This document shows, piece by piece, positions 1 through 64,000 of a DNA stretch of 64,000 bases. Position numbers and translations under genes: made by a program. How positions within the stretch are numbered: the stretch's first letter is position 1; every line of letters begins with the position of its first letter. The notes under the pieces are model-generated. The model searched no databases. It saw only the letters and a program-made list of their open reading frames with translations, and had not been told where the DNA came from. The stretch is from Paraflavitalea sp. CAU 1676 (GTDB lineage: Bacteria > Bacteroidota > Bacteroidia > Chitinophagales > Chitinophagaceae), in the NCBI RefSeq assembly GCF_029223285.1, contig NZ_JARHUJ010000008.1, positions 1 to 64,000 of the forward strand, written 5' to 3'.

Positions 1-574
1 TTTCCGGTATGGCAATAATGCCTACCTGGCCCCGCCCGTCTCATTTCCCTATAGGTCAATTTTCTTTAGCTTAACTAAGTTAAATTAACCTTGCTTAGTA
101 CAGTACAAAAGTAAAAGCCCCGCCCAATAAAAGGCGGGGGTGCTCCCATTCATATGCGTTAACCATTAAACCTTATCCTATAGCGTTACATACGAACAAT
201 CATGCCCATGGGATTTTCCGGGAGCGAAAAACAGCTGATTGTGTATTATTTGTGAACGATATACCAGTAATGCACATACTTACTTAGGTGTTTGAACTGA
301 TGAGGGTATTTTATGACCGGCTATGGGTTAATTATTCCTATAATTACAACATCGTACATCCCGGCTCCTTAACCACCAATAATTAATTGTGGAAACAACT
401 TCCCGTCTTATACCCCCCATTGGGGAAACAGCCAAACCAGGCCGGTGTACAAAGAATTTGTTGAGCGCACCAGGTACCTGTCCACGAATTAACGAACCAT
501 TATCCAGCAGAAGTACAGGAGGAAGCACCCCTCACACCAACCCTTTCCCCAAAGAGATACATTCAAAACCATAT
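1..574. other. Non-coding stretch with one hairpin
   Basis: I see no convincing gene here. Short open frames exist but have no recognisable protein features. A GC-rich inverted repeat, CCCCGCC then about 8 nt then GGCGGGG, lies at about 118-140. Read on the minus strand it is followed by a T-rich run (CTTTTACTTTTG), so it may terminate minus-strand transcription, or serve a plus-strand gene lying beyond the left edge. Confidence 0.5.
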
Positions 575-608
575 AAAAATAAAGAACCCCTCTGCTTGCG
601 CAGAAGGG
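575..608 (-). terminator. Rho-independent terminator of glnN
   Basis: On the minus strand an imperfect 9-bp stem (CCCTTCTGC / GCAGAGGGG, one mismatch) with a 4-nt loop is followed by TTCTTTATTTTT. It lies about 90 bases past the glnN stop. Confidence 0.7.
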
Positions 609-699
609 CTCCTTTGCTTGTCATGTCAGTGTACCTATTTTATGTATAGTCGCTGACTAAGAAACTTTTCACGCAGCCACAAGGGCTTTATGAAGATCC

Positions 700-2892
700 T
701 TAGCGCAGGAACAACATTTCGCGGTATTTAGGCAGCGCCCAGTATTCGTCGGCCACCAGCAATTCCAGCTTGTCAACGCGGTAACGGATATCGTCGAAGA
801 ACGCATCCTTTACCTGGCTTTGATAAGCAATAGCCTTGGTGCGCGTATCGGTCATCACATTAACCACCTTGCGGGCTTCGATCATCTTCTCAACCAGATC
901 GCTCAGCTTGTTGATGTGCTCGGAGATCTTCTCGAGGATCTGCATTTGATTGGCATAGCTTTCTGCTTTCAGACCAATCTCTTTCAGACCCTTGATATTG
1001 TTGATCAGGATGTTCTGGTACTTGATCGCTGCAGGCAGTACATGACTGGTGCACAGCTCACCCATAATGCGGGCTTCGATCTGGATGTGCTTGATGTATT
1101 TTTCCAGCTCGATCTCGTGACGTGCTTCCAGCTCAACATGGTTCAATACGTTGTTGTGCTCGAACAGGTGTTTAGCCTTGTCAGTAATCATAGCGTCGAG
1201 GGCAAGAGGAGTAGTACGTACGTTGGGCAAACCACGCTTTTCAGCTTCAGCATGCCATTCGTCGCTGTAACCATCACCTTCGAACAGTACTTTCTCGCTC
1301 GCAACGATATACTCACGGATAACGTGCATGATCGCGATCTCTTTCTTCTCACCTTTCTCGATCAGGGCGTCTACGTCTTTCTTGAATTGCTTCAGGGTTT
1401 CAGCCATGATGGTGTTCAGGGAGGTCATCGCGTTGGCGCAGTTGGCAGCGGAACCTACCGCGCGGAACTCGAACTTGTTACCAGTGAAGGCAAACGGAGA
1501 AGTACGGTTACGGTCGGTGTTGTCGAGCAACAGTTCAGGAATGCTGCGGTGCAGGTCGAGCTTCAGGATAGCTTCATCCTGCTCGTCGAATTTGCCACCT
1601 ACTCTTTCCTTCACATCAGCCAGTACCTTGCTCAGGTAACCACCAATGAATACAGAGATGATCGCAGGAGGAGCTTCGTTCGCACCCAAACGGTGGTCGT
1701 TACCGGCAGAAGCGATAGCAGCGCGGAGAATATCAGAATAATCATGTACAGCCTTGATCGTGTTTACGAAGAAGGTCAGGAACATGAGGTTGGTCTTGGG
1801 GGTCTTACCGGGAGCCAGCAGGTTTACGCCTGTATCTGTAGCAAGGCTCCAGTTGTTGTGCTTACCGCTACCGTTAACGCCGGCAAATGGTTTCTCATGC
1901 AACAGCGCGCGCAGTTTGTGACGGCGGGCAACGCGGTCCATAACATCCATCAGCAGGGTGTTGTGGTCAACGGCAACACTTACTTCTTCGAAGATAGGAG
2001 CACACTCGAACTGAGCGGGAGCTACCTCATTGTGACGGGTACGCAGAGGAATACCCAGCTTGTAAGATTCAGTTTCGAAGTCGCGCATGAAAGCGTACAC
2101 TCTTTCGGGAATAGAACCGAAGTAGTGATCTTCCAGTTGCTGGCCCTTGGCAGGAGAGTGACCAAATACAGTACGGCCGCTCATCAGCAGGTCAGGACGC
2201 GCATTGAACATACCTTCGTCGATCACGAAGTATTCTTGCTCCCAGCCCAAAGTAGCAGAAACCTTGCTTACGTTCTTGTCGAAGTAGTTACAAACTTCAA
2301 CAGCCGATTTATTCAGCGCCTCCAGCGATTTCAGCAGGGGAGCTTTGTAGTCCAGTGTTTCACCGGTATAAGAAACGAAAATAGTAGGGATGCAAAGGGT
2401 TTTGCCGGTGCCGATCTCCATGATGAAGGGAGGAGAAGAAGGATCCCAGGCAGTATAACCACGAGCTTCGAAAGTAGCACGGATGCCACCGTTGGGGAAA
2501 GAAGAAGCATCAGGCTCTTGTTGTATAAGTGCATCACCGTCAAAGGTTTCCAGAGCGCTTCCGTCACCTTTCAGTGTAAAGAATGAATCATGTTTTTCAG
2601 CAGTGGTACCAGTTAAAGGTTGGAACCAGTGTGTATAGTGAGTAACCCCTTTTGTTTCAGCCCATTGACGAAGTCCGGCAGAAATTTGGTTAGCCATAGC
2701 CCGGTCGATCTTCTTACCACCTTTAATAGAGGTCAGCAGGCTCTTATAAGCCTCATCACTTAAGAATTCACGAGCTGTTTTAAGCGTAAATACGTTCTCA
2801 CCAAAGAAGCCGGTAATTTTGGTTGACCCCTCCACCACCGTACCATTCGAAAGCGTTAGGTCGTTGATAGCTTTAAAGCGTAATGATTCCAT
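700..2892 (-). CDS. glnN: Glutamine synthetase type III
   Basis: ATP-dependent ligation of ammonium to glutamate in the cytoplasm, the main entry of nitrogen into metabolism. The 730-residue length fits the GSIII class (about 700-730) and not GSI or GSII (about 350-470). Visible motifs are GWEQEYFVID at residues 216-225, TRHNEVAPAQFE at about 285-296, and the ATP/glutamate-binding NGSGKHNNWS at 340-349. The long C-terminal helical region is typical of GSIII. The gene is monocistronic, with a terminator downstream. Its upstream region holds a degraded -7 box (TTTATTTG, minus strand, near 2917-2924). No PII or nitrogen-regulator gene lies beside it. Assignment is secure. Confidence 0.97.
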   Translation of the reverse strand: MESLRFKAINDLTLSNGTVVEGSTKITGFFGENVFTLKTAREFLSDEAYKSLLTSIKGGKKIDRAMANQISAGLRQWAETKGVTHYTHWFQPLTGTTAEKHDSFFTLKGDGSALETFDGDALIQQEPDASSFPNGGIRATFEARGYTAWDPSSPPFIMEIGTGKTLCIPTIFVSYTGETLDYKAPLLKSLEALNKSAVEVCNYFDKNVSKVSATLGWEQEYFVIDEGMFNARPDLLMSGRTVFGHSPAKGQQLEDHYFGSIPERVYAFMRDFETESYKLGIPLRTRHNEVAPAQFECAPIFEEVSVAVDHNTLLMDVMDRVARRHKLRALLHEKPFAGVNGSGKHNNWSLATDTGVNLLAPGKTPKTNLMFLTFFVNTIKAVHDYSDILRAAIASAGNDHRLGANEAPPAIISVFIGGYLSKVLADVKERVGGKFDEQDEAILKLDLHRSIPELLLDNTDRNRTSPFAFTGNKFEFRAVGSAANCANAMTSLNTIMAETLKQFKKDVDALIEKGEKKEIAIMHVIREYIVASEKVLFEGDGYSDEWHAEAEKRGLPNVRTTPLALDAMITDKAKHLFEHNNVLNHVELEARHEIELEKYIKHIQIEARIMGELCTSHVLPAAIKYQNILINNIKGLKEIGLKAESYANQMQILEKISEHINKLSDLVEKMIEARKVVNVMTDTRTKAIAYQSQVKDAFFDDIRYRVDKLELLVADEYWALPKYREMLFLR

Positions 2893-3068
2893 TTCTTAGT
2901 TTTTTGCGTGTTGTGCAAATAAACAATAAATGGAGTGGATAAAAAATTTTTTGAGGCAGATGGGGATTTTTTTAAACAAAATGTGGGAAAAGCTACTGTC
3001 CTATTGAATGAAACCTCAGAAATTGCTTCAATTCGGAGTAGAATTTAAATATTTTTCTTTTTACTAAT

Positions 3069-4340
3069 TTAATGCCCGCCAGGCCGCCTCCAGCCTTGTT
3101 TAATGGGGCCTGGCCGGCCCGCCAAAACCATCGTTACCAGCAGCAATAACTCAGGAATAGCCTTGTACCGTACAATAGCGCCCGGAAACGGTACCACCAA
3201 CCCAATGAACAGGTAATTGGCGATACTGAAAAACACCATAAACCAGATCCAGGCCTGGGCTGAGCCCCGCAGCCCGGCCGTATTTCTTCTCAGCAGGGTC
3301 ATAATCAATAAGGTCCAAAAGAACAGCACTTCAACGGCAGCCATGATCTGCAAGGGCCCGCGCGCTTCCCATAAAAAGGGCCGTACAAAGGCATTCAAAA
3401 AGGCTTCGGGTAAAACCTTCAAAAAGCTGCCCGCATCAGGGCTCAGGGGGGTAAGGCCAAACCGGGTATTGCCATGCAGTGTCATGAATTCCGCTTGCCG
3501 GTCCGCCACCAGGGCCGCCAGGTTAAAAGGCCCGGGTAAAAAGCCGCTTACCAAAAAGAGGAACGTAGCTATCCCGAACGCAGCACCGAAAACAACCCCG
3601 GGCTTGCGATCATACCTTACTGCAATAAACCAGGCCACGACCGCCGGCAGCATGATCAGCACCAGCACATTCCTGAAAATGAAAACACCCGCCAGTCCCA
3701 GCAACGCCCACCATAAAGAACGGCGCCGGTGATCATGGATCCATCGGTAGGCATGTATCAGGAAAAAAGAGACGCAGAGAAAAAGGAATCCGTCCGCCCG
3801 GATACCCGTGAGCCAGAAAACCACCGGCGGGAAAAAGAAGATCAGGAGAAACAGCCACAAACGCCTGGCCGGAAAGAGTTGCACCGTAAGTTTGAACAAT
3901 AAGAAATGCCCCCAAAAGGTCAAAAAGGAATAATAGATCGCATTAGCATAGTAGTTGCCTCCGCTCACGAGGTTGAAAATACCCAGCGTTTTAACCTGCA
4001 GGTGCCACTCCAGTTTGTCTAAATAATAAGCAAGTGCTTGTGATATATCGCCACCCGATATCCGCCAGGCCTTGATGGGAAGAAAGTCCAGAAAGAACTG
4101 AACAGGATCCGTTTTCAACAACGCACATTCATTGATTGACCCGATATGGACATCCCAGGTATCATCACCACCATAATAATGTATGAAAAGATAGCCATAA
4201 AAGCAAGCCAGCAGCGCTTTCCAGCCAAAAGCAAGCGCCGCTTCCCAAATAGAGAGAGCCGGCACTGTTCTGCGTGTCAGGTAAACGGTCAGCACTCCAA
4301 ACAATAAAAAAAACAATATGGTAATAGCCATGAAAAACAA
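3069..4340 (-). CDS. Polytopic membrane protein, possible GT-C glycosyltransferase or polysaccharide protein
   Basis: A 423-residue protein with about ten hydrophobic segments. The N-terminus is a membrane helix (MAITILFFLLFGVLTVYL). An acidic, aromatic loop follows the second helix (YYGGDDTWDVH, about residues 55-65). An acidic first loop in a multi-helix protein recalls GT-C transferases or EpsG-like polymerases, but I cannot confirm a family. It is divergent from a glycosyltransferase and one gene away from another, which supports a role in surface polysaccharide or glycolipid assembly. Translation may start at the first ATG or at the fourth codon (ATG at 4329-4331). Function is inference. 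Confidence 0.6.
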   Translation of the reverse strand: MFFMAITILFFLLFGVLTVYLTRRTVPALSIWEAALAFGWKALLACFYGYLFIHYYGGDDTWDVHIGSINECALLKTDPVQFFLDFLPIKAWRISGGDISQALAYYLDKLEWHLQVKTLGIFNLVSGGNYYANAIYYSFLTFWGHFLLFKLTVQLFPARRLWLFLLIFFFPPVVFWLTGIRADGFLFLCVSFFLIHAYRWIHDHRRRSLWWALLGLAGVFIFRNVLVLIMLPAVVAWFIAVRYDRKPGVVFGAAFGIATFLFLVSGFLPGPFNLAALVADRQAEFMTLHGNTRFGLTPLSPDAGSFLKVLPEAFLNAFVRPFLWEARGPLQIMAAVEVLFFWTLLIMTLLRRNTAGLRGSAQAWIWFMVFFSIANYLFIGLVVPFPGAIVRYKAIPELLLLVTMVLAGRPGPIKQGWRRPGGH

Positions 4341-4363
4341 TTACCGGTTATGGCAATTGCAAT

Positions 4364-4379
4364 CAAATCTATACATTTG
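4364..4379. promoter_or_regulatory. Abutting divergent -7 boxes
   Basis: On the minus strand TAGATTTG (4371 to 4364) and on the plus strand TACATTTG (4372 to 4379) both match the Bacteroidota -7 consensus TAnnTTTG and touch without a gap. The minus-strand unit also has a TTGG at 4395-4392, a plausible -33 element 21 bp away. That element overlaps the proposed start codon of the plus-strand gene. Confidence 0.55.
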
Positions 4380-4394
4380 ATACAATATTTGCCA

Positions 4395-5540
4395 ATGTCC
4401 GGAAAATCAGCGCTACATAAAAAATGCATTGCGTTCGTATCCAACAGTGCCTGGTCGGTATATAATTTCCGGCTCGATGTGATCAATAATCTCCTGGCAC
4501 AAGGCTATGAAGTAATAGTACTCGCACCCGACGACAAATATTCCGCCCCCCTCACAGAAATGGGATGCCGTTTCATCCCCATCGATTTCGACAACAAAAC
4601 AAAGAACCCTTTTCTCGATCTGTCTTTTTACTGGCAGTTGAAGAAACTATACAGGCATCACCAGCCTGATTTCATCTTTCACTATGTGGCTAAGCCCAAT
4701 ATCTATGGTTCACTCGCTGCTTCTTCCAATGGAATACCATCAGTGGCTGTGATCACTGGATTAGGTTATGCATTTGCTAAAAAGAACTGGCTCTACCGCG
4801 TCATCAGGCTGCTGTATCGGAATTCACTGCGCAAAGCACAGGAAGTATGGTTCCTGAACAATGAAGATGCCCGCATCTTCATCGATGAGAAGATTGTCAA
4901 CATTGAAAAAGTAAAAGTACTCCCCGGCGAAGGCATCAATACCCGGCATTTTGCACCGATAAAAGTGCACCGCCCGGCCAAACATAGTTTCACCTTTCTG
5001 ATGAGCACCCGCTTGCTGAAAAGCAAAGGGATCGGTCTTTATGCGGATGCCGCACGCATCCTGAAGAAGAAGAACTACGACGTTCGTTTCGAGCTCATCG
5101 GCTTCTTCGAAAACCACCATCCCGATTCCATCACACAGGAAGAACTGACCCGTTGGGAAAAAGAAGGATTGATCCATTATGGCGGATTTGCCAAAGACGT
5201 AAGACCATTCCTCGCGAAAGCAGATTGCTTCGTATTCCCTTCCTTCTACAATGAAGGCATACCCCGTTGCCTTATGGAGGCGGCCGCTATGGAATTACCC
5301 GTCATAACTTCTATGAACCGGGGCTGTAAGGAAGTAGTGCTGAATAATTCAACCGGGTACATCTGCAACCGCCACGATCCGTTCGACCTGGCCGATAAAA
5401 TGGAGAAGATGATCAACCTGTCGCACGAAGAAAGAGCGCGTATGGGAAAGAATGGACGTTCACTCGTGCTGCGCAAATTCAACATCGAACACATCATCGA
5501 CGAATACACCGATACCCTCCAGCAAGACCTTACAGATTAA
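4395..5540 (+). CDS. Glycosyltransferase family 4-like
   Basis: A GT-B fold sugar transferase acting at the inner face of the membrane, probably on surface glycans. The N-terminus reads KCIAFVSNSAWSVYNFRLDVI, typical of the GT4 acceptor domain. A HYVAKPNIYGSLAA segment follows, as in WbpX/CapM-like enzymes. The C-terminal donor domain carries the family signature FPSFYNEGIPRCLMEAAAM at about residues 280-300, including the E-x7-E-like pair. I prefer the ATG at 4395 over the in-frame ATG at 4350, because the earlier one lies upstream of the -7 box and would crowd the divergent gene. Product length is 381 residues, normal for GT4. The sugar specificity is not readable. Confidence 0.85.
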   Translation: MSGKSALHKKCIAFVSNSAWSVYNFRLDVINNLLAQGYEVIVLAPDDKYSAPLTEMGCRFIPIDFDNKTKNPFLDLSFYWQLKKLYRHHQPDFIFHYVAKPNIYGSLAASSNGIPSVAVITGLGYAFAKKNWLYRVIRLLYRNSLRKAQEVWFLNNEDARIFIDEKIVNIEKVKVLPGEGINTRHFAPIKVHRPAKHSFTFLMSTRLLKSKGIGLYADAARILKKKNYDVRFELIGFFENHHPDSITQEELTRWEKEGLIHYGGFAKDVRPFLAKADCFVFPSFYNEGIPRCLMEAAAMELPVITSMNRGCKEVVLNNSTGYICNRHDPFDLADKMEKMINLSHEERARMGKNGRSLVLRKFNIEHIIDEYTDTLQQDLTD

Positions 5541-5611
5541 AGCCTCGGTCACCCGACACGCTGCAGCCGACCTAACCGATTAACGCATCCGGCACAGCCA
5601 GGCCTTACGCC

Positions 5612-6544
5612 TCATCGCACTTCCAACATAGCCGGAAAGAACGGCTTCAAATACGCCAGCACACCCGACTGCCTGATCTGCGCCGCCCAACTCCAATCAC
5701 GCATATCCGGCGTGAAATAATCAAACGAAGTCACCTTCTCCCAGCTCAGATCGTGCAGGTCAGGCGCCACAAACAGGAACCGGCCGCCAGAGCTACGGGC
5801 AAAATCCTGCGCCCAGGCATAATCGGTCGTCACCACCGGCACACCGCAGGCAGCATACTCCAGGAATTTGGTAGAAGTGAGCTGATTAAAAGGAGCCTTA
5901 TCGGGAATATAGTTCAGGGCAAACCGCGATTGTAAAATATGCTGCATCACCGCAGCCTTCTCTACGGGCCCTTTAAAGATGATATTGGAATAAGCCGAAT
6001 AACGTTGTCGCAAGGCCTCATAGTTTCTACTCAACAGCAGCAACGACCGCTCCCGCAGATCCCCTTCGGTAAAGCGGTCCAGCAACTGCTCCGGGTTCCG
6101 CCCGGCCGAAAGATCGCCTACATATATAAAGTCGTATACCTTTTCGGTAACCCCGCTCACCCCTGCAAACCATTCATCGGCAATGCCCACCTCCATCATA
6201 CAGGAAGGCACGCTGTCCCGAAATGGGAACCGCCCCTGGGTGTACTCATTTTTAAAGATCCGGAGGTCGGGCTTTGCATTCAACACCAGCTTGCCCCAGT
6301 CCTTGAGGCCGCGCAGGGGGGGCGTAGAAGGCGAGATGTACTGGTGGATCCTGAAAACACCGGGTGGGGCAGCACTCCTGTCGAGCCCCATAAAATACCA
6401 GTCAACCTGCCTTTTCAGGCCAGGAAGCTCCCGGGGTGTCACCGCCTCACAGCGAATGCCCAGCCCGGCAAAAAATCGGGTATACCCATAAATCGCCGGT
6501 AAAAAAGCCTTGTTGTGATGAATTAGTGCAATGGTCATAGACAA
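5612..6544 (-). CDS. Glycosyltransferase, GT-B type, divergent
   Basis: A 310-residue cytoplasmic protein that looks like a short GT4-type enzyme. It begins with IALIHHNKAFLPAIYGYTRFF. It has a donor-domain strand YDFIYVGDLS in the middle and a C-terminal donor-site pattern FLEYAACGVPVVTTDYAWA (about residues 230-248), where the glutamate and CGxPVV fit the usual nucleotide-sugar site. It is shorter than most GT4 enzymes, so the N-terminal domain may be reduced. It converges with the glycosyltransferase at 4395-5540. Substrate unknown. The second in-frame ATG, at 6538, is an alternative start. Confidence 0.7.
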   Translation of the reverse strand: MSMTIALIHHNKAFLPAIYGYTRFFAGLGIRCEAVTPRELPGLKRQVDWYFMGLDRSAAPPGVFRIHQYISPSTPPLRGLKDWGKLVLNAKPDLRIFKNEYTQGRFPFRDSVPSCMMEVGIADEWFAGVSGVTEKVYDFIYVGDLSAGRNPEQLLDRFTEGDLRERSLLLLSRNYEALRQRYSAYSNIIFKGPVEKAAVMQHILQSRFALNYIPDKAPFNQLTSTKFLEYAACGVPVVTTDYAWAQDFARSSGGRFLFVAPDLHDLSWEKVTSFDYFTPDMRDWSWAAQIRQSGVLAYLKPFFPAMLEVR

Positions 6545-6731
6545 ACTGGAAAGTCATAAAAGTAATACATTCCCGGCAGCCTCAGGAGAGGCCTTCACAA
6601 CAAAACCTGGCCAGAAAGCAATTGTCAATCAGTGGCTTGCGCAATCAGCCAAACCGCCTGCTGTAAAAGGTATAGGGGTAAGCGGGGCAAAAAGAATCAC
6701 GAAACCTAAAGGCTAAATCCGAAATCAATAG

Positions 6732-6739
6732 TACTTTTG
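6732..6739 (+). promoter_or_regulatory. purL -7 box
   Basis: TACTTTTG matches TAnnTTTG and ends only 7 bases before the purL ATG, so the transcript would be leaderless or nearly so. No clear -33 TTTG is visible. Confidence 0.5.
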
Positions 6740-6746
6740 CGGCACC

Positions 6747-8981
6747 ATGGAAATATCAGTTAAAACGGCGCAGCAGTTGCGCCTTACTCCCGAAGAATTC
6801 GAGCTCATAAAACAAAAACTTGGTCGCACTCCCAACTTCAACGAACTCTGTGCCTTCAGCGGCATGTGGAGCGAACACTGTAGCTATAAGAATTCCATCA
6901 AATGGTTGAAAACACTGCCCCGTGACGGTAAAAGAATGCTGGTAAAAGCCGGCGAAGAAAATGCCGGACTGATGGACATCGGCGACGGCTACGGCGTAGT
7001 GTTCAAAATTGAATCCCACAATCACCCCTCCGCCATCGAACCCTTCCAGGGTGCCGCAACCGGTGTAGGGGGTATTCACCGCGATATCTTTACCATGGGC
7101 GCACGTCCCGTGGCATCCCTCAACTCCCTCCGTTTTGGTCACCTCAAAGATGCCAAAACCCAACACCTGCTCTCCGGCGTGGTGCATGGCATCGGTCACT
7201 ACGGTAACTGCTTCGGCGTACCTACCGTAGGCGGAGAGATCTATTTCGAAGGCCGCTACCATACCAACCCCCTCGTCAATGCTATGAGCGTGGGTATCGT
7301 AAAAAGCGGTGAAACCATCTCCGCCACCGCGGCAGGAGTGGGCAACCCCGTATTCTTCGTAGGTTCTGCCACCGGAAAAGACGGGATCGGCGGCGCCTCT
7401 TTCGCATCAGCTGATATTACCTCCGATAGCGTACAGGAATTACCTGCCGTACAGGTGGGCGACCCCTTCCAGGAGAAAAAACTGCTCGAGGCCTGCCTCG
7501 AAGTCATCCAGACCGGCGCCGTAGTAGGTATGCAGGACATGGGTGCTGCAGGCATCATATGCTCTACAGCCGAAATGAGCGCCAAAGGTGGCGTAGGTAT
7601 GCGCATCGACCTCGATAAAGTACCCACCCGCCAGGCCAATATGAAGACCTGGGAGCTCCTCCTCAGCGAAAGCCAGGAGCGCATGCTGATGGTGGTAGAA
7701 AAAGGCAAAGAAGAAGCCGTACAGAAAGTATTCGAGAAATGGGATCTTCCCTGCTCCAATATCGGTGAGGTAACCAACGATGGCCTCCTTCGTTTCTACA
7801 TGCATGGAGAACTGGAAGCCGAACTGCCAGCCGAAGAACTGGTACTCGGTGGCGGTGCTCCTCAATATACCCGCGAGTACAAAGAACCCGCCTACATGGA
7901 AAAGATCAAGGCATTCGATCCTGCCGCGATCAAAGTACCGGCCGACCTCAAAGCCGTAGCGGAAGAACTGGTAACCGTACCCAACATCGCCAACAAACGT
8001 TGGATCTATGTGCAGTACGATAGCATGGTAGGAGCCGGCAACGCCTCTACCAACCAGCCCAGCGACGCAGCGATAGTGATCGGAAAGCCAACCGGTAAGG
8101 GTCTCGCGCTCACTACCGATTGTAACAGCCGTTACGTATTCGCCGATCCTTATAAAGGAGCCATGATCGCAGTAGCAGAAGCAGCCCGCAACATCGTGTG
8201 CAGCGGCGGTGAGCCTCTTGGCGTAACCAACTGCCTCAACTTCGGCAATCCTTATGATCCCGAAGTATACTACCAGTTCGTACACGCCATTCAGGGCATG
8301 GGCGAAGCCTGCCGCAAGTTCGATACGCCTGTAACAGGTGGTAACGTGAGCTTCTACAACCAGAACCCCGATGGAGCCGTATATCCTACACCTACCATTG
8401 GCATGGTTGGCCTGCTCGACAGCGTGAACGATAAAATGACCATGTACTTTAAAGAGGCCGGCGATGTGATCTTCCTCGTAGGTAAATCCCGCGCCGACAT
8501 CAACTCTTCCGAATACCTGCACAAAGTGAACGGCGTAGAGCACAGCCCTGCCCCTCACTTCGATATTGAAGAAGAGTTTACCCTGCAGCAAAAAGTAACC
8601 GAACTCATCAAGGCAAAAGCCATCGAGTCGGCCCACGATACCAGCGAAGGTGGCCTGTTCATCACCCTGCTCGAATCCGGTTTCCACAAGAATCTCGGCG
8701 TAGACGTGAAGGCCGATGACAGCAGCATCCGCAAAGATGCCTATTGGTTTGGCGAAGCGCAAAGCCGCGTAGTGGTAAGCGTTAAGCCGGCGAAAGTGGC
8801 AGCCTTCCGCAAACTGATGGGCGATCACCCGTTTGCCGAACTGGGTACCGTAACCAATGGAGCTATCAACATCGATGGAGCCAACTGGGGACCCACCATC
8901 ACCTGGAAAGAAAAGTATGATACCGCCATCGAGAACCTGTTGGCCGGTACAGAATCAGAACAGGCATTAAGCGCATTATAA
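6747..8981 (+). CDS. purL: Phosphoribosylformylglycinamidine synthase, small PurL subunit
   Basis: Fourth step of de novo purine synthesis: FGAR plus glutamine plus ATP gives FGAM. The 744-residue length is that of the small PurL, which works with separate PurS and PurQ; neither is in this window. Motifs seen are WSEHCSYK at 41-48, with the catalytic histidine at 44, and IESHNHPSAIEPFQGAATGVGG at 88-109 (metal and ATP binding). The second ATP-grasp-like half contains the matching VTGGNVSFYN segment. The start follows its -7 box by a few bases. A perfect 11-bp inverted repeat follows the gene. Confidence 0.97.
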   Translation: MEISVKTAQQLRLTPEEFELIKQKLGRTPNFNELCAFSGMWSEHCSYKNSIKWLKTLPRDGKRMLVKAGEENAGLMDIGDGYGVVFKIESHNHPSAIEPFQGAATGVGGIHRDIFTMGARPVASLNSLRFGHLKDAKTQHLLSGVVHGIGHYGNCFGVPTVGGEIYFEGRYHTNPLVNAMSVGIVKSGETISATAAGVGNPVFFVGSATGKDGIGGASFASADITSDSVQELPAVQVGDPFQEKKLLEACLEVIQTGAVVGMQDMGAAGIICSTAEMSAKGGVGMRIDLDKVPTRQANMKTWELLLSESQERMLMVVEKGKEEAVQKVFEKWDLPCSNIGEVTNDGLLRFYMHGELEAELPAEELVLGGGAPQYTREYKEPAYMEKIKAFDPAAIKVPADLKAVAEELVTVPNIANKRWIYVQYDSMVGAGNASTNQPSDAAIVIGKPTGKGLALTTDCNSRYVFADPYKGAMIAVAEAARNIVCSGGEPLGVTNCLNFGNPYDPEVYYQFVHAIQGMGEACRKFDTPVTGGNVSFYNQNPDGAVYPTPTIGMVGLLDSVNDKMTMYFKEAGDVIFLVGKSRADINSSEYLHKVNGVEHSPAPHFDIEEEFTLQQKVTELIKAKAIESAHDTSEGGLFITLLESGFHKNLGVDVKADDSSIRKDAYWFGEAQSRVVVSVKPAKVAAFRKLMGDHPFAELGTVTNGAINIDGANWGPTITWKEKYDTAIENLLAGTESEQALSAL

Positions 8982-9021
8982 AATCCTGCACCTGCATTAA
9001 ACAAGCAGTAAACGCAATAGA

Positions 9022-9065
9022 ACCGGTGATCAGTCAGGATGGTAACATGTTGATTGATCACCGGT
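9022..9065 (+). other. Inverted repeat after purL
   Basis: ACCGGTGATCA at 9022-9032 pairs perfectly with TGATCACCGGT at 9055-9065 across a 22-nt loop. There is no T-run, so it is not a typical intrinsic terminator. It could be an RNA-stabilising stem or a protein-binding site between purL and hldD. Confidence 0.5.
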
Positions 9066-9082
9066 CTCATTAAAAGCTAACC

Positions 9083-10081
9083 ATGAACAAGAACGCAACC
9101 ATCGTCGTAACCGGAGCAGCAGGATTTATAGGAAGTTGCCTCGTCGGTTTTCTCAATAACCACGGCTACAACAACCTTATCCTCGTCGACGAATTCACCA
9201 GGGCCGACAAAGCCCCCAATCTGGATGGCAAAACCTTCCGGGAGAAAGTAGAACGCGAACAATTCTTCGACTGGCTCGGCAACGAAGCCAATACGGTCGA
9301 TTTCATTTATCATATAGGCGCCCGCACTGATACCACCGAATTTGATTATGCCGTACACCAGAAGCTCAATGTGGAGTATTCACAGAAGATCTGGTCTTAT
9401 TGCGTATGGAACCAGGTGCCACTCGTATACGCTTCTTCAGCCGCCACCTATGGCGCCGGCGAATTGGGGTACAACGACGATCACGAAGTGCCATTCAACT
9501 TAAAACCTTTGAACCCGTATGGCGTGTCGAAGAATGAGTTTGATAAATGGGCACTGCAACAACCCACGCATCCCCCCTTCTGGGCCGGCTTGAAATTCTT
9601 CAATGTCTACGGACCCAACGAAAACCATAAGGGCCGTATGGCCAGTGTGATCTGGCATTCATTCAACCAGATCAAAAAAGACGGACTGGTAAAGTTGTTC
9701 AAGTCCCATCGACCCGATTTCAAAGACGGACAGCAGCTGCGCGACTTTGTGTACGTAAAAGACCTGCTCAATGTTTGTTACTGGTTGATGGAACAGCACG
9801 ATGCAACCGGCAATCAGTTGACCAGCGGCTTATACAACCTCGGAACCGGAAAGGCAAGAAGCTTCGAAGCCCTGGTGAAAGCCACCTATGCAGGCCTCGA
9901 TAAAGAAGCCAACATACAGTACATCGATATGCCCGAAGATATCCGGGACAAATACCAGTACTTTACCGAAGCCAATATGCAGAAGCTGATCGCTGCCGGT
10001 TACAAAATACCCTTCCACACATTGGAAGAGGGGGTGGACGATTACGTACGCAACTACCTCTCAACAGGTAAATATTATTAA
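9083..10081 (+). CDS. hldD: ADP-L-glycero-D-manno-heptose 6-epimerase
   Basis: Extended short-chain dehydrogenase/epimerase that makes the heptose donor used in lipopolysaccharide core. The Rossmann glycine motif TGAAGFIGS lies at residues 10-18, followed by LVDEFTRADKAPNL, characteristic of HldD. The catalytic YGVSK motif is at about 151-155, and FFNVYGPNENHKGRMAS in the middle is highly typical of the family. The 332-residue length fits. It stands 101 bases after purL with no obvious promoter, so it may be co-transcribed. With the two glycosyltransferases upstream it gives this area a cell-envelope flavour. Confidence 0.93.
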   Translation: MNKNATIVVTGAAGFIGSCLVGFLNNHGYNNLILVDEFTRADKAPNLDGKTFREKVEREQFFDWLGNEANTVDFIYHIGARTDTTEFDYAVHQKLNVEYSQKIWSYCVWNQVPLVYASSAATYGAGELGYNDDHEVPFNLKPLNPYGVSKNEFDKWALQQPTHPPFWAGLKFFNVYGPNENHKGRMASVIWHSFNQIKKDGLVKLFKSHRPDFKDGQQLRDFVYVKDLLNVCYWLMEQHDATGNQLTSGLYNLGTGKARSFEALVKATYAGLDKEANIQYIDMPEDIRDKYQYFTEANMQKLIAAGYKIPFHTLEEGVDDYVRNYLSTGKYY

Positions 10082-10094
10082 TAGGCTATTTTAT

Positions 10095-10124
10095 AAAACG
10101 CCGGCCGCAACCAACCGGTGTTTT
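10095..10124 (+). terminator. Terminator-like hairpin after hldD
   Basis: AAAACGCCGG pairs with CCGGTGTTTT (one G-T pair) around a 10-nt loop, and the 3' arm ends in TTTT. It lies just after the hldD stop and before proC. Confidence 0.5.
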
Positions 10125-10151
10125 GTAAACCCTGCTCCAAACTAAACGCTC

Positions 10152-10949
10152 ATGAGTAAGAAGATTGCCATCATCGGCGGGGGAAACCTCGGCACCGCCA
10201 TTGCAGAAGGATTGATCAATAGCGGCTTCTCCAAACCCGAGCACATCCTCATCACTAAGCGCAACATCAAAACCTTGCAAGCCCTCGAGCAAAGAGGGGT
10301 GTTGGTGGGTGACAACAACCTCGAAGCAGTCGCTTTTGCCGACCTTATCATACTCGCCGTAAAGCCCTTTCAGGTAAATGATGTATTGGCCAAATTGAAA
10401 GACGCCATCGAACCGGCCAGGCATACCCTGATGTCGGTAATAACCGGTATCTCCATCGATCAGTTGCTGAAAGCAGTAGGGAAGAAGGTGCCGGTGATAC
10501 GCGCCATGCCCAATACCGCCATCGCAATCCAGGAAAGTATGACCTGCCTGGCAGCACACGAGGTCAGCAAGGAACTGGTTACCTACACAGAAGATCTTTT
10601 CAATCAACTGGGCCGCGCGGTTTGGATCGACGAAAAGCTGATGGATGCAGCCACCGTATTGGGTGCTTGCGGAACAGCCTACGCCATGCGTTATATCCGG
10701 GCCAATATACAGGGAGGAATAGAGATTGGTTTCGATGCGGCCACGGCAACGCTGATAGCTGCCCAAACAGTAAAAGGAGCGGCAGACCTATTGTTGAAGA
10801 AGGGAACCCACCCCGAGCAGGAGATCGATAAGGTAACTACTCCCAAGGGATGCACCATCGCAGGTCTTAATGAAATGGAACACCAGGGCTTTAGCTCATC
10901 CCTGATCAAAGGCATAGTAGCCAGCTACGATAAGATCGCCAAAGATTAG
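10152..10949 (+). CDS. proC: Pyrroline-5-carboxylate reductase
   Basis: Last step of proline synthesis, NAD(P)H-dependent reduction of pyrroline-5-carboxylate. The N-terminal nucleotide-binding motif IIGGGNLGTAIAEGLI is at residues 7-22. The family C-terminal signature, with the conserved core VTTPKGCTIAGLNEMEHQGF, is at about 233-252. The VIRAMPNTA motif is also present (about 115-123). The 265-residue length is normal. No other proline gene is adjacent. Confidence 0.95.
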   Translation: MSKKIAIIGGGNLGTAIAEGLINSGFSKPEHILITKRNIKTLQALEQRGVLVGDNNLEAVAFADLIILAVKPFQVNDVLAKLKDAIEPARHTLMSVITGISIDQLLKAVGKKVPVIRAMPNTAIAIQESMTCLAAHEVSKELVTYTEDLFNQLGRAVWIDEKLMDAATVLGACGTAYAMRYIRANIQGGIEIGFDAATATLIAAQTVKGAADLLLKKGTHPEQEIDKVTTPKGCTIAGLNEMEHQGFSSSLIKGIVASYDKIAKD

Positions 10950-11003
10950 CAGTTCCATAACGCGCATACTTGCCATTAAACCTTGTTCACCAAATCTACA
11001 AAT

Positions 11004-11873
11004 ATGAAAAAGCAGATCTTATCCTGCGTATTATTGATCTCTGCCCTTTATTTGCAATCTTGTACCAAAAGTGTTGAAAAGGAAGCGCCTTTGGAAGAAA
11101 TCAAATCAGCTACTCCTGAAGAAAGAGAAACGCTGAGTGTCCAGGATCCCAGTAAGGTATTTGTCGAATACGTTAATGGGCAATATGTAACCTCTTATCA
11201 GGGGGGATTAACTTTCGGCCCCACATTGCCACATCCCATTGACGATCCTACAGGGGTTTATGACGGTTATCAGATACCTACGATCGAGTTCCTCAACTGG
11301 ACATTAAATGCTGCTGCACTGCCTTATACCCTCGACGGCGCTTATTTCTCCATGCTACAGCCTACATTTCCAAGTTCGGGTATAACTGGTGAGGCAGCCA
11401 CGATTAGTTCAATAGAGACCTATCATTCGGCGCTTTATGATATATGGCAAAATGCAACCCTCACGCATACTCAAAAAGTACAGCAGGCAAATGCCGTTGC
11501 CACACCAACGATCACGGCTGTTGCGTCGGGAGGAGGAGAAGTTAAACGTGTTTCTGGTTTGCTGATCAGGGATCATGAATCCCCTACCAAAATGTCGGTG
11601 GTAAATGAGAAGTATATGGTTCCAACTGTTACAGGAACAGATAAAATAGTTGGCGTAGTTAACACTGGTGGTTATCGAATAGATATGTTTGCGCCAAGTT
11701 CAAGCACGGCCGGGCCTGTAACAAGGGTGACTGTCGAATATCTAACTTCTCCAAGAACCGTAGCATCATACAATATAACTTACTCAGGAACCTGGGAAAG
11801 CTATCATACGGTAGGAACACTTACACTCTCCAACGGTACTGTGTTTAATATCAACCATTACCTGGAGCCCTAA
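11004..11873 (+). CDS. Predicted lipoprotein of unknown function
   Basis: The 289-residue product starts with a lipoprotein signal peptide MKKQILSCVLLISALYLQSC, with the lipobox cysteine at residue 20. An upstream in-frame ATG at 10983 would add seven residues ahead of the signal and is less likely. The mature part is rich in Ser, Thr, Val and Tyr, consistent with a beta-rich exported domain, but I recognise no family. Two lysines and glutamates follow the cysteine, as often seen in surface-exposed Bacteroidota lipoproteins. It is followed by a terminator shared with the convergent gene. Confidence 0.7.
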   Translation: MKKQILSCVLLISALYLQSCTKSVEKEAPLEEIKSATPEERETLSVQDPSKVFVEYVNGQYVTSYQGGLTFGPTLPHPIDDPTGVYDGYQIPTIEFLNWTLNAAALPYTLDGAYFSMLQPTFPSSGITGEAATISSIETYHSALYDIWQNATLTHTQKVQQANAVATPTITAVASGGGEVKRVSGLLIRDHESPTKMSVVNEKYMVPTVTGTDKIVGVVNTGGYRIDMFAPSSSTAGPVTRVTVEYLTSPRTVASYNITYSGTWESYHTVGTLTLSNGTVFNINHYLEP

Positions 11874-11909
11874 ATTATAGATCAGCGAAGCATAATTGAT
11901 TTATACGAG

Positions 11910-11942
11910 AAGAAGATGGCATTTTGTCATCTTCTTTTTTTT
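11910..11942 (+). terminator. Intrinsic terminator between convergent genes
   Basis: AAGAAGATG (11910-11918) pairs perfectly with CATCTTCTT (11928-11936) and is followed by eight T. The A-run on the other side could let it work for the minus strand too. Confidence 0.8.
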
Positions 11943-11954
11943 AGGATAGATGCC

Positions 11955-13031
11955 TTAATAGAACTTCCCATTCTCTACATCTACCTGGAAGGCGCGCAGG
12001 TTCACCAGTCTTTTTTCATATTGGGTCACCTCACTAACGCCGGCCGATGCCAGCAACAAGGGCCAGCTCGCACCGGCAATAACAGGCATGCGGGGCGCTT
12101 TGAATTCCATGGAAGCCGTGCCATAAAATTCCCAGGTCTGTTGATGGTTGTACAGCGGGAAAAAGTTCGAGCCCATCCGGATGAAGGTGATCTCGCCATC
12201 GCAGAAGCCCCATACATTCTTACGGGGATACAGCTTGCCATCCTGCTCTTTCACGTATAGGATATCGGTCAACGATTCAAACCTTACTTCAAAGTCCGGG
12301 GCAGAAGGGGTTCCTTTTTTAAATTCATTGAACGACAGGTAAACACCCTTTGCCGGCTTCCACTGGTCGGGGGTAAGGAAATACCGGCTGTTAAAGGCAT
12401 CCACTTGTTCCTGGGTCATTTTCCGTCTCCGCATCACCTGGGCAAAATCGGTGCGTCCCAACTCCTCCAATCCTTGTAAGAGGGTATTGGTGATAAAGCC
12501 GCCCGAAGTATAGCCGTTATGCTTACGCGCATATACCACGGTATCGATGCGGTACACCGGATGCAGGGCTTCAGCCGATTGCAGGTAAACTTCCGCTTTC
12601 AGGTAAAGCCAGGCATTTTTCGGATGCGTATTGTGCAGGCTCAGTTCTGCCGAGTCGAATTCCGACAACCACATTTTCCTCAGGTACACGACCAGTTGCT
12701 GCGTCGATCCCTTTTGCAGGTTCCCGTTATAGTGAGCCATGAGAAAATTGGTGAGTTCCTCACTGGTGTTGTTGGTAAAGCGGTATTTGTACGAGTGCCG
12801 GTCTTTGGTAGAACGGTAAAAGCCAAGTTTGGTCGTGTCGGGCCTGATATCCCGTACCACAATAGCCGAAAAAGGCAGCACACCGGTTTCCGTTGACGTA
12901 GCCACAACGGGATATATGACCTTATACAGGCTCTTATTGGAGGGGGCAAGGGTCGAAGAAAGCGACCGCTGACCGAAATGGGTTTGGCTGAGCAAAAGCA
13001 AGGCTGCTAGTAGAACGGATAACCTGGACAT
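11955..13031 (-). CDS. Secreted or periplasmic protein of unknown function
   Basis: A 358-residue protein with a signal peptide (MSRLSVLLAALLLLSQTHFGQ, cleavage near residue 21). The remainder is hydrophilic, with alternating hydrophobic residues that suggest beta structure, and has no motif I can assign. It converges with the lipoprotein gene 11004-11873. A TTTTG directly before the ATG could be part of a -7 box, but the match is weak. Confidence 0.65.
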   Translation of the reverse strand: MSRLSVLLAALLLLSQTHFGQRSLSSTLAPSNKSLYKVIYPVVATSTETGVLPFSAIVVRDIRPDTTKLGFYRSTKDRHSYKYRFTNNTSEELTNFLMAHYNGNLQKGSTQQLVVYLRKMWLSEFDSAELSLHNTHPKNAWLYLKAEVYLQSAEALHPVYRIDTVVYARKHNGYTSGGFITNTLLQGLEELGRTDFAQVMRRRKMTQEQVDAFNSRYFLTPDQWKPAKGVYLSFNEFKKGTPSAPDFEVRFESLTDILYVKEQDGKLYPRKNVWGFCDGEITFIRMGSNFFPLYNHQQTWEFYGTASMEFKAPRMPVIAGASWPLLLASAGVSEVTQYEKRLVNLRAFQVDVENGKFY

Positions 13032-13420
13032 GCAAAATTGGATTAGGCAGTTAGAAAATGAGTCAGGGGCTCATCCACAGGTCTATGATTTTGAAAGGAG
13101 ATTTTAAAAGGTATATAGATCAAAAAGGGAGGGCGAATACGAATAACTGCCGCACAGTCATTCAGAAACACCAAAATACTGAAAATATGTGTAACTGCGG
13201 TAAACCCGGTTCAATCTCTTAAATATGTGGCCCAACTGCGATATTTGAATAACCACACGCAAAACTCCTATAACAGGCAATCACCATTCGTAAAAATAAC
13301 GTAGCCAGCAGCGTATTGCTACGAAAATGTCAATAAAACCCTGTCGGTAGCTTGCAAATGAAATAAAAATTGCCTTCCTTCGTTTTAGAAATACTTTAAC
13401 TCCCTTGATCCAATTTTACT
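13032..13420. other. Non-coding gap
   Basis: A/T-rich stretch between divergent frames. I see no tRNA, strong hairpin or -7 box that I would defend. Confidence 0.4.
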
Positions 13421-13606
13421 ATGAAAAGTGAGAGGTTTACACAAGTCGTCTTACTGGTAGAGATCGTAGCAATCGGCTTCTTGCATTCCGCCAAGAGTAG
13501 CCGGCCAGAAACCGTAACTGCCAAAAGTATTCAAACTGCACCGCAGCAAGCGAAAGGGCAGCAGCCCAATCAATGGAATAATTTTACCCTCATCAGACTA
13601 AGATAA
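13421..13606 (+). CDS. Small possible membrane or exported peptide
   Basis: A 61-codon frame. The first 20 residues contain a hydrophobic run (VVLLVEIVAIGFL) after a short charged start, like a signal anchor, followed by a polar Gln/Lys-rich tail. No homology can be claimed. It is preceded by A/T-rich sequence and stands alone in a 1.1-kb gap. It may be a chance frame. Confidence 0.3.
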   Translation: MKSERFTQVVLLVEIVAIGFLHSAKSSRPETVTAKSIQTAPQQAKGQQPNQWNNFTLIRLR

Positions 13607-14155
13607 ACCACGTAGCGCGCCCATCCCCCGTAAGGAGCGTTCACCTGCTTGCCCGCGTAAGCACTACTATCCACCTGCCGGTCCCGGCTAAGCAATGCCC
13701 GCTGCTTTTTCCTCCTAAGCAAGATCCCCCCTGCGCGTCACGCGCAAACAACATCCCGCTCAGTATCCTACGTACGCACCAGCCCATCCGCTTTTTCAGG
13801 CCCCGTAAAAGGCACCTCAAGGCCCAGGTCATCCTATCTCTATATAAGTTAATACCTCTTAAACGGTAGGTTTTTCCACATTACGTTTTTGTGATTTTTA
13901 TCAGCCAAAAAATTCGTGTATCTTTGCATGACCTTCAGGAAATAGTATTCCCCTATTGTGGTTTTCCGCTGGTCATAACCGGACTGGTTCAATAATCAAG
14001 TAAAAAGTAGTACGCCAGATATACAGACATCCAAGTAAACCCTGTTAAATCCATTTGGCAGGGAGCCCGGCGGTGTTTGTGTGGCTTATTATTTTGTACC
14101 CGTCCTGCAGCCGTGTTAGAAACTGAGCATTGTAAACTGATTTAACGAATATATT
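13607..14155. other. Upstream region and leader of pyrG
   Basis: The first 250 bases are GC-rich and have no gene I can support. A -7 box at 13919 starts an apparent leader of about 225 nt before pyrG. That leader contains no stable hairpin with a T-run. Confidence 0.4.
13919..13926 (+). promoter_or_regulatory. Candidate pyrG -7 box
   Basis: TATCTTTG is an exact match to TAnnTTTG. No -33 TTTG sits at 19-21 bp; the nearest TTTG is 27 bp upstream (13888-13891). Use of this box would give an unusually long leader before the ATG at 14156. Confidence 0.5.
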
Positions 14156-15805
14156 ATGGCCAAGTACATTTTTGTAACAGGAGGTGTAACGTCTTCATTA
14201 GGAAAAGGGATCATTGCCGCGTCATTAGCCAAGCTATTACAGGCAAGAGGATTAAGGGTAACTATTCAGAAATTCGATCCCTACATCAACGTGGATCCAG
14301 GTACACTCAACCCCTACGAGCATGGTGAGTGTTATGTGACTGAAGATGGTGCCGAGACCGACCTCGATCTCGGACACTACGAGCGTTTCCTGAACATCTT
14401 TACCACACAGGCCAATAACGTAACAACAGGCCGTATTTACCAAACTGTCATCAACAAAGAAAGGGAAGGAGCCTTCCTCGGAAAAACAGTTCAGGTAATC
14501 CCCCATATCACCGATGAGATCAAGCGCAGAATGCTCCTGTTGGGCAAAAACAATGAGTATGATGTGATAATCACTGAGTTAGGTGGAACTGTGGGCGATA
14601 TCGAAAGCCTTCCGTTCATCGAGGCATTGCGCCAGCTCCAGTGGGAACTGCCCGAGGAAGATACCGTAGTCGTGCACCTTACCCTCATCCCTTACCTCAA
14701 AGCGGCCAAGGAACTGAAAACAAAGCCCACCCAGCACAGCGTAAAAATGCTGAGCCAGGAAGGCGTGCACCCCGATATTATTGTATGCCGTACAGAGCGC
14801 TCCCTGTCGCCCGACCTGCGCCGTAAAATAGCCCAGTTCTGTAATGTAAAGCAGGAAGCGGTGATCGAAGCAGCCGATGCCCCCACCATCTACGAAGTAC
14901 CACTGGCTATGATGCGGGAGAAGCTCGATCTCATCTGTATGAAGAAGCTCAACATCACTACACAGAATGAGCCGGAACTCCACCGCTGGAAAGAGTTCCT
15001 CGACAAGCTGAAATACCCCAAGAGCCAGGTCACCATTGGCCTCATTGGAAAATATATTGAACTGCAGGATGCTTATAAATCCATCCTGGAGGCATTTGTA
15101 CACGCAGGCGCCATCAATGAAGCCAAAGTACAAGTGGTAAACGTGCACAGCGAATTCATAACCGACGACAACGTAGCCGAAAAGCTCGCTAACCTCGATG
15201 GATTGCTGGTAGCCCCAGGTTTCGGTCATCGTGGCGTGGAAGGAAAGATCATAGCGGTGAAATACGCCCGTGAGAATAACCTGCCATTCTTCGGTATTTG
15301 TCTCGGCATGCAGATGTCGGTCATTGAATATGCCCGCGATATCCTCAATCTGAAGAAAGCCCATTCTACCGAAATGGACCCCAATACGCCCGATGCGGTC
15401 ATCGATCTCATGGAAGAGCAAAAGAAGATCACCGCTAAAGGTGGCACGATGCGCCTGGGTTCTTACACCTGTCAAACGAAAGAAGGTAGTCTGGCGCGCA
15501 CCATCTACGGCAAAGAAATGATCACCGAGCGCCACAGGCACCGTTGGGAGTTTAACAACCAGTACCTCGCCCGCTTCGAAGAATCCGGCATGGTAGCCAG
15601 TGGTAAGAATCCCGAAAGCGGACTGGTAGAGATCGTGGAACTGCCCGCGCACCCCTTCTTCATCGGCGTACAATACCACCCCGAATTGAAGAGCACGGTC
15701 GAAAACCCGCATCCGTTGTTCGTGCACTTCATTAAGGCAGCCAAAGAATACGCCGATCAGAAAAGCGCGGTAAAGAACCCGCTTCTGCAAAGCGAAATGA
15801 TATAA
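14156..15805 (+). CDS. pyrG: CTP synthase
   Basis: Converts UTP to CTP using glutamine and ATP. The 549 residues hold an N-terminal synthetase domain ([17 protein letters not shown] at 3-19; [19 protein letters not shown] at about 40-58; [19 protein letters not shown] at about 142-160). The C-terminal class I glutamine amidotransferase domain has its nucleophile cysteine at 382 in FGICLGMQ and the His/Glu pair in GVQYHPE near the end. Length and domain order are normal. The gene ends just before a strong inverted repeat, and yidC with its own promoter follows. Confidence 0.98.
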
Positions 15806-15848
15806 CGACACATTCAGCCTGATCCTGGATCAAGTTGAAAATCAATAG

Positions 15849-15891
15849 CGGCACATTGAGTAACAAGTATTTACGGTTATTCAATGTGCCG
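15849..15891 (+). other. Strong hairpin after pyrG
   Basis: CGGCACATTGA and TCAATGTGCCG form an 11-bp perfect stem, extended inward by TAAC/GTTA after one mismatch. The following bases are TAATATTTTA, A/T-rich but not a clean T-run, so it is a probable but not certain terminator. Confidence 0.55.
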
Positions 15892-15992
15892 TAATATTTT
15901 AAGGCACACCACGACTAAATAGACGGGAAAGCCCCGGCTGGGCTTCACACATAAATCATTTGTCATAAACCCCGGCCCTAGCCATATTCCCC

Positions 15993-16000
15993 TATCTTTG
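15993..16000 (+). promoter_or_regulatory. yidC -7 box
   Basis: TATCTTTG, an exact -7 match, lies 23 bases before the ATG at 16024, giving a short leader of normal length for this phylum. Confidence 0.6.
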
Positions 16001-16023
16001 CACCTCCTAAAATTTTGTATTAC

Positions 16024-17853
16024 ATGAACATGGATCGCAATACGATAATCGGCTTTGTGTTATTAGCTGGATTATTGTTTGTTTACCTCTTTATCTCAAC
16101 CAAGAATACGCACGAGCTCCAGGGCCAGCGCCAGCACTACGAAGACTCTGTGGCCAGAGTGAAAAGGGCCCTCGATTCCACAGCCGCCATCGCCAAGCGC
16201 GATACGGCTATCAAAGCCGTGTTGGGAACCGACAGTCTGCTTCAGCAGGTTCAGGGAGTAGAAAAGTTGGTAACCGTAGAGAATGAAGTGATCAAAGTAA
16301 CCTTTACCAACAAAGGCGGACAGCCCGGTAAAGTTGAACTGAAGAACTATAAATCTGCCGATAGCAACCTGGTAGTATTGAATGGAACATCATTCGATAA
16401 GATCTCTTATCCGGTTAATGCGGCGCCCAACCAGGTAACGCAGGTATCCGATCTGTATTTTATCAGCGGTGATGTCGTGAAGAATGCCGACAACAGTCAA
16501 AGCATTGTATTCCGGTTCCCGTCAACGAATGGTACGCTCACACATACCTTCACCATCAGGCCCAACGATTACCTCATTGATTTCAATGTACAACTGGCCG
16601 GTGCTGATAAATTGTTAACGCAAGGTGCATTTAACCTTACCTGGCAAAACCAGCCCGTATCTCATGAAAGTGATTTCAAGTACGAGCGCTCGCAAAGCAC
16701 TATCTGCTATTACACGGATAACGACTTCGATTATGTGATGACCAAGTCCGACAGGAAGTTCGAAACCCCCACACAATGGGTGGCCGTATCACAGCAGTTC
16801 TTCAACACCGCGCTGATTGCGAAGACTGGATTCAACAGTTTCTCTACTGGCGAAACCCGTTGGACAAGGCACACCGATTCCTCCAACAAGATCGCCGATG
16901 TTACCACCACGCTGCAGGCCAAGCTGCCCCTGGGCGCTGATGCATTGGTTCCCCTCCAACTGTACTACGGTCCTAATGATTATAAGATATTGAAGAAGCA
17001 GCCGGTGGCTGAGATGGATAAGATCATCAACCTGGGTCGCGATATGTATGCCTTCGTAAGGCCGATCAACAAATACATCGTGATGCCGGTGTTCAACTTC
17101 TTCAACAGCTTTATCGGCAGCATGGGTATCGCAATCTTGTTGCTGACGCTCTTTATCCGTCTGGCTACGTCTCCTTTGATGTATCCTGGATACCTGACCA
17201 GCGCCAAGATGAAGATTCTTCGTCCCGACCTGGCAAAGCTGAAAGAGAAGTATCCCGATCAGCAGCAGTTTGCGATGGAGCAAATGAAGTTCATGCGCGA
17301 AGCGGGTGTAAATCAGTTTGCGGGTTGTTTACCGAGCTTGTTGCAAATCCCCATCTTCTTTGCCTTGTATAGTTTCTTTAACTCCAACATCGCATTGCGT
17401 GGAGAGGAGTTCCTCTGGGCCAAGAACCTGGCATCGTATGACGTGCTGGTGCACTTCTCCTTCGAGATCCCGGGTCTGGGTAACCACCTTAGCTTGTTCA
17501 CGATCACTGCCTGTCTTACCAGCTTCCTGATCTCTTTCTACAACATGGCGTCTACGCCCGATCAGGGTAACCCGGCATTGAAATACATGCCTTATATATT
17601 CCCTTTCATCCTGTTGTTTGTGTTCAACAAGCTGCCAGCGGCGTTGACCTGGTACTACACCGTGTCGAACATCATTACGCTGTTGTTGCAGTTCGTGATC
17701 CAGCATTATGTGATCAACCATGATAAGCTGGTAGCCAAGATCGAAGACGCGCGCAAAAAGCCCAAGGCGAAATCCAAATGGGCCGAGCGCCTCGAGCTAA
17801 TGCAGGAACAGCAAAAGAAGATGCAGGAAGAAAGAACCAAAGGAAAAAAATAA
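16024..17853 (+). CDS. yidC: Membrane protein insertase YidC
   Basis: Inner-membrane insertase that works alone or with SecYEG. An N-terminal membrane helix (about residues 6-23) is followed by a large periplasmic domain with beta-sandwich character. The conserved five-helix Oxa1/YidC core begins near residue 350. It includes YPGYLTSAKMKILRPDLAKLKEKY and the FAGCLPSLLQIPIFFALY signature, and ends in a basic, Lys-rich tail (KKPKAKSKWAERL) that binds ribosomes. The 609-residue length suits Bacteroidota. I chose the ATG at 16024; the next ATG at 16030 is equally possible. Confidence 0.97.
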   Translation: MNMDRNTIIGFVLLAGLLFVYLFISTKNTHELQGQRQHYEDSVARVKRALDSTAAIAKRDTAIKAVLGTDSLLQQVQGVEKLVTVENEVIKVTFTNKGGQPGKVELKNYKSADSNLVVLNGTSFDKISYPVNAAPNQVTQVSDLYFISGDVVKNADNSQSIVFRFPSTNGTLTHTFTIRPNDYLIDFNVQLAGADKLLTQGAFNLTWQNQPVSHESDFKYERSQSTICYYTDNDFDYVMTKSDRKFETPTQWVAVSQQFFNTALIAKTGFNSFSTGETRWTRHTDSSNKIADVTTTLQAKLPLGADALVPLQLYYGPNDYKILKKQPVAEMDKIINLGRDMYAFVRPINKYIVMPVFNFFNSFIGSMGIAILLLTLFIRLATSPLMYPGYLTSAKMKILRPDLAKLKEKYPDQQQFAMEQMKFMREAGVNQFAGCLPSLLQIPIFFALYSFFNSNIALRGEEFLWAKNLASYDVLVHFSFEIPGLGNHLSLFTITACLTSFLISFYNMASTPDQGNPALKYMPYIFPFILLFVFNKLPAALTWYYTVSNIITLLLQFVIQHYVINHDKLVAKIEDARKKPKAKSKWAERLELMQEQQKKMQEERTKGKK

Positions 17854-17881
17854 CCACAGAAGCGCACGCTTCAAGTTCATA

Positions 17882-17920
17882 GCCCAAGGGCGCCTCGCTA
17901 GAGGCGCCCTTGGGCGTTTT
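17882..17920 (+). terminator. Intrinsic terminator of yidC
   Basis: A perfect 15-bp stem (GCCCAAGGGCGCCTC / GAGGCGCCCTTGGGC) with a GCTA loop, followed by GTTTT, 28 bases after the stop. Confidence 0.85.
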
Positions 17921-18030
17921 ATGATGGTAGCAGTGAAGTACCTTCCGTTCAAAATATGGATGTTAATGGATAAACTTATGGATATAACAGTATAGCTGTA
18001 AAGTCTGACTACAGCAGAACTTGCTGTTAA

Positions 18031-18213
18031 CCCGCAGCTCCCACCCAAACACCTGTCCGCCAGCCCCCAAGTCCACGTCAGCACCAACCTACCCACAGTC
18101 CGACCCACCACCCACCTCACGCCACCATCCACCTAACCCCAATCCTGCCAGCCACCCACAACCCCGCCGCACCCCCCCATTTCACCCGCACACCAGCCCA
18201 CTCTCACAATTCC
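18031..18213. other. C-rich, G-poor tract
   Basis: About 180 bases in which cytosine dominates the plus strand and guanine is scarce. RNA from the plus strand would be an unstructured C-rich stretch like a Rho-loading site. The minus strand carries many GGG runs that could fold as G-quadruplexes. Both strands have open frames here, but their composition is of low complexity and they are not credible genes. Confidence 0.6.
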
Positions 18214-18355
18214 AACCCAAACTTGCTCGTTAATCGAAAGTATTTCGTTAAAAATCAAGATAATAGTACCTTAAATTGACCGGTTGTTATTATTTTAGGC
18301 AACGCTTAAGGTTACTTAACGCGTCTTTAAGGCAACTCATCAACCCAGGCTCAAC

Positions 18356-19009
18356 ATGAAAAAATACATAGTGCTCTTAGCGTTGAATACGGTCCTCCTG
18401 CTTACCGCAGCCGGACAAAAGCGGGTTTCTGAGCTCACCCTCGTGTATGATGCCGCCATATCCTCCGGCAGCAAAGAGCCAAAAATGGCCGATGCCCTCG
18501 ATGGGGCAACCACCACCGTGTACCTCAAAGGCCCCATGAGCCGTACCGAAATGGTGAGTGCATTGTTTTCCTCTACCACCATACACGACTCCAAGGCCGG
18601 CACGTCGGTAGTGCTGCGCGAAGTGAGCGGACAAAAATTATTGATCAGGATGACGGCCGACAACTGGGCCGAGAAGAATAAGCGGTATACCGGCATGACA
18701 TTCACCGATACAAAGGAAACCAAGGTGATCGCAGGTTACAACTGTACCAAGGCCGAGGCCAAACTGGCCGATGGCACCACCTTTACCGTCTATTATACTG
18801 CTGATATAATCCCCGAGAATAAGGATTACGACTCCCAGTTCAAAAACCTCAATGGGTTACCCCTCGAGTACGAACTGGTTCAGGGAAAGCTCACCATCAA
18901 ATACACCGTATCCAGGATCAACCTGAACCCGGTACCGGCCTCCAGGTTTGATCTACCCAAAAGCGGATATCGTGAGCTCACGTACGATGAGAGCAAGAGG
19001 ATGAATTAA
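18356..19009 (+). CDS. Secreted protein, GLPGLI-like or DUF4412-like
   Basis: A 217-residue protein with a signal peptide (MKKYIVLLALNTVLLLTAAGQ, cleavage after about residue 20). The core has alternating strands, the segment KVIAGYNCTKAEAKLADGT, then the middle motif LNGLPLEYEL and a C-terminal beta strand pair. This order (a signal peptide, a modification-sensitive G-Y-x-C-x-K-A segment, then a GLP-like motif) recalls the GLPGLI and DUF4412 families of Bacteroidota, but the match is by eye only. No partner gene is evident. Confidence 0.55.
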   Translation: MKKYIVLLALNTVLLLTAAGQKRVSELTLVYDAAISSGSKEPKMADALDGATTTVYLKGPMSRTEMVSALFSSTTIHDSKAGTSVVLREVSGQKLLIRMTADNWAEKNKRYTGMTFTDTKETKVIAGYNCTKAEAKLADGTTFTVYYTADIIPENKDYDSQFKNLNGLPLEYELVQGKLTIKYTVSRINLNPVPASRFDLPKSGYRELTYDESKRMN

Positions 19010-19043
19010 CAAGACTTTTTAATGACTTTTTAATCGATAAAGC

Positions 19044-19388
19044 TTACTTATGTAGCTTTATTTTAAGATCTAACAGGTTGAAATTCGACTTGAAGGTCGG
19101 TTTTACATTCATTTTAACCTGCTGGGGCATGATGTACACGGTGTTCCCCTTTTGGTAGGTTACCACTGTCCCGAGCGTTACAAAACTCCGGTTACGTTCG
19201 GCACTGAAAATGTGGCTTCCCGTATAGGAAGGACCAGCTTTCAGCGTGAACCCATTAGTGGTTCTTATTGGTGTGTAGATGGGCTTTAGCGGCGCCTCAG
19301 ACTTCTTTTTACCACCACCGCTGCTGGCTACAGCAGCAAGTGCAACCGCCCCGATCATCGCACAACTGATGAGGGTCTTTTTTAGCAT
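19044..19388 (-). CDS. Small exported protein
   Basis: A 114-residue product with a signal peptide (MLKKTLISCAMIGAVALAAVASS), then a short GGGKKK linker and a small basic beta-rich domain (about 70 residues, containing a GSHIFSAERNRSFVTLGTVV segment). The domain could be SH3-like. An upstream in-frame ATG at 19421 would put an 11-residue polar extension before the signal. The -7 box at 19437-19430 gives a 35-nt leader to the ATG at 19388, which fits better. Function unknown. Confidence 0.6.
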   Translation of the reverse strand: MLKKTLISCAMIGAVALAAVASSGGGKKKSEAPLKPIYTPIRTTNGFTLKAGPSYTGSHIFSAERNRSFVTLGTVVTYQKGNTVYIMPQQVKMNVKPTFKSNFNLLDLKIKLHK

Positions 19389-19429
19389 GTGGGTAAATTT
19401 AAGAGTAGAGTTTGCCTTCATAACTAACG

Positions 19430-19437
19430 CAAAAATA
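19430..19437 (-). promoter_or_regulatory. -7 box of the small exported protein gene
   Basis: On the minus strand TATTTTTG matches TAnnTTTG. It lies 42 bases upstream of the preferred ATG at 19388. Confidence 0.5.
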
Positions 19438-19681
19438 TTGAAAAAATTTTAGAATCCTTTAACCTCTCGTCACAAATCTTAGTATCTCTTTAACGAATAA
19501 AGATGCATAAAGGTTACAGATTCCATAAAATTGACACAACTATTTTAACAAATGTTGCACGTCACCCCTAAAATATTAAGGTTCAACCATTTTGACCTCC
19601 AGTTATCAACACCCTGTCGATAAGAAAAAATTGGTATGCATCCACTAATGAGCTATTTTACATAAACCTTTACTTAATTAC

Positions 19682-21103
19682 ATGAGAGACAATCCATCAC
19701 GAAATGACAATGAGGAACTGAGGGAATTGGTAAAGCAGTTTCAAAACCTCAAATCGGGCCGGAGCCACTCCTTCCTCGATGAGGAGGCCTTTGAGCGCAT
19801 AATCGACTATTTCGACGACCGCGAAGACCTGCAACAAGCCCTGGAAGCAGCCGAACTCGGTATTGAACAATACCCGTATTCGGCCATGCTGCTTATTAAG
19901 AAGGCCGACCTGCTCATCGCCACCCGCCATTACCAGGAAGCCCTCAAGATCCTCAAGCATGCCGAACTGTTAGACAGCAACGATATCAACCTCTATATCC
20001 TCAAAACCGACGCCTACCTGGCGCTCGACCAACAGGAAAAAGCCGTTGCCCTGCTCGAGAATGCCCTGCAGCTCTTCGAAGGGCAGGAGCGCATCGAACT
20101 GCTGTTCGAACTGGCAGACGTATACGACGATTACGAAGAGTTTGATAAGATCTTCGATTGCCTCAAGCTCATCCTCGAACAGGAGCCCAACAACGAAGAA
20201 GCCCTGTACAAGATCTGCTTCTGGACCGACTTTACCGGCCGCAACGAAGAAAGCATCCTGCTGCACCAGCAGATCATCGAAGAACATCCCTACAGCGAGC
20301 TCGCCTGGTTCAACCTCGCCGCCGCCTACCAGGGCCTCAAACTATACGAGAAAGCCATCGATGCCTATAAATATGCGATCGTGATCGACGAAAAGTTCGA
20401 TTACGCCTACCGCAATATGGGCGATGCCTATATCCGGATGCGCAAATACAAGGACGCCATCGAAGTACTGGAAAAGGTACTCGAACTGTCGCGCCCCGAA
20501 GACGTCATCTATGAGGCCATCGGGCATTGCTACGATCGTATGAAGAACTTCGCACAGGCAAGGTTCTACTACCGCAAAGCATCCCACCTCAATGTGGAAG
20601 ACAGTAAACTGCACTACAAGATCGCTTATACCTATATCAACGAGGCACAATGGGCTACCGCCATCAAACACCTCGAAACAGCCCTGCAGATACACCGCAT
20701 GCAGCCCGAGTACAATATGGCCATGGGCGAGTGTAAAATGCAGATGGGCGAATACAAGGAGGCGATACAATATTTCTCCAATGTGGTGAGGCAGCGTCCC
20801 CGCAATATATCCAGCTGGGAAGCGCTTATACGCTGTCTTTACAATGGCGAGTTCTATGAAGAAGCACTTGAGCAGGTAAAAGCCGCCATCAAGATGACAG
20901 AGGGCAAACCGCTTTTCCTGTTTTACCTGGTAGGCGTATACTTTGCCCTGGGTAAGGTCAAGGAAGCACTACTTCAATTGGAGAATGCCATGAATGTAGC
21001 ACCCCGTATGGTGAAGAAGCTGGTGCAGCTCAATCCTGCACTGCTGCAGCATCAGCTGGTGGTGGAAGTAGTGGCACGCTACAAAAAGAACAAGCCCCAG
21101 TAA
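19682..21103 (+). CDS. Tetratricopeptide-repeat protein
   Basis: A 473-residue soluble protein made almost wholly of TPR-type helix pairs. Repeated patterns of the form A-x3-Y/F-x2-A-x6-P are visible, for example LAWFNLAAAYQGLKLYEKAIDAY, FDYAYRNMGDAYIRMRKYKDAIEVL and YNMAMGECKMQMGEYKEAIQYF. I estimate ten or more repeats. No signal peptide or catalytic motif is present, so it is likely a cytoplasmic scaffold. The ATG at 19682 is the only sensible start. The following gene, with its own -7 box, is the phosphosulfolactate-synthase-like gene. Confidence 0.85.
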   Translation: MRDNPSRNDNEELRELVKQFQNLKSGRSHSFLDEEAFERIIDYFDDREDLQQALEAAELGIEQYPYSAMLLIKKADLLIATRHYQEALKILKHAELLDSNDINLYILKTDAYLALDQQEKAVALLENALQLFEGQERIELLFELADVYDDYEEFDKIFDCLKLILEQEPNNEEALYKICFWTDFTGRNEESILLHQQIIEEHPYSELAWFNLAAAYQGLKLYEKAIDAYKYAIVIDEKFDYAYRNMGDAYIRMRKYKDAIEVLEKVLELSRPEDVIYEAIGHCYDRMKNFAQARFYYRKASHLNVEDSKLHYKIAYTYINEAQWATAIKHLETALQIHRMQPEYNMAMGECKMQMGEYKEAIQYFSNVVRQRPRNISSWEALIRCLYNGEFYEEALEQVKAAIKMTEGKPLFLFYLVGVYFALGKVKEALLQLENAMNVAPRMVKKLVQLNPALLQHQLVVEVVARYKKNKPQ

Positions 21104-21249
21104 TGGGCAGCAGTCCTGCCCGGTTTTCTAAGATTGATCAGGTGTTATTATGAATCGATGCATGTTGTATTAGCATAAAAGCAGTCTTATACAGCTTTTA
21201 TCTAATATACTGTGCAGGATACCTTGTATCATTTCTGTTGTTTCTTCCC

Positions 21250-21257
21250 TATTTTTG
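21250..21257 (+). promoter_or_regulatory. -7 box of the comA-like gene
   Basis: TATTTTTG matches TAnnTTTG and lies 37 bases before the ATG at 21295. A CTTG 23 bases upstream is a weak -33 candidate. Confidence 0.5.
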
Positions 21258-21294
21258 CGGCGGTTTTTGAAACCGTAATAGTAAAATCCAGCGA

Positions 21295-22065
21295 ATGAAT
21301 TTCAATCTCACACAAATGCCCGATAGAAACCTTAAGCCTCGTACCAATGGTATAACCATGGTCATGGATAAGGGACTTAGTATTCCAGAAGTGCATAATT
21401 TCCTGAGTGTGTCGGGCCCTCATGTTGATATCGTGAAACTCGGATTTGGAACCTCCTTTGTTACCCCGAACCTGCGTGAAAAGATCGAAGTATACCAATC
21501 TTATAATATACCCATCTATTTTGGCGGTACCCTGTTCGAAGCGTTCCTCGTTCGTAACCAATTCAATGATTACATTGCCGTTTGTAAGGATTATGGCATC
21601 GAGTACATGGAAGTAAGCGATGGCTCCATCACCATCCCCCACGCGGAAAAATGTGGTTACATCGAGAAGCTCACCAAGCACGGCACCATCCTCAGTGAAG
21701 TAGGTAGCAAAGATGCCGCCCACATCATCCCGCCCTACAAATGGATCGAGCTCATGCGGGCCGAACTCAATGCAGGCGCAACCTACGTGATCGCCGAAGC
21801 CCGCGAAGCCGGTAACGTAGGTATTTATCGTGGCAGTGGTGAAGTAAGGGAAGGCCTGGTGCAGGAGATCCTGACGCAGATACCCGGCGAAAAGATCTTG
21901 TGGGAAGCCCCCCAGAAAGCACAGCAACTGTACTTCATAGAACTGTTGGGCTGCAATGTGAACCTCGGTAATATCGCACCCACCGAAATGATCTCACTCG
22001 AAGCCATGCGCGTAGGCCTCCGTGGCGACACCTTTAGCTTATTCCTCAATAAAGAAGAAGTATAA
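21295..22065 (+). CDS. Phosphosulfolactate synthase family protein
   Basis: Family of the archaeal and Bacillus ComA/YitD enzymes, which add sulfite to phosphoenolpyruvate. The 256-residue TIM-barrel-like protein shows the family segments NGITMVMDKGLS (about 18-29), VDIVKLGFGTSFV (about 44-56), GIEYMEVSDGSITI (about 100-113) and a C-terminal LWEAPQKAQQLYFIELLGCNVNLGNI. In Bacteroidota the product could feed sulfonate or sulfonolipid metabolism; that is inference. It overlaps aroE by one base (TAATG), so the pair is co-translated. Confidence 0.85.
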   Translation: MNFNLTQMPDRNLKPRTNGITMVMDKGLSIPEVHNFLSVSGPHVDIVKLGFGTSFVTPNLREKIEVYQSYNIPIYFGGTLFEAFLVRNQFNDYIAVCKDYGIEYMEVSDGSITIPHAEKCGYIEKLTKHGTILSEVGSKDAAHIIPPYKWIELMRAELNAGATYVIAEAREAGNVGIYRGSGEVREGLVQEILTQIPGEKILWEAPQKAQQLYFIELLGCNVNLGNIAPTEMISLEAMRVGLRGDTFSLFLNKEEV

Positions 22066-22799
22066 TGAAACAGTTCGGGCTGATCGGTTACCCGTTAAGC
22101 CATTCGTTTTCGCAGAAATTCTTCACCGACAAATTCAGGGAAGAACATATCACCGGATGTGTATATGACAACTTCCCGTTGGATAATATAGACGCCCTGC
22201 GTGGGGTATTGGAAAAATACCCCAACCTGGCCGGGCTCAACGTAACCATCCCCTACAAGGAAAAGGTGATCCCTTATCTGCACCATCAAAGCGATGTGGT
22301 GAAAAGGATCGGCGCCTGCAACTGTATAAAGTTCGTCAATGGCGAACTGCATGGTTACAATACCGACGTAACCGGGTTCGAGGAATCCCTGCGTCCGCTC
22401 CTGCAATCGCACCACCAGAAGGCCTTGGTACTCGGTACCGGTGGCGCAGCCAAAGCCATACATTTTGTATTGGAAAAACTGGGCATCATATTCCTGGAGG
22501 TATCCCGCAACCCCTTCACCGGCCGGCAGATCAGTTATGAACAACTGACGCCCGAACTGCTGGAACAGCACACACTCATCATCAATACCACACCGGTAGG
22601 CATGTACCCGCACGTAGAAGAATGCCCGCAGCTGCCTTATACAGCGCTCACTAAAAGACATTACCTGTTCGACCTGGTCTATAACCCGGCCAAAACCATG
22701 TTCTTGCAAAAAGGGGAGGAGCAGGGAGCCGTCATCAAGAACGGGGCCGACATGCTCGTGATCCAGGCCGAAGAGAGCTGGCGCATCTGGAACAGTTAA
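22065..22799 (+). CDS. aroE: Shikimate dehydrogenase
   Basis: NADPH-dependent reduction of 3-dehydroshikimate in the aromatic amino-acid pathway. N-terminal substrate motif GYPLSHSFSQKF (about 8-19); NVTIPYKEKVIPYL with the catalytic lysine (about 59-72); CNCIKFVNGELHGYNTD; and nucleotide-binding VLGTGGAAKAIHFVL (about 124-138). The 244-residue length is slightly short but within the family range. Its ATG overlaps the stop of the comA-like gene. It converges with the thioesterase gene, whose last codon overlaps its end by four bases. Confidence 0.95.
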   Translation: MKQFGLIGYPLSHSFSQKFFTDKFREEHITGCVYDNFPLDNIDALRGVLEKYPNLAGLNVTIPYKEKVIPYLHHQSDVVKRIGACNCIKFVNGELHGYNTDVTGFEESLRPLLQSHHQKALVLGTGGAAKAIHFVLEKLGIIFLEVSRNPFTGRQISYEQLTPELLEQHTLIINTTPVGMYPHVEECPQLPYTALTKRHYLFDLVYNPAKTMFLQKGEEQGAVIKNGADMLVIQAEESWRIWNS

Positions 22800-23227
22800 C
22801 GCTCCAGTCGTTCCTTGACGTCAGCCGGAATAGCCGTCACTTTCTTTTTGCCGTAATCATAACACACCATGCCCGTCTTGGCAGTGGCCACGATCACTGT
22901 TTTATCTCCCACCGTCTTTTCAAACTTGTAATACAGGTCGAAGGAAACCTTTGTAAAGTCGCCGGCAGCCACCGAAGCCTTGATTTGGTCGGGATAAAAG
23001 AGCTCCTGTTTGAACTCGATGCCCACGTCGCTCATGATCAGGCCAACCCCCGCCAGGTTCAGTTCTGTAAAGCCATGATGCGCCAGAAACTGCACCCTCG
23101 CTTCATGGATCAGTGAAAGCACCGTGTCGTTGCCAACATGGCCTCCATAGTTAAGATCAGTAATACGAACAGGGATGGTAGTGGCGAAAGTAAATTGAGT
23201 GGGTAGGTCCACTTTAATGCGTGCCAT
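22796..23227 (-). CDS. Hotdog-fold acyl-CoA thioesterase
   Basis: A 143-residue YbgC/4-hydroxybenzoyl-CoA thioesterase-like protein. The characteristic segment RITDLNYGGHVGNDTVLSLIHEAR at about 23-46 carries the D-x-N-x-G-H pattern (the family usually has D-x-x-x-H-x-N), and is followed by GVGLIMSDVGIEFKQELFYPDQI. One domain, no signal peptide. The substrate is not readable. It ends inside the last codons of aroE. Confidence 0.8.
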   Translation of the reverse strand: MARIKVDLPTQFTFATTIPVRITDLNYGGHVGNDTVLSLIHEARVQFLAHHGFTELNLAGVGLIMSDVGIEFKQELFYPDQIKASVAAGDFTKVSFDLYYKFEKTVGDKTVIVATAKTGMVCYDYGKKKVTAIPADVKERLER

Positions 23228-23258
23228 GAATAGAGTAGTTATGATCCTTTCTTAAATG

Positions 23259-24194
23259 CTATTTCTCTTCGATCAGGTCCTTCAATGCCATAATATCCAG
23301 GAAATTGACGGCTGTAGGGGTAAAGCTTGCTTCCTGCATGAGCCTGGCGCGCCATTGAAGGAACCGGCCCTTCCATAAACCATTTCCTCTGATCAGGGCC
23401 TCAAAATACTCAGCAGGATCCATCGGCGTGTTGAGGTCCGTAAGCACCGGAAGGAACTTGGCGCTGAGTCTCGTTTGCTCCCCATTGGGGCCTGTAATGA
23501 TAATGTAGTTGTTATCCCGCGAAACAATGAGGCTTTTGTCGAGGATGATATTGCCGCTGGCATCCTTGATCAGCGGCGCCTTCACGCCTCTGCGCATGGT
23601 CGTTTGCTCAGCATGCAGGTCACCCATCGCCGCGTATTGAATATCGGCCGACTGTTCTTCGGGCAGCGTGCCATTGCCGTAATCGCCTGGCAGGGACTGT
23701 ACCGCATTCACCCTTTTGGAAATATCGATCCGGCGCTTCGGCCTTCCGCCGATAGAGGCGTCTATTACGGGCAGACTGGGTTGTACCGTCCTGTCTTCAG
23801 TATCAGTAACCGCAGGCTGGGTGGTAGTCGGGTTGCCTTGTTGTACGATCGGTTCACTGCCCTCGATGCTCAGGAAGCGCCAGGTGGCAAAACCCACAAT
23901 GCCCAACACAGCCGCAGCTATGGCGAGTTTACGAAAAGGGAGGTTGATCACTTTGGCCGGCTGGGCGGCAGGCACGGGGCCAGGTTCAGCGATAGCTTCA
24001 TTCACCTGCAAAGCCAGGGCAATGTGCTGCCAGGCAGCTGGTGGGGGAGCGGTTTCCCAATCGTGCAGTCTATCGGCAACGCTCCTTTCCCGGGCATCGA
24101 ACTCCGTGTCCAGCCGGGAGCTAATAGCATCCCAGGCAGCTGGTGGAGGAGCCGTCTCGAGGTTAAAGAGAATATTTTTTACGTTGGCGGACAT
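23259..24194 (-). CDS. Predicted membrane anti-sigma-like protein
   Basis: A 311-residue protein encoded one base after the ECF sigma gene. Residues 1-65 carry two copies of an ETAPPPAAW motif (residues about 13-21 and 47-55), spaced like a duplicated module. One membrane helix (LAIAAAVLGIVGFATWRFL, about 89-107) separates this cytoplasmic part from a 200-residue periplasmic part with a Gly/Ser-free, polar linker and a folded C-terminus. Position and topology suggest an anti-sigma or sigma-linked sensor; the classic zinc-binding HxxxCxxC motif is absent. Function is inference. Confidence 0.6.
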   Translation of the reverse strand: MSANVKNILFNLETAPPPAAWDAISSRLDTEFDARERSVADRLHDWETAPPPAAWQHIALALQVNEAIAEPGPVPAAQPAKVINLPFRKLAIAAAVLGIVGFATWRFLSIEGSEPIVQQGNPTTTQPAVTDTEDRTVQPSLPVIDASIGGRPKRRIDISKRVNAVQSLPGDYGNGTLPEEQSADIQYAAMGDLHAEQTTMRRGVKAPLIKDASGNIILDKSLIVSRDNNYIIITGPNGEQTRLSAKFLPVLTDLNTPMDPAEYFEALIRGNGLWKGRFLQWRARLMQEASFTPTAVNFLDIMALKDLIEEK

Positions 24195-24195
24195 A

Positions 24196-24774
24196 TCAGC
24201 GGGTAAAGGATTTTTTCGTGTCGCTTAAATACTGGGTCACTTTCTTCTGCAGGATCGATTTGGCCCTTGCCAATTGCGATTTGCTGGTGCCTTCGCTGAT
24301 CCCCAATAACTCACCGATCTCTTTGTGAGAATACCCTTCCACCACATACAGGTTGAAGACGGTACGGTAACCGGGCGAAAGCTCCTGAACTAAATTGATA
24401 ATATCTTTTTCTGCCAGGGTGTCGAGCGCTGAGATATCCGTGTCCTCTATCGTGTTCTCTTCCTTTTCACTGACGCTTGATAACTGAGCCGATTTCTTGC
24501 GGAAATGTTCAATGGAGGTGTTGACAAAGACCCTCCGCACCCATCCTTCAAAAGAACCCTCAGCGCGAAAACGGTGAAGGTTTCTGAATACCTTGATAAA
24601 TCCTTCCTGTAGCAGGTCCTGGGCATCATCGGCATTATTGGCATAACGCAGACATACAGCATACATCTTGGGGGCAAACCTGCGATACAGTTCTTCCTGC
24701 ATTCGCCTGTCGCCCGCAATACATCCCTTAATCAAGTCGGATTCGGAAATGTTATAGTTGCTTTTTTGGTCCAA
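24196..24774 (-). CDS. ECF RNA polymerase sigma factor
   Basis: A 192-residue sigma-70 family protein with only regions 2 and 4. Region 2 has YANNADDAQDLLQEGFIKVF (about 40-59), the core-binding and -10-melting helix. Region 4 has the helix-turn-helix GYSHKEIGELLGISEGTSKSQLARAK (about 148-173). The acidic linker EENTIEDTDISALDT separates them. It is in one transcription unit with the following membrane protein gene. The ATG at 24774 is well placed. The regulon cannot be told from this window. Confidence 0.9.
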   Translation of the reverse strand: MDQKSNYNISESDLIKGCIAGDRRMQEELYRRFAPKMYAVCLRYANNADDAQDLLQEGFIKVFRNLHRFRAEGSFEGWVRRVFVNTSIEHFRKKSAQLSSVSEKEENTIEDTDISALDTLAEKDIINLVQELSPGYRTVFNLYVVEGYSHKEIGELLGISEGTSKSQLARAKSILQKKVTQYLSDTKKSFTR

Positions 24775-24847
24775 ATTTTTAAATAAATATTTGAAAGAGT
24801 GGAATGGGGTGATTGATCAGCAGAAACTACTGTAACTCACCATTCTA

Positions 24848-25438
24848 TCAGGCGTGCAGCACCTTATCCTGCAAAAAAGAAACCAGCTTATCGGCCGCTT
24901 TTTTGCGGTGGCTCAGCTTCCCCTTTTCTTCAAGTGACATTTCTCCAAAAGTAAGCGTACTACCGGCAGGAACAAATACCGGGTCATAACCAAAACCACC
25001 GTTTCCTCTTCTTTCCCCAATGATGGCGCCTTCGCAGATGCCTTCAAAAAGGTACTCCCGGCCCTCCCACAAAAGGGAGATAACTGTGCGGAACCGGGCC
25101 CGGCGGTCGGGGTTATTCCCCAGCTTGGATAGCAATTTATCGATATTATTATCAAAAGCCTTGTCTTCACCTGCATAACGGGCACTTTTTACACCAGGCT
25201 CGCCACCCAGGGCATCCACTTCCAGACCGGTGTCTTCACTGAAACAGTTCAGGCCCGTTAGTTGTAAAATCGTGCGCGATTTCTCCGTAGCATTGGCTTC
25301 GAGGGTATCATGCGGCTCGGGGATATCGATATCGATACCCGCCTGCTTCAGGCTGATCACCTCGATCTTTGAGCCAATCGCCGCTTGGATCTCCTCTACC
25401 TTATGCGCATTGTTCGTCGCGAAAATCAGTTGTATCAT
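24848..25438 (-). CDS. rdgB: XTP/dITP diphosphatase (RdgB/HAM1 family)
   Basis: Removes non-canonical purine nucleotides such as dITP and XTP from the nucleotide pool. The 196 residues start FATNNAHKVEEIQ (about 5-17), the substrate motif, and contain FSEDTGLEVDALGGEPGVKSARYAG (about 66-90) and GGFGYDPVFVPAG near 144-156. Length is normal. It lies between the sigma unit and the unknown protein at 25458-26351, all on the minus strand. Confidence 0.94.
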   Translation of the reverse strand: MIQLIFATNNAHKVEEIQAAIGSKIEVISLKQAGIDIDIPEPHDTLEANATEKSRTILQLTGLNCFSEDTGLEVDALGGEPGVKSARYAGEDKAFDNNIDKLLSKLGNNPDRRARFRTVISLLWEGREYLFEGICEGAIIGERRGNGGFGYDPVFVPAGSTLTFGEMSLEEKGKLSHRKKAADKLVSFLQDKVLHA

Positions 25439-25457
25439 CAGTTCGGTTTACAGTTCG

Positions 25458-26351
25458 TCAAACGCCGAAGATCTTTCTCAAGCTGTCCCACAGCCTGCGC
25501 TTCAGCAATTTCCCATCTTCCGTTTCCATGTTCAGTTCATCCAGCGAAGGGGTAAAAAGATAAGTGGTACCGGCATACTCCTGTGCCTTGAAAGCAGGGA
25601 AGGAGAGAGGTAGGCCCGCTTCTTCCGGCGTAACGCCAAATAACAAAGCTGTTTTGGGCTGAAGCTGCCGCTTCAGCAGGTTCATATCTACCCGCAGATT
25701 AGCGTCATTCACAATGGCCACATCGCCCAGGTTCAGCTTGCACGCGCCCAGCATCTTCGTGAGTAGCTGAAGATTATTCTCGGGTAGAAAGGCCTCACCG
25801 GGCGAACGTACGATCACGGACACCTGCTGGCGGTTATTGCCCAGTATTTTATAGACAGAAGATGCAGAGGGTTGTAACGGTTGGGCAGGGCCTACAGTGG
25901 TAGACACCGGCGGAACATCAATACCTGTAGTCGACCCCAGGTTCGCCACTGGCTCCGCAGTGCCGCTGCCTGGTACGGAGCTGGATCGCACGGGTTCAGT
26001 CGCCCCGGTGGCTTGCACGGGATTAACCGTCCCAGCGGCTGTCACCGCATTGATCGGTCGCTCTCCGGTCCCACCGGCTGCCACACCTGGCTGAGCCGCA
26101 ACCCTGGCTTCAATAGCCGCCGTAGTGCCTGCAGCCGACTGATTACCCGCTACCGTAGTTGCGGCCGAAACACCTGCCGAAGCCTGACCACCAGCGGACG
26201 CCTGCGACGGCGCGACCGGCGCTTCCACCCGGTCTTCGGCAAGCGGCAGCGCATTAACGCCCACCACGGCTTTCCCTTCTCCCTGCACAATCGCCTTTTT
26301 GTAAAGGCCGGCAAGCACAATGCCCGGTAATTCTATGTTATAAGCCGACAT
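25458..26351 (-). CDS. Unknown protein with a low-complexity linker and a psi-like C-terminal domain
   Basis: I chose the ATG at 26351 (MSAYNIELPGIVL), giving 297 residues; an upstream extension would overlap the ilvE promoter. Residues about 40-150 are rich in Ala, Val, Gly, Thr and Pro with many short repeats (VAPSQAS, GATEPV, GTAEPV), a flexible linker. The last 130 residues are a compact domain whose pattern (LLTKMLGACKLNLGDVAIVN; LFGVTPEEAGLPL; TPSLDELNM; LKRRLWDSLRKIFG) resembles the uracil-glycosylase-like fold of the replicative psi subunit. That resemblance is a guess from pattern only. Confidence 0.6.
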   Translation of the reverse strand: MSAYNIELPGIVLAGLYKKAIVQGEGKAVVGVNALPLAEDRVEAPVAPSQASAGGQASAGVSAATTVAGNQSAAGTTAAIEARVAAQPGVAAGGTGERPINAVTAAGTVNPVQATGATEPVRSSSVPGSGTAEPVANLGSTTGIDVPPVSTTVGPAQPLQPSASSVYKILGNNRQQVSVIVRSPGEAFLPENNLQLLTKMLGACKLNLGDVAIVNDANLRVDMNLLKRQLQPKTALLFGVTPEEAGLPLSFPAFKAQEYAGTTYLFTPSLDELNMETEDGKLLKRRLWDSLRKIFGV

Positions 26352-26438
26352 ATAATTTTTTAATGATATTACCCTTTCATCCCTGGCCGGGCATTTTATC
26401 TTGACACTAACAATTGTTAGCAAAAGTTGCCTGGATTT

Positions 26439-26469
26439 TTTGCAGGCAGCAAGTTTAATTGTTTCTTTG
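26439..26469 (+). promoter_or_regulatory. ilvE promoter
   Basis: TTTG at 26439-26442 is followed after 19 bp by TTTCTTTG at 26462-26469 (one mismatch to TAnnTTTG). The ATG is 20 bases further on. Confidence 0.55.
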
Positions 26470-26489
26470 TGGCTCAAAAATACTGGATT

Positions 26490-27554
26490 ATGATTGATGC
26501 ATATAGCATACCTGTGACAAAAATTGAAAGAAGCAAACTGAATGATATTCCGATGGATAACATTCCGTTTGGCAGGTATTTTACCGACCACATGCTCGAA
26601 GCCGATTATGAGAACGGTGAATGGAAGAATGTGGAGATCAAGCCCTACCAGCCCCTCGTACTGAGCCCCGCACTGGCCTCCATCCATTACGGTCAGGCTA
26701 TTTTTGAAGGGATCAAAGCCTACCGCAACGAAGACGGAGAAGCATATATATTTCGTCCATACGATAATTTCAAGCGATTCAACGTATCCGCCACCCGCAT
26801 GGCCATGCCCGAAGTGCCCGAAGAGCTCTTCATAGAAGGAATGCGCCAGCTGATCGCGGTTGATAAGAACTGGATCCCTAATAAAGAAGATCATTCCCTG
26901 TATGTACGCCCGTTCATGTTCTCGACCGACGAAGTGATTGGCGTAAAAGCATCTGATACTTACAAGTTTATGATCATCCTGAGTCCCACCGGCCCATATT
27001 ACGCCGCACCGGCCCGGATCTATGTGGAAGAAAAATATACCCGCGCCGCTCCGGGTGGAGTAGGGTACGCCAAAGTAGCCGGCAACTACGGCGCCAGCAT
27101 GATGGTAACCGCCGAAGCCAAGAGCAAAGGATACGATCAGGTACTATGGACAGATGCCGTTGAGCACAAATATGTACAGGAGATCGGAACCATGAACGTG
27201 TTCTTCATCGTGGGCAACAAAGCGATTACGCCCGATCTGAACGCAGGCACTATCCTCGCCGGGGTTACCCGCGACAGCGCGCTCACCGTGCTGGCCGAAA
27301 TGGGACTCACCGTAGAAGAAAGGCCGGTGAACATCGAGGAAATGATCGAAGCCTACAAGGCCGGTCAGCTGCTCGAAGTATTCGGAACCGGCACAGCCGC
27401 CACCATCTCGCCGATCAAAGAATTGAAATACAAAGACTTTGTAATGACGTTCAATGTAGACGAGTGGAAGACGGCCCCCGAAATGAAACGTCGCCTCAAT
27501 GACATCCGGGAAGGCAGAGTTGCCGACAAACACGGATGGATGTTCAAGATATAG
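26490..27554 (+). CDS. ilvE: Branched-chain amino-acid aminotransferase
   Basis: PLP enzyme making leucine, isoleucine and valine. The start at 26490 (MIDAYSIPVTKIERSKL) follows the promoter; an in-frame ATG at 26427 lies upstream of it and is not used. The 354-residue length is that of the eukaryotic-like long class. Motifs are IHYGQAIFEGIKAYRN (about 67-82) and the PLP lysine at residue 195 in AKVAGNYGAS. LEVFGTGTAATISPI near the end is typical. The gene is separate from any ilv operon; none is in the window. Confidence 0.95.
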   Translation: MIDAYSIPVTKIERSKLNDIPMDNIPFGRYFTDHMLEADYENGEWKNVEIKPYQPLVLSPALASIHYGQAIFEGIKAYRNEDGEAYIFRPYDNFKRFNVSATRMAMPEVPEELFIEGMRQLIAVDKNWIPNKEDHSLYVRPFMFSTDEVIGVKASDTYKFMIILSPTGPYYAAPARIYVEEKYTRAAPGGVGYAKVAGNYGASMMVTAEAKSKGYDQVLWTDAVEHKYVQEIGTMNVFFIVGNKAITPDLNAGTILAGVTRDSALTVLAEMGLTVEERPVNIEEMIEAYKAGQLLEVFGTGTAATISPIKELKYKDFVMTFNVDEWKTAPEMKRRLNDIREGRVADKHGWMFKI

Positions 27555-27687
27555 TATTTTAAAAATAAGCCATTAGCTGACAGGAGGTTACGTGGATAAG
27601 CCTGCAGCTGATGGCTTCTTGTTTCGGCAAGAAATTAAGGAGTTATCCACATTCACCGGGAGAAATACGTAAAATCCCCGATTAAGA

Positions 27688-27719
27688 TTTGGTATTTAAA
27701 TAGCAGCGGTTTACCTTTG
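27688..27719 (+). promoter_or_regulatory. rpsL-rpsG promoter
   Basis: TTTG (27688-27691), 20-bp spacer, TACCTTTG (27712-27719): a full match to the Bacteroidota -33/-7 pattern. The rpsL ATG is 25 bases downstream. Confidence 0.75.
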
Positions 27720-27744
27720 CCCTCCCAAAAATAAAAGGTTCAGA

Positions 27745-28125
27745 ATGCCTACAATTCAACAATTGGTTAGAAAAGGAAGAGAGATCATCAAGGCCAAGAG
27801 CAAGTCAAGGGCTTTGGATTCCTGTCCGTTCCGTCGCGGTGTTTGCACCCGCGTATATACAACTACTCCCAAAAAGCCAAACTCGGCTTTGCGTAAAGTA
27901 GCAAAGGTGCGTTTGACAAATAAAGTAGAGGTGATTGCTTATATACCCGGTGAAGGACATAACCTGCAGGAGCACTCCATTGTGTTGGTTCGTGGCGGTC
28001 GTGTAAAGGATTTACCAGGTGTACGTTATCACATCGTTCGCGGTAGCCTTGACACTGCTGGTGTAAAGGATCGTAAGAAGAGCCGTTCTAAATACGGTAC
28101 TAAACGCGAAAAAGCCAAGAAATAA
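27745..28125 (+). CDS. rpsL: Ribosomal protein S12
   Basis: 126 residues, small-subunit protein at the decoding centre. The starting [12 protein letters not shown], the middle [15 protein letters not shown] and [17 protein letters not shown] are diagnostic. Lys at KKPNSA and PGVRYH are the sites where streptomycin-resistance substitutions occur; both are wild type here. First gene of a short rpsL-rpsG unit with its own promoter. Confidence 0.98.
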
Positions 28126-28230
28126 ATTGGCGTAACCCTCCCTGCACGTTCATCGTGCCTGTTGGGTAAATCAATTAAATAAGATAAATCTGGATCGGCC
28201 TGGCTGGTCCAACTTTAATAAGCGATAACA

Positions 28231-28698
28231 ATGAGGAAGACTAAAGCCAAAAAAATTGCCCCGGCTCCAGACGCAAAATACAATGATGCACTGGTAACAC
28301 GTTTCGTTAACAACCTGATGTGGCAGGGTAAAAAGAATACGGCATTCACCATTTTCTACGACGCTATGGATCGTATTTCCAAGCAAACCAATGAAAATGG
28401 ATACGAAATATGGAAAAAAGCGTTGTCCAATGTAACGCCTGCTGTAGAAGTACGCAGCCGTCGTATTGGTGGTGCAACCTTCCAGATCCCTGCTGAAGTT
28501 CGTGCAGACAGGAAGATCTCCCTGAGCATCAAGTGGCTCATCCGCTTCAGCCGTGAAAGAAACGGTCGTAGCATGGCCGAAAAGCTGGCGAACGAAGTAG
28601 TAGCCGCTGCAAAGGGTGAAGGTGGTGCATTCAAAAAGAAAGAAGATACCCACCGTATGGCTGAAGCCAACAAGGCTTTCGCTCACTTCAAAGTTTAA
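28231..28698 (+). CDS. rpsG: Ribosomal protein S7
   Basis: 155 residues; small-subunit head protein that nucleates 3' domain assembly. Family segments [18 protein letters not shown] and [21 protein letters not shown] are clear. It lies 105 bases after rpsL, a wide gap for this pair. A strong terminator follows instead of fusA. Confidence 0.97.
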
Positions 28699-28723
28699 TC
28701 TACTTGTAGAGCATCATACCGAG

Positions 28724-28753
28724 AACCATCCGGCTTGTCCGGATGGTTTTTTT
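28724..28753 (+). terminator. Terminator after rpsG
   Basis: AACCATCCGG pairs with CCGGATGGTT around a 5-nt loop and runs into seven T, 25 bases past the stop. Confidence 0.9.
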
Positions 28754-29062
28754 ATTTTCACCCGCTCCGCCACCTCCCCTTTTGGCTCGCCGTATAGTAT
28801 TTATGCACATTTATAACCCCGGCTGCCTAAAATTAATATCTGCCCAGGCTCCCTTTCAAATTACCCGGCAAACCCTTGAACAGCAGTTGTTCTGTGTATG
28901 AACAATCCTCTCCATACATACCCGCCCCTCCCCAAATAGCGTTGATTTTTCTAATAAGTTATCCTCACAGGCTTGCATTAATGGCCAAAACCTATTTATT
29001 TTATTCTCGTATTTCAAGAGAGCCTATATCCTATAGAAAAAAATAATCCGAAATCGTACCCC
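28754..29062. other. Non-coding gap
   Basis: Mostly pyrimidine-rich sequence upstream of the large T9SS gene. No clear -7 box or structured RNA was seen. Confidence 0.4.
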
Positions 29063-32000
29063 ATGAAGAGCCTGTTGAAATTGACGTGTAAGGGGCTACT
29101 TGTACCCCTACTGTACCTGCACCCTCTGATAGGAGCGGCCCAGGATTGTACTAAGCTGAATTTTACCTACGCTACCAAAGAGTCGAGGTGTATGGCCACC
29201 GGTAGTATCCAGGTAAATGTAACCGGTGGTTCGGGCAGCTACAACATCAAAGTGACCGGGCCTGTTACCACAGCCTACACATCTTCCACCAACATTACGG
29301 GTCTTGCGGCTGGAACCTACGTGGTCAGCGTAAAAGACATCACGACCAACTGTGTTACCGAAAAATACAATGTCGTCGTTCCGGGTTCCTACGGTGAACC
29401 CCGTTTCGTTTTAAACAAGACCGACGTTACCTGTATGAACGGAGCCGATGGTACCGTAACGGTCGCCAACCTGCTCGGCGGAAGATCACCCTTTACCTAC
29501 ACGATCGTAGCACCATCACCTACCAAGGTGGGCACTACCAATACATCCGGATATTTCACTGGCCTCATAGCGGGCGAATATGCCATCCAGTTAAAAGATT
29601 CCTGCGGCGGTCAGCAAACCCGCCGCGTTACCATTTTGAACTATCAGTGGTGGATCGATGGAGTAACCATCGGAAAACTGGGTTGCGATAGTGCACAGGT
29701 TACCGTAAGCCTCAAAGACAGTAAAGGCAACACAAGTGGCTTTAGCAATTTCCGCTATGGAGTAGTAAGAGCAGCAGGCGATACTGTTTGGTCTACCAAC
29801 AGTAACTTCCGCCTCTTCATTGGCAAGAAACGGTCACTCACGGTAGTGATCAAAGACCCTTGCGGAACCATGCTGGTGAAGTCGTGGGTCGATCCAAACG
29901 TGCCGTCCGTAAGCGCCAATGTAACCAATGGCGACTTTACCTGTAATACATTTACAGCCACCGTATCCGGACAAAACAAGCTAACCACTCCGGCGTTCAG
30001 GCTGTACAACAGCAGTAATGTAATGATAGCCAGCAACACCACTGGTGTGTTCACAGGCCTGGCCTATGGCAGTTATTGTATCGATATCCGTGACAACTGT
30101 TACGATACCACGATCAGGCGTTGCTTCACCACTTCGCGCCCCGTACCAGCTATAGGCTGGTGGGTAAACCGCGCCGATTGGCAGTGTGGTACCTTCGATG
30201 CCAACGTTACCGATCAGGTAAACCTTACCAACCCTACTTACAAACTTTATAACAGCAGCAATACGCTGATCGCAACCAACACTACCGGGGTATTCAATAA
30301 TATTCCCTATGGTGATTATTGCGTACAAATGAAAGATGGATGCTATGATACTACTATTACACGCTGTTTTTCTGAAAAGGCGCCAAAACCGGCGGTAGCA
30401 CTCAACATTGCTACATCCAACAATTCCTGTTCAAACTTTACAGGTAGCGTGGCGGGACAAACCAACCTCACCAATCCTGAATACTGTTTGTACAATGCCA
30501 GCAATGTGAAAATTGCCTGCAACAATACCGGCGTATTCGATAACCTGAAATACGATACCAGGTATTGTATCAGGGTGAAGAATGATGTTTGTTACGATAC
30601 CACGATCGAGCGATGCTTTATAATACCCCGTCAGGTTCCCGGCGTAAATCCCACAGTCGATATTACACAGGGTTGTAGCACGATCAATATAAAGATAGCC
30701 GGCCAGGCAAACCTGAATAATGCGGAATATTGCCTGTACAATGCCAATAATGTTAAGATATCCTGCAACACCACCGGAACGTTCAATAACCTTCCCTATG
30801 GTAAGTATTGTATGAGGATCACCAACGATCCAACTTGTTATGATACAGTCATTGTAAGGTGTTTTGAAGTGATCAGGCCCAAGCCATCCCTCTCTTCTGT
30901 AGTGAACATCAGCAGCAAGGGTTGTGATGGGTTTACGGCCAAAGTGACCGGCACCAACATTCCGGCACCCAAATTCGTTCTCTACAATTCGTCAAACGTA
31001 GCCATAGATAGCAATGCTACAGGCACATTCAATAATGTACCTTATGGCTATAATTGTATCCGCGTAAGGAACAGTTGTTACGATACATTGATAGAAAGAT
31101 GCTTTACCGTGAAAAGGGATATCCCTACCGGCGGCAATGTTTCCATCAGCAATAAAGTTTGTGGCACATTCGACGCCAAAGCAACTGGTCAGAACAACAT
31201 CAAGAGCGCACAGTACAGCGTATACGATACGCTCGGAAACCTGGTGGCAACCAATACCACAGGATCCTTCCCTAAACTTCCTTACGGGTATTATGATCTG
31301 AAGATCAAAGAAACCTGTTATGATACGGTAATGGTTCGACGTTTCTTCGCCGATCCCATACCGATCTCCATCTCTGTAACGGCCACAGAATCCTGTACCT
31401 TCGGTACCACCGATATTAAGGTTACATTTAATAGTGGTAATGCACCGTACAAAGTAGAAGTGCTGAACCCGGTTGGTGTAATTGTAACCACGGTAACATC
31501 GGCCACCAGCCCGGTGTTGATCAATGCCCTGCAGCCGCTTACCGGTGGTCAGCAATATACCGTGATCGGAATCGACAATTGTAATGTGAAGGATACAGCG
31601 AAAGTTACTCCTAAGCCAAGTATCATCCAGAAGACCAAGTTCGTAAAATCGAAATGTCCTTCTGGAGTTTGGGAGAACGGTGCTACGGATATCGATATCG
31701 ACGTAAGCTCCAACATGGGAACCGTTACCCCGAAGATCATTAAAAAGAACAACGTCACTACGACGATCAACTTTACGAACAATGTAGGTACCACCTATAA
31801 GTTCATCGATCTGGAGCCCGCTACCTATATCGTCCAATACAGTGTGCCGAGTTGTACGGGTAAGATCTATGATACCATTGAAGTGGCGCCATATTCATTC
31901 CCTGGCCTGCAGCAGTCTGCCGCTTACCAGTGCGATAACAACAACTTCAGCGTTGGTGCGGTGGTGACCGGCGGATGCGGACCTTTTGAGTATGAGATCA

Positions 32001-32965
32001 TCGGCAGTATACCTGCATCACCAAGTATCAATGCTACGGGACAAACCAGCCCTGTATTCACCATCACCAATGGCGTACAATATTCCCTGGTTCGTTTGCG
32101 TGCAGTTGATGCCTGCGGTAACGCCACCCTCAACGACGTCAACATCCTGCCATTGGCCAACACGCTGATCTATGCCAGCTCGGATTGTTACTACAACCAG
32201 GTGGACCTGAATGTAGACTCTACAGCCAATGCTACTTACAAATGGTACAAGAAGACGAGCGCCACAGATAGTGTACTGGTAAGTAATACTACATCTTATA
32301 AGATAGCTTACCTGTTGCCTACCGATATCGGAACCTATGTATGTCATATGTCGGTGAACAACGGATGTTTATCCAAGATATCTTATTTCGAAGTAACCGG
32401 TATGTGCGGTGGTACCCTGGCCGAAGGAGTGAACCTGACAGGTAAACAGATCAATGGCGTAAACCACCTCAACTGGATGGCAAAGAACGATGCCAATACG
32501 AAAACGTATATCATCGAACGCAGCAACGCCGCTAATGGACAGTTTACCGCCATCGGTACGGCCAACTCGCGCCAGCTGAGCGGCCAAAGTATCTATGCCT
32601 TTGCCGATGAAACACCGTTGTCGGGCGCCAACTACTACAGGTTGCGGATCGTCAGCAACGAAGGCAAACAGGTGCATAGTAATATCGTTTCTGTAAAAAC
32701 AGCGGTAGTCAATACCATAACCCTGTATCCGAACCCGGCCAGAGAGGTGTTGAACATAGCCATCTCGGCTACCCAGCAGGAAACCTATAAAGTAACCCTG
32801 CTCACCACCACCGGTCAGATCGTACAGGATCAAACAGTACAGAAAGCCCCACAATCTACCATCCAGGTTCATCGCGGACCCAGTGTTAAGCGTGGAGTGT
32901 ATATGCTGCGTATCCTAGCCATCAATAGCCAGGAGTCTTATGTATACAAAGTAATCTTCGAATAA
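29063..32965 (+). CDS. Large secreted repeat protein with a T9SS type A sorting domain
   Basis: 1300 residues. A signal peptide (MKSLLKLTCKGLLVPLLYLH, cleavage near 25) is followed by SprB-like repeats (about 30-195), recognisable by the phrase DVTCMNGADGTVTVANLLGG. Then come six copies of a Cys-rich module about 80 residues long (start points near 326, 407, 486, 569, 651 and 731). Its core is TGxFxxLxYGxYCxxxxxxCYDTxxxRCF. Ig-like and polycystin-like segments follow (about 765-1110). The last 85 residues are a type A sorting signal (LYPNPAREVLNIAIS; GVYMLRIL). It is probably a surface adhesin or gliding-type protein carried through the type IX system. It converges with the S8 peptidase. Confidence 0.85.
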   Translation: MKSLLKLTCKGLLVPLLYLHPLIGAAQDCTKLNFTYATKESRCMATGSIQVNVTGGSGSYNIKVTGPVTTAYTSSTNITGLAAGTYVVSVKDITTNCVTEKYNVVVPGSYGEPRFVLNKTDVTCMNGADGTVTVANLLGGRSPFTYTIVAPSPTKVGTTNTSGYFTGLIAGEYAIQLKDSCGGQQTRRVTILNYQWWIDGVTIGKLGCDSAQVTVSLKDSKGNTSGFSNFRYGVVRAAGDTVWSTNSNFRLFIGKKRSLTVVIKDPCGTMLVKSWVDPNVPSVSANVTNGDFTCNTFTATVSGQNKLTTPAFRLYNSSNVMIASNTTGVFTGLAYGSYCIDIRDNCYDTTIRRCFTTSRPVPAIGWWVNRADWQCGTFDANVTDQVNLTNPTYKLYNSSNTLIATNTTGVFNNIPYGDYCVQMKDGCYDTTITRCFSEKAPKPAVALNIATSNNSCSNFTGSVAGQTNLTNPEYCLYNASNVKIACNNTGVFDNLKYDTRYCIRVKNDVCYDTTIERCFIIPRQVPGVNPTVDITQGCSTINIKIAGQANLNNAEYCLYNANNVKISCNTTGTFNNLPYGKYCMRITNDPTCYDTVIVRCFEVIRPKPSLSSVVNISSKGCDGFTAKVTGTNIPAPKFVLYNSSNVAIDSNATGTFNNVPYGYNCIRVRNSCYDTLIERCFTVKRDIPTGGNVSISNKVCGTFDAKATGQNNIKSAQYSVYDTLGNLVATNTTGSFPKLPYGYYDLKIKETCYDTVMVRRFFADPIPISISVTATESCTFGTTDIKVTFNSGNAPYKVEVLNPVGVIVTTVTSATSPVLINALQPLTGGQQYTVIGIDNCNVKDTAKVTPKPSIIQKTKFVKSKCPSGVWENGATDIDIDVSSNMGTVTPKIIKKNNVTTTINFTNNVGTTYKFIDLEPATYIVQYSVPSCTGKIYDTIEVAPYSFPGLQQSAAYQCDNNNFSVGAVVTGGCGPFEYEIIGSIPASPSINATGQTSPVFTITNGVQYSLVRLRAVDACGNATLNDVNILPLANTLIYASSDCYYNQVDLNVDSTANATYKWYKKTSATDSVLVSNTTSYKIAYLLPTDIGTYVCHMSVNNGCLSKISYFEVTGMCGGTLAEGVNLTGKQINGVNHLNWMAKNDANTKTYIIERSNAANGQFTAIGTANSRQLSGQSIYAFADETPLSGANYYRLRIVSNEGKQVHSNIVSVKTAVVNTITLYPNPAREVLNIAISATQQETYKVTLLTTTGQIVQDQTVQKAPQSTIQVHRGPSVKRGVYMLRILAINSQESYVYKVIFE

Positions 32966-32991
32966 ACGCTTTTTGAGGTTTAAGAACAGGA

Positions 32992-33012
32992 AGGCCGCCT
33001 TGTGCGGCTTTT
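32992..33012 (+). terminator. Terminator-like hairpin between convergent genes
   Basis: GCCGC and GCGGC around CTTGT, followed by TTTTC. The A-rich 5' flank is short, so any activity for the minus-strand gene is uncertain. Confidence 0.55.
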
Positions 33013-33033
33013 CTGTTTGTACAACCGCCCGCA

Positions 33034-35655
33034 TTAATAGATGAATAGACTACCGGTTTGCACCTTGCGGTCGCCTTGCCGCAATCGGTAAAAGTATAAG
33101 CCGCGTTGGAATTTTAGGAGGGAAATGGTTTGATGAAGATCCGTCAGGCGCTGTTGCAATACCTGCTGCCCGATGCTATTATAGAGATAAAAACTTCCCG
33201 TACCCGGTTCTGCAGAAAGGATATGGAGCAAAGAACCGGCGTTCACCGGATTGGGATAGACAACAAAGGCAGCATCCTTCAGGAAGTAGATCGATTCCGG
33301 CTCACTATAAACAACGCTGCCGTCGCTGCGTAACAGTTGAAGCCGGTAGGTATTGGCACCCCTTGTTAAAGCTGCATCCGTAAGCTGATAGGTCAACCGG
33401 TCAACGGGCGCAATGGATTGCAGTGGTTGGTAGCCCTGGTTGCCCAGCTTTTCCACCGTTAGTTTTTTAAGAGCATACAAACTGCCCAGTTCTATCCGCA
33501 GGCTTGCTCCATTATCCACTTGATCGGCGAGAAAGCTTTTTACATAACAGGCCACACCCTGATCGGTGTAATTGAACGTATAGGCTTTCAAGCCTTCGTA
33601 TCCGCCGGCCAGTAACGGTGCTACCGTGTAGTACAAAGCCGGGTAATTGCTTTTTTGGAGAATGGCTGCCGTATCATTAGTCGTTAGAATAGGCACTAGG
33701 TAGCGTTCCCCCAGGGCATATACGCGAAACCGGCTGATGCCCGGGGGCCGGTTCCAGCTCAGCAAAAAAGAATCGGCACAGTTGAACCCCGTATTGGCCT
33801 TCAACCAGCCGGCGATCACGCAGGTATCGGAGATTGCTTGGTAAGCCGCCAGCCGCATCCTTATTTGTGCAAGGACAATCGTATCGGGCGTTGTCCACGC
33901 GAAGAACCCGGTCGACAGGTCTACGTCCTCACTGATCGCTTGCCAGGTTTTTCCATCCGTGGTGAATTCAAGTGTAGCGGGCGATGAATTGCTCATAGTC
34001 GATGACCAGCGAAGAATATTGGTTTCGCCGCCGGTGATGAAATCACCCCTGGCCGGGAAATACCATTTGAAGTGATCGGCCGTATCGGCCTGCCACGACA
34101 GGGCAAAAGGTTGTGCGCCGGAAGAGATCGAATAGCCCTTTACGTTGATGCGGTAAACACCCGCACCCGGGGCTTCCAGCGACACCTGTTCAATGTTGTT
34201 AATGCTGTCCCTGTGGCGCACCGGTAATTTTTGCAGGGAGTCTATATGCGGGAAGTGATTTAATACCCAGGGCCGCCACACCTCGCCGGTGAGTGTATTG
34301 ACAAGTTCAAGATCGAGGTCATTGATAAGCGCCTTGCCGGCATTGGGAGCGGCCGGTGGATCGGGCCAGCACAGGGTTATTTTGAATTGTTTGAGGCCCG
34401 TTGGAATGGTGAGGGTGGTTGAATAGGTTTGACCATTCGATACCGACCCCGTCGCGTACTTGTTTTCCAACGCTGCTTGTACGGCAGCATAAGCGTTTAC
34501 ATGGCCGTACCCAGTTTGAAAGTCGATACCGGGAGCCGCCACATCATCTGCCGAGTTGAGGAGAATGGCTTTCACGACGGCTGCCGGTGGCAGCGCTCCC
34601 TGATTGGCTTTGATGGCTTGTTGCACCAGCAGGGCGATGCCGGAAGTAGTAGCTGCAGCACCAGAACTGCCGTCTTCACCAAAAGCCACCAGTTCAGGTT
34701 TCACCCGGCCATCGTACCCAGGCCCCTTCGATCCCAGCGCTTCCACCTGGTAAATGCTGTTCACGGCCCCTGTGGTAATGATGTTCTTGGCCATTTTGAA
34801 ACTGCCCGATAGATTGGCGTAACCGGCGATACCGGCATAAGGCCCTTGGGGACTCACCTGGTTGCCGGCATTCCCGGCAGAGAAAACATGCAGCAGGGTA
34901 GGGTTGGCTACGCTGCTGGCATCATAGGCCGCGGCATCAGCACCATAATAATTTTCAATGCCAGTACCGTACGAATGGTTCTGTACGGAAATATGGTATT
35001 GCTGATAGTCGGCGTGCGCGTCGGGCAGCAGACTGGCAAAATTAGAGGAGGTGAGCCGCGCACCCCAGGCAATGCCAAGACCCGTATAGTCCGAGTTGCC
35101 ACCTCCGGCGATCAGCGTGCTCATTATGCCCGCATGTTGGGTAATAGTAGGCGATGAAAGGGGCGTAGACAGATACCTGCCCCGCAGGTCGATATCGGCT
35201 GTATCGGGTTTATTTTCCTTTACAGATACGGTGAGGTCACTGCCGGTCAGCAAGGGAAATAGACTGTGTACAAGATTTACCTGGTTGCTGCTGTTATCGA
35301 AGCTGCTCAGTGGCTGTTCTTCTTTGGGAACCCGGAGAATATCGGCAAATCGCACCAGGGAAGAGGGGAGGATCAAAGAGTCCAGCTGGGCTTTGGAACA
35401 GCTGATGGTGATCAGGTTGGTGGCAGCATACTCCCCGCGAACCTGCGAAAGCATATGATGCCTGGTTAAGTAATCTTTAAAGGCAACCGGATCGGAGCAC
35501 ACGATCCAATATTGGTTTACCTGGCTGGCAGGTATTTTTCGGGAAGCCAATAGCGGCGACAACTTACCGGAAGCAAGGCGCTTGCCTTCCTGTGCCGTCA
35601 ACACCATCGACCCGCTTAGGAACAAGGCTAATAAAAAGTAGATTCTCATAGTCAA
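33034..35655 (-). CDS. Secreted S8 (subtilisin-like) serine peptidase with a T9SS sorting domain
   Basis: 873 residues. Signal peptide MTMRIYFLLALFLSGSMVLT with cleavage near residue 21. The S8 domain covers about 130-400. The usual catalytic Asp position aligns with Glu147 (VSVKENKPDTADIDLRG); Asp154 or Asp156 could serve instead. His174 stands in TQHAGIMSTLIAGGG. The serine site is GSSGAAATTSG, Ser331 by alignment to GTSxAAP. A jelly-roll-like domain (about 400-520) and Fn3-like domains follow. The C-terminus is a type A sorting signal (VYPNPVNAGSLLHIL; GLYFYRL). Likely a surface or secreted protease. Specificity unknown. Confidence 0.88.
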   Translation of the reverse strand: MTMRIYFLLALFLSGSMVLTAQEGKRLASGKLSPLLASRKIPASQVNQYWIVCSDPVAFKDYLTRHHMLSQVRGEYAATNLITISCSKAQLDSLILPSSLVRFADILRVPKEEQPLSSFDNSSNQVNLVHSLFPLLTGSDLTVSVKENKPDTADIDLRGRYLSTPLSSPTITQHAGIMSTLIAGGGNSDYTGLGIAWGARLTSSNFASLLPDAHADYQQYHISVQNHSYGTGIENYYGADAAAYDASSVANPTLLHVFSAGNAGNQVSPQGPYAGIAGYANLSGSFKMAKNIITTGAVNSIYQVEALGSKGPGYDGRVKPELVAFGEDGSSGAAATTSGIALLVQQAIKANQGALPPAAVVKAILLNSADDVAAPGIDFQTGYGHVNAYAAVQAALENKYATGSVSNGQTYSTTLTIPTGLKQFKITLCWPDPPAAPNAGKALINDLDLELVNTLTGEVWRPWVLNHFPHIDSLQKLPVRHRDSINNIEQVSLEAPGAGVYRINVKGYSISSGAQPFALSWQADTADHFKWYFPARGDFITGGETNILRWSSTMSNSSPATLEFTTDGKTWQAISEDVDLSTGFFAWTTPDTIVLAQIRMRLAAYQAISDTCVIAGWLKANTGFNCADSFLLSWNRPPGISRFRVYALGERYLVPILTTNDTAAILQKSNYPALYYTVAPLLAGGYEGLKAYTFNYTDQGVACYVKSFLADQVDNGASLRIELGSLYALKKLTVEKLGNQGYQPLQSIAPVDRLTYQLTDAALTRGANTYRLQLLRSDGSVVYSEPESIYFLKDAAFVVYPNPVNAGSLLHILSAEPGTGSFYLYNSIGQQVLQQRLTDLHQTISLLKFQRGLYFYRLRQGDRKVQTGSLFIY

Positions 35656-35758
35656 TCAGCAGGTCTTCTAAATTTAGGCAATCGCCCTTGATATATCGTT
35701 TTTTTATTTCGCGACATCTTCCACATTTCAGCCAGCCGCCATCGCCCGTTAGCAGTCT

Positions 35759-35860
35759 CACCTTTCTGCATCCGTCAGTCACCTTACCGCATCCGCCAGT
35801 CGCCTTACCGCATCCGCCGTCACTATACCGCATCCGCCGTCACCATCCCGCGTCCGGCGG
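35759..35860. repeat. Five tandem 20-21 bp repeats
   Basis: Units begin at 35759, 35780, 35801, 35821 and 35841. The shared core is ACCGCATCCGCC. The first and last units are degraded. They lie about 100 bases upstream of the S8 peptidase start, on its promoter side. No spacers of CRISPR kind occur. Confidence 0.85.
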
Positions 35861-36040
35861 CCTGCCACATCAGCGCAGCCGCTCCCTGCTCCATTAATTG
35901 CAATCCTGTTGCTCTTTATACTTGATAAGAATCGATAATGTTTTGGTATATTAGAAATAGAATACATGCAATCGGGAGTACTGCAGTTCAACATCCCGGA
36001 ATCCCCCGTCTTATTATTCATCTTCTAACCTTCTTTCATT

Positions 36041-36853
36041 ATGAGAAAACTACTATCCGTTACAGTTATCTGTAGTCTCGGCTGTTTGCTCTTCTTCACT
36101 GCGTGTAAGAAAGCCGCTACCAATGAAACATCCGACCAAACGGCCGGGGAGATCGATCAGGCATCCCTCGATGCGATCTACCAGCTCGGGTTCAGCAACA
36201 AAAATGTTTCGACCGATGAGGATGGCAACTACCTCGTCGAAGGCGATATCGTGATCTCTCGCCAGGATCTGCAGGCAAAGGCAGACATGCGTTTCCTCCG
36301 GATCGGTAATGAAGAGCAGTATCGCACCAACAACCTGGTGTCTGCACTGCCCCGCACGATCAGGGTAAGTCTGGCCAATCAACTGCCCTCGTCGTACGTC
36401 GCCGCCCTGGATGAAGCGCTGGCGAGGTACAATGCGCAAGGGCTTAGGATTACCTTCACGCGCGTATCATCCGGTGCCAACATCAGCATCGTGCGGGGAA
36501 ATGGCAATTACCTCGCATCAGCCGGCTTCCCTACCAGTGGTGGAAATCCCTATGGACAGATCAAGGTGAACGCCCGCGCCATCGGCAACCAGCCGCAAAG
36601 CACCGTGGCCAGTATCCTCGCCCATGAGATCGGCCATTGTATTGGGTTCAGGCACACGGACTATATGGATCGTAGTTTTAGCTGCGGTGGGCAACCGGTC
36701 AACGAAGGTGCCTCCACCATTGGAGCCGTCTATATTCCGGGAACAGCGGCCGGGCCCGACCCCAATTCCTGGATGTTGTCCTGCATCGGATCGGGGCAAA
36801 ACAGACCGTTTAACGCAAACGACCGGACCGCCTTGAATTATTTGTATAAGTGA
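36041..36853 (+). CDS. Secreted HEIGH-type zinc metalloprotease, M57-like
   Basis: 270 residues with a lipoprotein-like signal (MRKLLSVTVICSLGCLLFFTAC, lipobox cysteine near 22). The zinc-binding motif HEIGHCIGFRH is at 195-205: His195, Glu196 (catalytic), His199 and His205, the HExxHxxGxxH metzincin pattern. This matches the dual-action HEIGH metallopeptidase (M57) family known from Bacteroidota and myxobacteria. A segment with many Asp and Ala at about 30-55 precedes the protease part. Substrate unknown. It shares the inter-block island with the S8 peptidase. Confidence 0.88.
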   Translation: MRKLLSVTVICSLGCLLFFTACKKAATNETSDQTAGEIDQASLDAIYQLGFSNKNVSTDEDGNYLVEGDIVISRQDLQAKADMRFLRIGNEEQYRTNNLVSALPRTIRVSLANQLPSSYVAALDEALARYNAQGLRITFTRVSSGANISIVRGNGNYLASAGFPTSGGNPYGQIKVNARAIGNQPQSTVASILAHEIGHCIGFRHTDYMDRSFSCGGQPVNEGASTIGAVYIPGTAAGPDPNSWMLSCIGSGQNRPFNANDRTALNYLYK

Positions 36854-36882
36854 TTGAAAAGTAAATAAATAACTGCACTCCC

Positions 36883-36914
36883 AAGGCCCTGCCCCAGTGC
36901 AGGGCCTTATTTTT
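36883..36914 (+). terminator. Terminator after the metalloprotease gene
   Basis: AAGGCCCTGC pairs perfectly with GCAGGGCCTT around a 6-nt loop and continues into ATTTTTG. Confidence 0.85.
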
Positions 36915-37035
36915 GCTCCATACCCGATGTATGCAAAAAGGATGGCGGTAAACCTGCGGCAGGCACGGATTTGGCTGGTTTTCCACATTTAATCTTTTGT
37001 TCTCATCTATTCTGATTTTTACGGGAGAATTTGCA

Positions 37036-37043
37036 TACCTTTG
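37036..37043 (+). promoter_or_regulatory. fusA -7 box
   Basis: TACCTTTG, exact match to TAnnTTTG, 59 bases before the ATG. A TCTG 21 bp upstream (37011-37014) is a weak -33 candidate. Confidence 0.6.
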
Positions 37044-37101
37044 CGCACTTATTTTCAGGGAGTTCCCTGCACTACATTAAACAGAAAACAACAACAAAGT
37101 C

Positions 37102-39252
37102 ATGGCAGACTTACGATTACAGAGAAACTTTGGTATTGCGGCACACATTGATGCCGGTAAAACCACTACTACGGAGCGTATCCTGCGCTACACCGGTATG
37201 ATCCACAAAATTGGTGAGGTGCATGATGGCGCTGCTACCACCGACTGGATGGAGCAGGAAAAAGAAAGAGGTATCACCATTACCTCTGCTGCTGTTAGCT
37301 GCCAGTGGAATTTCCCTACCGTAAAAGGTAAGGCTGATGCTAACACTAAAAAATATTACTTCAACATTATTGATACTCCAGGTCACGTGGATTTCACTGT
37401 AGAGGTGGAGCGTTCTATGCGTGTACTGGACGGTCTGATCGCCCTGTTCTCTGCAGTTGATGGCGTTGAGCCTCAGTCTGAGACCGTTTGGCGCCAGGCT
37501 AACCGTTATAAAGTTCCCCGTATCGGTTTCGTTAACAAAATGGACCGTTCCGGTGCAGACTTCCTGATGGTAGTTAAGCAGGTGAAAGAAATGCTCGGTG
37601 CTAAAGCCGTTCCCCTGCAATTACCCATCGGTGCAGAAGACGACTTCAAGGGTGTGGTTGACCTCATCACCATGAAGGGTGTTATCTGGCACATGGAAAC
37701 AGAAGGTATGACCTTCGATGAGATCCCTGTACCAGAAGATATGAAGGCTGAAGCAGAAGAGTGGAGGCAGAACCTGATCGAAGCTGTTGCCGAATACGAC
37801 GACAAGCTGCTCGAGAAGTTCTTCGACAACCCGGCTTCAATCTCTGAAGAAGAAGTACACGAAGCGATCCGCAAAGCTACGATCGATCTGAGCATCGTTC
37901 CGATGATGTGCGGTTCTTCCTTCAAGAATAAGGGCGTACAAACTGCCCTCGACGCAGTTTGCCGTTACCTGCCTTCACCCGTTGATATCGATGATACCGT
38001 AGGTACCAACCCCGATACCGGCGAACAGGAAACACGTAAACCCGATCCCAAAGCGCCTTTCGCTGCATTGGCCTTCAAGATCATGACCGATCCTTTCGTA
38101 GGTCGTCTGGCATTCTTCCGGTGCTATAGCGGCCACCTCGATGCTGGTTCTTATGTATTGAACGTAAGAAGCGGTAAGAAAGAGCGTATCAGCCGTATCA
38201 TGAAGATGTTTGCCAACAAGCAAAACCCCATCGACTTCATCGAAGCTGGTGATATCGGTGCAGCAGTTGGTTTCAAGGAAATCAAGACCGGTGATACCCT
38301 TTGCGACGAAGATCATCCCATCACACTCGAGAACATGTTCATCCCTGAGCCTGTGATCGCGATCGCCGTTGAGCCTAAAACACAGGCCGACGTTGATAAA
38401 ATGGGTATGGCCATCGCCAAGCTGGTTGAAGAAGATCCTACACTCCGCGTTAATACCGATGAAGATACCGGTCAAACCATCCTCCGTGGTATGGGTGAGT
38501 TGCACCTCGAGATCATCATCGACCGTATGCGTCGTGAGTTCAAAGTAGAAGTTAACCAGGGTGCTCCCCAGGTTGCCTATAAAGAAGCGTTCCGCAAAAC
38601 TGTTGAACACCGTGAAACACTGAAGAAACAAACCGGTGGTCGTGGTAAGTTCGCGGATATCGTATTCGAACTCGGACCTGCCGACGAAGAGTGGCTGACA
38701 GCAAACCCCAAAGAGAACCTGCAATTCGTGAATGATATCTTCGGTGGATCTATCCCCCGTGAGTTCATTCAGCCAATTCAGAAAGGATTCCAGTCTGCAC
38801 TGGGTACCGGTGTACTGGCAAACTATCCTGTAGAGCACGTGAAGGTGCGGATCTTCGACGGTAGCTTCCACCAGGTTGACTCTGATGGTATGTCGTTCGA
38901 ACTTTGCGCAAGAGCTGGTTTCCGTGAAGCCGGCCGCAAAGCACAACCCGTACTGCTCGAGCCTATCATGAAAGTAGAAGTTATCACACCCGACCAATAC
39001 ATGGGTGATGTAACTGGTGACTTGAACCGTCGTCGTGGTATGCTGGAAGGCATGGACAGCCGCGGTGGTGCACAGGTTATCAAGGCTAAAGTGCCTTTGA
39101 GCGAAATGTTCGGTTACGTAACGCAATTGCGTAGCTTGAGCTCTGGCCGTGCAACTTCTACCATGGAGTTCAGCCACTACTCTCCTGCACCCAACAACAT
39201 CGCCGAAGAGGTGATCGCCAAGGTGAAAGGAAAGCTGAAAGTAAGCGAATAA
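37102..39252 (+). CDS. fusA: Translation elongation factor G
   Basis: GTPase that moves tRNAs and mRNA on the ribosome. G1 AHIDAGKT at 14-21, G3 DTPGH at 91-95, G4 NKMD at 145-148; domain IV and V segments (GGRGKFADI and [17 protein letters not shown]) close the 716-residue protein. It has the full set of domains and is a normal EF-G. Unusually for this phylum it is a single-gene unit, with a promoter and a strong terminator, and not joined to rpsG and rpsJ. Confidence 0.98.
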
Positions 39253-39276
39253 GCTTTAAGTTTATATCTCATATAA

Positions 39277-39304
39277 GCCCCGCCGTTCGGCGGGGCTTTT
39301 TTTT
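39277..39304 (+). terminator. fusA terminator
   Basis: GCCCCGCC, GTTC loop, GGCGGGGC, then eight T: a near-ideal terminator. Confidence 0.95.
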
Positions 39305-39492
39305 ATTGCCACATCTATGGCCCCCGGCTCGGGGGCCACCTGCTCCACCCATGCCTTTAGCCTTCCCCTCCCTGCACACTTACAGCCCGAAACTGCACAG
39401 TTATGGGCTCAATCTGCGCACTTATTGGTTTGTCCTTGTGTCGTCTGCGGCAAACCGTTAATTTGGTCAATAAACCCCTAAACTCTCCAAAC

Positions 39493-40068
39493 ATGCGAAA
39501 GCTAACGCTAATGCTATGCCTGTTCATGGCATCGTACACCCTCTCTGCGCAGGAATTCATGCACTCATTTGGCGGCAAGTATCTATTCTACGGTAATTCC
39601 GACGGCGTTACCGGCGGCGTTCTTCTGTACTCGCCTCGTCTTAACCTCAATGCGGAAGGAAACAGCACCTTGTCGATCGGCACTCACTTCGGTCTCGGCT
39701 TCAATGTATCGTCACGTTCCGACGAGGGAGGTGGCAGCAGCTCCTTCATCCTGGATCTGCCGCTGGTAGCCGAATACAATGTTGGCTTTGGTTCCACCTC
39801 CGACGCCGATGGATCATTTGGTGGATATGTAGGAGCCGGCTACGGCATTCACCGCGCCAGCATGAGTACCGCCTATGGAAGTGGCAGTGCCACCTTGCAT
39901 GGCCCCGTATTTACCGGCGGTCTCCGTTTTCTCATCGGTTCGGTCGGAGCCTTTGAACTGGGAGCCAGCTACAACCTCGACCTTAAAACAAAAGTCAAGG
40001 AAGCCAAGTCGAATATATTCGGCATATCCGTTTCTTACATCTTTGGCTTTAGGGAAAGTGCTTTTTAG
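39493..40068 (+). CDS. Outer-membrane beta-barrel protein
   Basis: 191 residues from the ATG at 39493; the longer frame to 39403 has a polar, unlike-coding extension. Signal peptide MRKLTLMLCLFMASYTLSAQ. The mature part has amphipathic alternation and Gly-rich turns (GFGSTSDADGSFGGYVGAGYGIH) with a hydrophobic final strand (IFGISVSYIFGF). This is an eight-strand barrel pattern typical of Bacteroidota OMP domains. Function unknown. Confidence 0.75.
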   Translation: MRKLTLMLCLFMASYTLSAQEFMHSFGGKYLFYGNSDGVTGGVLLYSPRLNLNAEGNSTLSIGTHFGLGFNVSSRSDEGGGSSSFILDLPLVAEYNVGFGSTSDADGSFGGYVGAGYGIHRASMSTAYGSGSATLHGPVFTGGLRFLIGSVGAFELGASYNLDLKTKVKEAKSNIFGISVSYIFGFRESAF

Positions 40069-40222
40069 CATGGGCTGAAGATTGAATTGTTTTATGTACA
40101 TGCATAGCCTATCTTGCATCAACGATCGCTGGCCCCCAAAGGCTTTTGATTTGTGCTGGCCCTACAGGCTGCAACTCTCCCCCAAGTGAATTCTAAAAGC
40201 AATGATGAACTCACGTGAAAGA

Positions 40223-40246
40223 GCCTCTCTCCGGAGAGGCTTTTTT
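40223..40246 (+). terminator. Intrinsic terminator after the beta-barrel gene
   Basis: GCCTCTC, loop, GAGAGGC, then six T, 155 bases after the stop. The space before it has no gene. Confidence 0.8.
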
Positions 40247-40336
40247 ATTCCTCATTAAAGCGACATTAAAACCAACAAGCCGATTAAACTTTCTTTTTTG
40301 GCATATGTCAAACAACCGCATCGCCGGCCCGGCCGT

Positions 40337-40402
40337 ATGATGCATAAAGCGACAAGAATTATCGGATCAATGGATACACGCTCCCTGAACATGGGAAGCT
40401 AA
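40337..40402 (+). CDS. Candidate 21-residue peptide with its own terminator
   Basis: An open frame starting with two ATG codons (40337 and 40340) and ending in TAA, coding for a 21-residue basic peptide (core HKATRIIGSMDTRSLNMGS). A terminator starts 9 bases after it (40412). The frame may be a real micro-gene, a leader peptide of the DPP-IV-like gene, or part of a small RNA. No -7 box is convincing upstream, only a TTTTTTG at 40294-40300. Confidence 0.35.
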   Translation: MMHKATRIIGSMDTRSLNMGS

Positions 40403-40411
40403 GGTTAGCAG

Positions 40412-40435
40412 ATCCCGGCACCGGCCGGGATTTTT
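40412..40435 (+). terminator. Orphan terminator
   Basis: ATCCCGGC, ACCG loop, GCCGGGAT, then a T-run of five. No large gene precedes it, only the 21-codon frame, and the next gene starts 210 bases on. Confidence 0.8.
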
Positions 40436-40646
40436 CTTGTCCGGCTTACAGCAAACTAACCCGGCAGGCCATGGCAACCTGCGCCCTACGTCCACCTTCT
40501 CCGGATACTACACTAGGTAATGCTGGGAGCCAACCTGCTACTGCCACCATTCGGCGCCATCCGTCAATGAAGCAATAGGGTTGGTTAATCCTTGTTTACC
40601 CCATGTCGGGCTTTTCCGTTAATTTCCCGCCCTAAAAATCTACAGC

Positions 40647-42848
40647 ATGAAATGTCAGTCGGCTTTCTTTTCAAGATGGCTAAGTGTTTGCCTGTGCCTC
40701 CTTTCCTTTCAGTTCCTGCAGGCCCAGGGGGGCGTTCGCTGGGCAAAGGATGGCAATAGCTATTACAGTGCCCAGGGAGGTGAATTGCTCCAGTTCGTAC
40801 TTCCCAAAAACGAGAAAACGGTGTTATTGACCAAAGAACAGCTGACCCCGCAGGGACAAAGCCCGCTGGCATTCCGCAACTTCTCATTCTCTGAAGACGA
40901 TACCAAAGTATTACTGTTCACGAATTCGAAGAAGGTTTGGCGCCTCTATACCCGGGGCGATTATTGGGTATATGACCGCACAGCCAAAACCCTGAAGCAG
41001 ATCGGCAAGGGCCGCCCCGCTTCTTCCTTGATGTTTGCCAAGTTTTCGCCCGACGGCAGCAAAGTAGCTTACGTGAGCGAGTATAATATTTATGTAGAAG
41101 ACCTGGCCTCCGGCGTCATAAAGAAACTTACCACCGATGGCAACCGTAAGCTCATCAACGGAACGTTCGACTGGGTATACGAAGAAGAGTTTTTCTGCCG
41201 TGATGGATTCCGCTGGAGCCCCGATAGCAAACAGATCGCCTACTGGCAGATCGATGCCAAGAATACGAAGGACTACCTGATGGTGAACAATACCGATTCC
41301 ATCTATCCCTTTGCCGTGCCCGTTGAATACCCCGTAGCCGGCGAAGCGCCCTCTCCTTTCAAAATTGGCGTGGTCAATACCTCCACCGCGCAAACCCAGT
41401 GGATGTCGGTTCCCACCGACGCTGTTTGGCAGAGCTATGTGCCCCGCCTGGAATGGGCCGGAAACAGCAACGAATTGATACTCCAGCACCTCAACCGCAA
41501 GCAGAACGAAAGCAAGATACTTTTGTGCAATGCACAGACCGGTGCGGCCCAAACCATCTATACAGAAAAAGATTCGGCCTGGATCGATATCCAGCCACTT
41601 TGGGATAACGACTACATCTGGGGCGGATGGGATTGGCTGAATGGCGGTAAGGAGTTCATCTGGTCATCCGAAAAAGACGGCTGGCGACACCTTTACCGCG
41701 TGAGCCGCGATGGCAAGAAGGAAACCCTCATTACGGCCGGTAACTACGATGTCATGGAAATTACCTGCATCGATGAAAAGGGCGGTTTCCTGTACTTCAT
41801 GGCATCGCCCGAAAATGCCACGCAAAAATTCCTGTACCGCACCAAGCTCGATGGAAAGGGTAAACCTGAAAGGCTGTCACCCGCCACCCAGCAGGGCACC
41901 CATGATTACGATGTATCGCCGAATGCAAAATATGCCCAGCATACTTTCACCAATTATTACACCCGGTACGCATCCGAGCTCATCTCCCTGGCCGACCACA
42001 AAGGACTCAATGGAGAGAACAAGGTAGGCGAGGCGGTAGCCCAGGCCAACAAAGCGGCATCGAAGGTCGAGTTCTTTAAAGTGACCACCTCCGAAGGCGT
42101 GGAAATGGACGCCTGGATGGTAAAACCCGACAACTTCGACGCTACAAAGAAATACCCCGTGGTGTTTTATGTGTACACAGAACCCTGGGGACAGAACGTA
42201 AAAGACCAGTTTGGGGTAGAGAACAATTTCCTGTACCAGGGCAGCATGGCCAAAGACGGCTACATCTATATCTCGATCGATAACCGCGGTACACCAGTGC
42301 CCAAAGGCCGTAACTGGCGTAAGGTGGTATATCGTAAGATCGGTCTGGTAAACATCCGCGATCAGGCGCTCGCCGCCACCGAGATCCTGAAATGGCCATT
42401 TGTCGACAGCAGCCGCGTGGCCGTATGGGGCTGGAGTGGTGGTGGATCAGCCACCCTTAACCTCATGTTCCAATATCCGGAGATCTATAAAACCGGTATT
42501 GCTGTGGCAGCCGTGGGCAACCAGCTTACTTACGACAATATCTATCAGGAGCGCTATATGGGACTGCCCCAGGAAAACCGTGAGGATTTCGTGAAAGGAT
42601 CGCCCATTACGTATGCTAAGAACCTGAAAGGAAACCTGTTGTATATACATGGCACCGGCGATGACAACGTGCACTATAACAATGTGGAGATGCTGGTCAA
42701 TGAGCTGGTGAAGCACAACCGCCAGTTTCAGTTGATGGCCTATCCCAACCGCACCCACAGCATCAGCGAAGGAGCCGGAACCTTCCAGCACTTATCGACC
42801 CTGTACACCAATTACCTGAAACAACATTGCCCTCCGGGAGGAAGGTAA
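40647..42848 (+). CDS. DPP-IV-like secreted prolyl peptidase, S9B
   Basis: 733 residues. Signal peptide MKCQSAFFSRWLSVCLCLLS with cleavage after AQ near 27. An eight-blade beta-propeller covers about 40-480. It contains the double-Glu site (DWVYEEEFFCRDGFRWS, about 178-194), which binds the N-terminus of substrates in DPP IV. The alpha/beta-hydrolase domain carries Ser597 in GWSGGG, Asp672 in GTGDDN and His704 in NRTHS. The family's usual GWSYGG is GWSGGG here. It probably cleaves X-Pro dipeptides in the periplasm. A terminator follows. Confidence 0.92.
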   Translation: MKCQSAFFSRWLSVCLCLLSFQFLQAQGGVRWAKDGNSYYSAQGGELLQFVLPKNEKTVLLTKEQLTPQGQSPLAFRNFSFSEDDTKVLLFTNSKKVWRLYTRGDYWVYDRTAKTLKQIGKGRPASSLMFAKFSPDGSKVAYVSEYNIYVEDLASGVIKKLTTDGNRKLINGTFDWVYEEEFFCRDGFRWSPDSKQIAYWQIDAKNTKDYLMVNNTDSIYPFAVPVEYPVAGEAPSPFKIGVVNTSTAQTQWMSVPTDAVWQSYVPRLEWAGNSNELILQHLNRKQNESKILLCNAQTGAAQTIYTEKDSAWIDIQPLWDNDYIWGGWDWLNGGKEFIWSSEKDGWRHLYRVSRDGKKETLITAGNYDVMEITCIDEKGGFLYFMASPENATQKFLYRTKLDGKGKPERLSPATQQGTHDYDVSPNAKYAQHTFTNYYTRYASELISLADHKGLNGENKVGEAVAQANKAASKVEFFKVTTSEGVEMDAWMVKPDNFDATKKYPVVFYVYTEPWGQNVKDQFGVENNFLYQGSMAKDGYIYISIDNRGTPVPKGRNWRKVVYRKIGLVNIRDQALAATEILKWPFVDSSRVAVWGWSGGGSATLNLMFQYPEIYKTGIAVAAVGNQLTYDNIYQERYMGLPQENREDFVKGSPITYAKNLKGNLLYIHGTGDDNVHYNNVEMLVNELVKHNRQFQLMAYPNRTHSISEGAGTFQHLSTLYTNYLKQHCPPGGR

Positions 42849-42908
42849 ATGGAGTCGGGTAGGAGGAACAAGCGCTTTACCTAAGCAGCCATAAATAATA
42901 ATGATCGC

Positions 42909-42950
42909 CATCAGGCCGACCAGTACGACTGGCCGGCCTGATGTCTTTTT
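42909..42950 (+). terminator. Terminator of the DPP-IV-like gene
   Basis: CATCAGGCC pairs with GGCCTGATG around a 17-nt loop and is followed by TCTTTTT. Confidence 0.8.
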
Positions 42951-43016
42951 GTGCTTACCTGATCCCGGCGGAGGTAGCCAGATGTTTCGCTGTTGATTCG
43001 TTTATATCAGGTATTT

Positions 43017-43100
43017 GTCTCGTAGATATCCCGTCTCTTTAAGAGACGAGACATATACGGCACATCTAGGGGACATAGACGAGACATCTACGAGACATCT
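43017..43100. repeat. Cluster of GAGACAT direct and inverted repeats
   Basis: GTCTCGTAGATATC (43017-43030) is nearly the reverse complement of the GACATCTACGAGAC that ends the cluster at about 43083-43096. A near-palindrome CGTCTCTTTAAGAGACG is at 43032-43048. AGACGAGACAT and TACGAGACAT recur downstream. Looks like a set of operator-type sites or a foldback element. Confidence 0.6.
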
Positions 43101-43260
43101 TAAAATGCCAGTAGGGTAGGGCTACTGGTGGCGCCCTGCTGCCGGCTTAAGGCCGGCGCGCCGCTCCCGGTTGCCGGACACCGGGCACCCGCGCGCGCAG
43201 CGGGCCAACCCAAGCTCCGTGAATCGAATGTTGCTGGAGCTCGGCGCCTGGGTGAAAGTC
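43101..43260. other. GC-rich structured stretch
   Basis: Several short GC-rich palindromes, for example GCCGGC with TTAA and GCCGGC, and GCGCGCGC. Base composition is far above its neighbours. No credible gene; possibly a structured RNA or foreign fragment. Confidence 0.45.
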
Positions 43261-43328
43261 TTGGCAATTTGAATTTCCTTAACACAAGGCCTTGATCTTC
43301 TGTAGTAAATTGGTAGAAAACCCGATCT

Positions 43329-44120
43329 ATGAAGTATATTCTACCCGCCCTGGCTACTGCTTTATTGTTTTCCTGCACCACCTACCAGGTGATGACCGTA
43401 TCGAGTAAAGAAGCCGCTCAGCAGAATACCGCCGCCGAATTTGTGATTGACAATGACAGTCTGGAGCTGTGTTACAATTTCAATGGACACAATGGACCGA
43501 TCAAAGTGAAGATCAGGAACAAACTGAACAAGCCAATCTATGTCGATTGGCAACGCTCGGCCTTAATAATCAATGGAATGGCTATTAGTTACGCCAATCA
43601 AAAAGTACCGATCAGCGGAGCCCTGTCGTCTACGTCACTGAATTGGACCCCCGACGTTTCCTCGAGCTTTGGGAGGTTCCATGGCACTGCGACCATCCCG
43701 CCTGAAATTGAATTCATTCCTCCACAGACCTTTGTGACCAAAGAACTGATCGGTATTACTAACAAAGGCATCCTGAACCTGCCCGAAAGCGCTTTTTCGA
43801 AGAAAAAGGTGCCGGCTATGGGCTCGATGTATGCGTCTATCAGGATGGCTTCTTTTTCGCCTGAGTCTACGCCGCTCGCTTTCAGCAGCTACCTCACTTT
43901 CATGGTGGGCGATACCCTGCCCAGGCCGATGGTTTACCAGCACAACTTTTATGTGTCGGAGCTTGTTAAAATGACCGATCCGCCACAGGTGTTAAACGGC
44001 GACAAGCGGGGCGACCGCTTTTATGTGGTGCAGGGAAATGCCGGCGATAGCATCACCTACGGCTACGGCGTGGTGGGCGGAAAGCCGGTATTACAGAAAT
44101 ATGCACGGGCGCTGCAATAA
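43329..44120 (+). CDS. Predicted lipoprotein
   Basis: 263 residues with a lipoprotein signal (MKYILPALATALLFSC, lipobox cysteine at 16), followed by TTYQVMTVSS. The rest is beta-rich with a YNFNGHNGPIKVKIRNKLNKP segment resembling a small carbohydrate- or protein-binding domain. I recognise no family. It is the last accessory gene before the rpsJ promoter. Function unknown. Confidence 0.65.
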   Translation: MKYILPALATALLFSCTTYQVMTVSSKEAAQQNTAAEFVIDNDSLELCYNFNGHNGPIKVKIRNKLNKPIYVDWQRSALIINGMAISYANQKVPISGALSSTSLNWTPDVSSSFGRFHGTATIPPEIEFIPPQTFVTKELIGITNKGILNLPESAFSKKKVPAMGSMYASIRMASFSPESTPLAFSSYLTFMVGDTLPRPMVYQHNFYVSELVKMTDPPQVLNGDKRGDRFYVVQGNAGDSITYGYGVVGGKPVLQKYARALQ

Positions 44121-44413
44121 TTTCCTGGGAGGAATGGGGTATCTATCGACCACGCCAGCACAACTGGAGCGAAAAGGAATGAATTACATTGTAATTAATT
44201 GAATAATAATCAATTATGCATAATTTAAGCCGATTTGCTTCTACATCTTCTTCGGCTAAGGCCGGCGGTAGTGGCGGGTATTAAATTGGCTTTCAGTATA
44301 TTGCAGAAATGGAAATTCTCATGGGAAAAGCGGGTGCAAATGCCGGAAGGTGCAAAAGCGAACGGCAGACGCCAGATTTTTAGTGTGGGCATGCAAAATT
44401 TATCTTCAAATCT
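44121..44413. other. Gap upstream of rpsJ
   Basis: A/T-rich sequence without a supportable gene or strong structure; the rpsJ promoter lies at its right end. Confidence 0.4.
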
Positions 44414-44444
44414 TTTGTAAGTAATCAAACTACACTTACCTTTG
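44414..44444 (+). promoter_or_regulatory. rpsJ promoter
   Basis: TTTG (44414-44417), 19-bp spacer, TACCTTTG (44437-44444). The ATG at 44474 follows after 29 bases. Confidence 0.75.
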
Positions 44445-44473
44445 CATCCCCATTAGAAAAATGGGATAGAACT

Positions 44474-44779
44474 ATGTCTCAACGAATCAGAATCAAATTA
44501 CAGTCTTACGATCACAACCTGGTAGATAAATCTGCAGAGAAAATCGTAAAGACAGTGCGCAGCACCGGAGCGGTAGTAACAGGTCCTATTCCTTTACCTA
44601 CCCGCAAAAAGATCTTTACCGTATTACGCTCTCCGCACGTGAATAAGAAGAGCCGTGAGCAGTTCCAGTTGTGTACGCACAAGCGTTTGCTGGATATTTA
44701 TACTTCTTCCAGCCGTACGGTGGATGCCCTGAGCAAGCTCGACTTGCCTAGTGGTGTGGAAGTTGAGATCAAAGCATGA
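44474..44779 (+). CDS. rpsJ: Ribosomal protein S10
   Basis: 101 residues, head of the small subunit, also an antitermination factor (NusE) in many bacteria. [22 protein letters not shown] and the [25 protein letters not shown] segment are diagnostic. A strong terminator follows at once, so it appears to be transcribed alone and not as the first gene of the S10 operon. Confidence 0.98.
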
Positions 44780-44794
44780 TAAAAGCATTTGATG

Positions 44795-44832
44795 AACCCT
44801 GTCAGGGTTCTAAAATCCTGACAGGGTTTTTT
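44795..44832 (+). terminator. Terminator between rpsJ and rplC
   Basis: AACCCTGTCAGG pairs over 12 bp without mismatch with CCTGACAGGGTT around a 10-nt loop, then T6. A very strong terminator inside what is normally one operon. It could be an attenuator that is read through. Confidence 0.9.
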
Positions 44833-45188
44833 CATATATAGCTACGTCAAGTAGTTAAGTTCTTTCAAGCCTATCTGTAAACTTTGTTGCCGTTGGTGAC
44901 GAATAAAGCAGCGCTGGGTAAATAACAATTGAAAAAGCTGAAGGGGTGCAAGCCCTGACAGTCTCTATAAACAATAAATATGAACTGACCCTTCGAGGTT
45001 AGTTTACTATCGGTACTTCGAAGTCTGCGGCTTTCATGTAAGGTGAAAATAAGCAGATAATAAAAGAAAAGGTCGGTAGCAAACGGGGATTGAAGTTGCC
45101 ATGGTTGTGCCTTCACTGTCCTCCCGGACAGCAGGTTTAGACAATCATACCGCAAATGTCTCTTAAACCGAGAAGGCAAAAACGAACA
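44833..45188. other. Leader region of rplC
   Basis: About 350 bases without a gene. It holds a loose -7-like TAAACTTTG near 44877-44885 and a 6-bp hairpin at 45116-45131. It must supply a promoter for rplC unless the rpsJ terminator is bypassed. Confidence 0.4.
45116..45131 (+). other. Hairpin in the rplC leader
   Basis: CTGTCC, loop TCCC, GGACAG, about 60 bases before the start codon. It could be a ribosomal-protein feedback site, as S10-operon leaders are in other bacteria; this is inference. Confidence 0.45.
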
Positions 45189-45809
45189 ATGATGAAAGGA
45201 ATTATTGGCAAAAAAATCGGGATGACCAGCATCTTCAGTCCTGATGGTAAACAAACTAGTGTTACCATCATCGAGGCAGGTCCCTGTGTTGTAACCCAGG
45301 TCAAAACAAAAGACACTGATGGTTACAGCGCTGTGCAGTTAGCATTCGGCGACAAGAAAGAAAAGCACACGACCGCTGCAGAAAAGAATCACTTCGCAAA
45401 GGCCAATACAGCCGCAAAAAAATTCGTAAAAGAGTTCCGTGATTATTCCATAGAGAAAGCTATTGGAGAATCAATCACCGTTGACATTTTCACTGAAGGT
45501 GAAAAAGTTGAGGTAGTTGGTACTACCAAGGGCAAGGGTTTCCAGGGTGTTGTGAAGCGCCATGGTTTCTCTGGTGTGGGTGAGCAGTCTCACGGTCAGC
45601 ACGATCGTCAGCGCGCCCCCGGTTCTATCGGTAACTCATCTGATGCTTCCCGCGTATTCAAAGGTATGCGCATGGCAGGCAGAATGGGTCAGGACCGTGT
45701 GAAAGTTAAAGGATTGAAGGTGGTAAAGATTTTCCCCGACAAAAACTACATCCTGGTAAGCGGGTCTGTACCCGGTCATATCGGATCAATTGTATTAATT
45801 CAAAAATAA
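45189..45809 (+). CDS. rplC: Ribosomal protein L3
   Basis: 206 residues from the ATG at 45189 ([16 protein letters not shown]); an in-frame upstream extension to 45156 ([11 protein letters not shown]) is not family-like. [14 protein letters not shown] and [14 protein letters not shown] identify L3. It starts the long S10-spc run. Confidence 0.97.
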
Positions 45810-45818
45810 CAACGTCGG

Positions 45819-45850
45819 GAAATTGATCAAGCCACGCGCCATCAACTTTC
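45819..45850 (+). other. Intercistronic hairpin, rplC-rplD
   Basis: GAAATTGAT pairs with ATCAACTTTC with one bulged base. No T-run. One of the spacer hairpins described in the findings. Confidence 0.4.
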
Positions 45851-45871
45851 TGATCTGAAAAATAGCGTACA

Positions 45872-46510
45872 ATGCAAGTAGATGTTTTAAATATAAGCGG
45901 AAAGAAAACAGGTCGCTCTGTAGAGTTGCCTGATGAGATCTTTGGTGCTGAGCCGAACGATCACGTGATCTACCTGGCTGTTAAGCAGTTTTTGGCTGCA
46001 CAGCGTCAGGGTACCAGCAAAGTAAAGACCCGTCTTGAAGTGAAAGGTTCCAGCAAGAAGCTGCACCGCCAAAAGGGTACCGGTGGTTCCCGTAAAGGTA
46101 ACCTGCGTAACCCCTTGTTCAAAGGTGGTGGTACAATCTTCGGACCTAAGCCCCGCGATTACGATTTCAAACTGAACCGTAAGGTGAAAGACCTGGCAAA
46201 GATCAGCGCTCTCTCTTACAAGGCTAAGGAAAATGCGATCGTAGTAATTGAAGATATCAACCTGGAAGCGCCCAAGACAAAGACTTTTGTAGGTGCGTTG
46301 AAAGCCCTGGGTATCGACAGCAAAAAATCATTGGTGATCCTGCCCGAGTACAACGACAACCTGTACCTGAGCCTGCGTAACGTGCCTAACGTAAATGGTG
46401 CACTGATCGCTGACGTTAACACTTATGATATCGTAAACTCCAATGTACTGGTGTTTACTGAAAGTGCTGCGAAGATCTTCGCTGATGACGAAGCTGAAGT
46501 AACTGCATAG
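45872..46510 (+). CDS. rplD: Ribosomal protein L4
   Basis: 212 residues; TKVKTRLEVKGSSKKLHRQKGTGGSRKG is the extended loop lining the exit tunnel. In other bacteria L4 is the feedback regulator of this operon. The spacer after rplC is 62 nt with a hairpin. Confidence 0.97.
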   Translation: MQVDVLNISGKKTGRSVELPDEIFGAEPNDHVIYLAVKQFLAAQRQGTSKVKTRLEVKGSSKKLHRQKGTGGSRKGNLRNPLFKGGGTIFGPKPRDYDFKLNRKVKDLAKISALSYKAKENAIVVIEDINLEAPKTKTFVGALKALGIDSKKSLVILPEYNDNLYLSLRNVPNVNGALIADVNTYDIVNSNVLVFTESAAKIFADDEAEVTA

Positions 46511-46523
46511 TATATGCGGTTTA

Positions 46524-46545
46524 TGAAAATGCTGCGGCATTTTCA
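46524..46545 (+). other. Intercistronic hairpin, rplD-rplW
   Basis: Perfect 9-bp stem TGAAAATGC / GCATTTTCA with a TGCG loop, 14 bases past the rplD stop. No T-run follows. Confidence 0.7.
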
Positions 46546-46581
46546 GCTATACAAATTCTTAAATTTTCAAATTAGAGTTAT

Positions 46582-46881
46582 ATGAAACTCGCTGAAGTAT
46601 TGATAAAGCCGATCGTAACCGAAAAGAGCAATAAGCTCACTGACAAGAGCAGGACTTATGCTTTCAAGGTTAGTCGCAAAGCCAATAAACTGGAGATCAA
46701 GAAAGCGGTAGAAGGATTTTACAGTGTGAATGTGATCGACGTTAACACCGTAGTGGTTCCAGGAAAGGCAAAGAGCCGTTTCACTAAGGCCGGATTCATT
46801 TCCGGTGTTAAGCCGGCTTTCAAAAAAGCGTACGTAACTGTAGCTGAAGGCGAAACCATCGACCTGTACGCTAACATTTAA
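46582..46881 (+). CDS. rplW: Ribosomal protein L23
   Basis: 99 residues, tunnel-exit protein that binds trigger factor and SRP. VLIKPIVTEKSNKL at the start and KANKLEIKKAVEGFYSVNV are diagnostic. Preceded by a TTCAAAT-type A/T repeat. Confidence 0.96.
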   Translation: MKLAEVLIKPIVTEKSNKLTDKSRTYAFKVSRKANKLEIKKAVEGFYSVNVIDVNTVVVPGKAKSRFTKAGFISGVKPAFKKAYVTVAEGETIDLYANI

Positions 46882-46888
46882 TGATTGC

Positions 46889-46902
46889 TCCGCTGAGGCG
46901 GA
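46889..46902 (+). other. Intercistronic hairpin, rplW-rplB
   Basis: TCCGC, TGAG loop, GCGGA, eight bases after the stop. Short but GC-rich. Confidence 0.45.
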
Positions 46903-46982
46903 ACGGTTATTAAAAAGAATGGCGCGTCAAACGCCGCAAAGGATTGACAAAACGATTTTTAACACAGAATAAGAATTAAAAC

Positions 46983-47822
46983 ATGGCACTGAAAAAGTAT
47001 AAACCAATTACGGCCGGAACTCGCTGGAGAATTGGCAATGCATATGAAGAAGTGACAACGAATGTTCCTGAGAAAAGCCTGGTAGAAAAAGTAAAATCTA
47101 CCGGTGGTCGTAACGTTCAGGGACGCCGCGCAATGCGCTACATCGGTGGCGGTCACAAGAAAATGTACCGTATCGTTGATTTCAAGAGAAACAAGAAAGA
47201 CATCGAAGCTACTGTAGCTTCTATCGAATACGATCCGAATCGTACTGCTTTCATCGCACTGCTGAACTATGCAGACGGTGAGAAAAGATATATCATCGCT
47301 CCTCAGGGCTTACAGGTAGGTGCTACCGTTATCTCTGGTGATGCAGTTGCTCCCGAAATCGGTAATGCTCTTCAAATGAAGAACATGCCCCTCGGTACCA
47401 ACATTCACAATATCGAAATGCAGCCTGGTCAGGGTGGCAAGCTGGTACGCAGTGCCGGTGCTTCTGCTCAATTGACCAACAAAGAAGAAAGATATGCTGT
47501 ATTGAAGATGCCTTCTGGTGAACTGAGAAAGGTATTGATCAACTGCTTCGCTACCGTAGGTATCGTGAGCAATGGCGATCATAACCTGGAGATGAAGGGT
47601 AAGGCTGGCCGTAACCGTTGGAAAGGTATTCGTCCCCGCACTCGTGGTGTTGCGATGAACCCTGTAGATCACCCGATGGGTGGTGGTGAAGGTAGAGCTT
47701 CCGGTGGTCACCCACGTTCCAGAACTGGTAAGTACGCTAAGGGTCTGAAGACACGTACACGTGGCAAGGGAAGCGATAAGCTGATCATCCAACGTAAGAA
47801 TGGTAAAAAATTAGCTAAATAA
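46983..47822 (+). CDS. rplB: Ribosomal protein L2
   Basis: 279 residues; peptidyl-transferase-centre protein. It contains [19 protein letters not shown] and the C-terminal [17 protein letters not shown], which holds the conserved histidine. Normal length. Confidence 0.98.
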
Positions 47823-47866
47823 TCAAACGCTGATTTTAAAACTTCAAATACTCAAATTAAGATAAT

Positions 47867-48139
47867 ATGGCTCGTTCGATTAAAAAAGGTCCTTATGTAG
47901 CTGCTAAACTGGAGCAGAGAGTATTGGCCGTAAACGAAGGCAAATCAAAGAAGGGTGTTATCAAAACCTGGAGCCGTCGTTCTACCATTACTCCGGACTT
48001 TGTAGGTCATACTTTCGCCGTTCACAACGGTAATAAATTCATCCCGGTTTACGTGACTGAATTTATGGTTGGCCACAAGCTGGGTGAGTTTGCGCCCACC
48101 CGCAACTTTAAAGGACACTCAAGTAAAAAAGTAGCATAA
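47867..48139 (+). CDS. rpsS: Ribosomal protein S19
   Basis: 90 residues; [13 protein letters not shown] and [21 protein letters not shown] identify it. The 44-nt spacer before it carries the ACTTCAAATACTCAAATT element. Confidence 0.97.
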
Positions 48140-48150
48140 TTAAACGGTAA

Positions 48151-48198
48151 AGAGGTCGGAGCCTGAAGTTCGCAAAACGGCTCCCGGCTCCGGACTCT
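48151..48198 (+). other. Intercistronic hairpin, rpsS-rplV
   Basis: AGAGGTCGGAGCC pairs with GGCTCCGGACTCT, with an offset of one base, around a 22-nt loop. Confidence 0.6.
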
Positions 48199-48218
48199 GA
48201 ACTTGAAAATTAATAAAA

Positions 48219-48566
48219 ATGGAAGCAGTAGCTAAACTGAGAAATTATCCCACATCACCCCGCAGAATGCGTTTGCTGGCTGATGAGATCCGCGGTGTTG
48301 AAGTGGAGAAAGCCCTGGCTTTGCTGGAACACCATCCGCAACATTCCGCCACACCTTTGCTCAAGCTGTTGAAGAGTGCTATCAACAACTGGGAGCAGAA
48401 GAACGAAGGCAAGAGTGCTGCTGATGCACAACTGGTGGTGAAAACAATCTTCGTTGACGGTGCACGTACCCTGAAAAGGATGTTACCTGCTCCTCAGGGA
48501 AGGGCGTATCGCTTACGTAAACGTAGCAATCACGTAACCATCATCGTTGATTCGAAAACAAACTAA
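48219..48566 (+). CDS. rplV: Ribosomal protein L22
   Basis: 115 residues; tunnel protein. [24 protein letters not shown] is diagnostic; this loop is where macrolide-resistance changes arise and it looks normal. Confidence 0.96.
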
Positions 48567-48574
48567 ACAAGCGA

Positions 48575-48622
48575 AAAACCCGAATCCTGCAGATGGTTTA
48601 ATCGGCAAGAGCTTCAGGTTTT
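48575..48622 (+). other. Weak intercistronic hairpin, rplV-rpsC
   Basis: AAAACCCGAA pairs with TTCAGGTTTT with mismatches. Weaker than the others. Confidence 0.3.
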
Positions 48623-48651
48623 CAAATATTCAAATTTTCAAATTCAAATAA

Positions 48652-49512
48652 ATGGGTCAGAAATCAAATCCTATTGGTGCCAGGTTAGGGATCATCCGCG
48701 GTTGGGAATCTAACTGGTATGGTAACAAAAAAGATTTTTCTACCAAGTTGATCGAGGATAACAAGATCAGGACCTACCTGAATGCCCGTATCAACAAGGG
48801 TGGTATCTCGAAGATCGTTATTGAGCGTACGCTGAATAAACTGATCGTTACCATTCATACCTCTAAGCCCGGTATCATCATAGGTAAAGGCGGTGGCGAA
48901 GTAGACCGTATCAAGGAAGAGTTGAAGAAGCTGACTGGTAAAGAAGACGTTCAGATCAACATCCTCGAAATTCGCCGTCCCGAACTGGATGCCATGATCG
49001 TGGGTGACACAATTGCCCGCCAGATCGAAAACCGTATCAACTACAAACGTGCCATCAAGATGGCGATCGCTTCTGCGCTCCGTATGGGTGCCGAAGGTAT
49101 CAAGATCAAGGTAAGCGGCCGTTTGGGTGGTGCTGAAATTGCCCGTACGGAAGAAATCAAACAAGGTCGTACACCTTTGCACACACTGCGTATGGATATC
49201 GATTACGCCAACGTGTTTGCACTGACTGTGTATGGTAAAATAGGTATCAAGGTATGGATCTGTAAAGGTGAAGTACTTGGTAAGCGTGACCTGAACCCCA
49301 ACTTCGTTGGTGGCAAGAGCGATATTAGTGACCGCCGTGATAGAAGAGAAGGTGATGACCAGCGTGGTGGAGATCGTCGTGATGACCGCAGAGGTGGTGG
49401 TGGTGACCGTCGTGGTGGCGGTGGTGGTGATCGTCGCGGTGGCGGCGGTGGTGGTGACCGCAGAGGCGGTGGTGGCGGTGGATTCCGCGGTGGAAACAAC
49501 AGAAGAGGTTAA
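48652..49512 (+). CDS. rpsC: Ribosomal protein S3 with a Gly/Arg-rich tail
   Basis: 286 residues against a usual 210-250. The KH domain ([18 protein letters not shown]) and C-terminal S3 domain ([16 protein letters not shown]) are normal. The last 55 residues are DRRGGGGG-type repeats rich in Arg and Gly, like an RGG box. The tail is encoded by a slippage-prone GGTGGT run (about 49375-49505). Its function is unknown; it could bind RNA. Confidence 0.95.
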
Positions 49513-49519
49513 TTGGACA

Positions 49520-49533
49520 CCGGTTTGTACCGG
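49520..49533 (+). other. Intercistronic hairpin, rpsC-rplP
   Basis: CCGGT, TTGT loop, ACCGG, eight bases past the stop. Confidence 0.5.
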
Positions 49534-49546
49534 AGCTGAATTAAAT

Positions 49547-49579
49547 CTTCAAATTATCAAATTTTCAAATTGTCAATAG
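49547..49579 (+). repeat. TTCAAAT-type repeat before rplP
   Basis: Three near-copies of TCAAATT in 33 bases, directly before the ATG. Similar elements precede rplW (46552-46575), rpsS (47841-47861), rpsC (48619-48651) and rpmC (50050-50084). Confidence 0.7.
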
Positions 49580-49999
49580 ATGTTACAGCCTAAAAGATCG
49601 AAACACAGGAAAGCGCAGAAAGGCCGCATCCGGGAAGTAGCAAAACGCGGTACGACCATCTCTTTTGGTTCTTTCGGTCTGAAAGCCCTCGAGCCAATCT
49701 GGTTGAATAACCGTCAGATCGAAGCTGCCCGTCAGGCGCTGACCCGTTCAATGAAACGTGAAGGTAATGTGTGGATCCGCATTTTCCCTGATAAGCCTAT
49801 CACCCGCAAGCCTCTTGAAGTGCGTATGGGTAAAGGTAAAGGTAACCCCGAGTTCTGGGCTGCAGTAGTTGAACCAGGTCGTATCATTTTCGAATGCGAC
49901 GGCGTAAGTGAAGCAACAGCAAAGCAAGCGCTCGAGCTGGCTGCACAGAAGCTGCCGATCAAGACCAAGTTCATCGTTCGCAGGGATTATCAAGCGTAA
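49580..49999 (+). CDS. rplP: Ribosomal protein L16
   Basis: 139 residues; [16 protein letters not shown] and [22 protein letters not shown] are diagnostic. Large-subunit A-site region protein. Confidence 0.97.
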
Positions 50000-50090
50000 A
50001 CACAGTAAGGTGATTATTTGAAAAGGAGAGGAGTGAACCGAAGCGTTGATTTTCAAATTTTCAAATTGCCAAACTTTCAAATTGTATATC

Positions 50091-50300
50091 ATGTCTAAGA
50101 AAATTGATTTCGTAAAAAGCCTGAAAGATCTGAGTGAAGCTGATCTGAAAGCCAGGATCCAGGAAGACGAACTGCGCTTGAAGAAGCTGGAGTTTGCTCA
50201 TGCTATCTCTCCTTTGGAGAACCCAATGAGCATCCGCGGCCTTCGCAAAGACCTCGCTCGCCTGAAAACCGAGTTGAAGCAGAAACAACAGGCTGTATAA
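50091..50300 (+). CDS. rpmC: Ribosomal protein L29
   Basis: 69 residues from the ATG at 50091 (MSKKIDFVKSLKDLSEADL); an in-frame ATG at 50046 lies in the A/T repeat and adds non-family residues. Two-helix L29 fold is evident, ending KTELKQKQQAV. Confidence 0.94.
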   Translation: MSKKIDFVKSLKDLSEADLKARIQEDELRLKKLEFAHAISPLENPMSIRGLRKDLARLKTELKQKQQAV

Positions 50301-50301
50301 A

Positions 50302-50391
50302 AGCTGTTAGCAGTTGGCTGTTGCAGTTGGCTGTATAAGGTACAAGAACAAACTATATAAGTTGAGCGCTAATAGCTGAGTGCTAAAAGCT
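50302..50391 (+). other. AGCT-type spacer element, rpmC-rpsQ
   Basis: A left arm of repeated AGCTGTTAGC/GTTGGCTG and a right arm of GCGCTAATAGCTGAG and GCTAAAAGCT are roughly reverse complementary. Related in layout to the elements before rplN and rplX. Confidence 0.6.
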
Positions 50392-50404
50392 AAAACCTAA
50401 AAAA

Positions 50405-50662
50405 ATGTTAGATAGAAATTTGCGTAAAACAAGAACTGGTGTTGTTACCAGCAACAAGATGGCTAAGACTATCACTGTTGCTGTTGAAAGGAAAGTAAAG
50501 CACCCGATCTATGGTAAGTTCGTAAAGAAGACCACCAAGTTCCACGCTCATGATGAAAAGAATGAGTGCACGATTGGTGATGTGGTAAAGATCATGGAAA
50601 CCCGCCCGCTGAGCAAAACTAAGCGTTGGAGACTGGTTGAAGTGGTAGAGAAGGCGAAGTAA
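50405..50662 (+). CDS. rpsQ: Ribosomal protein S17
   Basis: 85 residues; [28 protein letters not shown] and [20 protein letters not shown] are typical. Binds 16S RNA early in assembly. Confidence 0.96.
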
Positions 50663-50668
50663 TCGGAA

Positions 50669-50751
50669 GAGCTGTGAGCTACGAGCTTGGTGCTACGAGC
50701 CACGGAAAAAATATAATTGTAATAATGCTCGAAGCTCGCAGCTAAGAGCTC
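50669..50751 (+). other. AGCT-type spacer element, rpsQ-rplN
   Basis: GAGCTGTGAGCTACGAGCTT (50669-50688) is reverse complementary at about 16 of 20 positions to AAGCTCGCAGCTAAGAGCTC at the end (50732-50751), around an A/T-rich loop. No T-run. Confidence 0.7.
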
Positions 50752-50764
50752 AAAGCTTAACAAA

Positions 50765-51133
50765 ATGATTCAGCAAGAAAGCAGATTAAACGTAGCTGAT
50801 AATAGTGGTGCCAAAGAAGTATTGTGTATCCGCGTGCTGGGTAACAGCGGCCAGGATTACGCGAAGATCGGCGATAAAATTGTTGTTACCGTAAAGGATG
50901 CAATCCCTGCCGGTGGTATTAAGAAGGGTACCGTTACCAAAGCGGTTATCGTTCGCACGAAGAACAAGCTGCGTCGCAAAGACGGATCTTATATCCGTTT
51001 TGATGACAATGCAGTAGTACTGTTGAACGCTTCTGATGAGCCCCGTGGTACACGTATCTTCGGACCCGTTGCACGTGAACTGCGTGATAAAGGTTACATG
51101 AAGATCATCTCTCTGGCACCTGAGGTACTCTAG
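50765..51133 (+). CDS. rplN: Ribosomal protein L14
   Basis: 122 residues; [26 protein letters not shown] and [16 protein letters not shown] are diagnostic. Confidence 0.97.
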
Positions 51134-51140
51134 GAACAGC

Positions 51141-51230
51141 AACGAGCTACGAGCCCTGCGCTACGAGCCGTCTCTAAATAGAATTTTTATATCGCTATCA
51201 GCTCGCCGCTCGCAGCTCATAGCCCAAAGC
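51141..51230 (+). other. AGCT-type spacer element, rplN-rplX
   Basis: AACGAGCTACGAGC near the left end pairs with GCTCGCAGCTCAT near the right end. It shares the core GAGCTACGAGC with the rpsQ-rplN spacer. Confidence 0.7.
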
Positions 51231-51238
51231 TTAAAAAA

Positions 51239-51577
51239 ATGAGCAATCGTTTTAAACCGAAGTTCAATATTAAAAAAGGCGACACCGTGGTAGTGATCAC
51301 AGGTGACGATAAAGATGTTAAGAAAGCCCGCAAAGTGCTGGAAGTATTTCCAGACAAAGAAAGGGTGATCGTTGAAGGAGTGAACATCGTTACCCGCCAC
51401 ACTAAACCTTCTGCCCGCGATACCAAGGGTGGTTTGGTGAAGAAGGAAGCCCCCATCCACATCTCCAACGTGATGCTGTGGGATGCGAAGAAAGGCGAAG
51501 CTACCAAGGTAAAACGTACCCGCGAAAATGGTAAGCTGGTGCGTGTTTCCAAAGTATCCGGTGAAGTTATCAAGTAA
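51239..51577 (+). CDS. rplX: Ribosomal protein L24
   Basis: 112 residues; KKGDTVVVITGDDKDVKKARKVLEV is the KOW domain. Assembly initiator of the large subunit. Confidence 0.96.
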   Translation: MSNRFKPKFNIKKGDTVVVITGDDKDVKKARKVLEVFPDKERVIVEGVNIVTRHTKPSARDTKGGLVKKEAPIHISNVMLWDAKKGEATKVKRTRENGKLVRVSKVSGEVIK

Positions 51578-51581
51578 TTCC

Positions 51582-51668
51582 AACTGCGGCAACGGTCCTC
51601 AAAAGGGGGATACGGCCGGCAGTCATAGATAGATCATTGCAAAACGCTATTAGCCCGTAACCGCGGTT
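51582..51668 (+). other. Intercistronic hairpin, rplX-rplE
   Basis: AACTGCGGCAACGG (51582-51595) pairs with CCGTAACCGCGGTT (51655-51668) with three mismatches, bracketing the spacer. Confidence 0.55.
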
Positions 51669-51688
51669 CATAGCAAAAGCTTTAAAAA

Positions 51689-52252
51689 ATGAGCACAACA
51701 AAATATTCTCCGAGATTAGCAGACAAGTACAAAAAGGATGTTGTACCTGCACTGATGAAACGTTTCAGCTACGGTAGCATTATGCAGGTTCCCCGTTTGG
51801 AAAAGATCTGCCTGAACCGTGGTGTAAACGGTGCCGTAAGTGACAAGAAGCTGGTTGATGTGGCGGTTGATGAACTGACACAGATCACCGGTCAGAAAGC
51901 GGTAACCACTTTGTCTAAGAAAGATATCTCTAACTTCAAACTGCGTAAAGCGATGCCGATCGGCGCCCGCGTTACACTGCGTGGAGTTAAGATGTACGAA
52001 TTCCTGGACAGGCTGATCGCTACTGCACTGCCCCGTGTTCGTGACTTCAAGGGTATCAGCGAGAAGGCTTTCGATGGCCGTGGTAACTACACCCTGGGTA
52101 TCACTGAACAGATCATCTTCCCGGAGATCGATATCGATAAGGTAAACAAGATCACTGGTCTTGATATCACTTTCGTAACAACGGCTGGTACCAACGAAGA
52201 AGCTTTCGAGCTCCTGAAAGAACTGGGTATGCCGTTCAAGAAGAAAGACTAA
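51689..52252 (+). CDS. rplE: Ribosomal protein L5
   Basis: 187 residues; the segment [22 protein letters not shown] and the C-terminal [20 protein letters not shown] identify L5, which binds 5S RNA. Confidence 0.97.
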
Positions 52253-52267
52253 GTACCTGCGGTACTT
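52251..52267 (+). other. Hairpin at the rplE stop
   Basis: AAGTACC, TGC loop, GGTACTT. The 5' arm includes the last two bases of the stop codon. No long T-run. Confidence 0.5.
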
Positions 52268-52352
52268 TCAACCGAAGTAAAAAATACAAATCCGGGATCG
52301 GGTTAGCACAGCAGCCAGGTTCCGACATTCAAAATTCGAATTTGTAATTATT

Positions 52353-52622
52353 ATGGCAAAAGAGTCAGTTAAAGCCAGACAAAGGAAAAGAGAACGTATG
52401 GTAGCTCAGTATGCTGAAAAGCGTGCTGCTCTGAAAGCTGCCGGAGAATGGCAGGCATTGGATGAACTGCCCAAGAATTCTTCTTCAGTTCGTCTCAAGA
52501 ACCGCTGCCAGTTGACCGGCCGTCCCAAGGGATATATCCGTTATTTCGGATTGTCTCGTGTAACGTTCCGTGAAATGGCCCTGAATGGCAAGATCCCGGG
52601 AGTACGTAAGGCTTCCTGGTAA
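52353..52622 (+). CDS. rpsN: Ribosomal protein S14, zinc-free form
   Basis: 89 residues; the C-terminal half [30 protein letters not shown] lacks the CxxC pairs of the zinc-binding type, so it is the long C-minus form. Confidence 0.96.
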
Positions 52623-52631
52623 GACACTGCT

Positions 52632-52682
52632 GCAGGATATGAGGTACGGTAACTATCAGTCCCGTATCGGTCCATCCTGTAG
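52632..52682 (+). other. Intercistronic hairpin, rpsN-rpsH
   Basis: GCAGGATATGAGGTACGG (52632-52649) pairs with the segment CCCGTATCGGTCCATCCTGT (52661-52680) with mismatches and a short loop. Confidence 0.5.
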
Positions 52683-52728
52683 ATTAGATTCAACTATATT
52701 TAGAACTGATACAACAACTTCTATAAAA

Positions 52729-53127
52729 ATGGTAACAGATCCTATTGCAGATTTTCTGACCAGAGTTCGTAACGCACAAATGGCGGGCCACCGTATCGTT
52801 GAGATCCCGGCTTCTAACCTGAAAAAGCGTATTACAGAGATTCTGTACGATCAGGGCTACATCCTGAAATACAAATTTGAGGATGACAGCAAACAAGGTG
52901 TGATCAAGATCGCCTTGAAATATGATGCTCAATCTAAAGAACCTGCTATCAGGTCTCTGGAAAGAGTAAGCCGTCCCGGTCTGCGTCAGTATGCCAGCCC
53001 CGCTGAGTTCAAACGTGTGAAGAATGGTTTGGGCGTTGCTATCATCAGCACTTCTAAAGGAGTGATGACCGACAAGCAGGCAAAGGTGCAGAACGTAGGT
53101 GGCGAAGTACTTTGCTACGTATATTAA
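52729..53127 (+). CDS. rpsH: Ribosomal protein S8
   Basis: 132 residues from the ATG at 52729 (MVTDPIADFLTRVRNAQ). An upstream in-frame ATG at 52585 lies inside rpsN and is not used. Ends GLGVAIISTSKGVMTDKQAKVQNVGGEVLCYVY, the S8 signature. In other bacteria S8 represses the spc operon. Confidence 0.96.
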   Translation: MVTDPIADFLTRVRNAQMAGHRIVEIPASNLKKRITEILYDQGYILKYKFEDDSKQGVIKIALKYDAQSKEPAIRSLERVSRPGLRQYASPAEFKRVKNGLGVAIISTSKGVMTDKQAKVQNVGGEVLCYVY

Positions 53128-53154
53128 TAGCGCGGGCCTCAGGCCCTCGCTATT
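53126..53154 (+). other. Strong hairpin at the rpsH stop
   Basis: AATAGCGCGGGCC pairs with GGCCCTCGCTATT around TCA, with one mismatch; the first two bases are the end of the stop codon. No T-run. A second stem, GTTCCTG / CAGGAAC at 53166-53213, follows. Confidence 0.7.
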
Positions 53155-53250
53155 CTCTATATAAAGTTCCTGATACATTAAGCCCTACCTATAGAGGCTG
53201 ACCGGCCAGGAACAAACAAACAGAATCAGAAATTATTAAACTCATTTTTT

Positions 53251-53805
53251 ATGTCTCGTATAGGTAAACAACCCGTCGTTCTGCCCAGTGGTGTTACTGC
53301 TGCCGTAGGTAAAGACAATGTGCTGACCGTAAAAGGTCCCAAAGGTGAATTGAAGCAAGCAATCGACCGTGATATCACTGTTGAAGTAAAGGACAACGCT
53401 GTTCTCTTCACTCGTCCTACCGACCAGATCCGCCACCGCGCTATGCACGGTTTGTACCGTGCGCTGGTAGCTAACCTGGTGAAGGGTGTTACAGAAGGTT
53501 ACAAGAGAAACCTGGAGCTGGTGGGTGTAGGTTACAAAGCCTCTAATCAGGGCAACCTGCTCGACCTGTCGCTCGGTTACTCTCACAATATCATTTTCGA
53601 AATTCCCAAGGAATTGAAAGTGGCCACTTCTCAGGAAAAGGGTGAAAACCCCAAGATCATGCTGGAAGGCATCGATAAACAACTGATCGGTCAGGTAGCT
53701 GCAAAACTGCGTAGCCTGCGTAAGCCCGAGCCATACAAAGGAAAGGGTGTTAAATACGCTGGTGAAGTTATTCGTCGTAAAGCTGGTAAGGCTGCTGGTA
53801 AATAA
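53251..53805 (+). CDS. rplF: Ribosomal protein L6
   Basis: 184 residues; SRIGKQPVVLPSGVTAAV and the C-terminal RKPEPYKGKGVKYAGEVIRRKAGK are diagnostic. Confidence 0.97.
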   Translation: MSRIGKQPVVLPSGVTAAVGKDNVLTVKGPKGELKQAIDRDITVEVKDNAVLFTRPTDQIRHRAMHGLYRALVANLVKGVTEGYKRNLELVGVGYKASNQGNLLDLSLGYSHNIIFEIPKELKVATSQEKGENPKIMLEGIDKQLIGQVAAKLRSLRKPEPYKGKGVKYAGEVIRRKAGKAAGK

Positions 53806-53816
53806 TTTGAAAATAG

Positions 53817-53839
53817 GCCGCCCGGCAGTATCGGGCGGC
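53817..53839 (+). other. Strong hairpin, rplF-rplR
   Basis: GCCGCCCG and CGGGCGGC, perfect over 8 bp with a 7-nt loop; followed by TCTTAAAAT, not a proper T-run. Confidence 0.65.
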
Positions 53840-53856
53840 TCTTAAAATAAAGAGCA

Positions 53857-54207
53857 ATGAATAAATTAGTTAAAAGACAGAAAATCCGCTACCGGATCCG
53901 TAAGAAAGTTGCCGGTACAGGTCAAAAACCCAGGCTCGCAGTTTTCAGGAGCAACACAGAAATCTATGTGCAACTGATTGACGATGTAACTGGTACTACA
54001 CTGGCTGCGGCTTCTTCTAAGGATAAGGAAATTGCTGCTCAAAAAGTAACCAAAGTTGAAAAGAGCAAACTGGTAGGTGCTGCAATTGCCCGCAAGGCAA
54101 CTGAACTGGGGCTTACTACTGTTGTTTTCGACCGTGGCGGTAACCTGTATCACGGCCGCGTGAAGAGCGTTGCTGATGGTGCCCGTGAAGGTGGTCTGCA
54201 ATTCTAA
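53857..54207 (+). CDS. rplR: Ribosomal protein L18
   Basis: 116 residues; [29 protein letters not shown] and the ending [26 protein letters not shown] fit L18, a 5S-RNA-binding protein. Confidence 0.96.
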
Positions 54208-54247
54208 TCCCTAGCGTAATTACAATTAAAATCGTCAATTCGAAATA

Positions 54248-54766
54248 ATGGCAAAAGTTAATTTAAACAGAGTTAAAGCCGGCGATCTTGAGCTGAAAGA
54301 GAAAGTGGTAGCCATCAACCGGGTGGTAAAAACCACTAAAGGTGGTCGTGCCTTCAGTTTTTCTGCCCTCGTAGTGGTAGGTAACGAAAATGGCGTGGTT
54401 GGTCATGGTCTCGGTAAAGCCAAAGAAGTACAGGAAGCTATTACCAAAGGCATTGAAGATGCCAAGAAGAACCTCATAAAAGTGCCCATCATGAAGGGTA
54501 CCATTCCTCACGATCAGTGGGCGAAAGTTGGTGCTGCCAAAGTATTGATTAAGCCAGCCGCTCACGGTACTGGTGTGATCGCCGGAGGTAGCATGCGTTC
54601 AGTGCTGGAAAGTGCTGGTGTTACCGACGTATTGGCTAAATCACTCGGTTCTGCCAACCCGCACAACGTGGTAAAAGCTACATTTGCAGCTTTGGCCCTG
54701 TTGCGTGAGCCGGTTACTGTTGCCAAGCAACGTAAACTGAACCTGAAGAAAGTATTTAACGGATAA
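54248..54766 (+). CDS. rpsE: Ribosomal protein S5
   Basis: 172 residues; [34 protein letters not shown] is the dsRNA-binding domain and [12 protein letters not shown] is typical. Spectinomycin-site residues look normal. Confidence 0.97.
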
Positions 54767-54820
54767 CTATTGGCTGAAAGCCGGATGCCTGCAGCATTGC
54801 TGAAGACAGCCGGCCAATAG
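54767..54820 (+). other. Intercistronic hairpin, rpsE-rpmD
   Basis: CTATTGGC (54767-54774) pairs perfectly with GCCAATAG (54813-54820), directly after the stop codon. Confidence 0.6.
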
Positions 54821-54840
54821 CTGATCATAATGATTATATC

Positions 54841-55020
54841 ATGAGCAAGATTAAGATCACTTTAGTAAAGAGTGCTATTGACAGACCCGAGCGTCAGAAA
54901 TTAACGCTCCAGGCGCTGGGCCTGAACAAGCTGCATGCTACCAAAGAAGTAGAAGCTACTCCGCAAATACTGGGTATGGTTCGTGCTGTAAACCACCTGG
55001 TAAAGGTAGAACAGGCTTAA
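54841..55020 (+). CDS. rpmD: Ribosomal protein L30
   Basis: A 59-residue frame (MSKIKITLVKSAIDRPERQK at the start, LGMVRAVNHLVKVEQA at the end). It is too short for most gene-length cut-offs but a clear L30, in its standard place between S5 and L15. Confidence 0.95.
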   Translation: MSKIKITLVKSAIDRPERQKLTLQALGLNKLHATKEVEATPQILGMVRAVNHLVKVEQA

Positions 55021-55026
55021 TGACAC

Positions 55027-55059
55027 CCGGGACAGTAGCAGCAATGCGAATAGTCCCGG
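55027..55059 (+). other. Intercistronic hairpin, rpmD-rplO
   Basis: CCGGGAC pairs perfectly with GTCCCGG around a 19-nt loop; a second stem GGGG/CCCC is at 55100-55112. Confidence 0.5.
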
Positions 55060-55133
55060 ATGCATCAGTTGGATCCTTATTATCAATTTTGTAAAGCGAG
55101 GGGAGATTCCCCGTTGAGTTAAAATCAGAAAAC

Positions 55134-55583
55134 ATGAAATTACATCAGATCAAGCCCGCAGAAGGCGCAACGCATAAAGAGAAAAGATTAGGTCGTGGTG
55201 AAGCATCCGGTAAGGGTGGTACTTCTACAAAAGGTAACAAGGGTGGTCAAAGCCGCGCTGGTTATCAACGTAAGAACGCCCATGAAGGTGGTCAGATGCC
55301 TATTCAGCGTCGTTTGCCAAAACGTGGTTTTACTAATATAAACAGGGTTGAATACAAAGTATTTAACCTCGGTCAGGTAGATCACCTGGTTGAAAAGTAT
55401 GAACTGAAAGAATTCAGCCTGGAGAACCTGTACATCAATGGACTGGTTAGCCGCACCGACCTGGTAAAAGTATTGGGAAATGGTGAGCTGAAGAGTAAAG
55501 TGACTTTCAAGGTTAACGCCGTAAGTGATAAAGCCAAGGCTTCGATCGAAGCTGCCGGTGGTACAGTGGAAATTGTAAAGTAA
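55134..55583 (+). CDS. rplO: Ribosomal protein L15
   Basis: 149 residues; MKLHQIKPAEGATHKEKRLGRGEASGKGGTSTKGNKGGQ at the start and the C-terminal VNAVSDKAKASIEAAGGTVEIV identify L15. Confidence 0.97.
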   Translation: MKLHQIKPAEGATHKEKRLGRGEASGKGGTSTKGNKGGQSRAGYQRKNAHEGGQMPIQRRLPKRGFTNINRVEYKVFNLGQVDHLVEKYELKEFSLENLYINGLVSRTDLVKVLGNGELKSKVTFKVNAVSDKAKASIEAAGGTVEIVK

Positions 55584-55601
55584 TTTTCCGTAACTTGCAA
55601 G

Positions 55602-55627
55602 GACGCATGGTAGCATGCGTCTTTTTT
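55602..55627 (+). terminator. Terminator between rplO and secY
   Basis: GACGCATG, GTAG loop, CATGCGTC, then T6, 18 bases after the L15 stop. secY must either be read through to or have its own promoter. Confidence 0.85.
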
Positions 55628-55762
55628 GTATAACAAAGCATTGTAGTTAACCAGCTTAATATCGGTACAGCAGGTTTGCCATAAGGGATTGAATGGTCTT
55701 TTTAAGCAAACCTGTTTGTGGTTTTCCAAAACTGAGGCCATCATAAAAAATTTCTGGATTCC

Positions 55763-57094
55763 GTGAAAAAATTCATACAAACCCTGAAGAATATCTGGAG
55801 TATTGAGGAACTGAAGAGCAAGATCCTGGTGACCATTACTCTGATAGCCGTATATCGCCTCGGCACCCATATCGTACTGCCGGGTATTGATCCCACAAAG
55901 ATCAATACAGCTGCCTCTGGTGGTGGAATCCTCGGGCTGATCGATGCCTTTGCCGGTGGCGCCTTCTCACAGGCTTCTATCCTGGCCCTCGGTATCATGC
56001 CTTACATCTCCGCTTCTATCTTCATGCAGTTGATGACCATTCTCTATCCCCCATTCCAGAAAATGCAAAAAGAAGGAGAGAGTGGCCGTAAAAAAATTAA
56101 CCAGTACACCCGTTACCTCACTGTTGCTGTAGCCATCCTGCAGGCCAGCGCTTACGTGGCGTTCCTGCACCAGACCAATAAAGAAGCAATGATCGATGCT
56201 TATGCTTCTTATTTCTGGTTGTCTACAACCATCATCCTCAGTGCCGGCACCCTCTTCGTAATGTGGCTGGGTGAAAGGATCACTGATAAAGGTTTGGGTA
56301 ATGGTAGCTCCGTGATCATCATGGTGGGTATCCTTGCCCGTCTTCCCCAGGCGATCATGCAGGAGTGGCAATCGAAAGTTACCGGCGGCAGCGGCCGTGG
56401 TATCCTCTTCTTCGTAATTGAAGTAGCAGTACTCGTAGCCATTATCATGGGCCTCATCATCCTGATCCAGGGTGTACGTAAAATACCGGTTCAATACGCT
56501 AAGCAAATTGTTGGTAACCGCCAGTTTGGTGGTGCCCGCCAGTTCCTCCCCATCAAGGTGAACAGTGCTGGTGTAATGCCCATCATCTTCGCGCAAGCGA
56601 TTATGTTCCTGCCTACGCTGTTGTCGAATTTCGATTCTACACGCGGCCTGGCCCGGGTATTCGGCGACCATAGCAATTTCTGGTATATGTTGATCTACGC
56701 TGTAATGGTAATTGGTTTTACCTTCCTTTACACAGCCCTGATCTTCAACCCCAAGCAGATCGCAGACGACCTGAAACGCAACAACGGCTTTATCCCCGGC
56801 GTAAAACCCGGTCAGCCCACTGCCGATTATATCGGTGCAGTGATGGACAAGATCACCCTTCCCGGTGCGGTATTACTCGCCGTGGTTGGTATCCTGCCCG
56901 GTTTTGCACAACGTCTGCAGGTTCAGCCTTCATTCTCTTCCTTCTTCGGCGGTACGTCACTGCTGATCATGGTAGGTGTGATCCTGGATACACTGCAACA
57001 AATTGAGACCCAATTGTTGATGCGTCAATACGATGGTTTGATGAAGAGTGGACGCGTACAAGGCCGTCAGACGGTTTCGCCTGCATCCTTGTAA
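55763..57094 (+). CDS. secY: Protein translocase subunit SecY
   Basis: 443 residues with ten membrane helices; central channel of the Sec translocon. The start is a GTG (VKKFIQTLKNIWSIEELK). TTIILSAGTLFVMWLGERITDKGLGNGSS and the plug region GLIDAFAGGAFSQASILALGIMPYISASI are typical. It lies 180 bases after rplO, separated by a terminator. Confidence 0.97.
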   Translation: MKKFIQTLKNIWSIEELKSKILVTITLIAVYRLGTHIVLPGIDPTKINTAASGGGILGLIDAFAGGAFSQASILALGIMPYISASIFMQLMTILYPPFQKMQKEGESGRKKINQYTRYLTVAVAILQASAYVAFLHQTNKEAMIDAYASYFWLSTTIILSAGTLFVMWLGERITDKGLGNGSSVIIMVGILARLPQAIMQEWQSKVTGGSGRGILFFVIEVAVLVAIIMGLIILIQGVRKIPVQYAKQIVGNRQFGGARQFLPIKVNSAGVMPIIFAQAIMFLPTLLSNFDSTRGLARVFGDHSNFWYMLIYAVMVIGFTFLYTALIFNPKQIADDLKRNNGFIPGVKPGQPTADYIGAVMDKITLPGAVLLAVVGILPGFAQRLQVQPSFSSFFGGTSLLIMVGVILDTLQQIETQLLMRQYDGLMKSGRVQGRQTVSPASL

Positions 57095-57113
57095 TAAATC
57101 ATCATACAACATT

Positions 57114-57153
57114 AAAACCTGGCAGCTGTTATATAGCTGTCAGGTTTTCTTTT
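57114..57153 (+). terminator. Terminator between secY and map
   Basis: AAAACCTGGCAGCT pairs with AGCTGTCAGGTTTT (one G-T pair) around 7 nt, then CTTTTAA. Only 20 bases after the secY stop. Confidence 0.85.
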
Positions 57154-57174
57154 AAACAATAGATTTTATTAAGC

Positions 57175-57990
57175 ATGGTGCATATTAAAACTCCGGCAGA
57201 GGTGGAACTGATGCGGCACAGCGCATTACTGGTAAGCGCCACTCTGGCCGAGATTGCCAAAGTTATTCGCCCCGGGATCACTACGCTTTCACTCGATAAA
57301 ACCATCGGTGAAATGATCCGTGATCATGGTGGCATCCCCTCCTTCCTCAATTTCCATGGCTATCCCTTCAATTCCTGTATATCGGTAAATGATGTGGTGG
57401 TGCATGGTTTTCCCAACGAGAAAGAACTGAAGGACGGTGATATCATTTCCGTGGACATCGGTATCGTGAAGAATGGTTACCATGGCGACCACGCGTATAC
57501 ATTCGCTATTGGCGATGTAAAGCCCGAAGTGCTTCAACTGATCCGTGTAACCAAGGAATCACTCTTCAAAGGCATTGAACAGGCTATTGCCGGAAACCGC
57601 ATCGGCGATATCGGCGCAGCCATCCAGGAGCATACCGAAAAGAAATACGGTTATGGTGTAGTGCGTGAATTGGTGGGGCATGGATTGGGCAAAAGCCTGC
57701 ACGAAGATCCGCAGGTACCCAACTACGGCAAACGGGGTGCAGGCGCCAAGCTGAAAGAAGGTACAGTGCTGGCCATCGAACCCATGATCAATATGGGTAA
57801 GAAAGAAGTGTATACCGAGTCGGACGGCTGGACGGTACGTACCATCGACGGTACTGCCTCAGTTCATTTCGAACACGATGTATGCGTGCAGAAGAACAAG
57901 GCCGATATCCTGTCAGACTATAGCATTATCGAAGCTGCTGAAAAGGCCAATAGTCACCTGGTGACCAGCGAGCCTGTGCTGGTGGCATAA
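57175..57990 (+). CDS. map: Methionine aminopeptidase type I
   Basis: Removes the first methionine from new proteins. The 271-residue pita-bread fold holds metal ligands in ISVDIGIVKNGYHGDHAYTF (two Asp), GHGLGKSLHEDPQVPNYG (His), AIEPMINMG (Glu) and VHFEHDVCV (Glu). Follows secY as is usual, but a terminator closes the unit; infA, rpmJ, rpsM, rpsK, rpsD, rpoA and rplQ do not follow. Confidence 0.97.
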   Translation: MVHIKTPAEVELMRHSALLVSATLAEIAKVIRPGITTLSLDKTIGEMIRDHGGIPSFLNFHGYPFNSCISVNDVVVHGFPNEKELKDGDIISVDIGIVKNGYHGDHAYTFAIGDVKPEVLQLIRVTKESLFKGIEQAIAGNRIGDIGAAIQEHTEKKYGYGVVRELVGHGLGKSLHEDPQVPNYGKRGAGAKLKEGTVLAIEPMINMGKKEVYTESDGWTVRTIDGTASVHFEHDVCVQKNKADILSDYSIIEAAEKANSHLVTSEPVLVA

Positions 57991-58026
57991 TTATGATCAC
58001 ATTTCGCATGTAGATATTTTAAAAGG

Positions 58027-58053
58027 AACCCTCTTACCGGAGGGTTTTCTTTT
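58027..58053 (+). terminator. Terminator after map
   Basis: AACCCTC pairs with GAGGGTT around 6 nt and runs into TTCTTTT. It ends the ribosomal cluster in this window. Confidence 0.8.
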
Positions 58054-58073
58054 AGGTAAACGACCTAAACAAT

Positions 58074-59321
58074 ATGGCTGGCAATAAAAAAAGACTGGTA
58101 GTGGTGGGCGGCGGTGCCGCGGGTTTCTTCTGTGCAGTGAATGCTGCGAGGATGCATCCCGGCCTGGAAGTGATTATCGTGGAGAAGACGAACAAGGTAT
58201 TGTCGAAGGTAAGGGTGTCGGGTGGGGGCAGGTGCAACGTAACGCATGCGTGCTTTTCCATTGCCGATATGGTGCGCAGGTATCCGCGCGGAACCAATTT
58301 TCTCAAGAAGTCCTTTCACCATTTTTTTACGACCAATACGATTGAATGGTTCAAGGAACGCGGCGTGGCCTTGAAAACCGAAGAGGATGGCCGCATGTTC
58401 CCGGTGACCGATTCTTCGCAAACCATCATCGATTGTTTGATGCGGGAAGTAAACAAGTATGGCATTGAAGTATGGATGTCGGCAGAAGTTCAGCGTATCC
58501 AACAACACGAAGGCCGGTTCCAGCTTACGTTTGCGAGTGGGAAGGAGTTGACTGCCGATTACGCGTGCATCGCATGCGGAGGATATCCCAAAACAGTTAT
58601 GTTCGATTGGCTCAAGACATCGGGCCACAGCATAGAAGAGCCGGTACCTTCCTTGTTCACGTTCAATATGCCAGGTAACCCCATCACACAACTGATGGGT
58701 GTATCCGTACCGTCTGTGCAGATAAAGATCACCGGTAGTAAGCTCAGTGCAGAGGGGCCGGTATTGATCACCCACTGGGGACTTAGCGGACCTGCGGTGT
58801 TGCGCTTATCGGCCTGGGGGGCCAGGGACCTCGCGGCCGGTCATTACTCTTTCTCCATTGTACTCAACTGGCTGCCAGACTATAATGAGAACAGTATGCG
58901 GGAGCACCTGCAGGCGCTACGTTTTGAACTGGCTGCCCAAAAGATCAGCAACCGCAATCCCTTTGGTTTGCCGCAGCGACTGTGGGATTATTTACTGGAG
59001 CAGTCGGGGATCAATGGCGATATCCGCTGGGCCGATGTGCCGGCGAAAGAACAGAACAAACTGGTAAAGCAATTGTGTGCGCAGGAGTTTGCGGTAAAGG
59101 GCAAAACGACGTTCAAGGATGAGTTTGTGACGGCAGGCGGTATCAGGCTGGCCGAGGTAGATGCCAATACCATGGAGAGTAAATTGTTGCCGGGACTATA
59201 TTTCGCGGGAGAGATACTTGATGTGGATGGAATTACCGGGGGCTTCAACTTTCAGCATGCCTGGACCAGTGGTTACCTGGCGGCGGTTTCGATTGCGCGG
59301 AAGGAAGGCGCGCAGACCTGA
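58074..59321 (+). CDS. FAD-dependent oxidoreductase, HI0933/YhiN family
   Basis: 415 residues. N-terminal FAD motif VVVGGGAAGFFCAVNAARM (about 9-27), the segment KVRVSGGGRCNVTHACF (about 46-62) and the C-terminal TAGGIRLAEVDANTME and GEILDVDGITGGFNFQHAWTSG, all characteristic of HI0933-type flavoproteins. Physiological role not well settled in the family. Monocistronic after the map terminator. Confidence 0.9.
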   Translation: MAGNKKRLVVVGGGAAGFFCAVNAARMHPGLEVIIVEKTNKVLSKVRVSGGGRCNVTHACFSIADMVRRYPRGTNFLKKSFHHFFTTNTIEWFKERGVALKTEEDGRMFPVTDSSQTIIDCLMREVNKYGIEVWMSAEVQRIQQHEGRFQLTFASGKELTADYACIACGGYPKTVMFDWLKTSGHSIEEPVPSLFTFNMPGNPITQLMGVSVPSVQIKITGSKLSAEGPVLITHWGLSGPAVLRLSAWGARDLAAGHYSFSIVLNWLPDYNENSMREHLQALRFELAAQKISNRNPFGLPQRLWDYLLEQSGINGDIRWADVPAKEQNKLVKQLCAQEFAVKGKTTFKDEFVTAGGIRLAEVDANTMESKLLPGLYFAGEILDVDGITGGFNFQHAWTSGYLAAVSIARKEGAQT

Positions 59322-59424
59322 AGGAATTGCAATAAGAGGATGGCACAGCAGGTTGCGGGATAACCGTGGCGTAGCCAAAAAAAGAAAGGTTTGATGCGAA
59401 GCACCAAACCTTTATAGAATTGGA

Positions 59425-59880
59425 TTAAGCCGGTTGCTGGGCCAATAATCTTCTGTGGTAGTTGATCTGACCGATGTGGTAGTTCAGGTGTGCCAGGAGG
59501 TACACGAGAAAATACTCGGTGTTGACCATTTCGCCGTTGATGGGCAGGGGATAATTGTTGTCGAGTTGTCTTCTGCTAACCTGCTCGAGGGTATCCTTCA
59601 CTGCTTTTCTGGCTTCATCAATTTCGTTGAGCAGCTTTGCTTTTACGATGTTCTTTACTTTGAACTCTGCTTCGCGGTTGCGTACATAACCCGATTCGTT
59701 CAATACAGCCCCCAGGAAATGCTGGAGGTTACCTGTAAGGTGCAAACATAGGTTGCCGCCGCTGTTGTTAACGCCATCCTTAACTACCCACAAGCTCGCA
59801 TCATCGGGGTATTGATTGATTTCTTCTGTCAGTTTGTTAAGGCCTTCCTCAAATAGCTGGATTAAAACCGGTGTGATCAT
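59425..59880 (-). CDS. DinB-like four-helix protein
   Basis: 151 residues, all-helical. Possible metal-binding histidines occur as LHLTGNLQHFLG and HLNYHIGQINYHRRLL, the usual DinB/YfiT three-His layout with the second pair near the C-terminus. No catalytic annotation possible. It converges with the flavoprotein gene. Confidence 0.75.
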   Translation of the reverse strand: MITPVLIQLFEEGLNKLTEEINQYPDDASLWVVKDGVNNSGGNLCLHLTGNLQHFLGAVLNESGYVRNREAEFKVKNIVKAKLLNEIDEARKAVKDTLEQVSRRQLDNNYPLPINGEMVNTEYFLVYLLAHLNYHIGQINYHRRLLAQQPA

Positions 59881-60117
59881 TGTTGACGGTTGGTATAAAA
59901 AGGGTTCAAAAATAGCAGAAAACTGTGTGTTGTGAAATGTTTTGCAGAAAAATAATAATCAACATTTTGCTTATACATCCGCATAAGGGCATTGTAGCTA
60001 CTGCTTTGCTGCCACAAAGGTATCCTGTTTTTGCACATTGATCGTAAAAGATTGCGATTGAAGTCTTTATTGAGGCAAAAAAACGATAAAAACCCGCGCC
60101 CATTCAGCATTTTGGCG

Positions 60118-60125
60118 TATCTTTG
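60118..60125 (+). promoter_or_regulatory. rpsA -7 box
   Basis: TATCTTTG, exact match to TAnnTTTG, 34 bases before the ATG at 60159. Confidence 0.6.
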
Positions 60126-60158
60126 CAGCCCGGAATTAAAACCCTCCGGGATTCTATC

Positions 60159-62078
60159 ATGTTTCAAAATTTAATTGTTAAACAACTAAACGCTGATGCA
60201 CAGGAGTCTTCTTCCGCACCTGCTGAAGAGACTACAGCGACAACAACTGCACCTGTGGCGGCTCAGTATGTAGAAGATACATCTGCGCATGATGATTTCG
60301 ACTGGAGCATTGACAAGCGTAATGTAGCTACTTACAGCAAGGAAGAAAAGCTGAAGTATGATGCAGTGTACGAAGGTACTTTCAAAGCAGTTACCGACGG
60401 TGAGCTCGTAAAAGGCCTGGTGGTTGCCATGACTAAGACAGACGTGGTGATCAACATTGGTTTCAAGAGTGATGGTCTGGTTTCCCTGAACGAATTCCGT
60501 GACCTGGTGAACCTGAAAACAGGTGATGAGGTTGAAGTGATGGTCGTTGAGAAGGAAGACCGGGATGGTCACCTGAACCTGAGCCGCAAGCAAGCACGTA
60601 TCACTCGTGCCTGGGAGCGTATCGTGGAAGTTCACAAAACTGGCGAAGTTATTACCGGTACAGTTACTTCTAAAACTAAGGGTGGTCTTATCGTTGATGT
60701 ATTTGGTATGGAAACGTTCCTGCCAGGTTCTCAGATCGATGTTAAGCCTGTAACTGATTACGATCAGTTTGTAGGTAAGACCATGGAGTTCAAGGTTGTG
60801 AAGATCAACGAAGCGATCAAGAACGCTGTAGTATCTCACAAGGCACTCATCGAGAGCGATATCGAAGCACAACGTGCAGAGATCATGAGCAAGCTCGAGA
60901 GAGGCCAGGTACTGGAAGGTACTATCAAGAATATCACCGATTTCGGTGCGTTCATGGACCTCGGTGGTCTGGACGGTCTGCTGTATATCACCGATATCAG
61001 CTGGGGACGTATCAGCCATCCGAGCGAAGTACTGAAACTCGATCAGAAGCTGAAAGTGGTGGTATTGGATTTCGACGACGAGAAGAAACGTATCAGCCTC
61101 GGCCTGAAGCAACTGACTCCTCACCCATGGGATATTCTGCCCGAAAACGTGCATGAAGGTTCTGTAGTGAAGGGTAAAGTTGTAAACATCGAAGATTACG
61201 GTGCATTCCTCGAGATCATGCCTGGTGTAGAAGGTCTGGTTCACGTAAGTGAGATCACCTGGGCTAACACGCCGATCAATGCGAAGGAATTCTTCAAATT
61301 GGGCGATGAGTACGAAGCGAAGATCGTTACCCTCGATAAGGGCAGCCGCAAAATGAGCTTGTCTATCAAGCAAATGAGCGAAGATCCCTGGAGCACTATC
61401 GAAACTAAGTTCCCTGAAGGAAGCCGTCATACCGGCCTGGTGAAGAACATCACTCCTTACGGTGTGTTTGTTGAACTGGCTCCTGGTATCGGTGGTATGA
61501 TCCACATCAGTGACCTGAGCTGGCTGAAGCGCTTCAACCATCCTTCAGAGTACACTAAAGTTGGTAGCAACATCGACGTAGTGATCCTCGGTATCGATAA
61601 AGAAAACCGCAAACTGCAACTCGGACACAAACAACTGGAAGAAGATCCCTGGAATGCACTGCAAGACACATTTGCTGTTGGATCAGTGCATGAAGGAACC
61701 GTTATCCGCCGCGACGACAAGGGTGGTATCGTTCAGTTGCCTTACGGCCTCGAAGGATTTGCGCCTAACCGTCACCTGAGCAAGGAAGATGGTAAGAGCA
61801 TGGGTGCCGACGAAACTGCACAATTCATGGTGATCGAATTCGATCGCAATGAAAAGCGCATCGTTGTATCGCACACACGCATCTGGGAGCAATCCAAGAT
61901 AGAAGAGAAAGAAGCTGCCCGCAAGGAAGCTCGCTCCGAAGCCGATAAGACCAAGAAGGCAGTGAAGAATATTCAAGGCAAAGTAGAGAAAGCTACCCTC
62001 GGTGATCTGGGTGCTTTGGCTGAGATCAAAGAAAAGCTGAAGCAGGAAGAGAAGCAAGGTGGTGAGACTAAAGAGTAA
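60159..62078 (+). CDS. rpsA: Ribosomal protein S1
   Basis: 639 residues from the ATG at 60159 (MFQNLIVKQLNADAQESS). A longer frame starting with a TTG at 60123 would begin inside the -7 box. About six S1 motifs are seen, for example VVINIGFKSDGLVSLNEF, ITDFGAFMDLGGLDGLLYITDISWG and ITPYGVFVELAPGIGGMIHISDLSW. The low-complexity N-terminus (Ala/Thr/Glu-rich, about 10-40) and Lys/Glu C-terminus are normal for Bacteroidota S1. It helps leaders without Shine-Dalgarno sites to bind ribosomes. Confidence 0.97.
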   Translation: MFQNLIVKQLNADAQESSSAPAEETTATTTAPVAAQYVEDTSAHDDFDWSIDKRNVATYSKEEKLKYDAVYEGTFKAVTDGELVKGLVVAMTKTDVVINIGFKSDGLVSLNEFRDLVNLKTGDEVEVMVVEKEDRDGHLNLSRKQARITRAWERIVEVHKTGEVITGTVTSKTKGGLIVDVFGMETFLPGSQIDVKPVTDYDQFVGKTMEFKVVKINEAIKNAVVSHKALIESDIEAQRAEIMSKLERGQVLEGTIKNITDFGAFMDLGGLDGLLYITDISWGRISHPSEVLKLDQKLKVVVLDFDDEKKRISLGLKQLTPHPWDILPENVHEGSVVKGKVVNIEDYGAFLEIMPGVEGLVHVSEITWANTPINAKEFFKLGDEYEAKIVTLDKGSRKMSLSIKQMSEDPWSTIETKFPEGSRHTGLVKNITPYGVFVELAPGIGGMIHISDLSWLKRFNHPSEYTKVGSNIDVVILGIDKENRKLQLGHKQLEEDPWNALQDTFAVGSVHEGTVIRRDDKGGIVQLPYGLEGFAPNRHLSKEDGKSMGADETAQFMVIEFDRNEKRIVVSHTRIWEQSKIEEKEAARKEARSEADKTKKAVKNIQGKVEKATLGDLGALAEIKEKLKQEEKQGGETKE

Positions 62079-62102
62079 TTGAATCATTCATTACCTGATA
62101 TA

Positions 62103-62137
62103 AGCGTTCCGGCCGAAAAGCCGGAACGCTTTTTTTA
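62103..62137 (+). terminator. rpsA terminator
   Basis: AGCGTTCCGG pairs perfectly with CCGGAACGCT around an 8-nt loop and runs into seven T. Confidence 0.9.
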
Positions 62138-62382
62138 TGCTGCTCCGTTACGGGTAGATGGTTGCTACCTGTATCTTCTAGTAAAATAAAGTAGATAGGC
62201 TGGGATATCCTGCAGCTTTATATGCCGGAAATTCGTATCTTACTGTTCCATTTCACAGCAGTATTCCCGATTTAGTAGCAATTCCTGGGTGTCCCCATAC
62301 CCAACTCTGATTATTAGTATCCCCGCCAATCGTGTATTGATTTTCATTGGGAAGGTCGAAGCTAACTATTCAAAATTTCCTT

Positions 62383-62463
62383 ATGAAAGATGAAAAATTG
62401 CAGCCGCTTTATTTGCTGTTGGCGATACTCATGTTGATCTGTTTCTTTCATTGTAGCACGTAG
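62383..62463 (+). CDS. Candidate 26-residue single-helix peptide
   Basis: ATG to TAG, 26 codons, core PLYLLLAILMLICFFHC: a polar start (MKDEKLQ) then one membrane-length hydrophobic run. It stands alone in a 480-base gap. No -7 box or terminator was found, so it may be a chance frame. Confidence 0.3.
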   Translation: MKDEKLQPLYLLLAILMLICFFHCST

Positions 62464-62558
62464 TGCCCGGCAGGTTTGTCCGGCCAGGCGTTGTGTACAT
62501 GAATGCAAGTAATTGTTGCTAAAACGGGTGAGGCCTGCTACAGCAGGCGTGTATGTAT

Positions 62559-63215
62559 TTAAAGCTCATCCAGCACCTGGTCGTTGAGATCGAGCAGGGA
62601 GCCCAATTTAATGTCGGCAGCATCCCATCTTGACTGGTGCTGCTGGTGCCTGGCTGGGATCACAATGCACTTCATCCTGGCTGCTTTTACGGCGATCATC
62701 CCATTAAAAGAGTCTTCCAGACAAACACATTCGAGGGGCGAAACTTCCAATGCTTCCGCGCAATTGAGGTATACCTGCGGATGCGGCTTGCCATATTTCA
62801 GCTCTTCGGCGGAGGCGATAGCCTGCAGGTATGGATTGATCTGTAGTTTTTCGGCAACTACTTTTACCAGCGCCAGGGGAGAGGAAGTGGCCAGCCCGAT
62901 CTTGTATCCCTTTTCTTTAAGAAAGGGAAATACTTCCAGCGCGCCGGGCATAGCGATGCCGTGCGTATCTATTTTTTCGATGGCTTTTTGTACGATGGTT
63001 AGCTCGGCCTCGAGGGAATGTTTCTTGTCGATATTGAACCAGGTAAACCACCAGTCGACCCATTCTTTCGTGCGCAGCCCTGTGCTGAAATGATATTGCT
63101 CATCGGTGAGGCTTACGCCGAAACCGGCGAGTGTTTCTTTCCCTGCTTCTTCCCAGAGGGGTTCAGAATCAATGAGCAGGCCATCCATATCGAAAATAAC
63201 GGTCGTTGGTTTCAT
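62559..63215 (-). CDS. HAD-superfamily phosphatase
   Basis: 218 residues from the ATG at 63215 (MKPTTVIFDMDGLLIDSEPLWEEAGKETL); an upstream extension to 63251 adds 12 basic residues and lies under the -7 box. DMDGLLIDSEP is HAD motif I with Asp nucleophile and acid; TSSP (motif II) and KPHPQVYLNCAEAL (motif III Lys) follow, then CLEDSFNGMIA (motif IV). Close in type to 2-deoxyglucose-6-phosphatase or beta-phosphoglucomutase-like proteins. Substrate unknown. Confidence 0.88.
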   Translation of the reverse strand: MKPTTVIFDMDGLLIDSEPLWEEAGKETLAGFGVSLTDEQYHFSTGLRTKEWVDWWFTWFNIDKKHSLEAELTIVQKAIEKIDTHGIAMPGALEVFPFLKEKGYKIGLATSSPLALVKVVAEKLQINPYLQAIASAEELKYGKPHPQVYLNCAEALEVSPLECVCLEDSFNGMIAVKAARMKCIVIPARHQQHQSRWDAADIKLGSLLDLNDQVLDEL

Positions 63216-63248
63216 AATACCTGACTTACGTGGTTTTATTGGAGGCCG

Positions 63249-63256
63249 CAAAAATA
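63249..63256 (-). promoter_or_regulatory. -7 box of the HAD phosphatase gene
   Basis: Minus-strand TATTTTTG matches TAnnTTTG, 34 bases before the ATG. The trmH-like gene's -7 box points the other way 30 bases off. Confidence 0.5.
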
Positions 63257-63286
63257 CAGATGATCGGCGAGTTTCCCCTTCTTTAT

Positions 63287-63294
63287 TACCTTTG
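63287..63294 (+). promoter_or_regulatory. -7 box of the TrmH-family gene
   Basis: TACCTTTG matches TAnnTTTG and is only 4 bases from the ATG at 63299, implying a leaderless mRNA. Confidence 0.5.
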
Positions 63295-63298
63295 CGGG

Positions 63299-63856
63299 AT
63301 GCGCAAACTGAGCATGGACGAACTGAACCGTAAATCGGTGGATGAATTCAGGGAGTCGGACAAAATACCCATCATCGTAGTACTGGACAATATTCGCAGC
63401 ATGCACAATGTGGGCAGTGTATTCCGCACTGCCGATGCCTTCCTGTTGCAGGGCATTTATTTATGCGGGTATACACCGCAACCTCCTCACCGCGATATTC
63501 ATAAAACGGCCCTGGGGGCTACCGACACGGTTGCCTGGCAGTATTTTGCCAATACCCTGGAGGCGGTGCAGGCGCTCCGCGACGGGGGGTACCGCATCTG
63601 GGCGATAGAGCAGGTGGAAAATAGCCAGTCTTTACATCAGTTTGATGACAACCAGAACGGTCCGCTCGCTGTTGTATTTGGCAATGAAGTGAGCGGCGTA
63701 GATCCCGATGTGGTGAAAGCCTGCGACGGATGTATTGAGATACCCCAGCTGGGGATGAAGCATTCCCTGAATATATCGGTGGCTGCCGGTATCGTGTTGT
63801 GGGAATTGGTGCGTACCAAAATCGACCCGCCAACCGACGGTCATATAGCCTCCTGA
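63299..63856 (+). CDS. SpoU/TrmH-family RNA 2'-O-methyltransferase
   Basis: 185 residues from the ATG at 63299 (MRKLSMDELNRKSVDEF). The SPOUT motifs are VVLDNIRSMHNVGSVFRTADAF (motif 1, about 21-42), VFGNEVSGVDPDVV (motif 2) and IPQLGMKHSLNISVAAGIVLWEL (motif 3). It adds a methyl to ribose in tRNA or rRNA. Exact target unknown. Longer in-frame upstream codons extend to 63230 but precede the -7 box. Confidence 0.9.
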   Translation: MRKLSMDELNRKSVDEFRESDKIPIIVVLDNIRSMHNVGSVFRTADAFLLQGIYLCGYTPQPPHRDIHKTALGATDTVAWQYFANTLEAVQALRDGGYRIWAIEQVENSQSLHQFDDNQNGPLAVVFGNEVSGVDPDVVKACDGCIEIPQLGMKHSLNISVAAGIVLWELVRTKIDPPTDGHIAS

Positions 63857-63879
63857 ACTCAAGCATAGAAAACAGAATT

Positions 63880-64000
63880 ATGTCTACGATAAAGAATTAT
63901 CTCTCGCTCATAAAGTTCTCACATACCATCTTCGCCATGCCCTTTGCGTTGATTGGGTTTGTGCTGGGCGCAAGGGAACCATTGATAGGTTGGATAATAG
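63880..64000 (+). CDS. UbiA-like prenyltransferase, 5' part only
   Basis: The first 40 residues (MSTIKNYLSLIKFSHTIFAM) end at the window edge. The start matches UbiA-type membrane prenyltransferases (a KFSHTIFAMPFA helix, the first of nine), which attach a prenyl chain to a quinone ring precursor. Quinone pathway and specificity cannot be read from the fragment. Confidence 0.7.
   Translation, partial: MSTIKNYLSLIKFSHTIFAMPFALIGFVLGAREPLIGWII

Follow-up and report, generated by a model that had tools for sequence, protein, structure and literature searches.

In the window, by which we mean the whole 64,000-nucleotide stretch analysed, two putative non-coding units, RNA-1 and RNA-2, lie upstream of a DPP-IV gene in the order fusA, barrel-like gene, RNA-1, RNA-2, DPP-IV (Table 1). 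We compared this locus across five genomes of one genus, namely that of the window (8.84 Mb) and four congeners (Niastella-like, Chitinophagaceae). The only match to the RNA-2 pattern in the named genome collection, where records near the window's genome may be absent, was Niastella sp. BIN41, whose DNA equals that of congener G002 across the 400 bases compared, so the genus is Niastella or, under the classification used, a close equivalent of it.

The RNA-2 locus is present in four of the five genomes (the window's, G002, G003, and G004), all of which keep the order RNA-1, RNA-2, DPP-IV; the fifth, G001, lacks it. A DNA search with the intergenic region matched positions 40141–40435 in three of the four congeners at 70–80% identity and, in genomes beyond those three, returned short matches only (E 9e-4 or worse). 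In G002 and G003, RNA-1 directly follows fusA. Elsewhere the interval between them holds different genes by species, a barrel-like gene in the window (within 39374–40068) and a divergent gene of 376 residues in G004 (L022 2219–3349), and this spot therefore seems to take up insertions.

Table 1. Features of the locus, in window coordinates
Feature	Position	Strand	Details
fusA	37102–39252		Start of the window order
191-residue gene	39493–40068		No Pfam match; reads like a small outer-membrane barrel
-7-like box of RNA-1	40110–40117	+	TATCTTGC in the window (TATATTGC in three relatives); alignment
RNA-1, putative non-coding RNA	40122–40247 (about)	+	Start inferred from box, end from terminator 40218–40247
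Three invariant ATTAAA boxes, possible activator sites	40254–40289	+	Starts 40254, 40265, 40283; ungapped block, four genomes
ECF-like promoter of RNA-2	40308–40337	+	TCAAACAACC 40308–40317, 16-base spacer, CGTA 40334–40337
21-codon frame, ATGATG...TAA	40337–40402	+	Probably chance, not a gene
RNA-2, putative small RNA	40344–40435 (about)	+	Start inferred from promoter, end from terminator; alignments, model R1
Conserved block GGATAyAC in RNA-2	40372–40379	+	Alignment
Conserved block GGAAGCTwwGGTTAGCA in RNA-2	40394–40410	+	15/17 columns invariant
Intrinsic terminator of RNA-2	40410–40433	+	Pattern scan; stem TCCCGGC/GCCGGGA kept 4/4
Promoter-like block of DPP-IV	40581–40618	+	TTGGTTAAT ... 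CTTTTG; independent of RNA-2; 5/5 genus genomes
DPP-IV gene	40647–42848	+	DPPIV_N E 6.1e-85, Peptidase_S9 E 4e-41

Alignment of the four genomes resolves the locus into conserved islands separated by unalignable stretches. For RNA-2 these islands are the three ATTAAA boxes, TCAAACAACC, CGTA, GGATAyAC, GGAAGCTwwGGTTAGCA, and the TCCCGGC/GCCGGGA stem with its T tail. From the first ATTAAA through CGTA there is not a single indel, and the ATTAAA boxes keep a fixed spacing; in the two promoter-like boxes all 14 columns are invariant, against 1 of 16 in the N16 spacer between them. Where the initial annotation had placed a terminator behind a short reading frame, we found a terminator-like hairpin of 10 pairs with a 4-base loop and a T-rich tail. 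Such sites are no more frequent in the surrounding 9 kb than in shuffled sequence (11, shuffle mean 9.8, sd 3.3), and the frame is equally unremarkable (see below), so conservation has to decide. The hairpin is conserved in all four genomes having the locus, which, judged from the alignment, chance does not explain. The full RNA-2 folds modestly better than its shuffles (z –1.63 to –2.80), all of it due to the terminator; with the terminator removed it folds no better than they do (z +0.20, +1.39, +0.27, and –0.64 in the four genomes), and no conserved fold of the RNA-2 body beyond the terminator was found in these four genomes.

ECF sigma factors read AAC at –35 and CGT at –10 (PMC8103513), a layout that TCAAACAACC-N16-CGTA fits in all four genomes having the locus, without variation. 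We tentatively assign the RNA-2 promoter to the ECF type, a class assignment that rests on two short boxes, and the promoter looks stress-type. The ordinary Bacteroidota promoter box is given as TAnnTTTG (PMC7366714). In Flavobacterium psychrophilum, the published account attributes a CGT-box motif, SM6, to ECF factors and places it before T9SS genes, an ECF/anti-sigma pair, and the putative regulatory RNA Rfp11 (PMC9723704). Against the ECF reading, the Bacteroidota ECF motifs described for Porphyromonas gingivalis (the SigP motif as given in PMC4800418) and Bacteroides thetaiotaomicron (TGTT near –10, as given in PMC12596196) look different from the RNA-2 boxes.

We searched the five genomes for further sites of this promoter. 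With at most one mismatch, TCAAACAACC-N16-CGTA occurs at 22 places, compared with 7 for the reversed pattern, and four of the 22 are RNA-2 itself. Among the other 18, all of them examined, 17 fall inside frames of >120 codons, not all of which need be genuine, and two are exact, lying antisense in a Rossmann-fold, epimerase-like gene; no site besides RNA-2 in the five genomes resembles a shared promoter, and this lack of a regulon in the search counts against the ECF reading. The pattern AACAACC-N16-CGTA was found at 28 places versus 17 for the control. Of these we examined 22, excluding the four at RNA-2 and two in the epimerase-like gene, and three of the 22 lay outside frames of >150 codons, two of them forming a matching pair in G000 and G004. 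This pair stands 207 bases before a 431-residue gene of the GSDH (glucose/sorbosone dehydrogenase) type (L111 and L136, about 1501–1527), and as a weaker, orthologous pair it is possibly a second site of the same promoter class. A link to T9SS, as suggested by the Flavobacterium paper (PMC9723704), was dropped because the 360 bases around and before the porU start hold no AACC-N15-17-CGT in any of the five genomes.

To gauge distribution, covariance models for RNA-2 (R1) and RNA-1 (R2) were run on 394 family genomes, a sample of a larger set, under tightened filters that may miss faint matches. The terminator loop was misplaced in the R1 alignment (11 pairs), so R1 mainly models sequence. With E values up to 0.1 admitted, R1 gave a match in 50 of the 394 genomes, with the four model-building genomes at 119–136 bits and the next at 29; R2 gave matches in 91, with the four genus genomes at 146–174 bits and the next at 36.8. 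We take the low-scoring matches to both models as probable chance terminators. Beyond the four genus genomes, nothing comparable to RNA-1 or RNA-2 was found among the 394, and RNA-2 is lineage-restricted in the sense that R1 finds it in this genus only within that sample.

No Rfam family reaches its gathering score, and a known RNA family was accordingly rejected as the identity of RNA-2. The best weak match among the small RNA families is RsmY (20.7 bits, E 0.0072, gathering score 57), a likeness confined to a terminator-like hairpin. By promoter type and description, RNA-2 can be likened to Rfp11 of F. psychrophilum, a putative Bacteroidota small RNA described as standing alone, with a promoter that is ascribed to an ECF sigma factor (PMC9723704); R1 was run inside the Chitinophagaceae-type family only. 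The sigma-E-dependent MicA, RybB, and MicL of Escherichia coli, as described in PMC8103513, are likewise small RNAs with ECF sigma drive and an end of their own, and the likeness would be one of working only, Rfam revealing no sequence relation. In open-licence PubMed Central we found little published work on small RNAs in this family: nothing joining a Chitinophaga small RNA with an ECF sigma factor, and sRNA papers that name Niastella only in passing.

Complements of two conserved RNA-2 blocks were scanned in the five genomes, and no target was found. The two scans returned 6 and 3 matches outside RNA-2, near the number expected by chance, and the only match that recurred lies in gldM of G003 and G004, where a 15-base complement, made up of 14 pairs plus a single G-U, sits 104 and 106 bases ahead of gldN (NCBIfam and Pfam gave the GldM and GldN identities). 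The best gldM duplexes there reach –42.7 and –40.1 kcal/mol, compared with mean values of –21.5 and –19.0. The window's genome has an altered site, and its best duplex for this region (–31.0) forms elsewhere; we rejected gldM as a target, given this broken site in the window's own genome and match counts near chance. RNA-2 would probably act in trans by base pairing. Its short, open, conserved body followed by a terminator has the look expected of a base-pairing RNA, and such an RNA may fold no better than shuffles.

Taken as sequence, RNA-2 has the features of a stand-alone small RNA gene: its own predicted promoter and intrinsic terminator, both conserved, and no conserved frame. We consider it likely that it is a free-standing gene for a trans-acting small RNA, with an ECF-type promoter and a terminator end, rather than for a peptide. 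The sequence TCAAACAACC-N16-CGTA would be recognized by RNA polymerase carrying a sigma factor of the ECF type, and a regulator bound at the three ATTAAA boxes may assist. If ECF promoters work without activators, however, the three boxes would be unusual, a point against this reading. Transcription, which we infer, would run for ~92 bases and stop at the hairpin; the short, mostly unstructured product could pair in trans through GGATAyAC and GGAAGCTwwGGTTAGCA, its 3' end protected by the terminator. Such a gene would be a useful but ordinary kind of find. If transcribed, RNA-2 offers a compact combination of promoter and RNA for finding the sigma factor, and a way to ask if ECF-driven RNAs serve Bacteroidota as they serve enterobacteria.

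An alternative to a functional small RNA is that the conserved DNA is promoter or regulator-binding sequence followed by a terminator, with abortive or spurious transcription and with the conserved blocks serving as protein-binding sites. The narrow distribution, the lack of a target in our scans, and the weak structure are all in keeping with this, as is the fact that conservation is most rigid in the upstream boxes; however, conservation on the transcribed side, in the block with 15 of 17 invariant columns and in the terminator stem, equals that of the promoter boxes, and we regard this explanation as unlikely.

Slightly less probable still is that RNA-2 is the 5' leader of the DPP-IV mRNA, its terminator being opened under some condition. 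The initial annotation had named an attenuator leader as one option and a DPP-IV-like gene downstream, and that gene is indeed there, on the same strand, starting 211 bases past 40435 and matching the DPPIV_N and Peptidase_S9 profiles; the order of RNA-1, RNA-2, and DPP-IV, kept wherever the locus occurs, would also suit a leader. The attenuator is nonetheless unlikely because a promoter-like block separates the terminator from DPP-IV in all five genus genomes, including G001, which keeps DPP-IV and the block without either RNA. Some letters of the block differ in several genomes, the window's and G003 included, and it begins 2 bases past the RNA-2 T-run in G002 and G004 and 74 bases past it in G003. 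Further against a leader, the folds we inspected showed no second hairpin that would compete with the stem of the terminator. The terminator looks, from its setting in the alignment, like the end of one unit and not a switch for the next gene.

The absence of the RNAs from G001 was seen in two ways: the covariance model did not find RNA-2 there, and no RNA-1 or RNA-2 stretch stands out by blastn. In this genome, fusA and DPP-IV are ~11.5 kb apart, with a reverse transcriptase frame and proteins of 1492 and 1441 residues between them. The reverse transcriptase frame, downstream of fusA (L141 about 280–1366), is of group II intron type (NCBIfam TIGR04416, E 2.4e-62, below its cut-off; the frame is short).

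The 21-codon frame with two starting ATGs is present as first annotated and translates as MMHKATRIIGSMDTRSLNMGS. An ATG frame of at least 21 codons appears in 34.8% of 2000 dinucleotide shuffles of positions 40250–40436 and in 96.75% of shuffles of the whole 578-base intergenic region, where the longest actual ATG frame has 35 codons. Its first ATG takes the final A of the conserved CGTA box and would therefore sit upstream of the start site set by that box, with the second ATG about at the start site. In the alignment, none of the three relatives has a matching start, stop, or reading frame, and one carries an unrelated 18-codon GTG frame in the segment. When GTG and TTG also count as starts, frame length in the segment varies widely among the four genomes, with maxima of 34, 30, 0, and 6 codons on the plus strand and 45, 19, 24, and 18 on the minus strand. 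The bases just after CGTA, about the first half of the frame, are not conserved. Given the shuffle frequency, the ATG within CGTA, and the absence of the frame from all three relatives, it is probably a chance reading frame over an RNA gene; a short frame 5' of a terminator can be a by-product of such a gene.

A peptide gene is thus very unlikely here, and we dropped the micro-protein reading, that this or a similar short frame is translated, as the least probable: an open frame with two ATGs directly 5' of a terminator invites it, but its length is common in shuffles, it begins within the CGTA box, and no relative keeps it. A conserved terminator with an unconserved frame, one half of the outcome that the initial annotation had named as contrary to its reading, is what the genomes display (terminator 4/4, frame 0/3). 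Of the three options that it had offered, the small RNA is the one supported, with conserved boxes, blocks, and terminator and no conserved frame.

Directly 5' of RNA-2 lies RNA-1, likewise conserved and putatively non-coding. It has an SM5-like promoter and ends in a separate terminator, the stem of which appears in the predicted structure and is absent from the pattern-scan list. Its box (TATCTTGC; TATATTGC in relatives) fits the SM5 motif of F. psychrophilum, given as TAnnTTGY (PMC9723704). Without its terminator, RNA-1 is hardly better folded than shuffles (z +1.14, –0.63, –1.45, and –0.39 in the four genomes). Pairing between RNA-1 and RNA-2 is unsupported, shuffles (n = 300) being at least as good in fractions of 0.14, 0.79, 0.06, and 0.37 in the four genomes. 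In G002 the RNA-1 terminator is set apart from the ATTAAA boxes by a ~60-base insertion that resembles a palindrome (L004 about 1614–1670), which suggests that the two RNAs form separate units.

Of most interest is this tandem of two putative RNA units with two different alternative-type promoters. As a speculative and rather doubtful extension, the two might be previously undescribed small RNAs between fusA and DPP-IV in this Niastella-like genus, each with a different non-housekeeping promoter (RNA-1 SM5-like, preceded in three relatives by repeat boxes of LytTR type; RNA-2 ECF-like with ATTAAA boxes). Together they could serve as the RNA branch of a Chitinophagaceae response to surface or envelope stress, filling in a different phylum the place that MicA and RybB have in theirs.

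LytTR regulator sites are described as a pair of 9-base repeats 10–13 apart (PMC11347149). LytTR-like direct repeats, TGCACA(G/C)TTA at ~21-base intervals, lie upstream of RNA-1 in G002, G003, and G004 (L002 and L003, minus strand; L004 about 1390–1450). In the window they are found instead upstream of the barrel-like gene, at 39374–39424, with two overlapping matches versus 0.15 expected, and in G001 looser copies, recognized by eye, precede the 1441-residue protein (L141 about 6990–7040).
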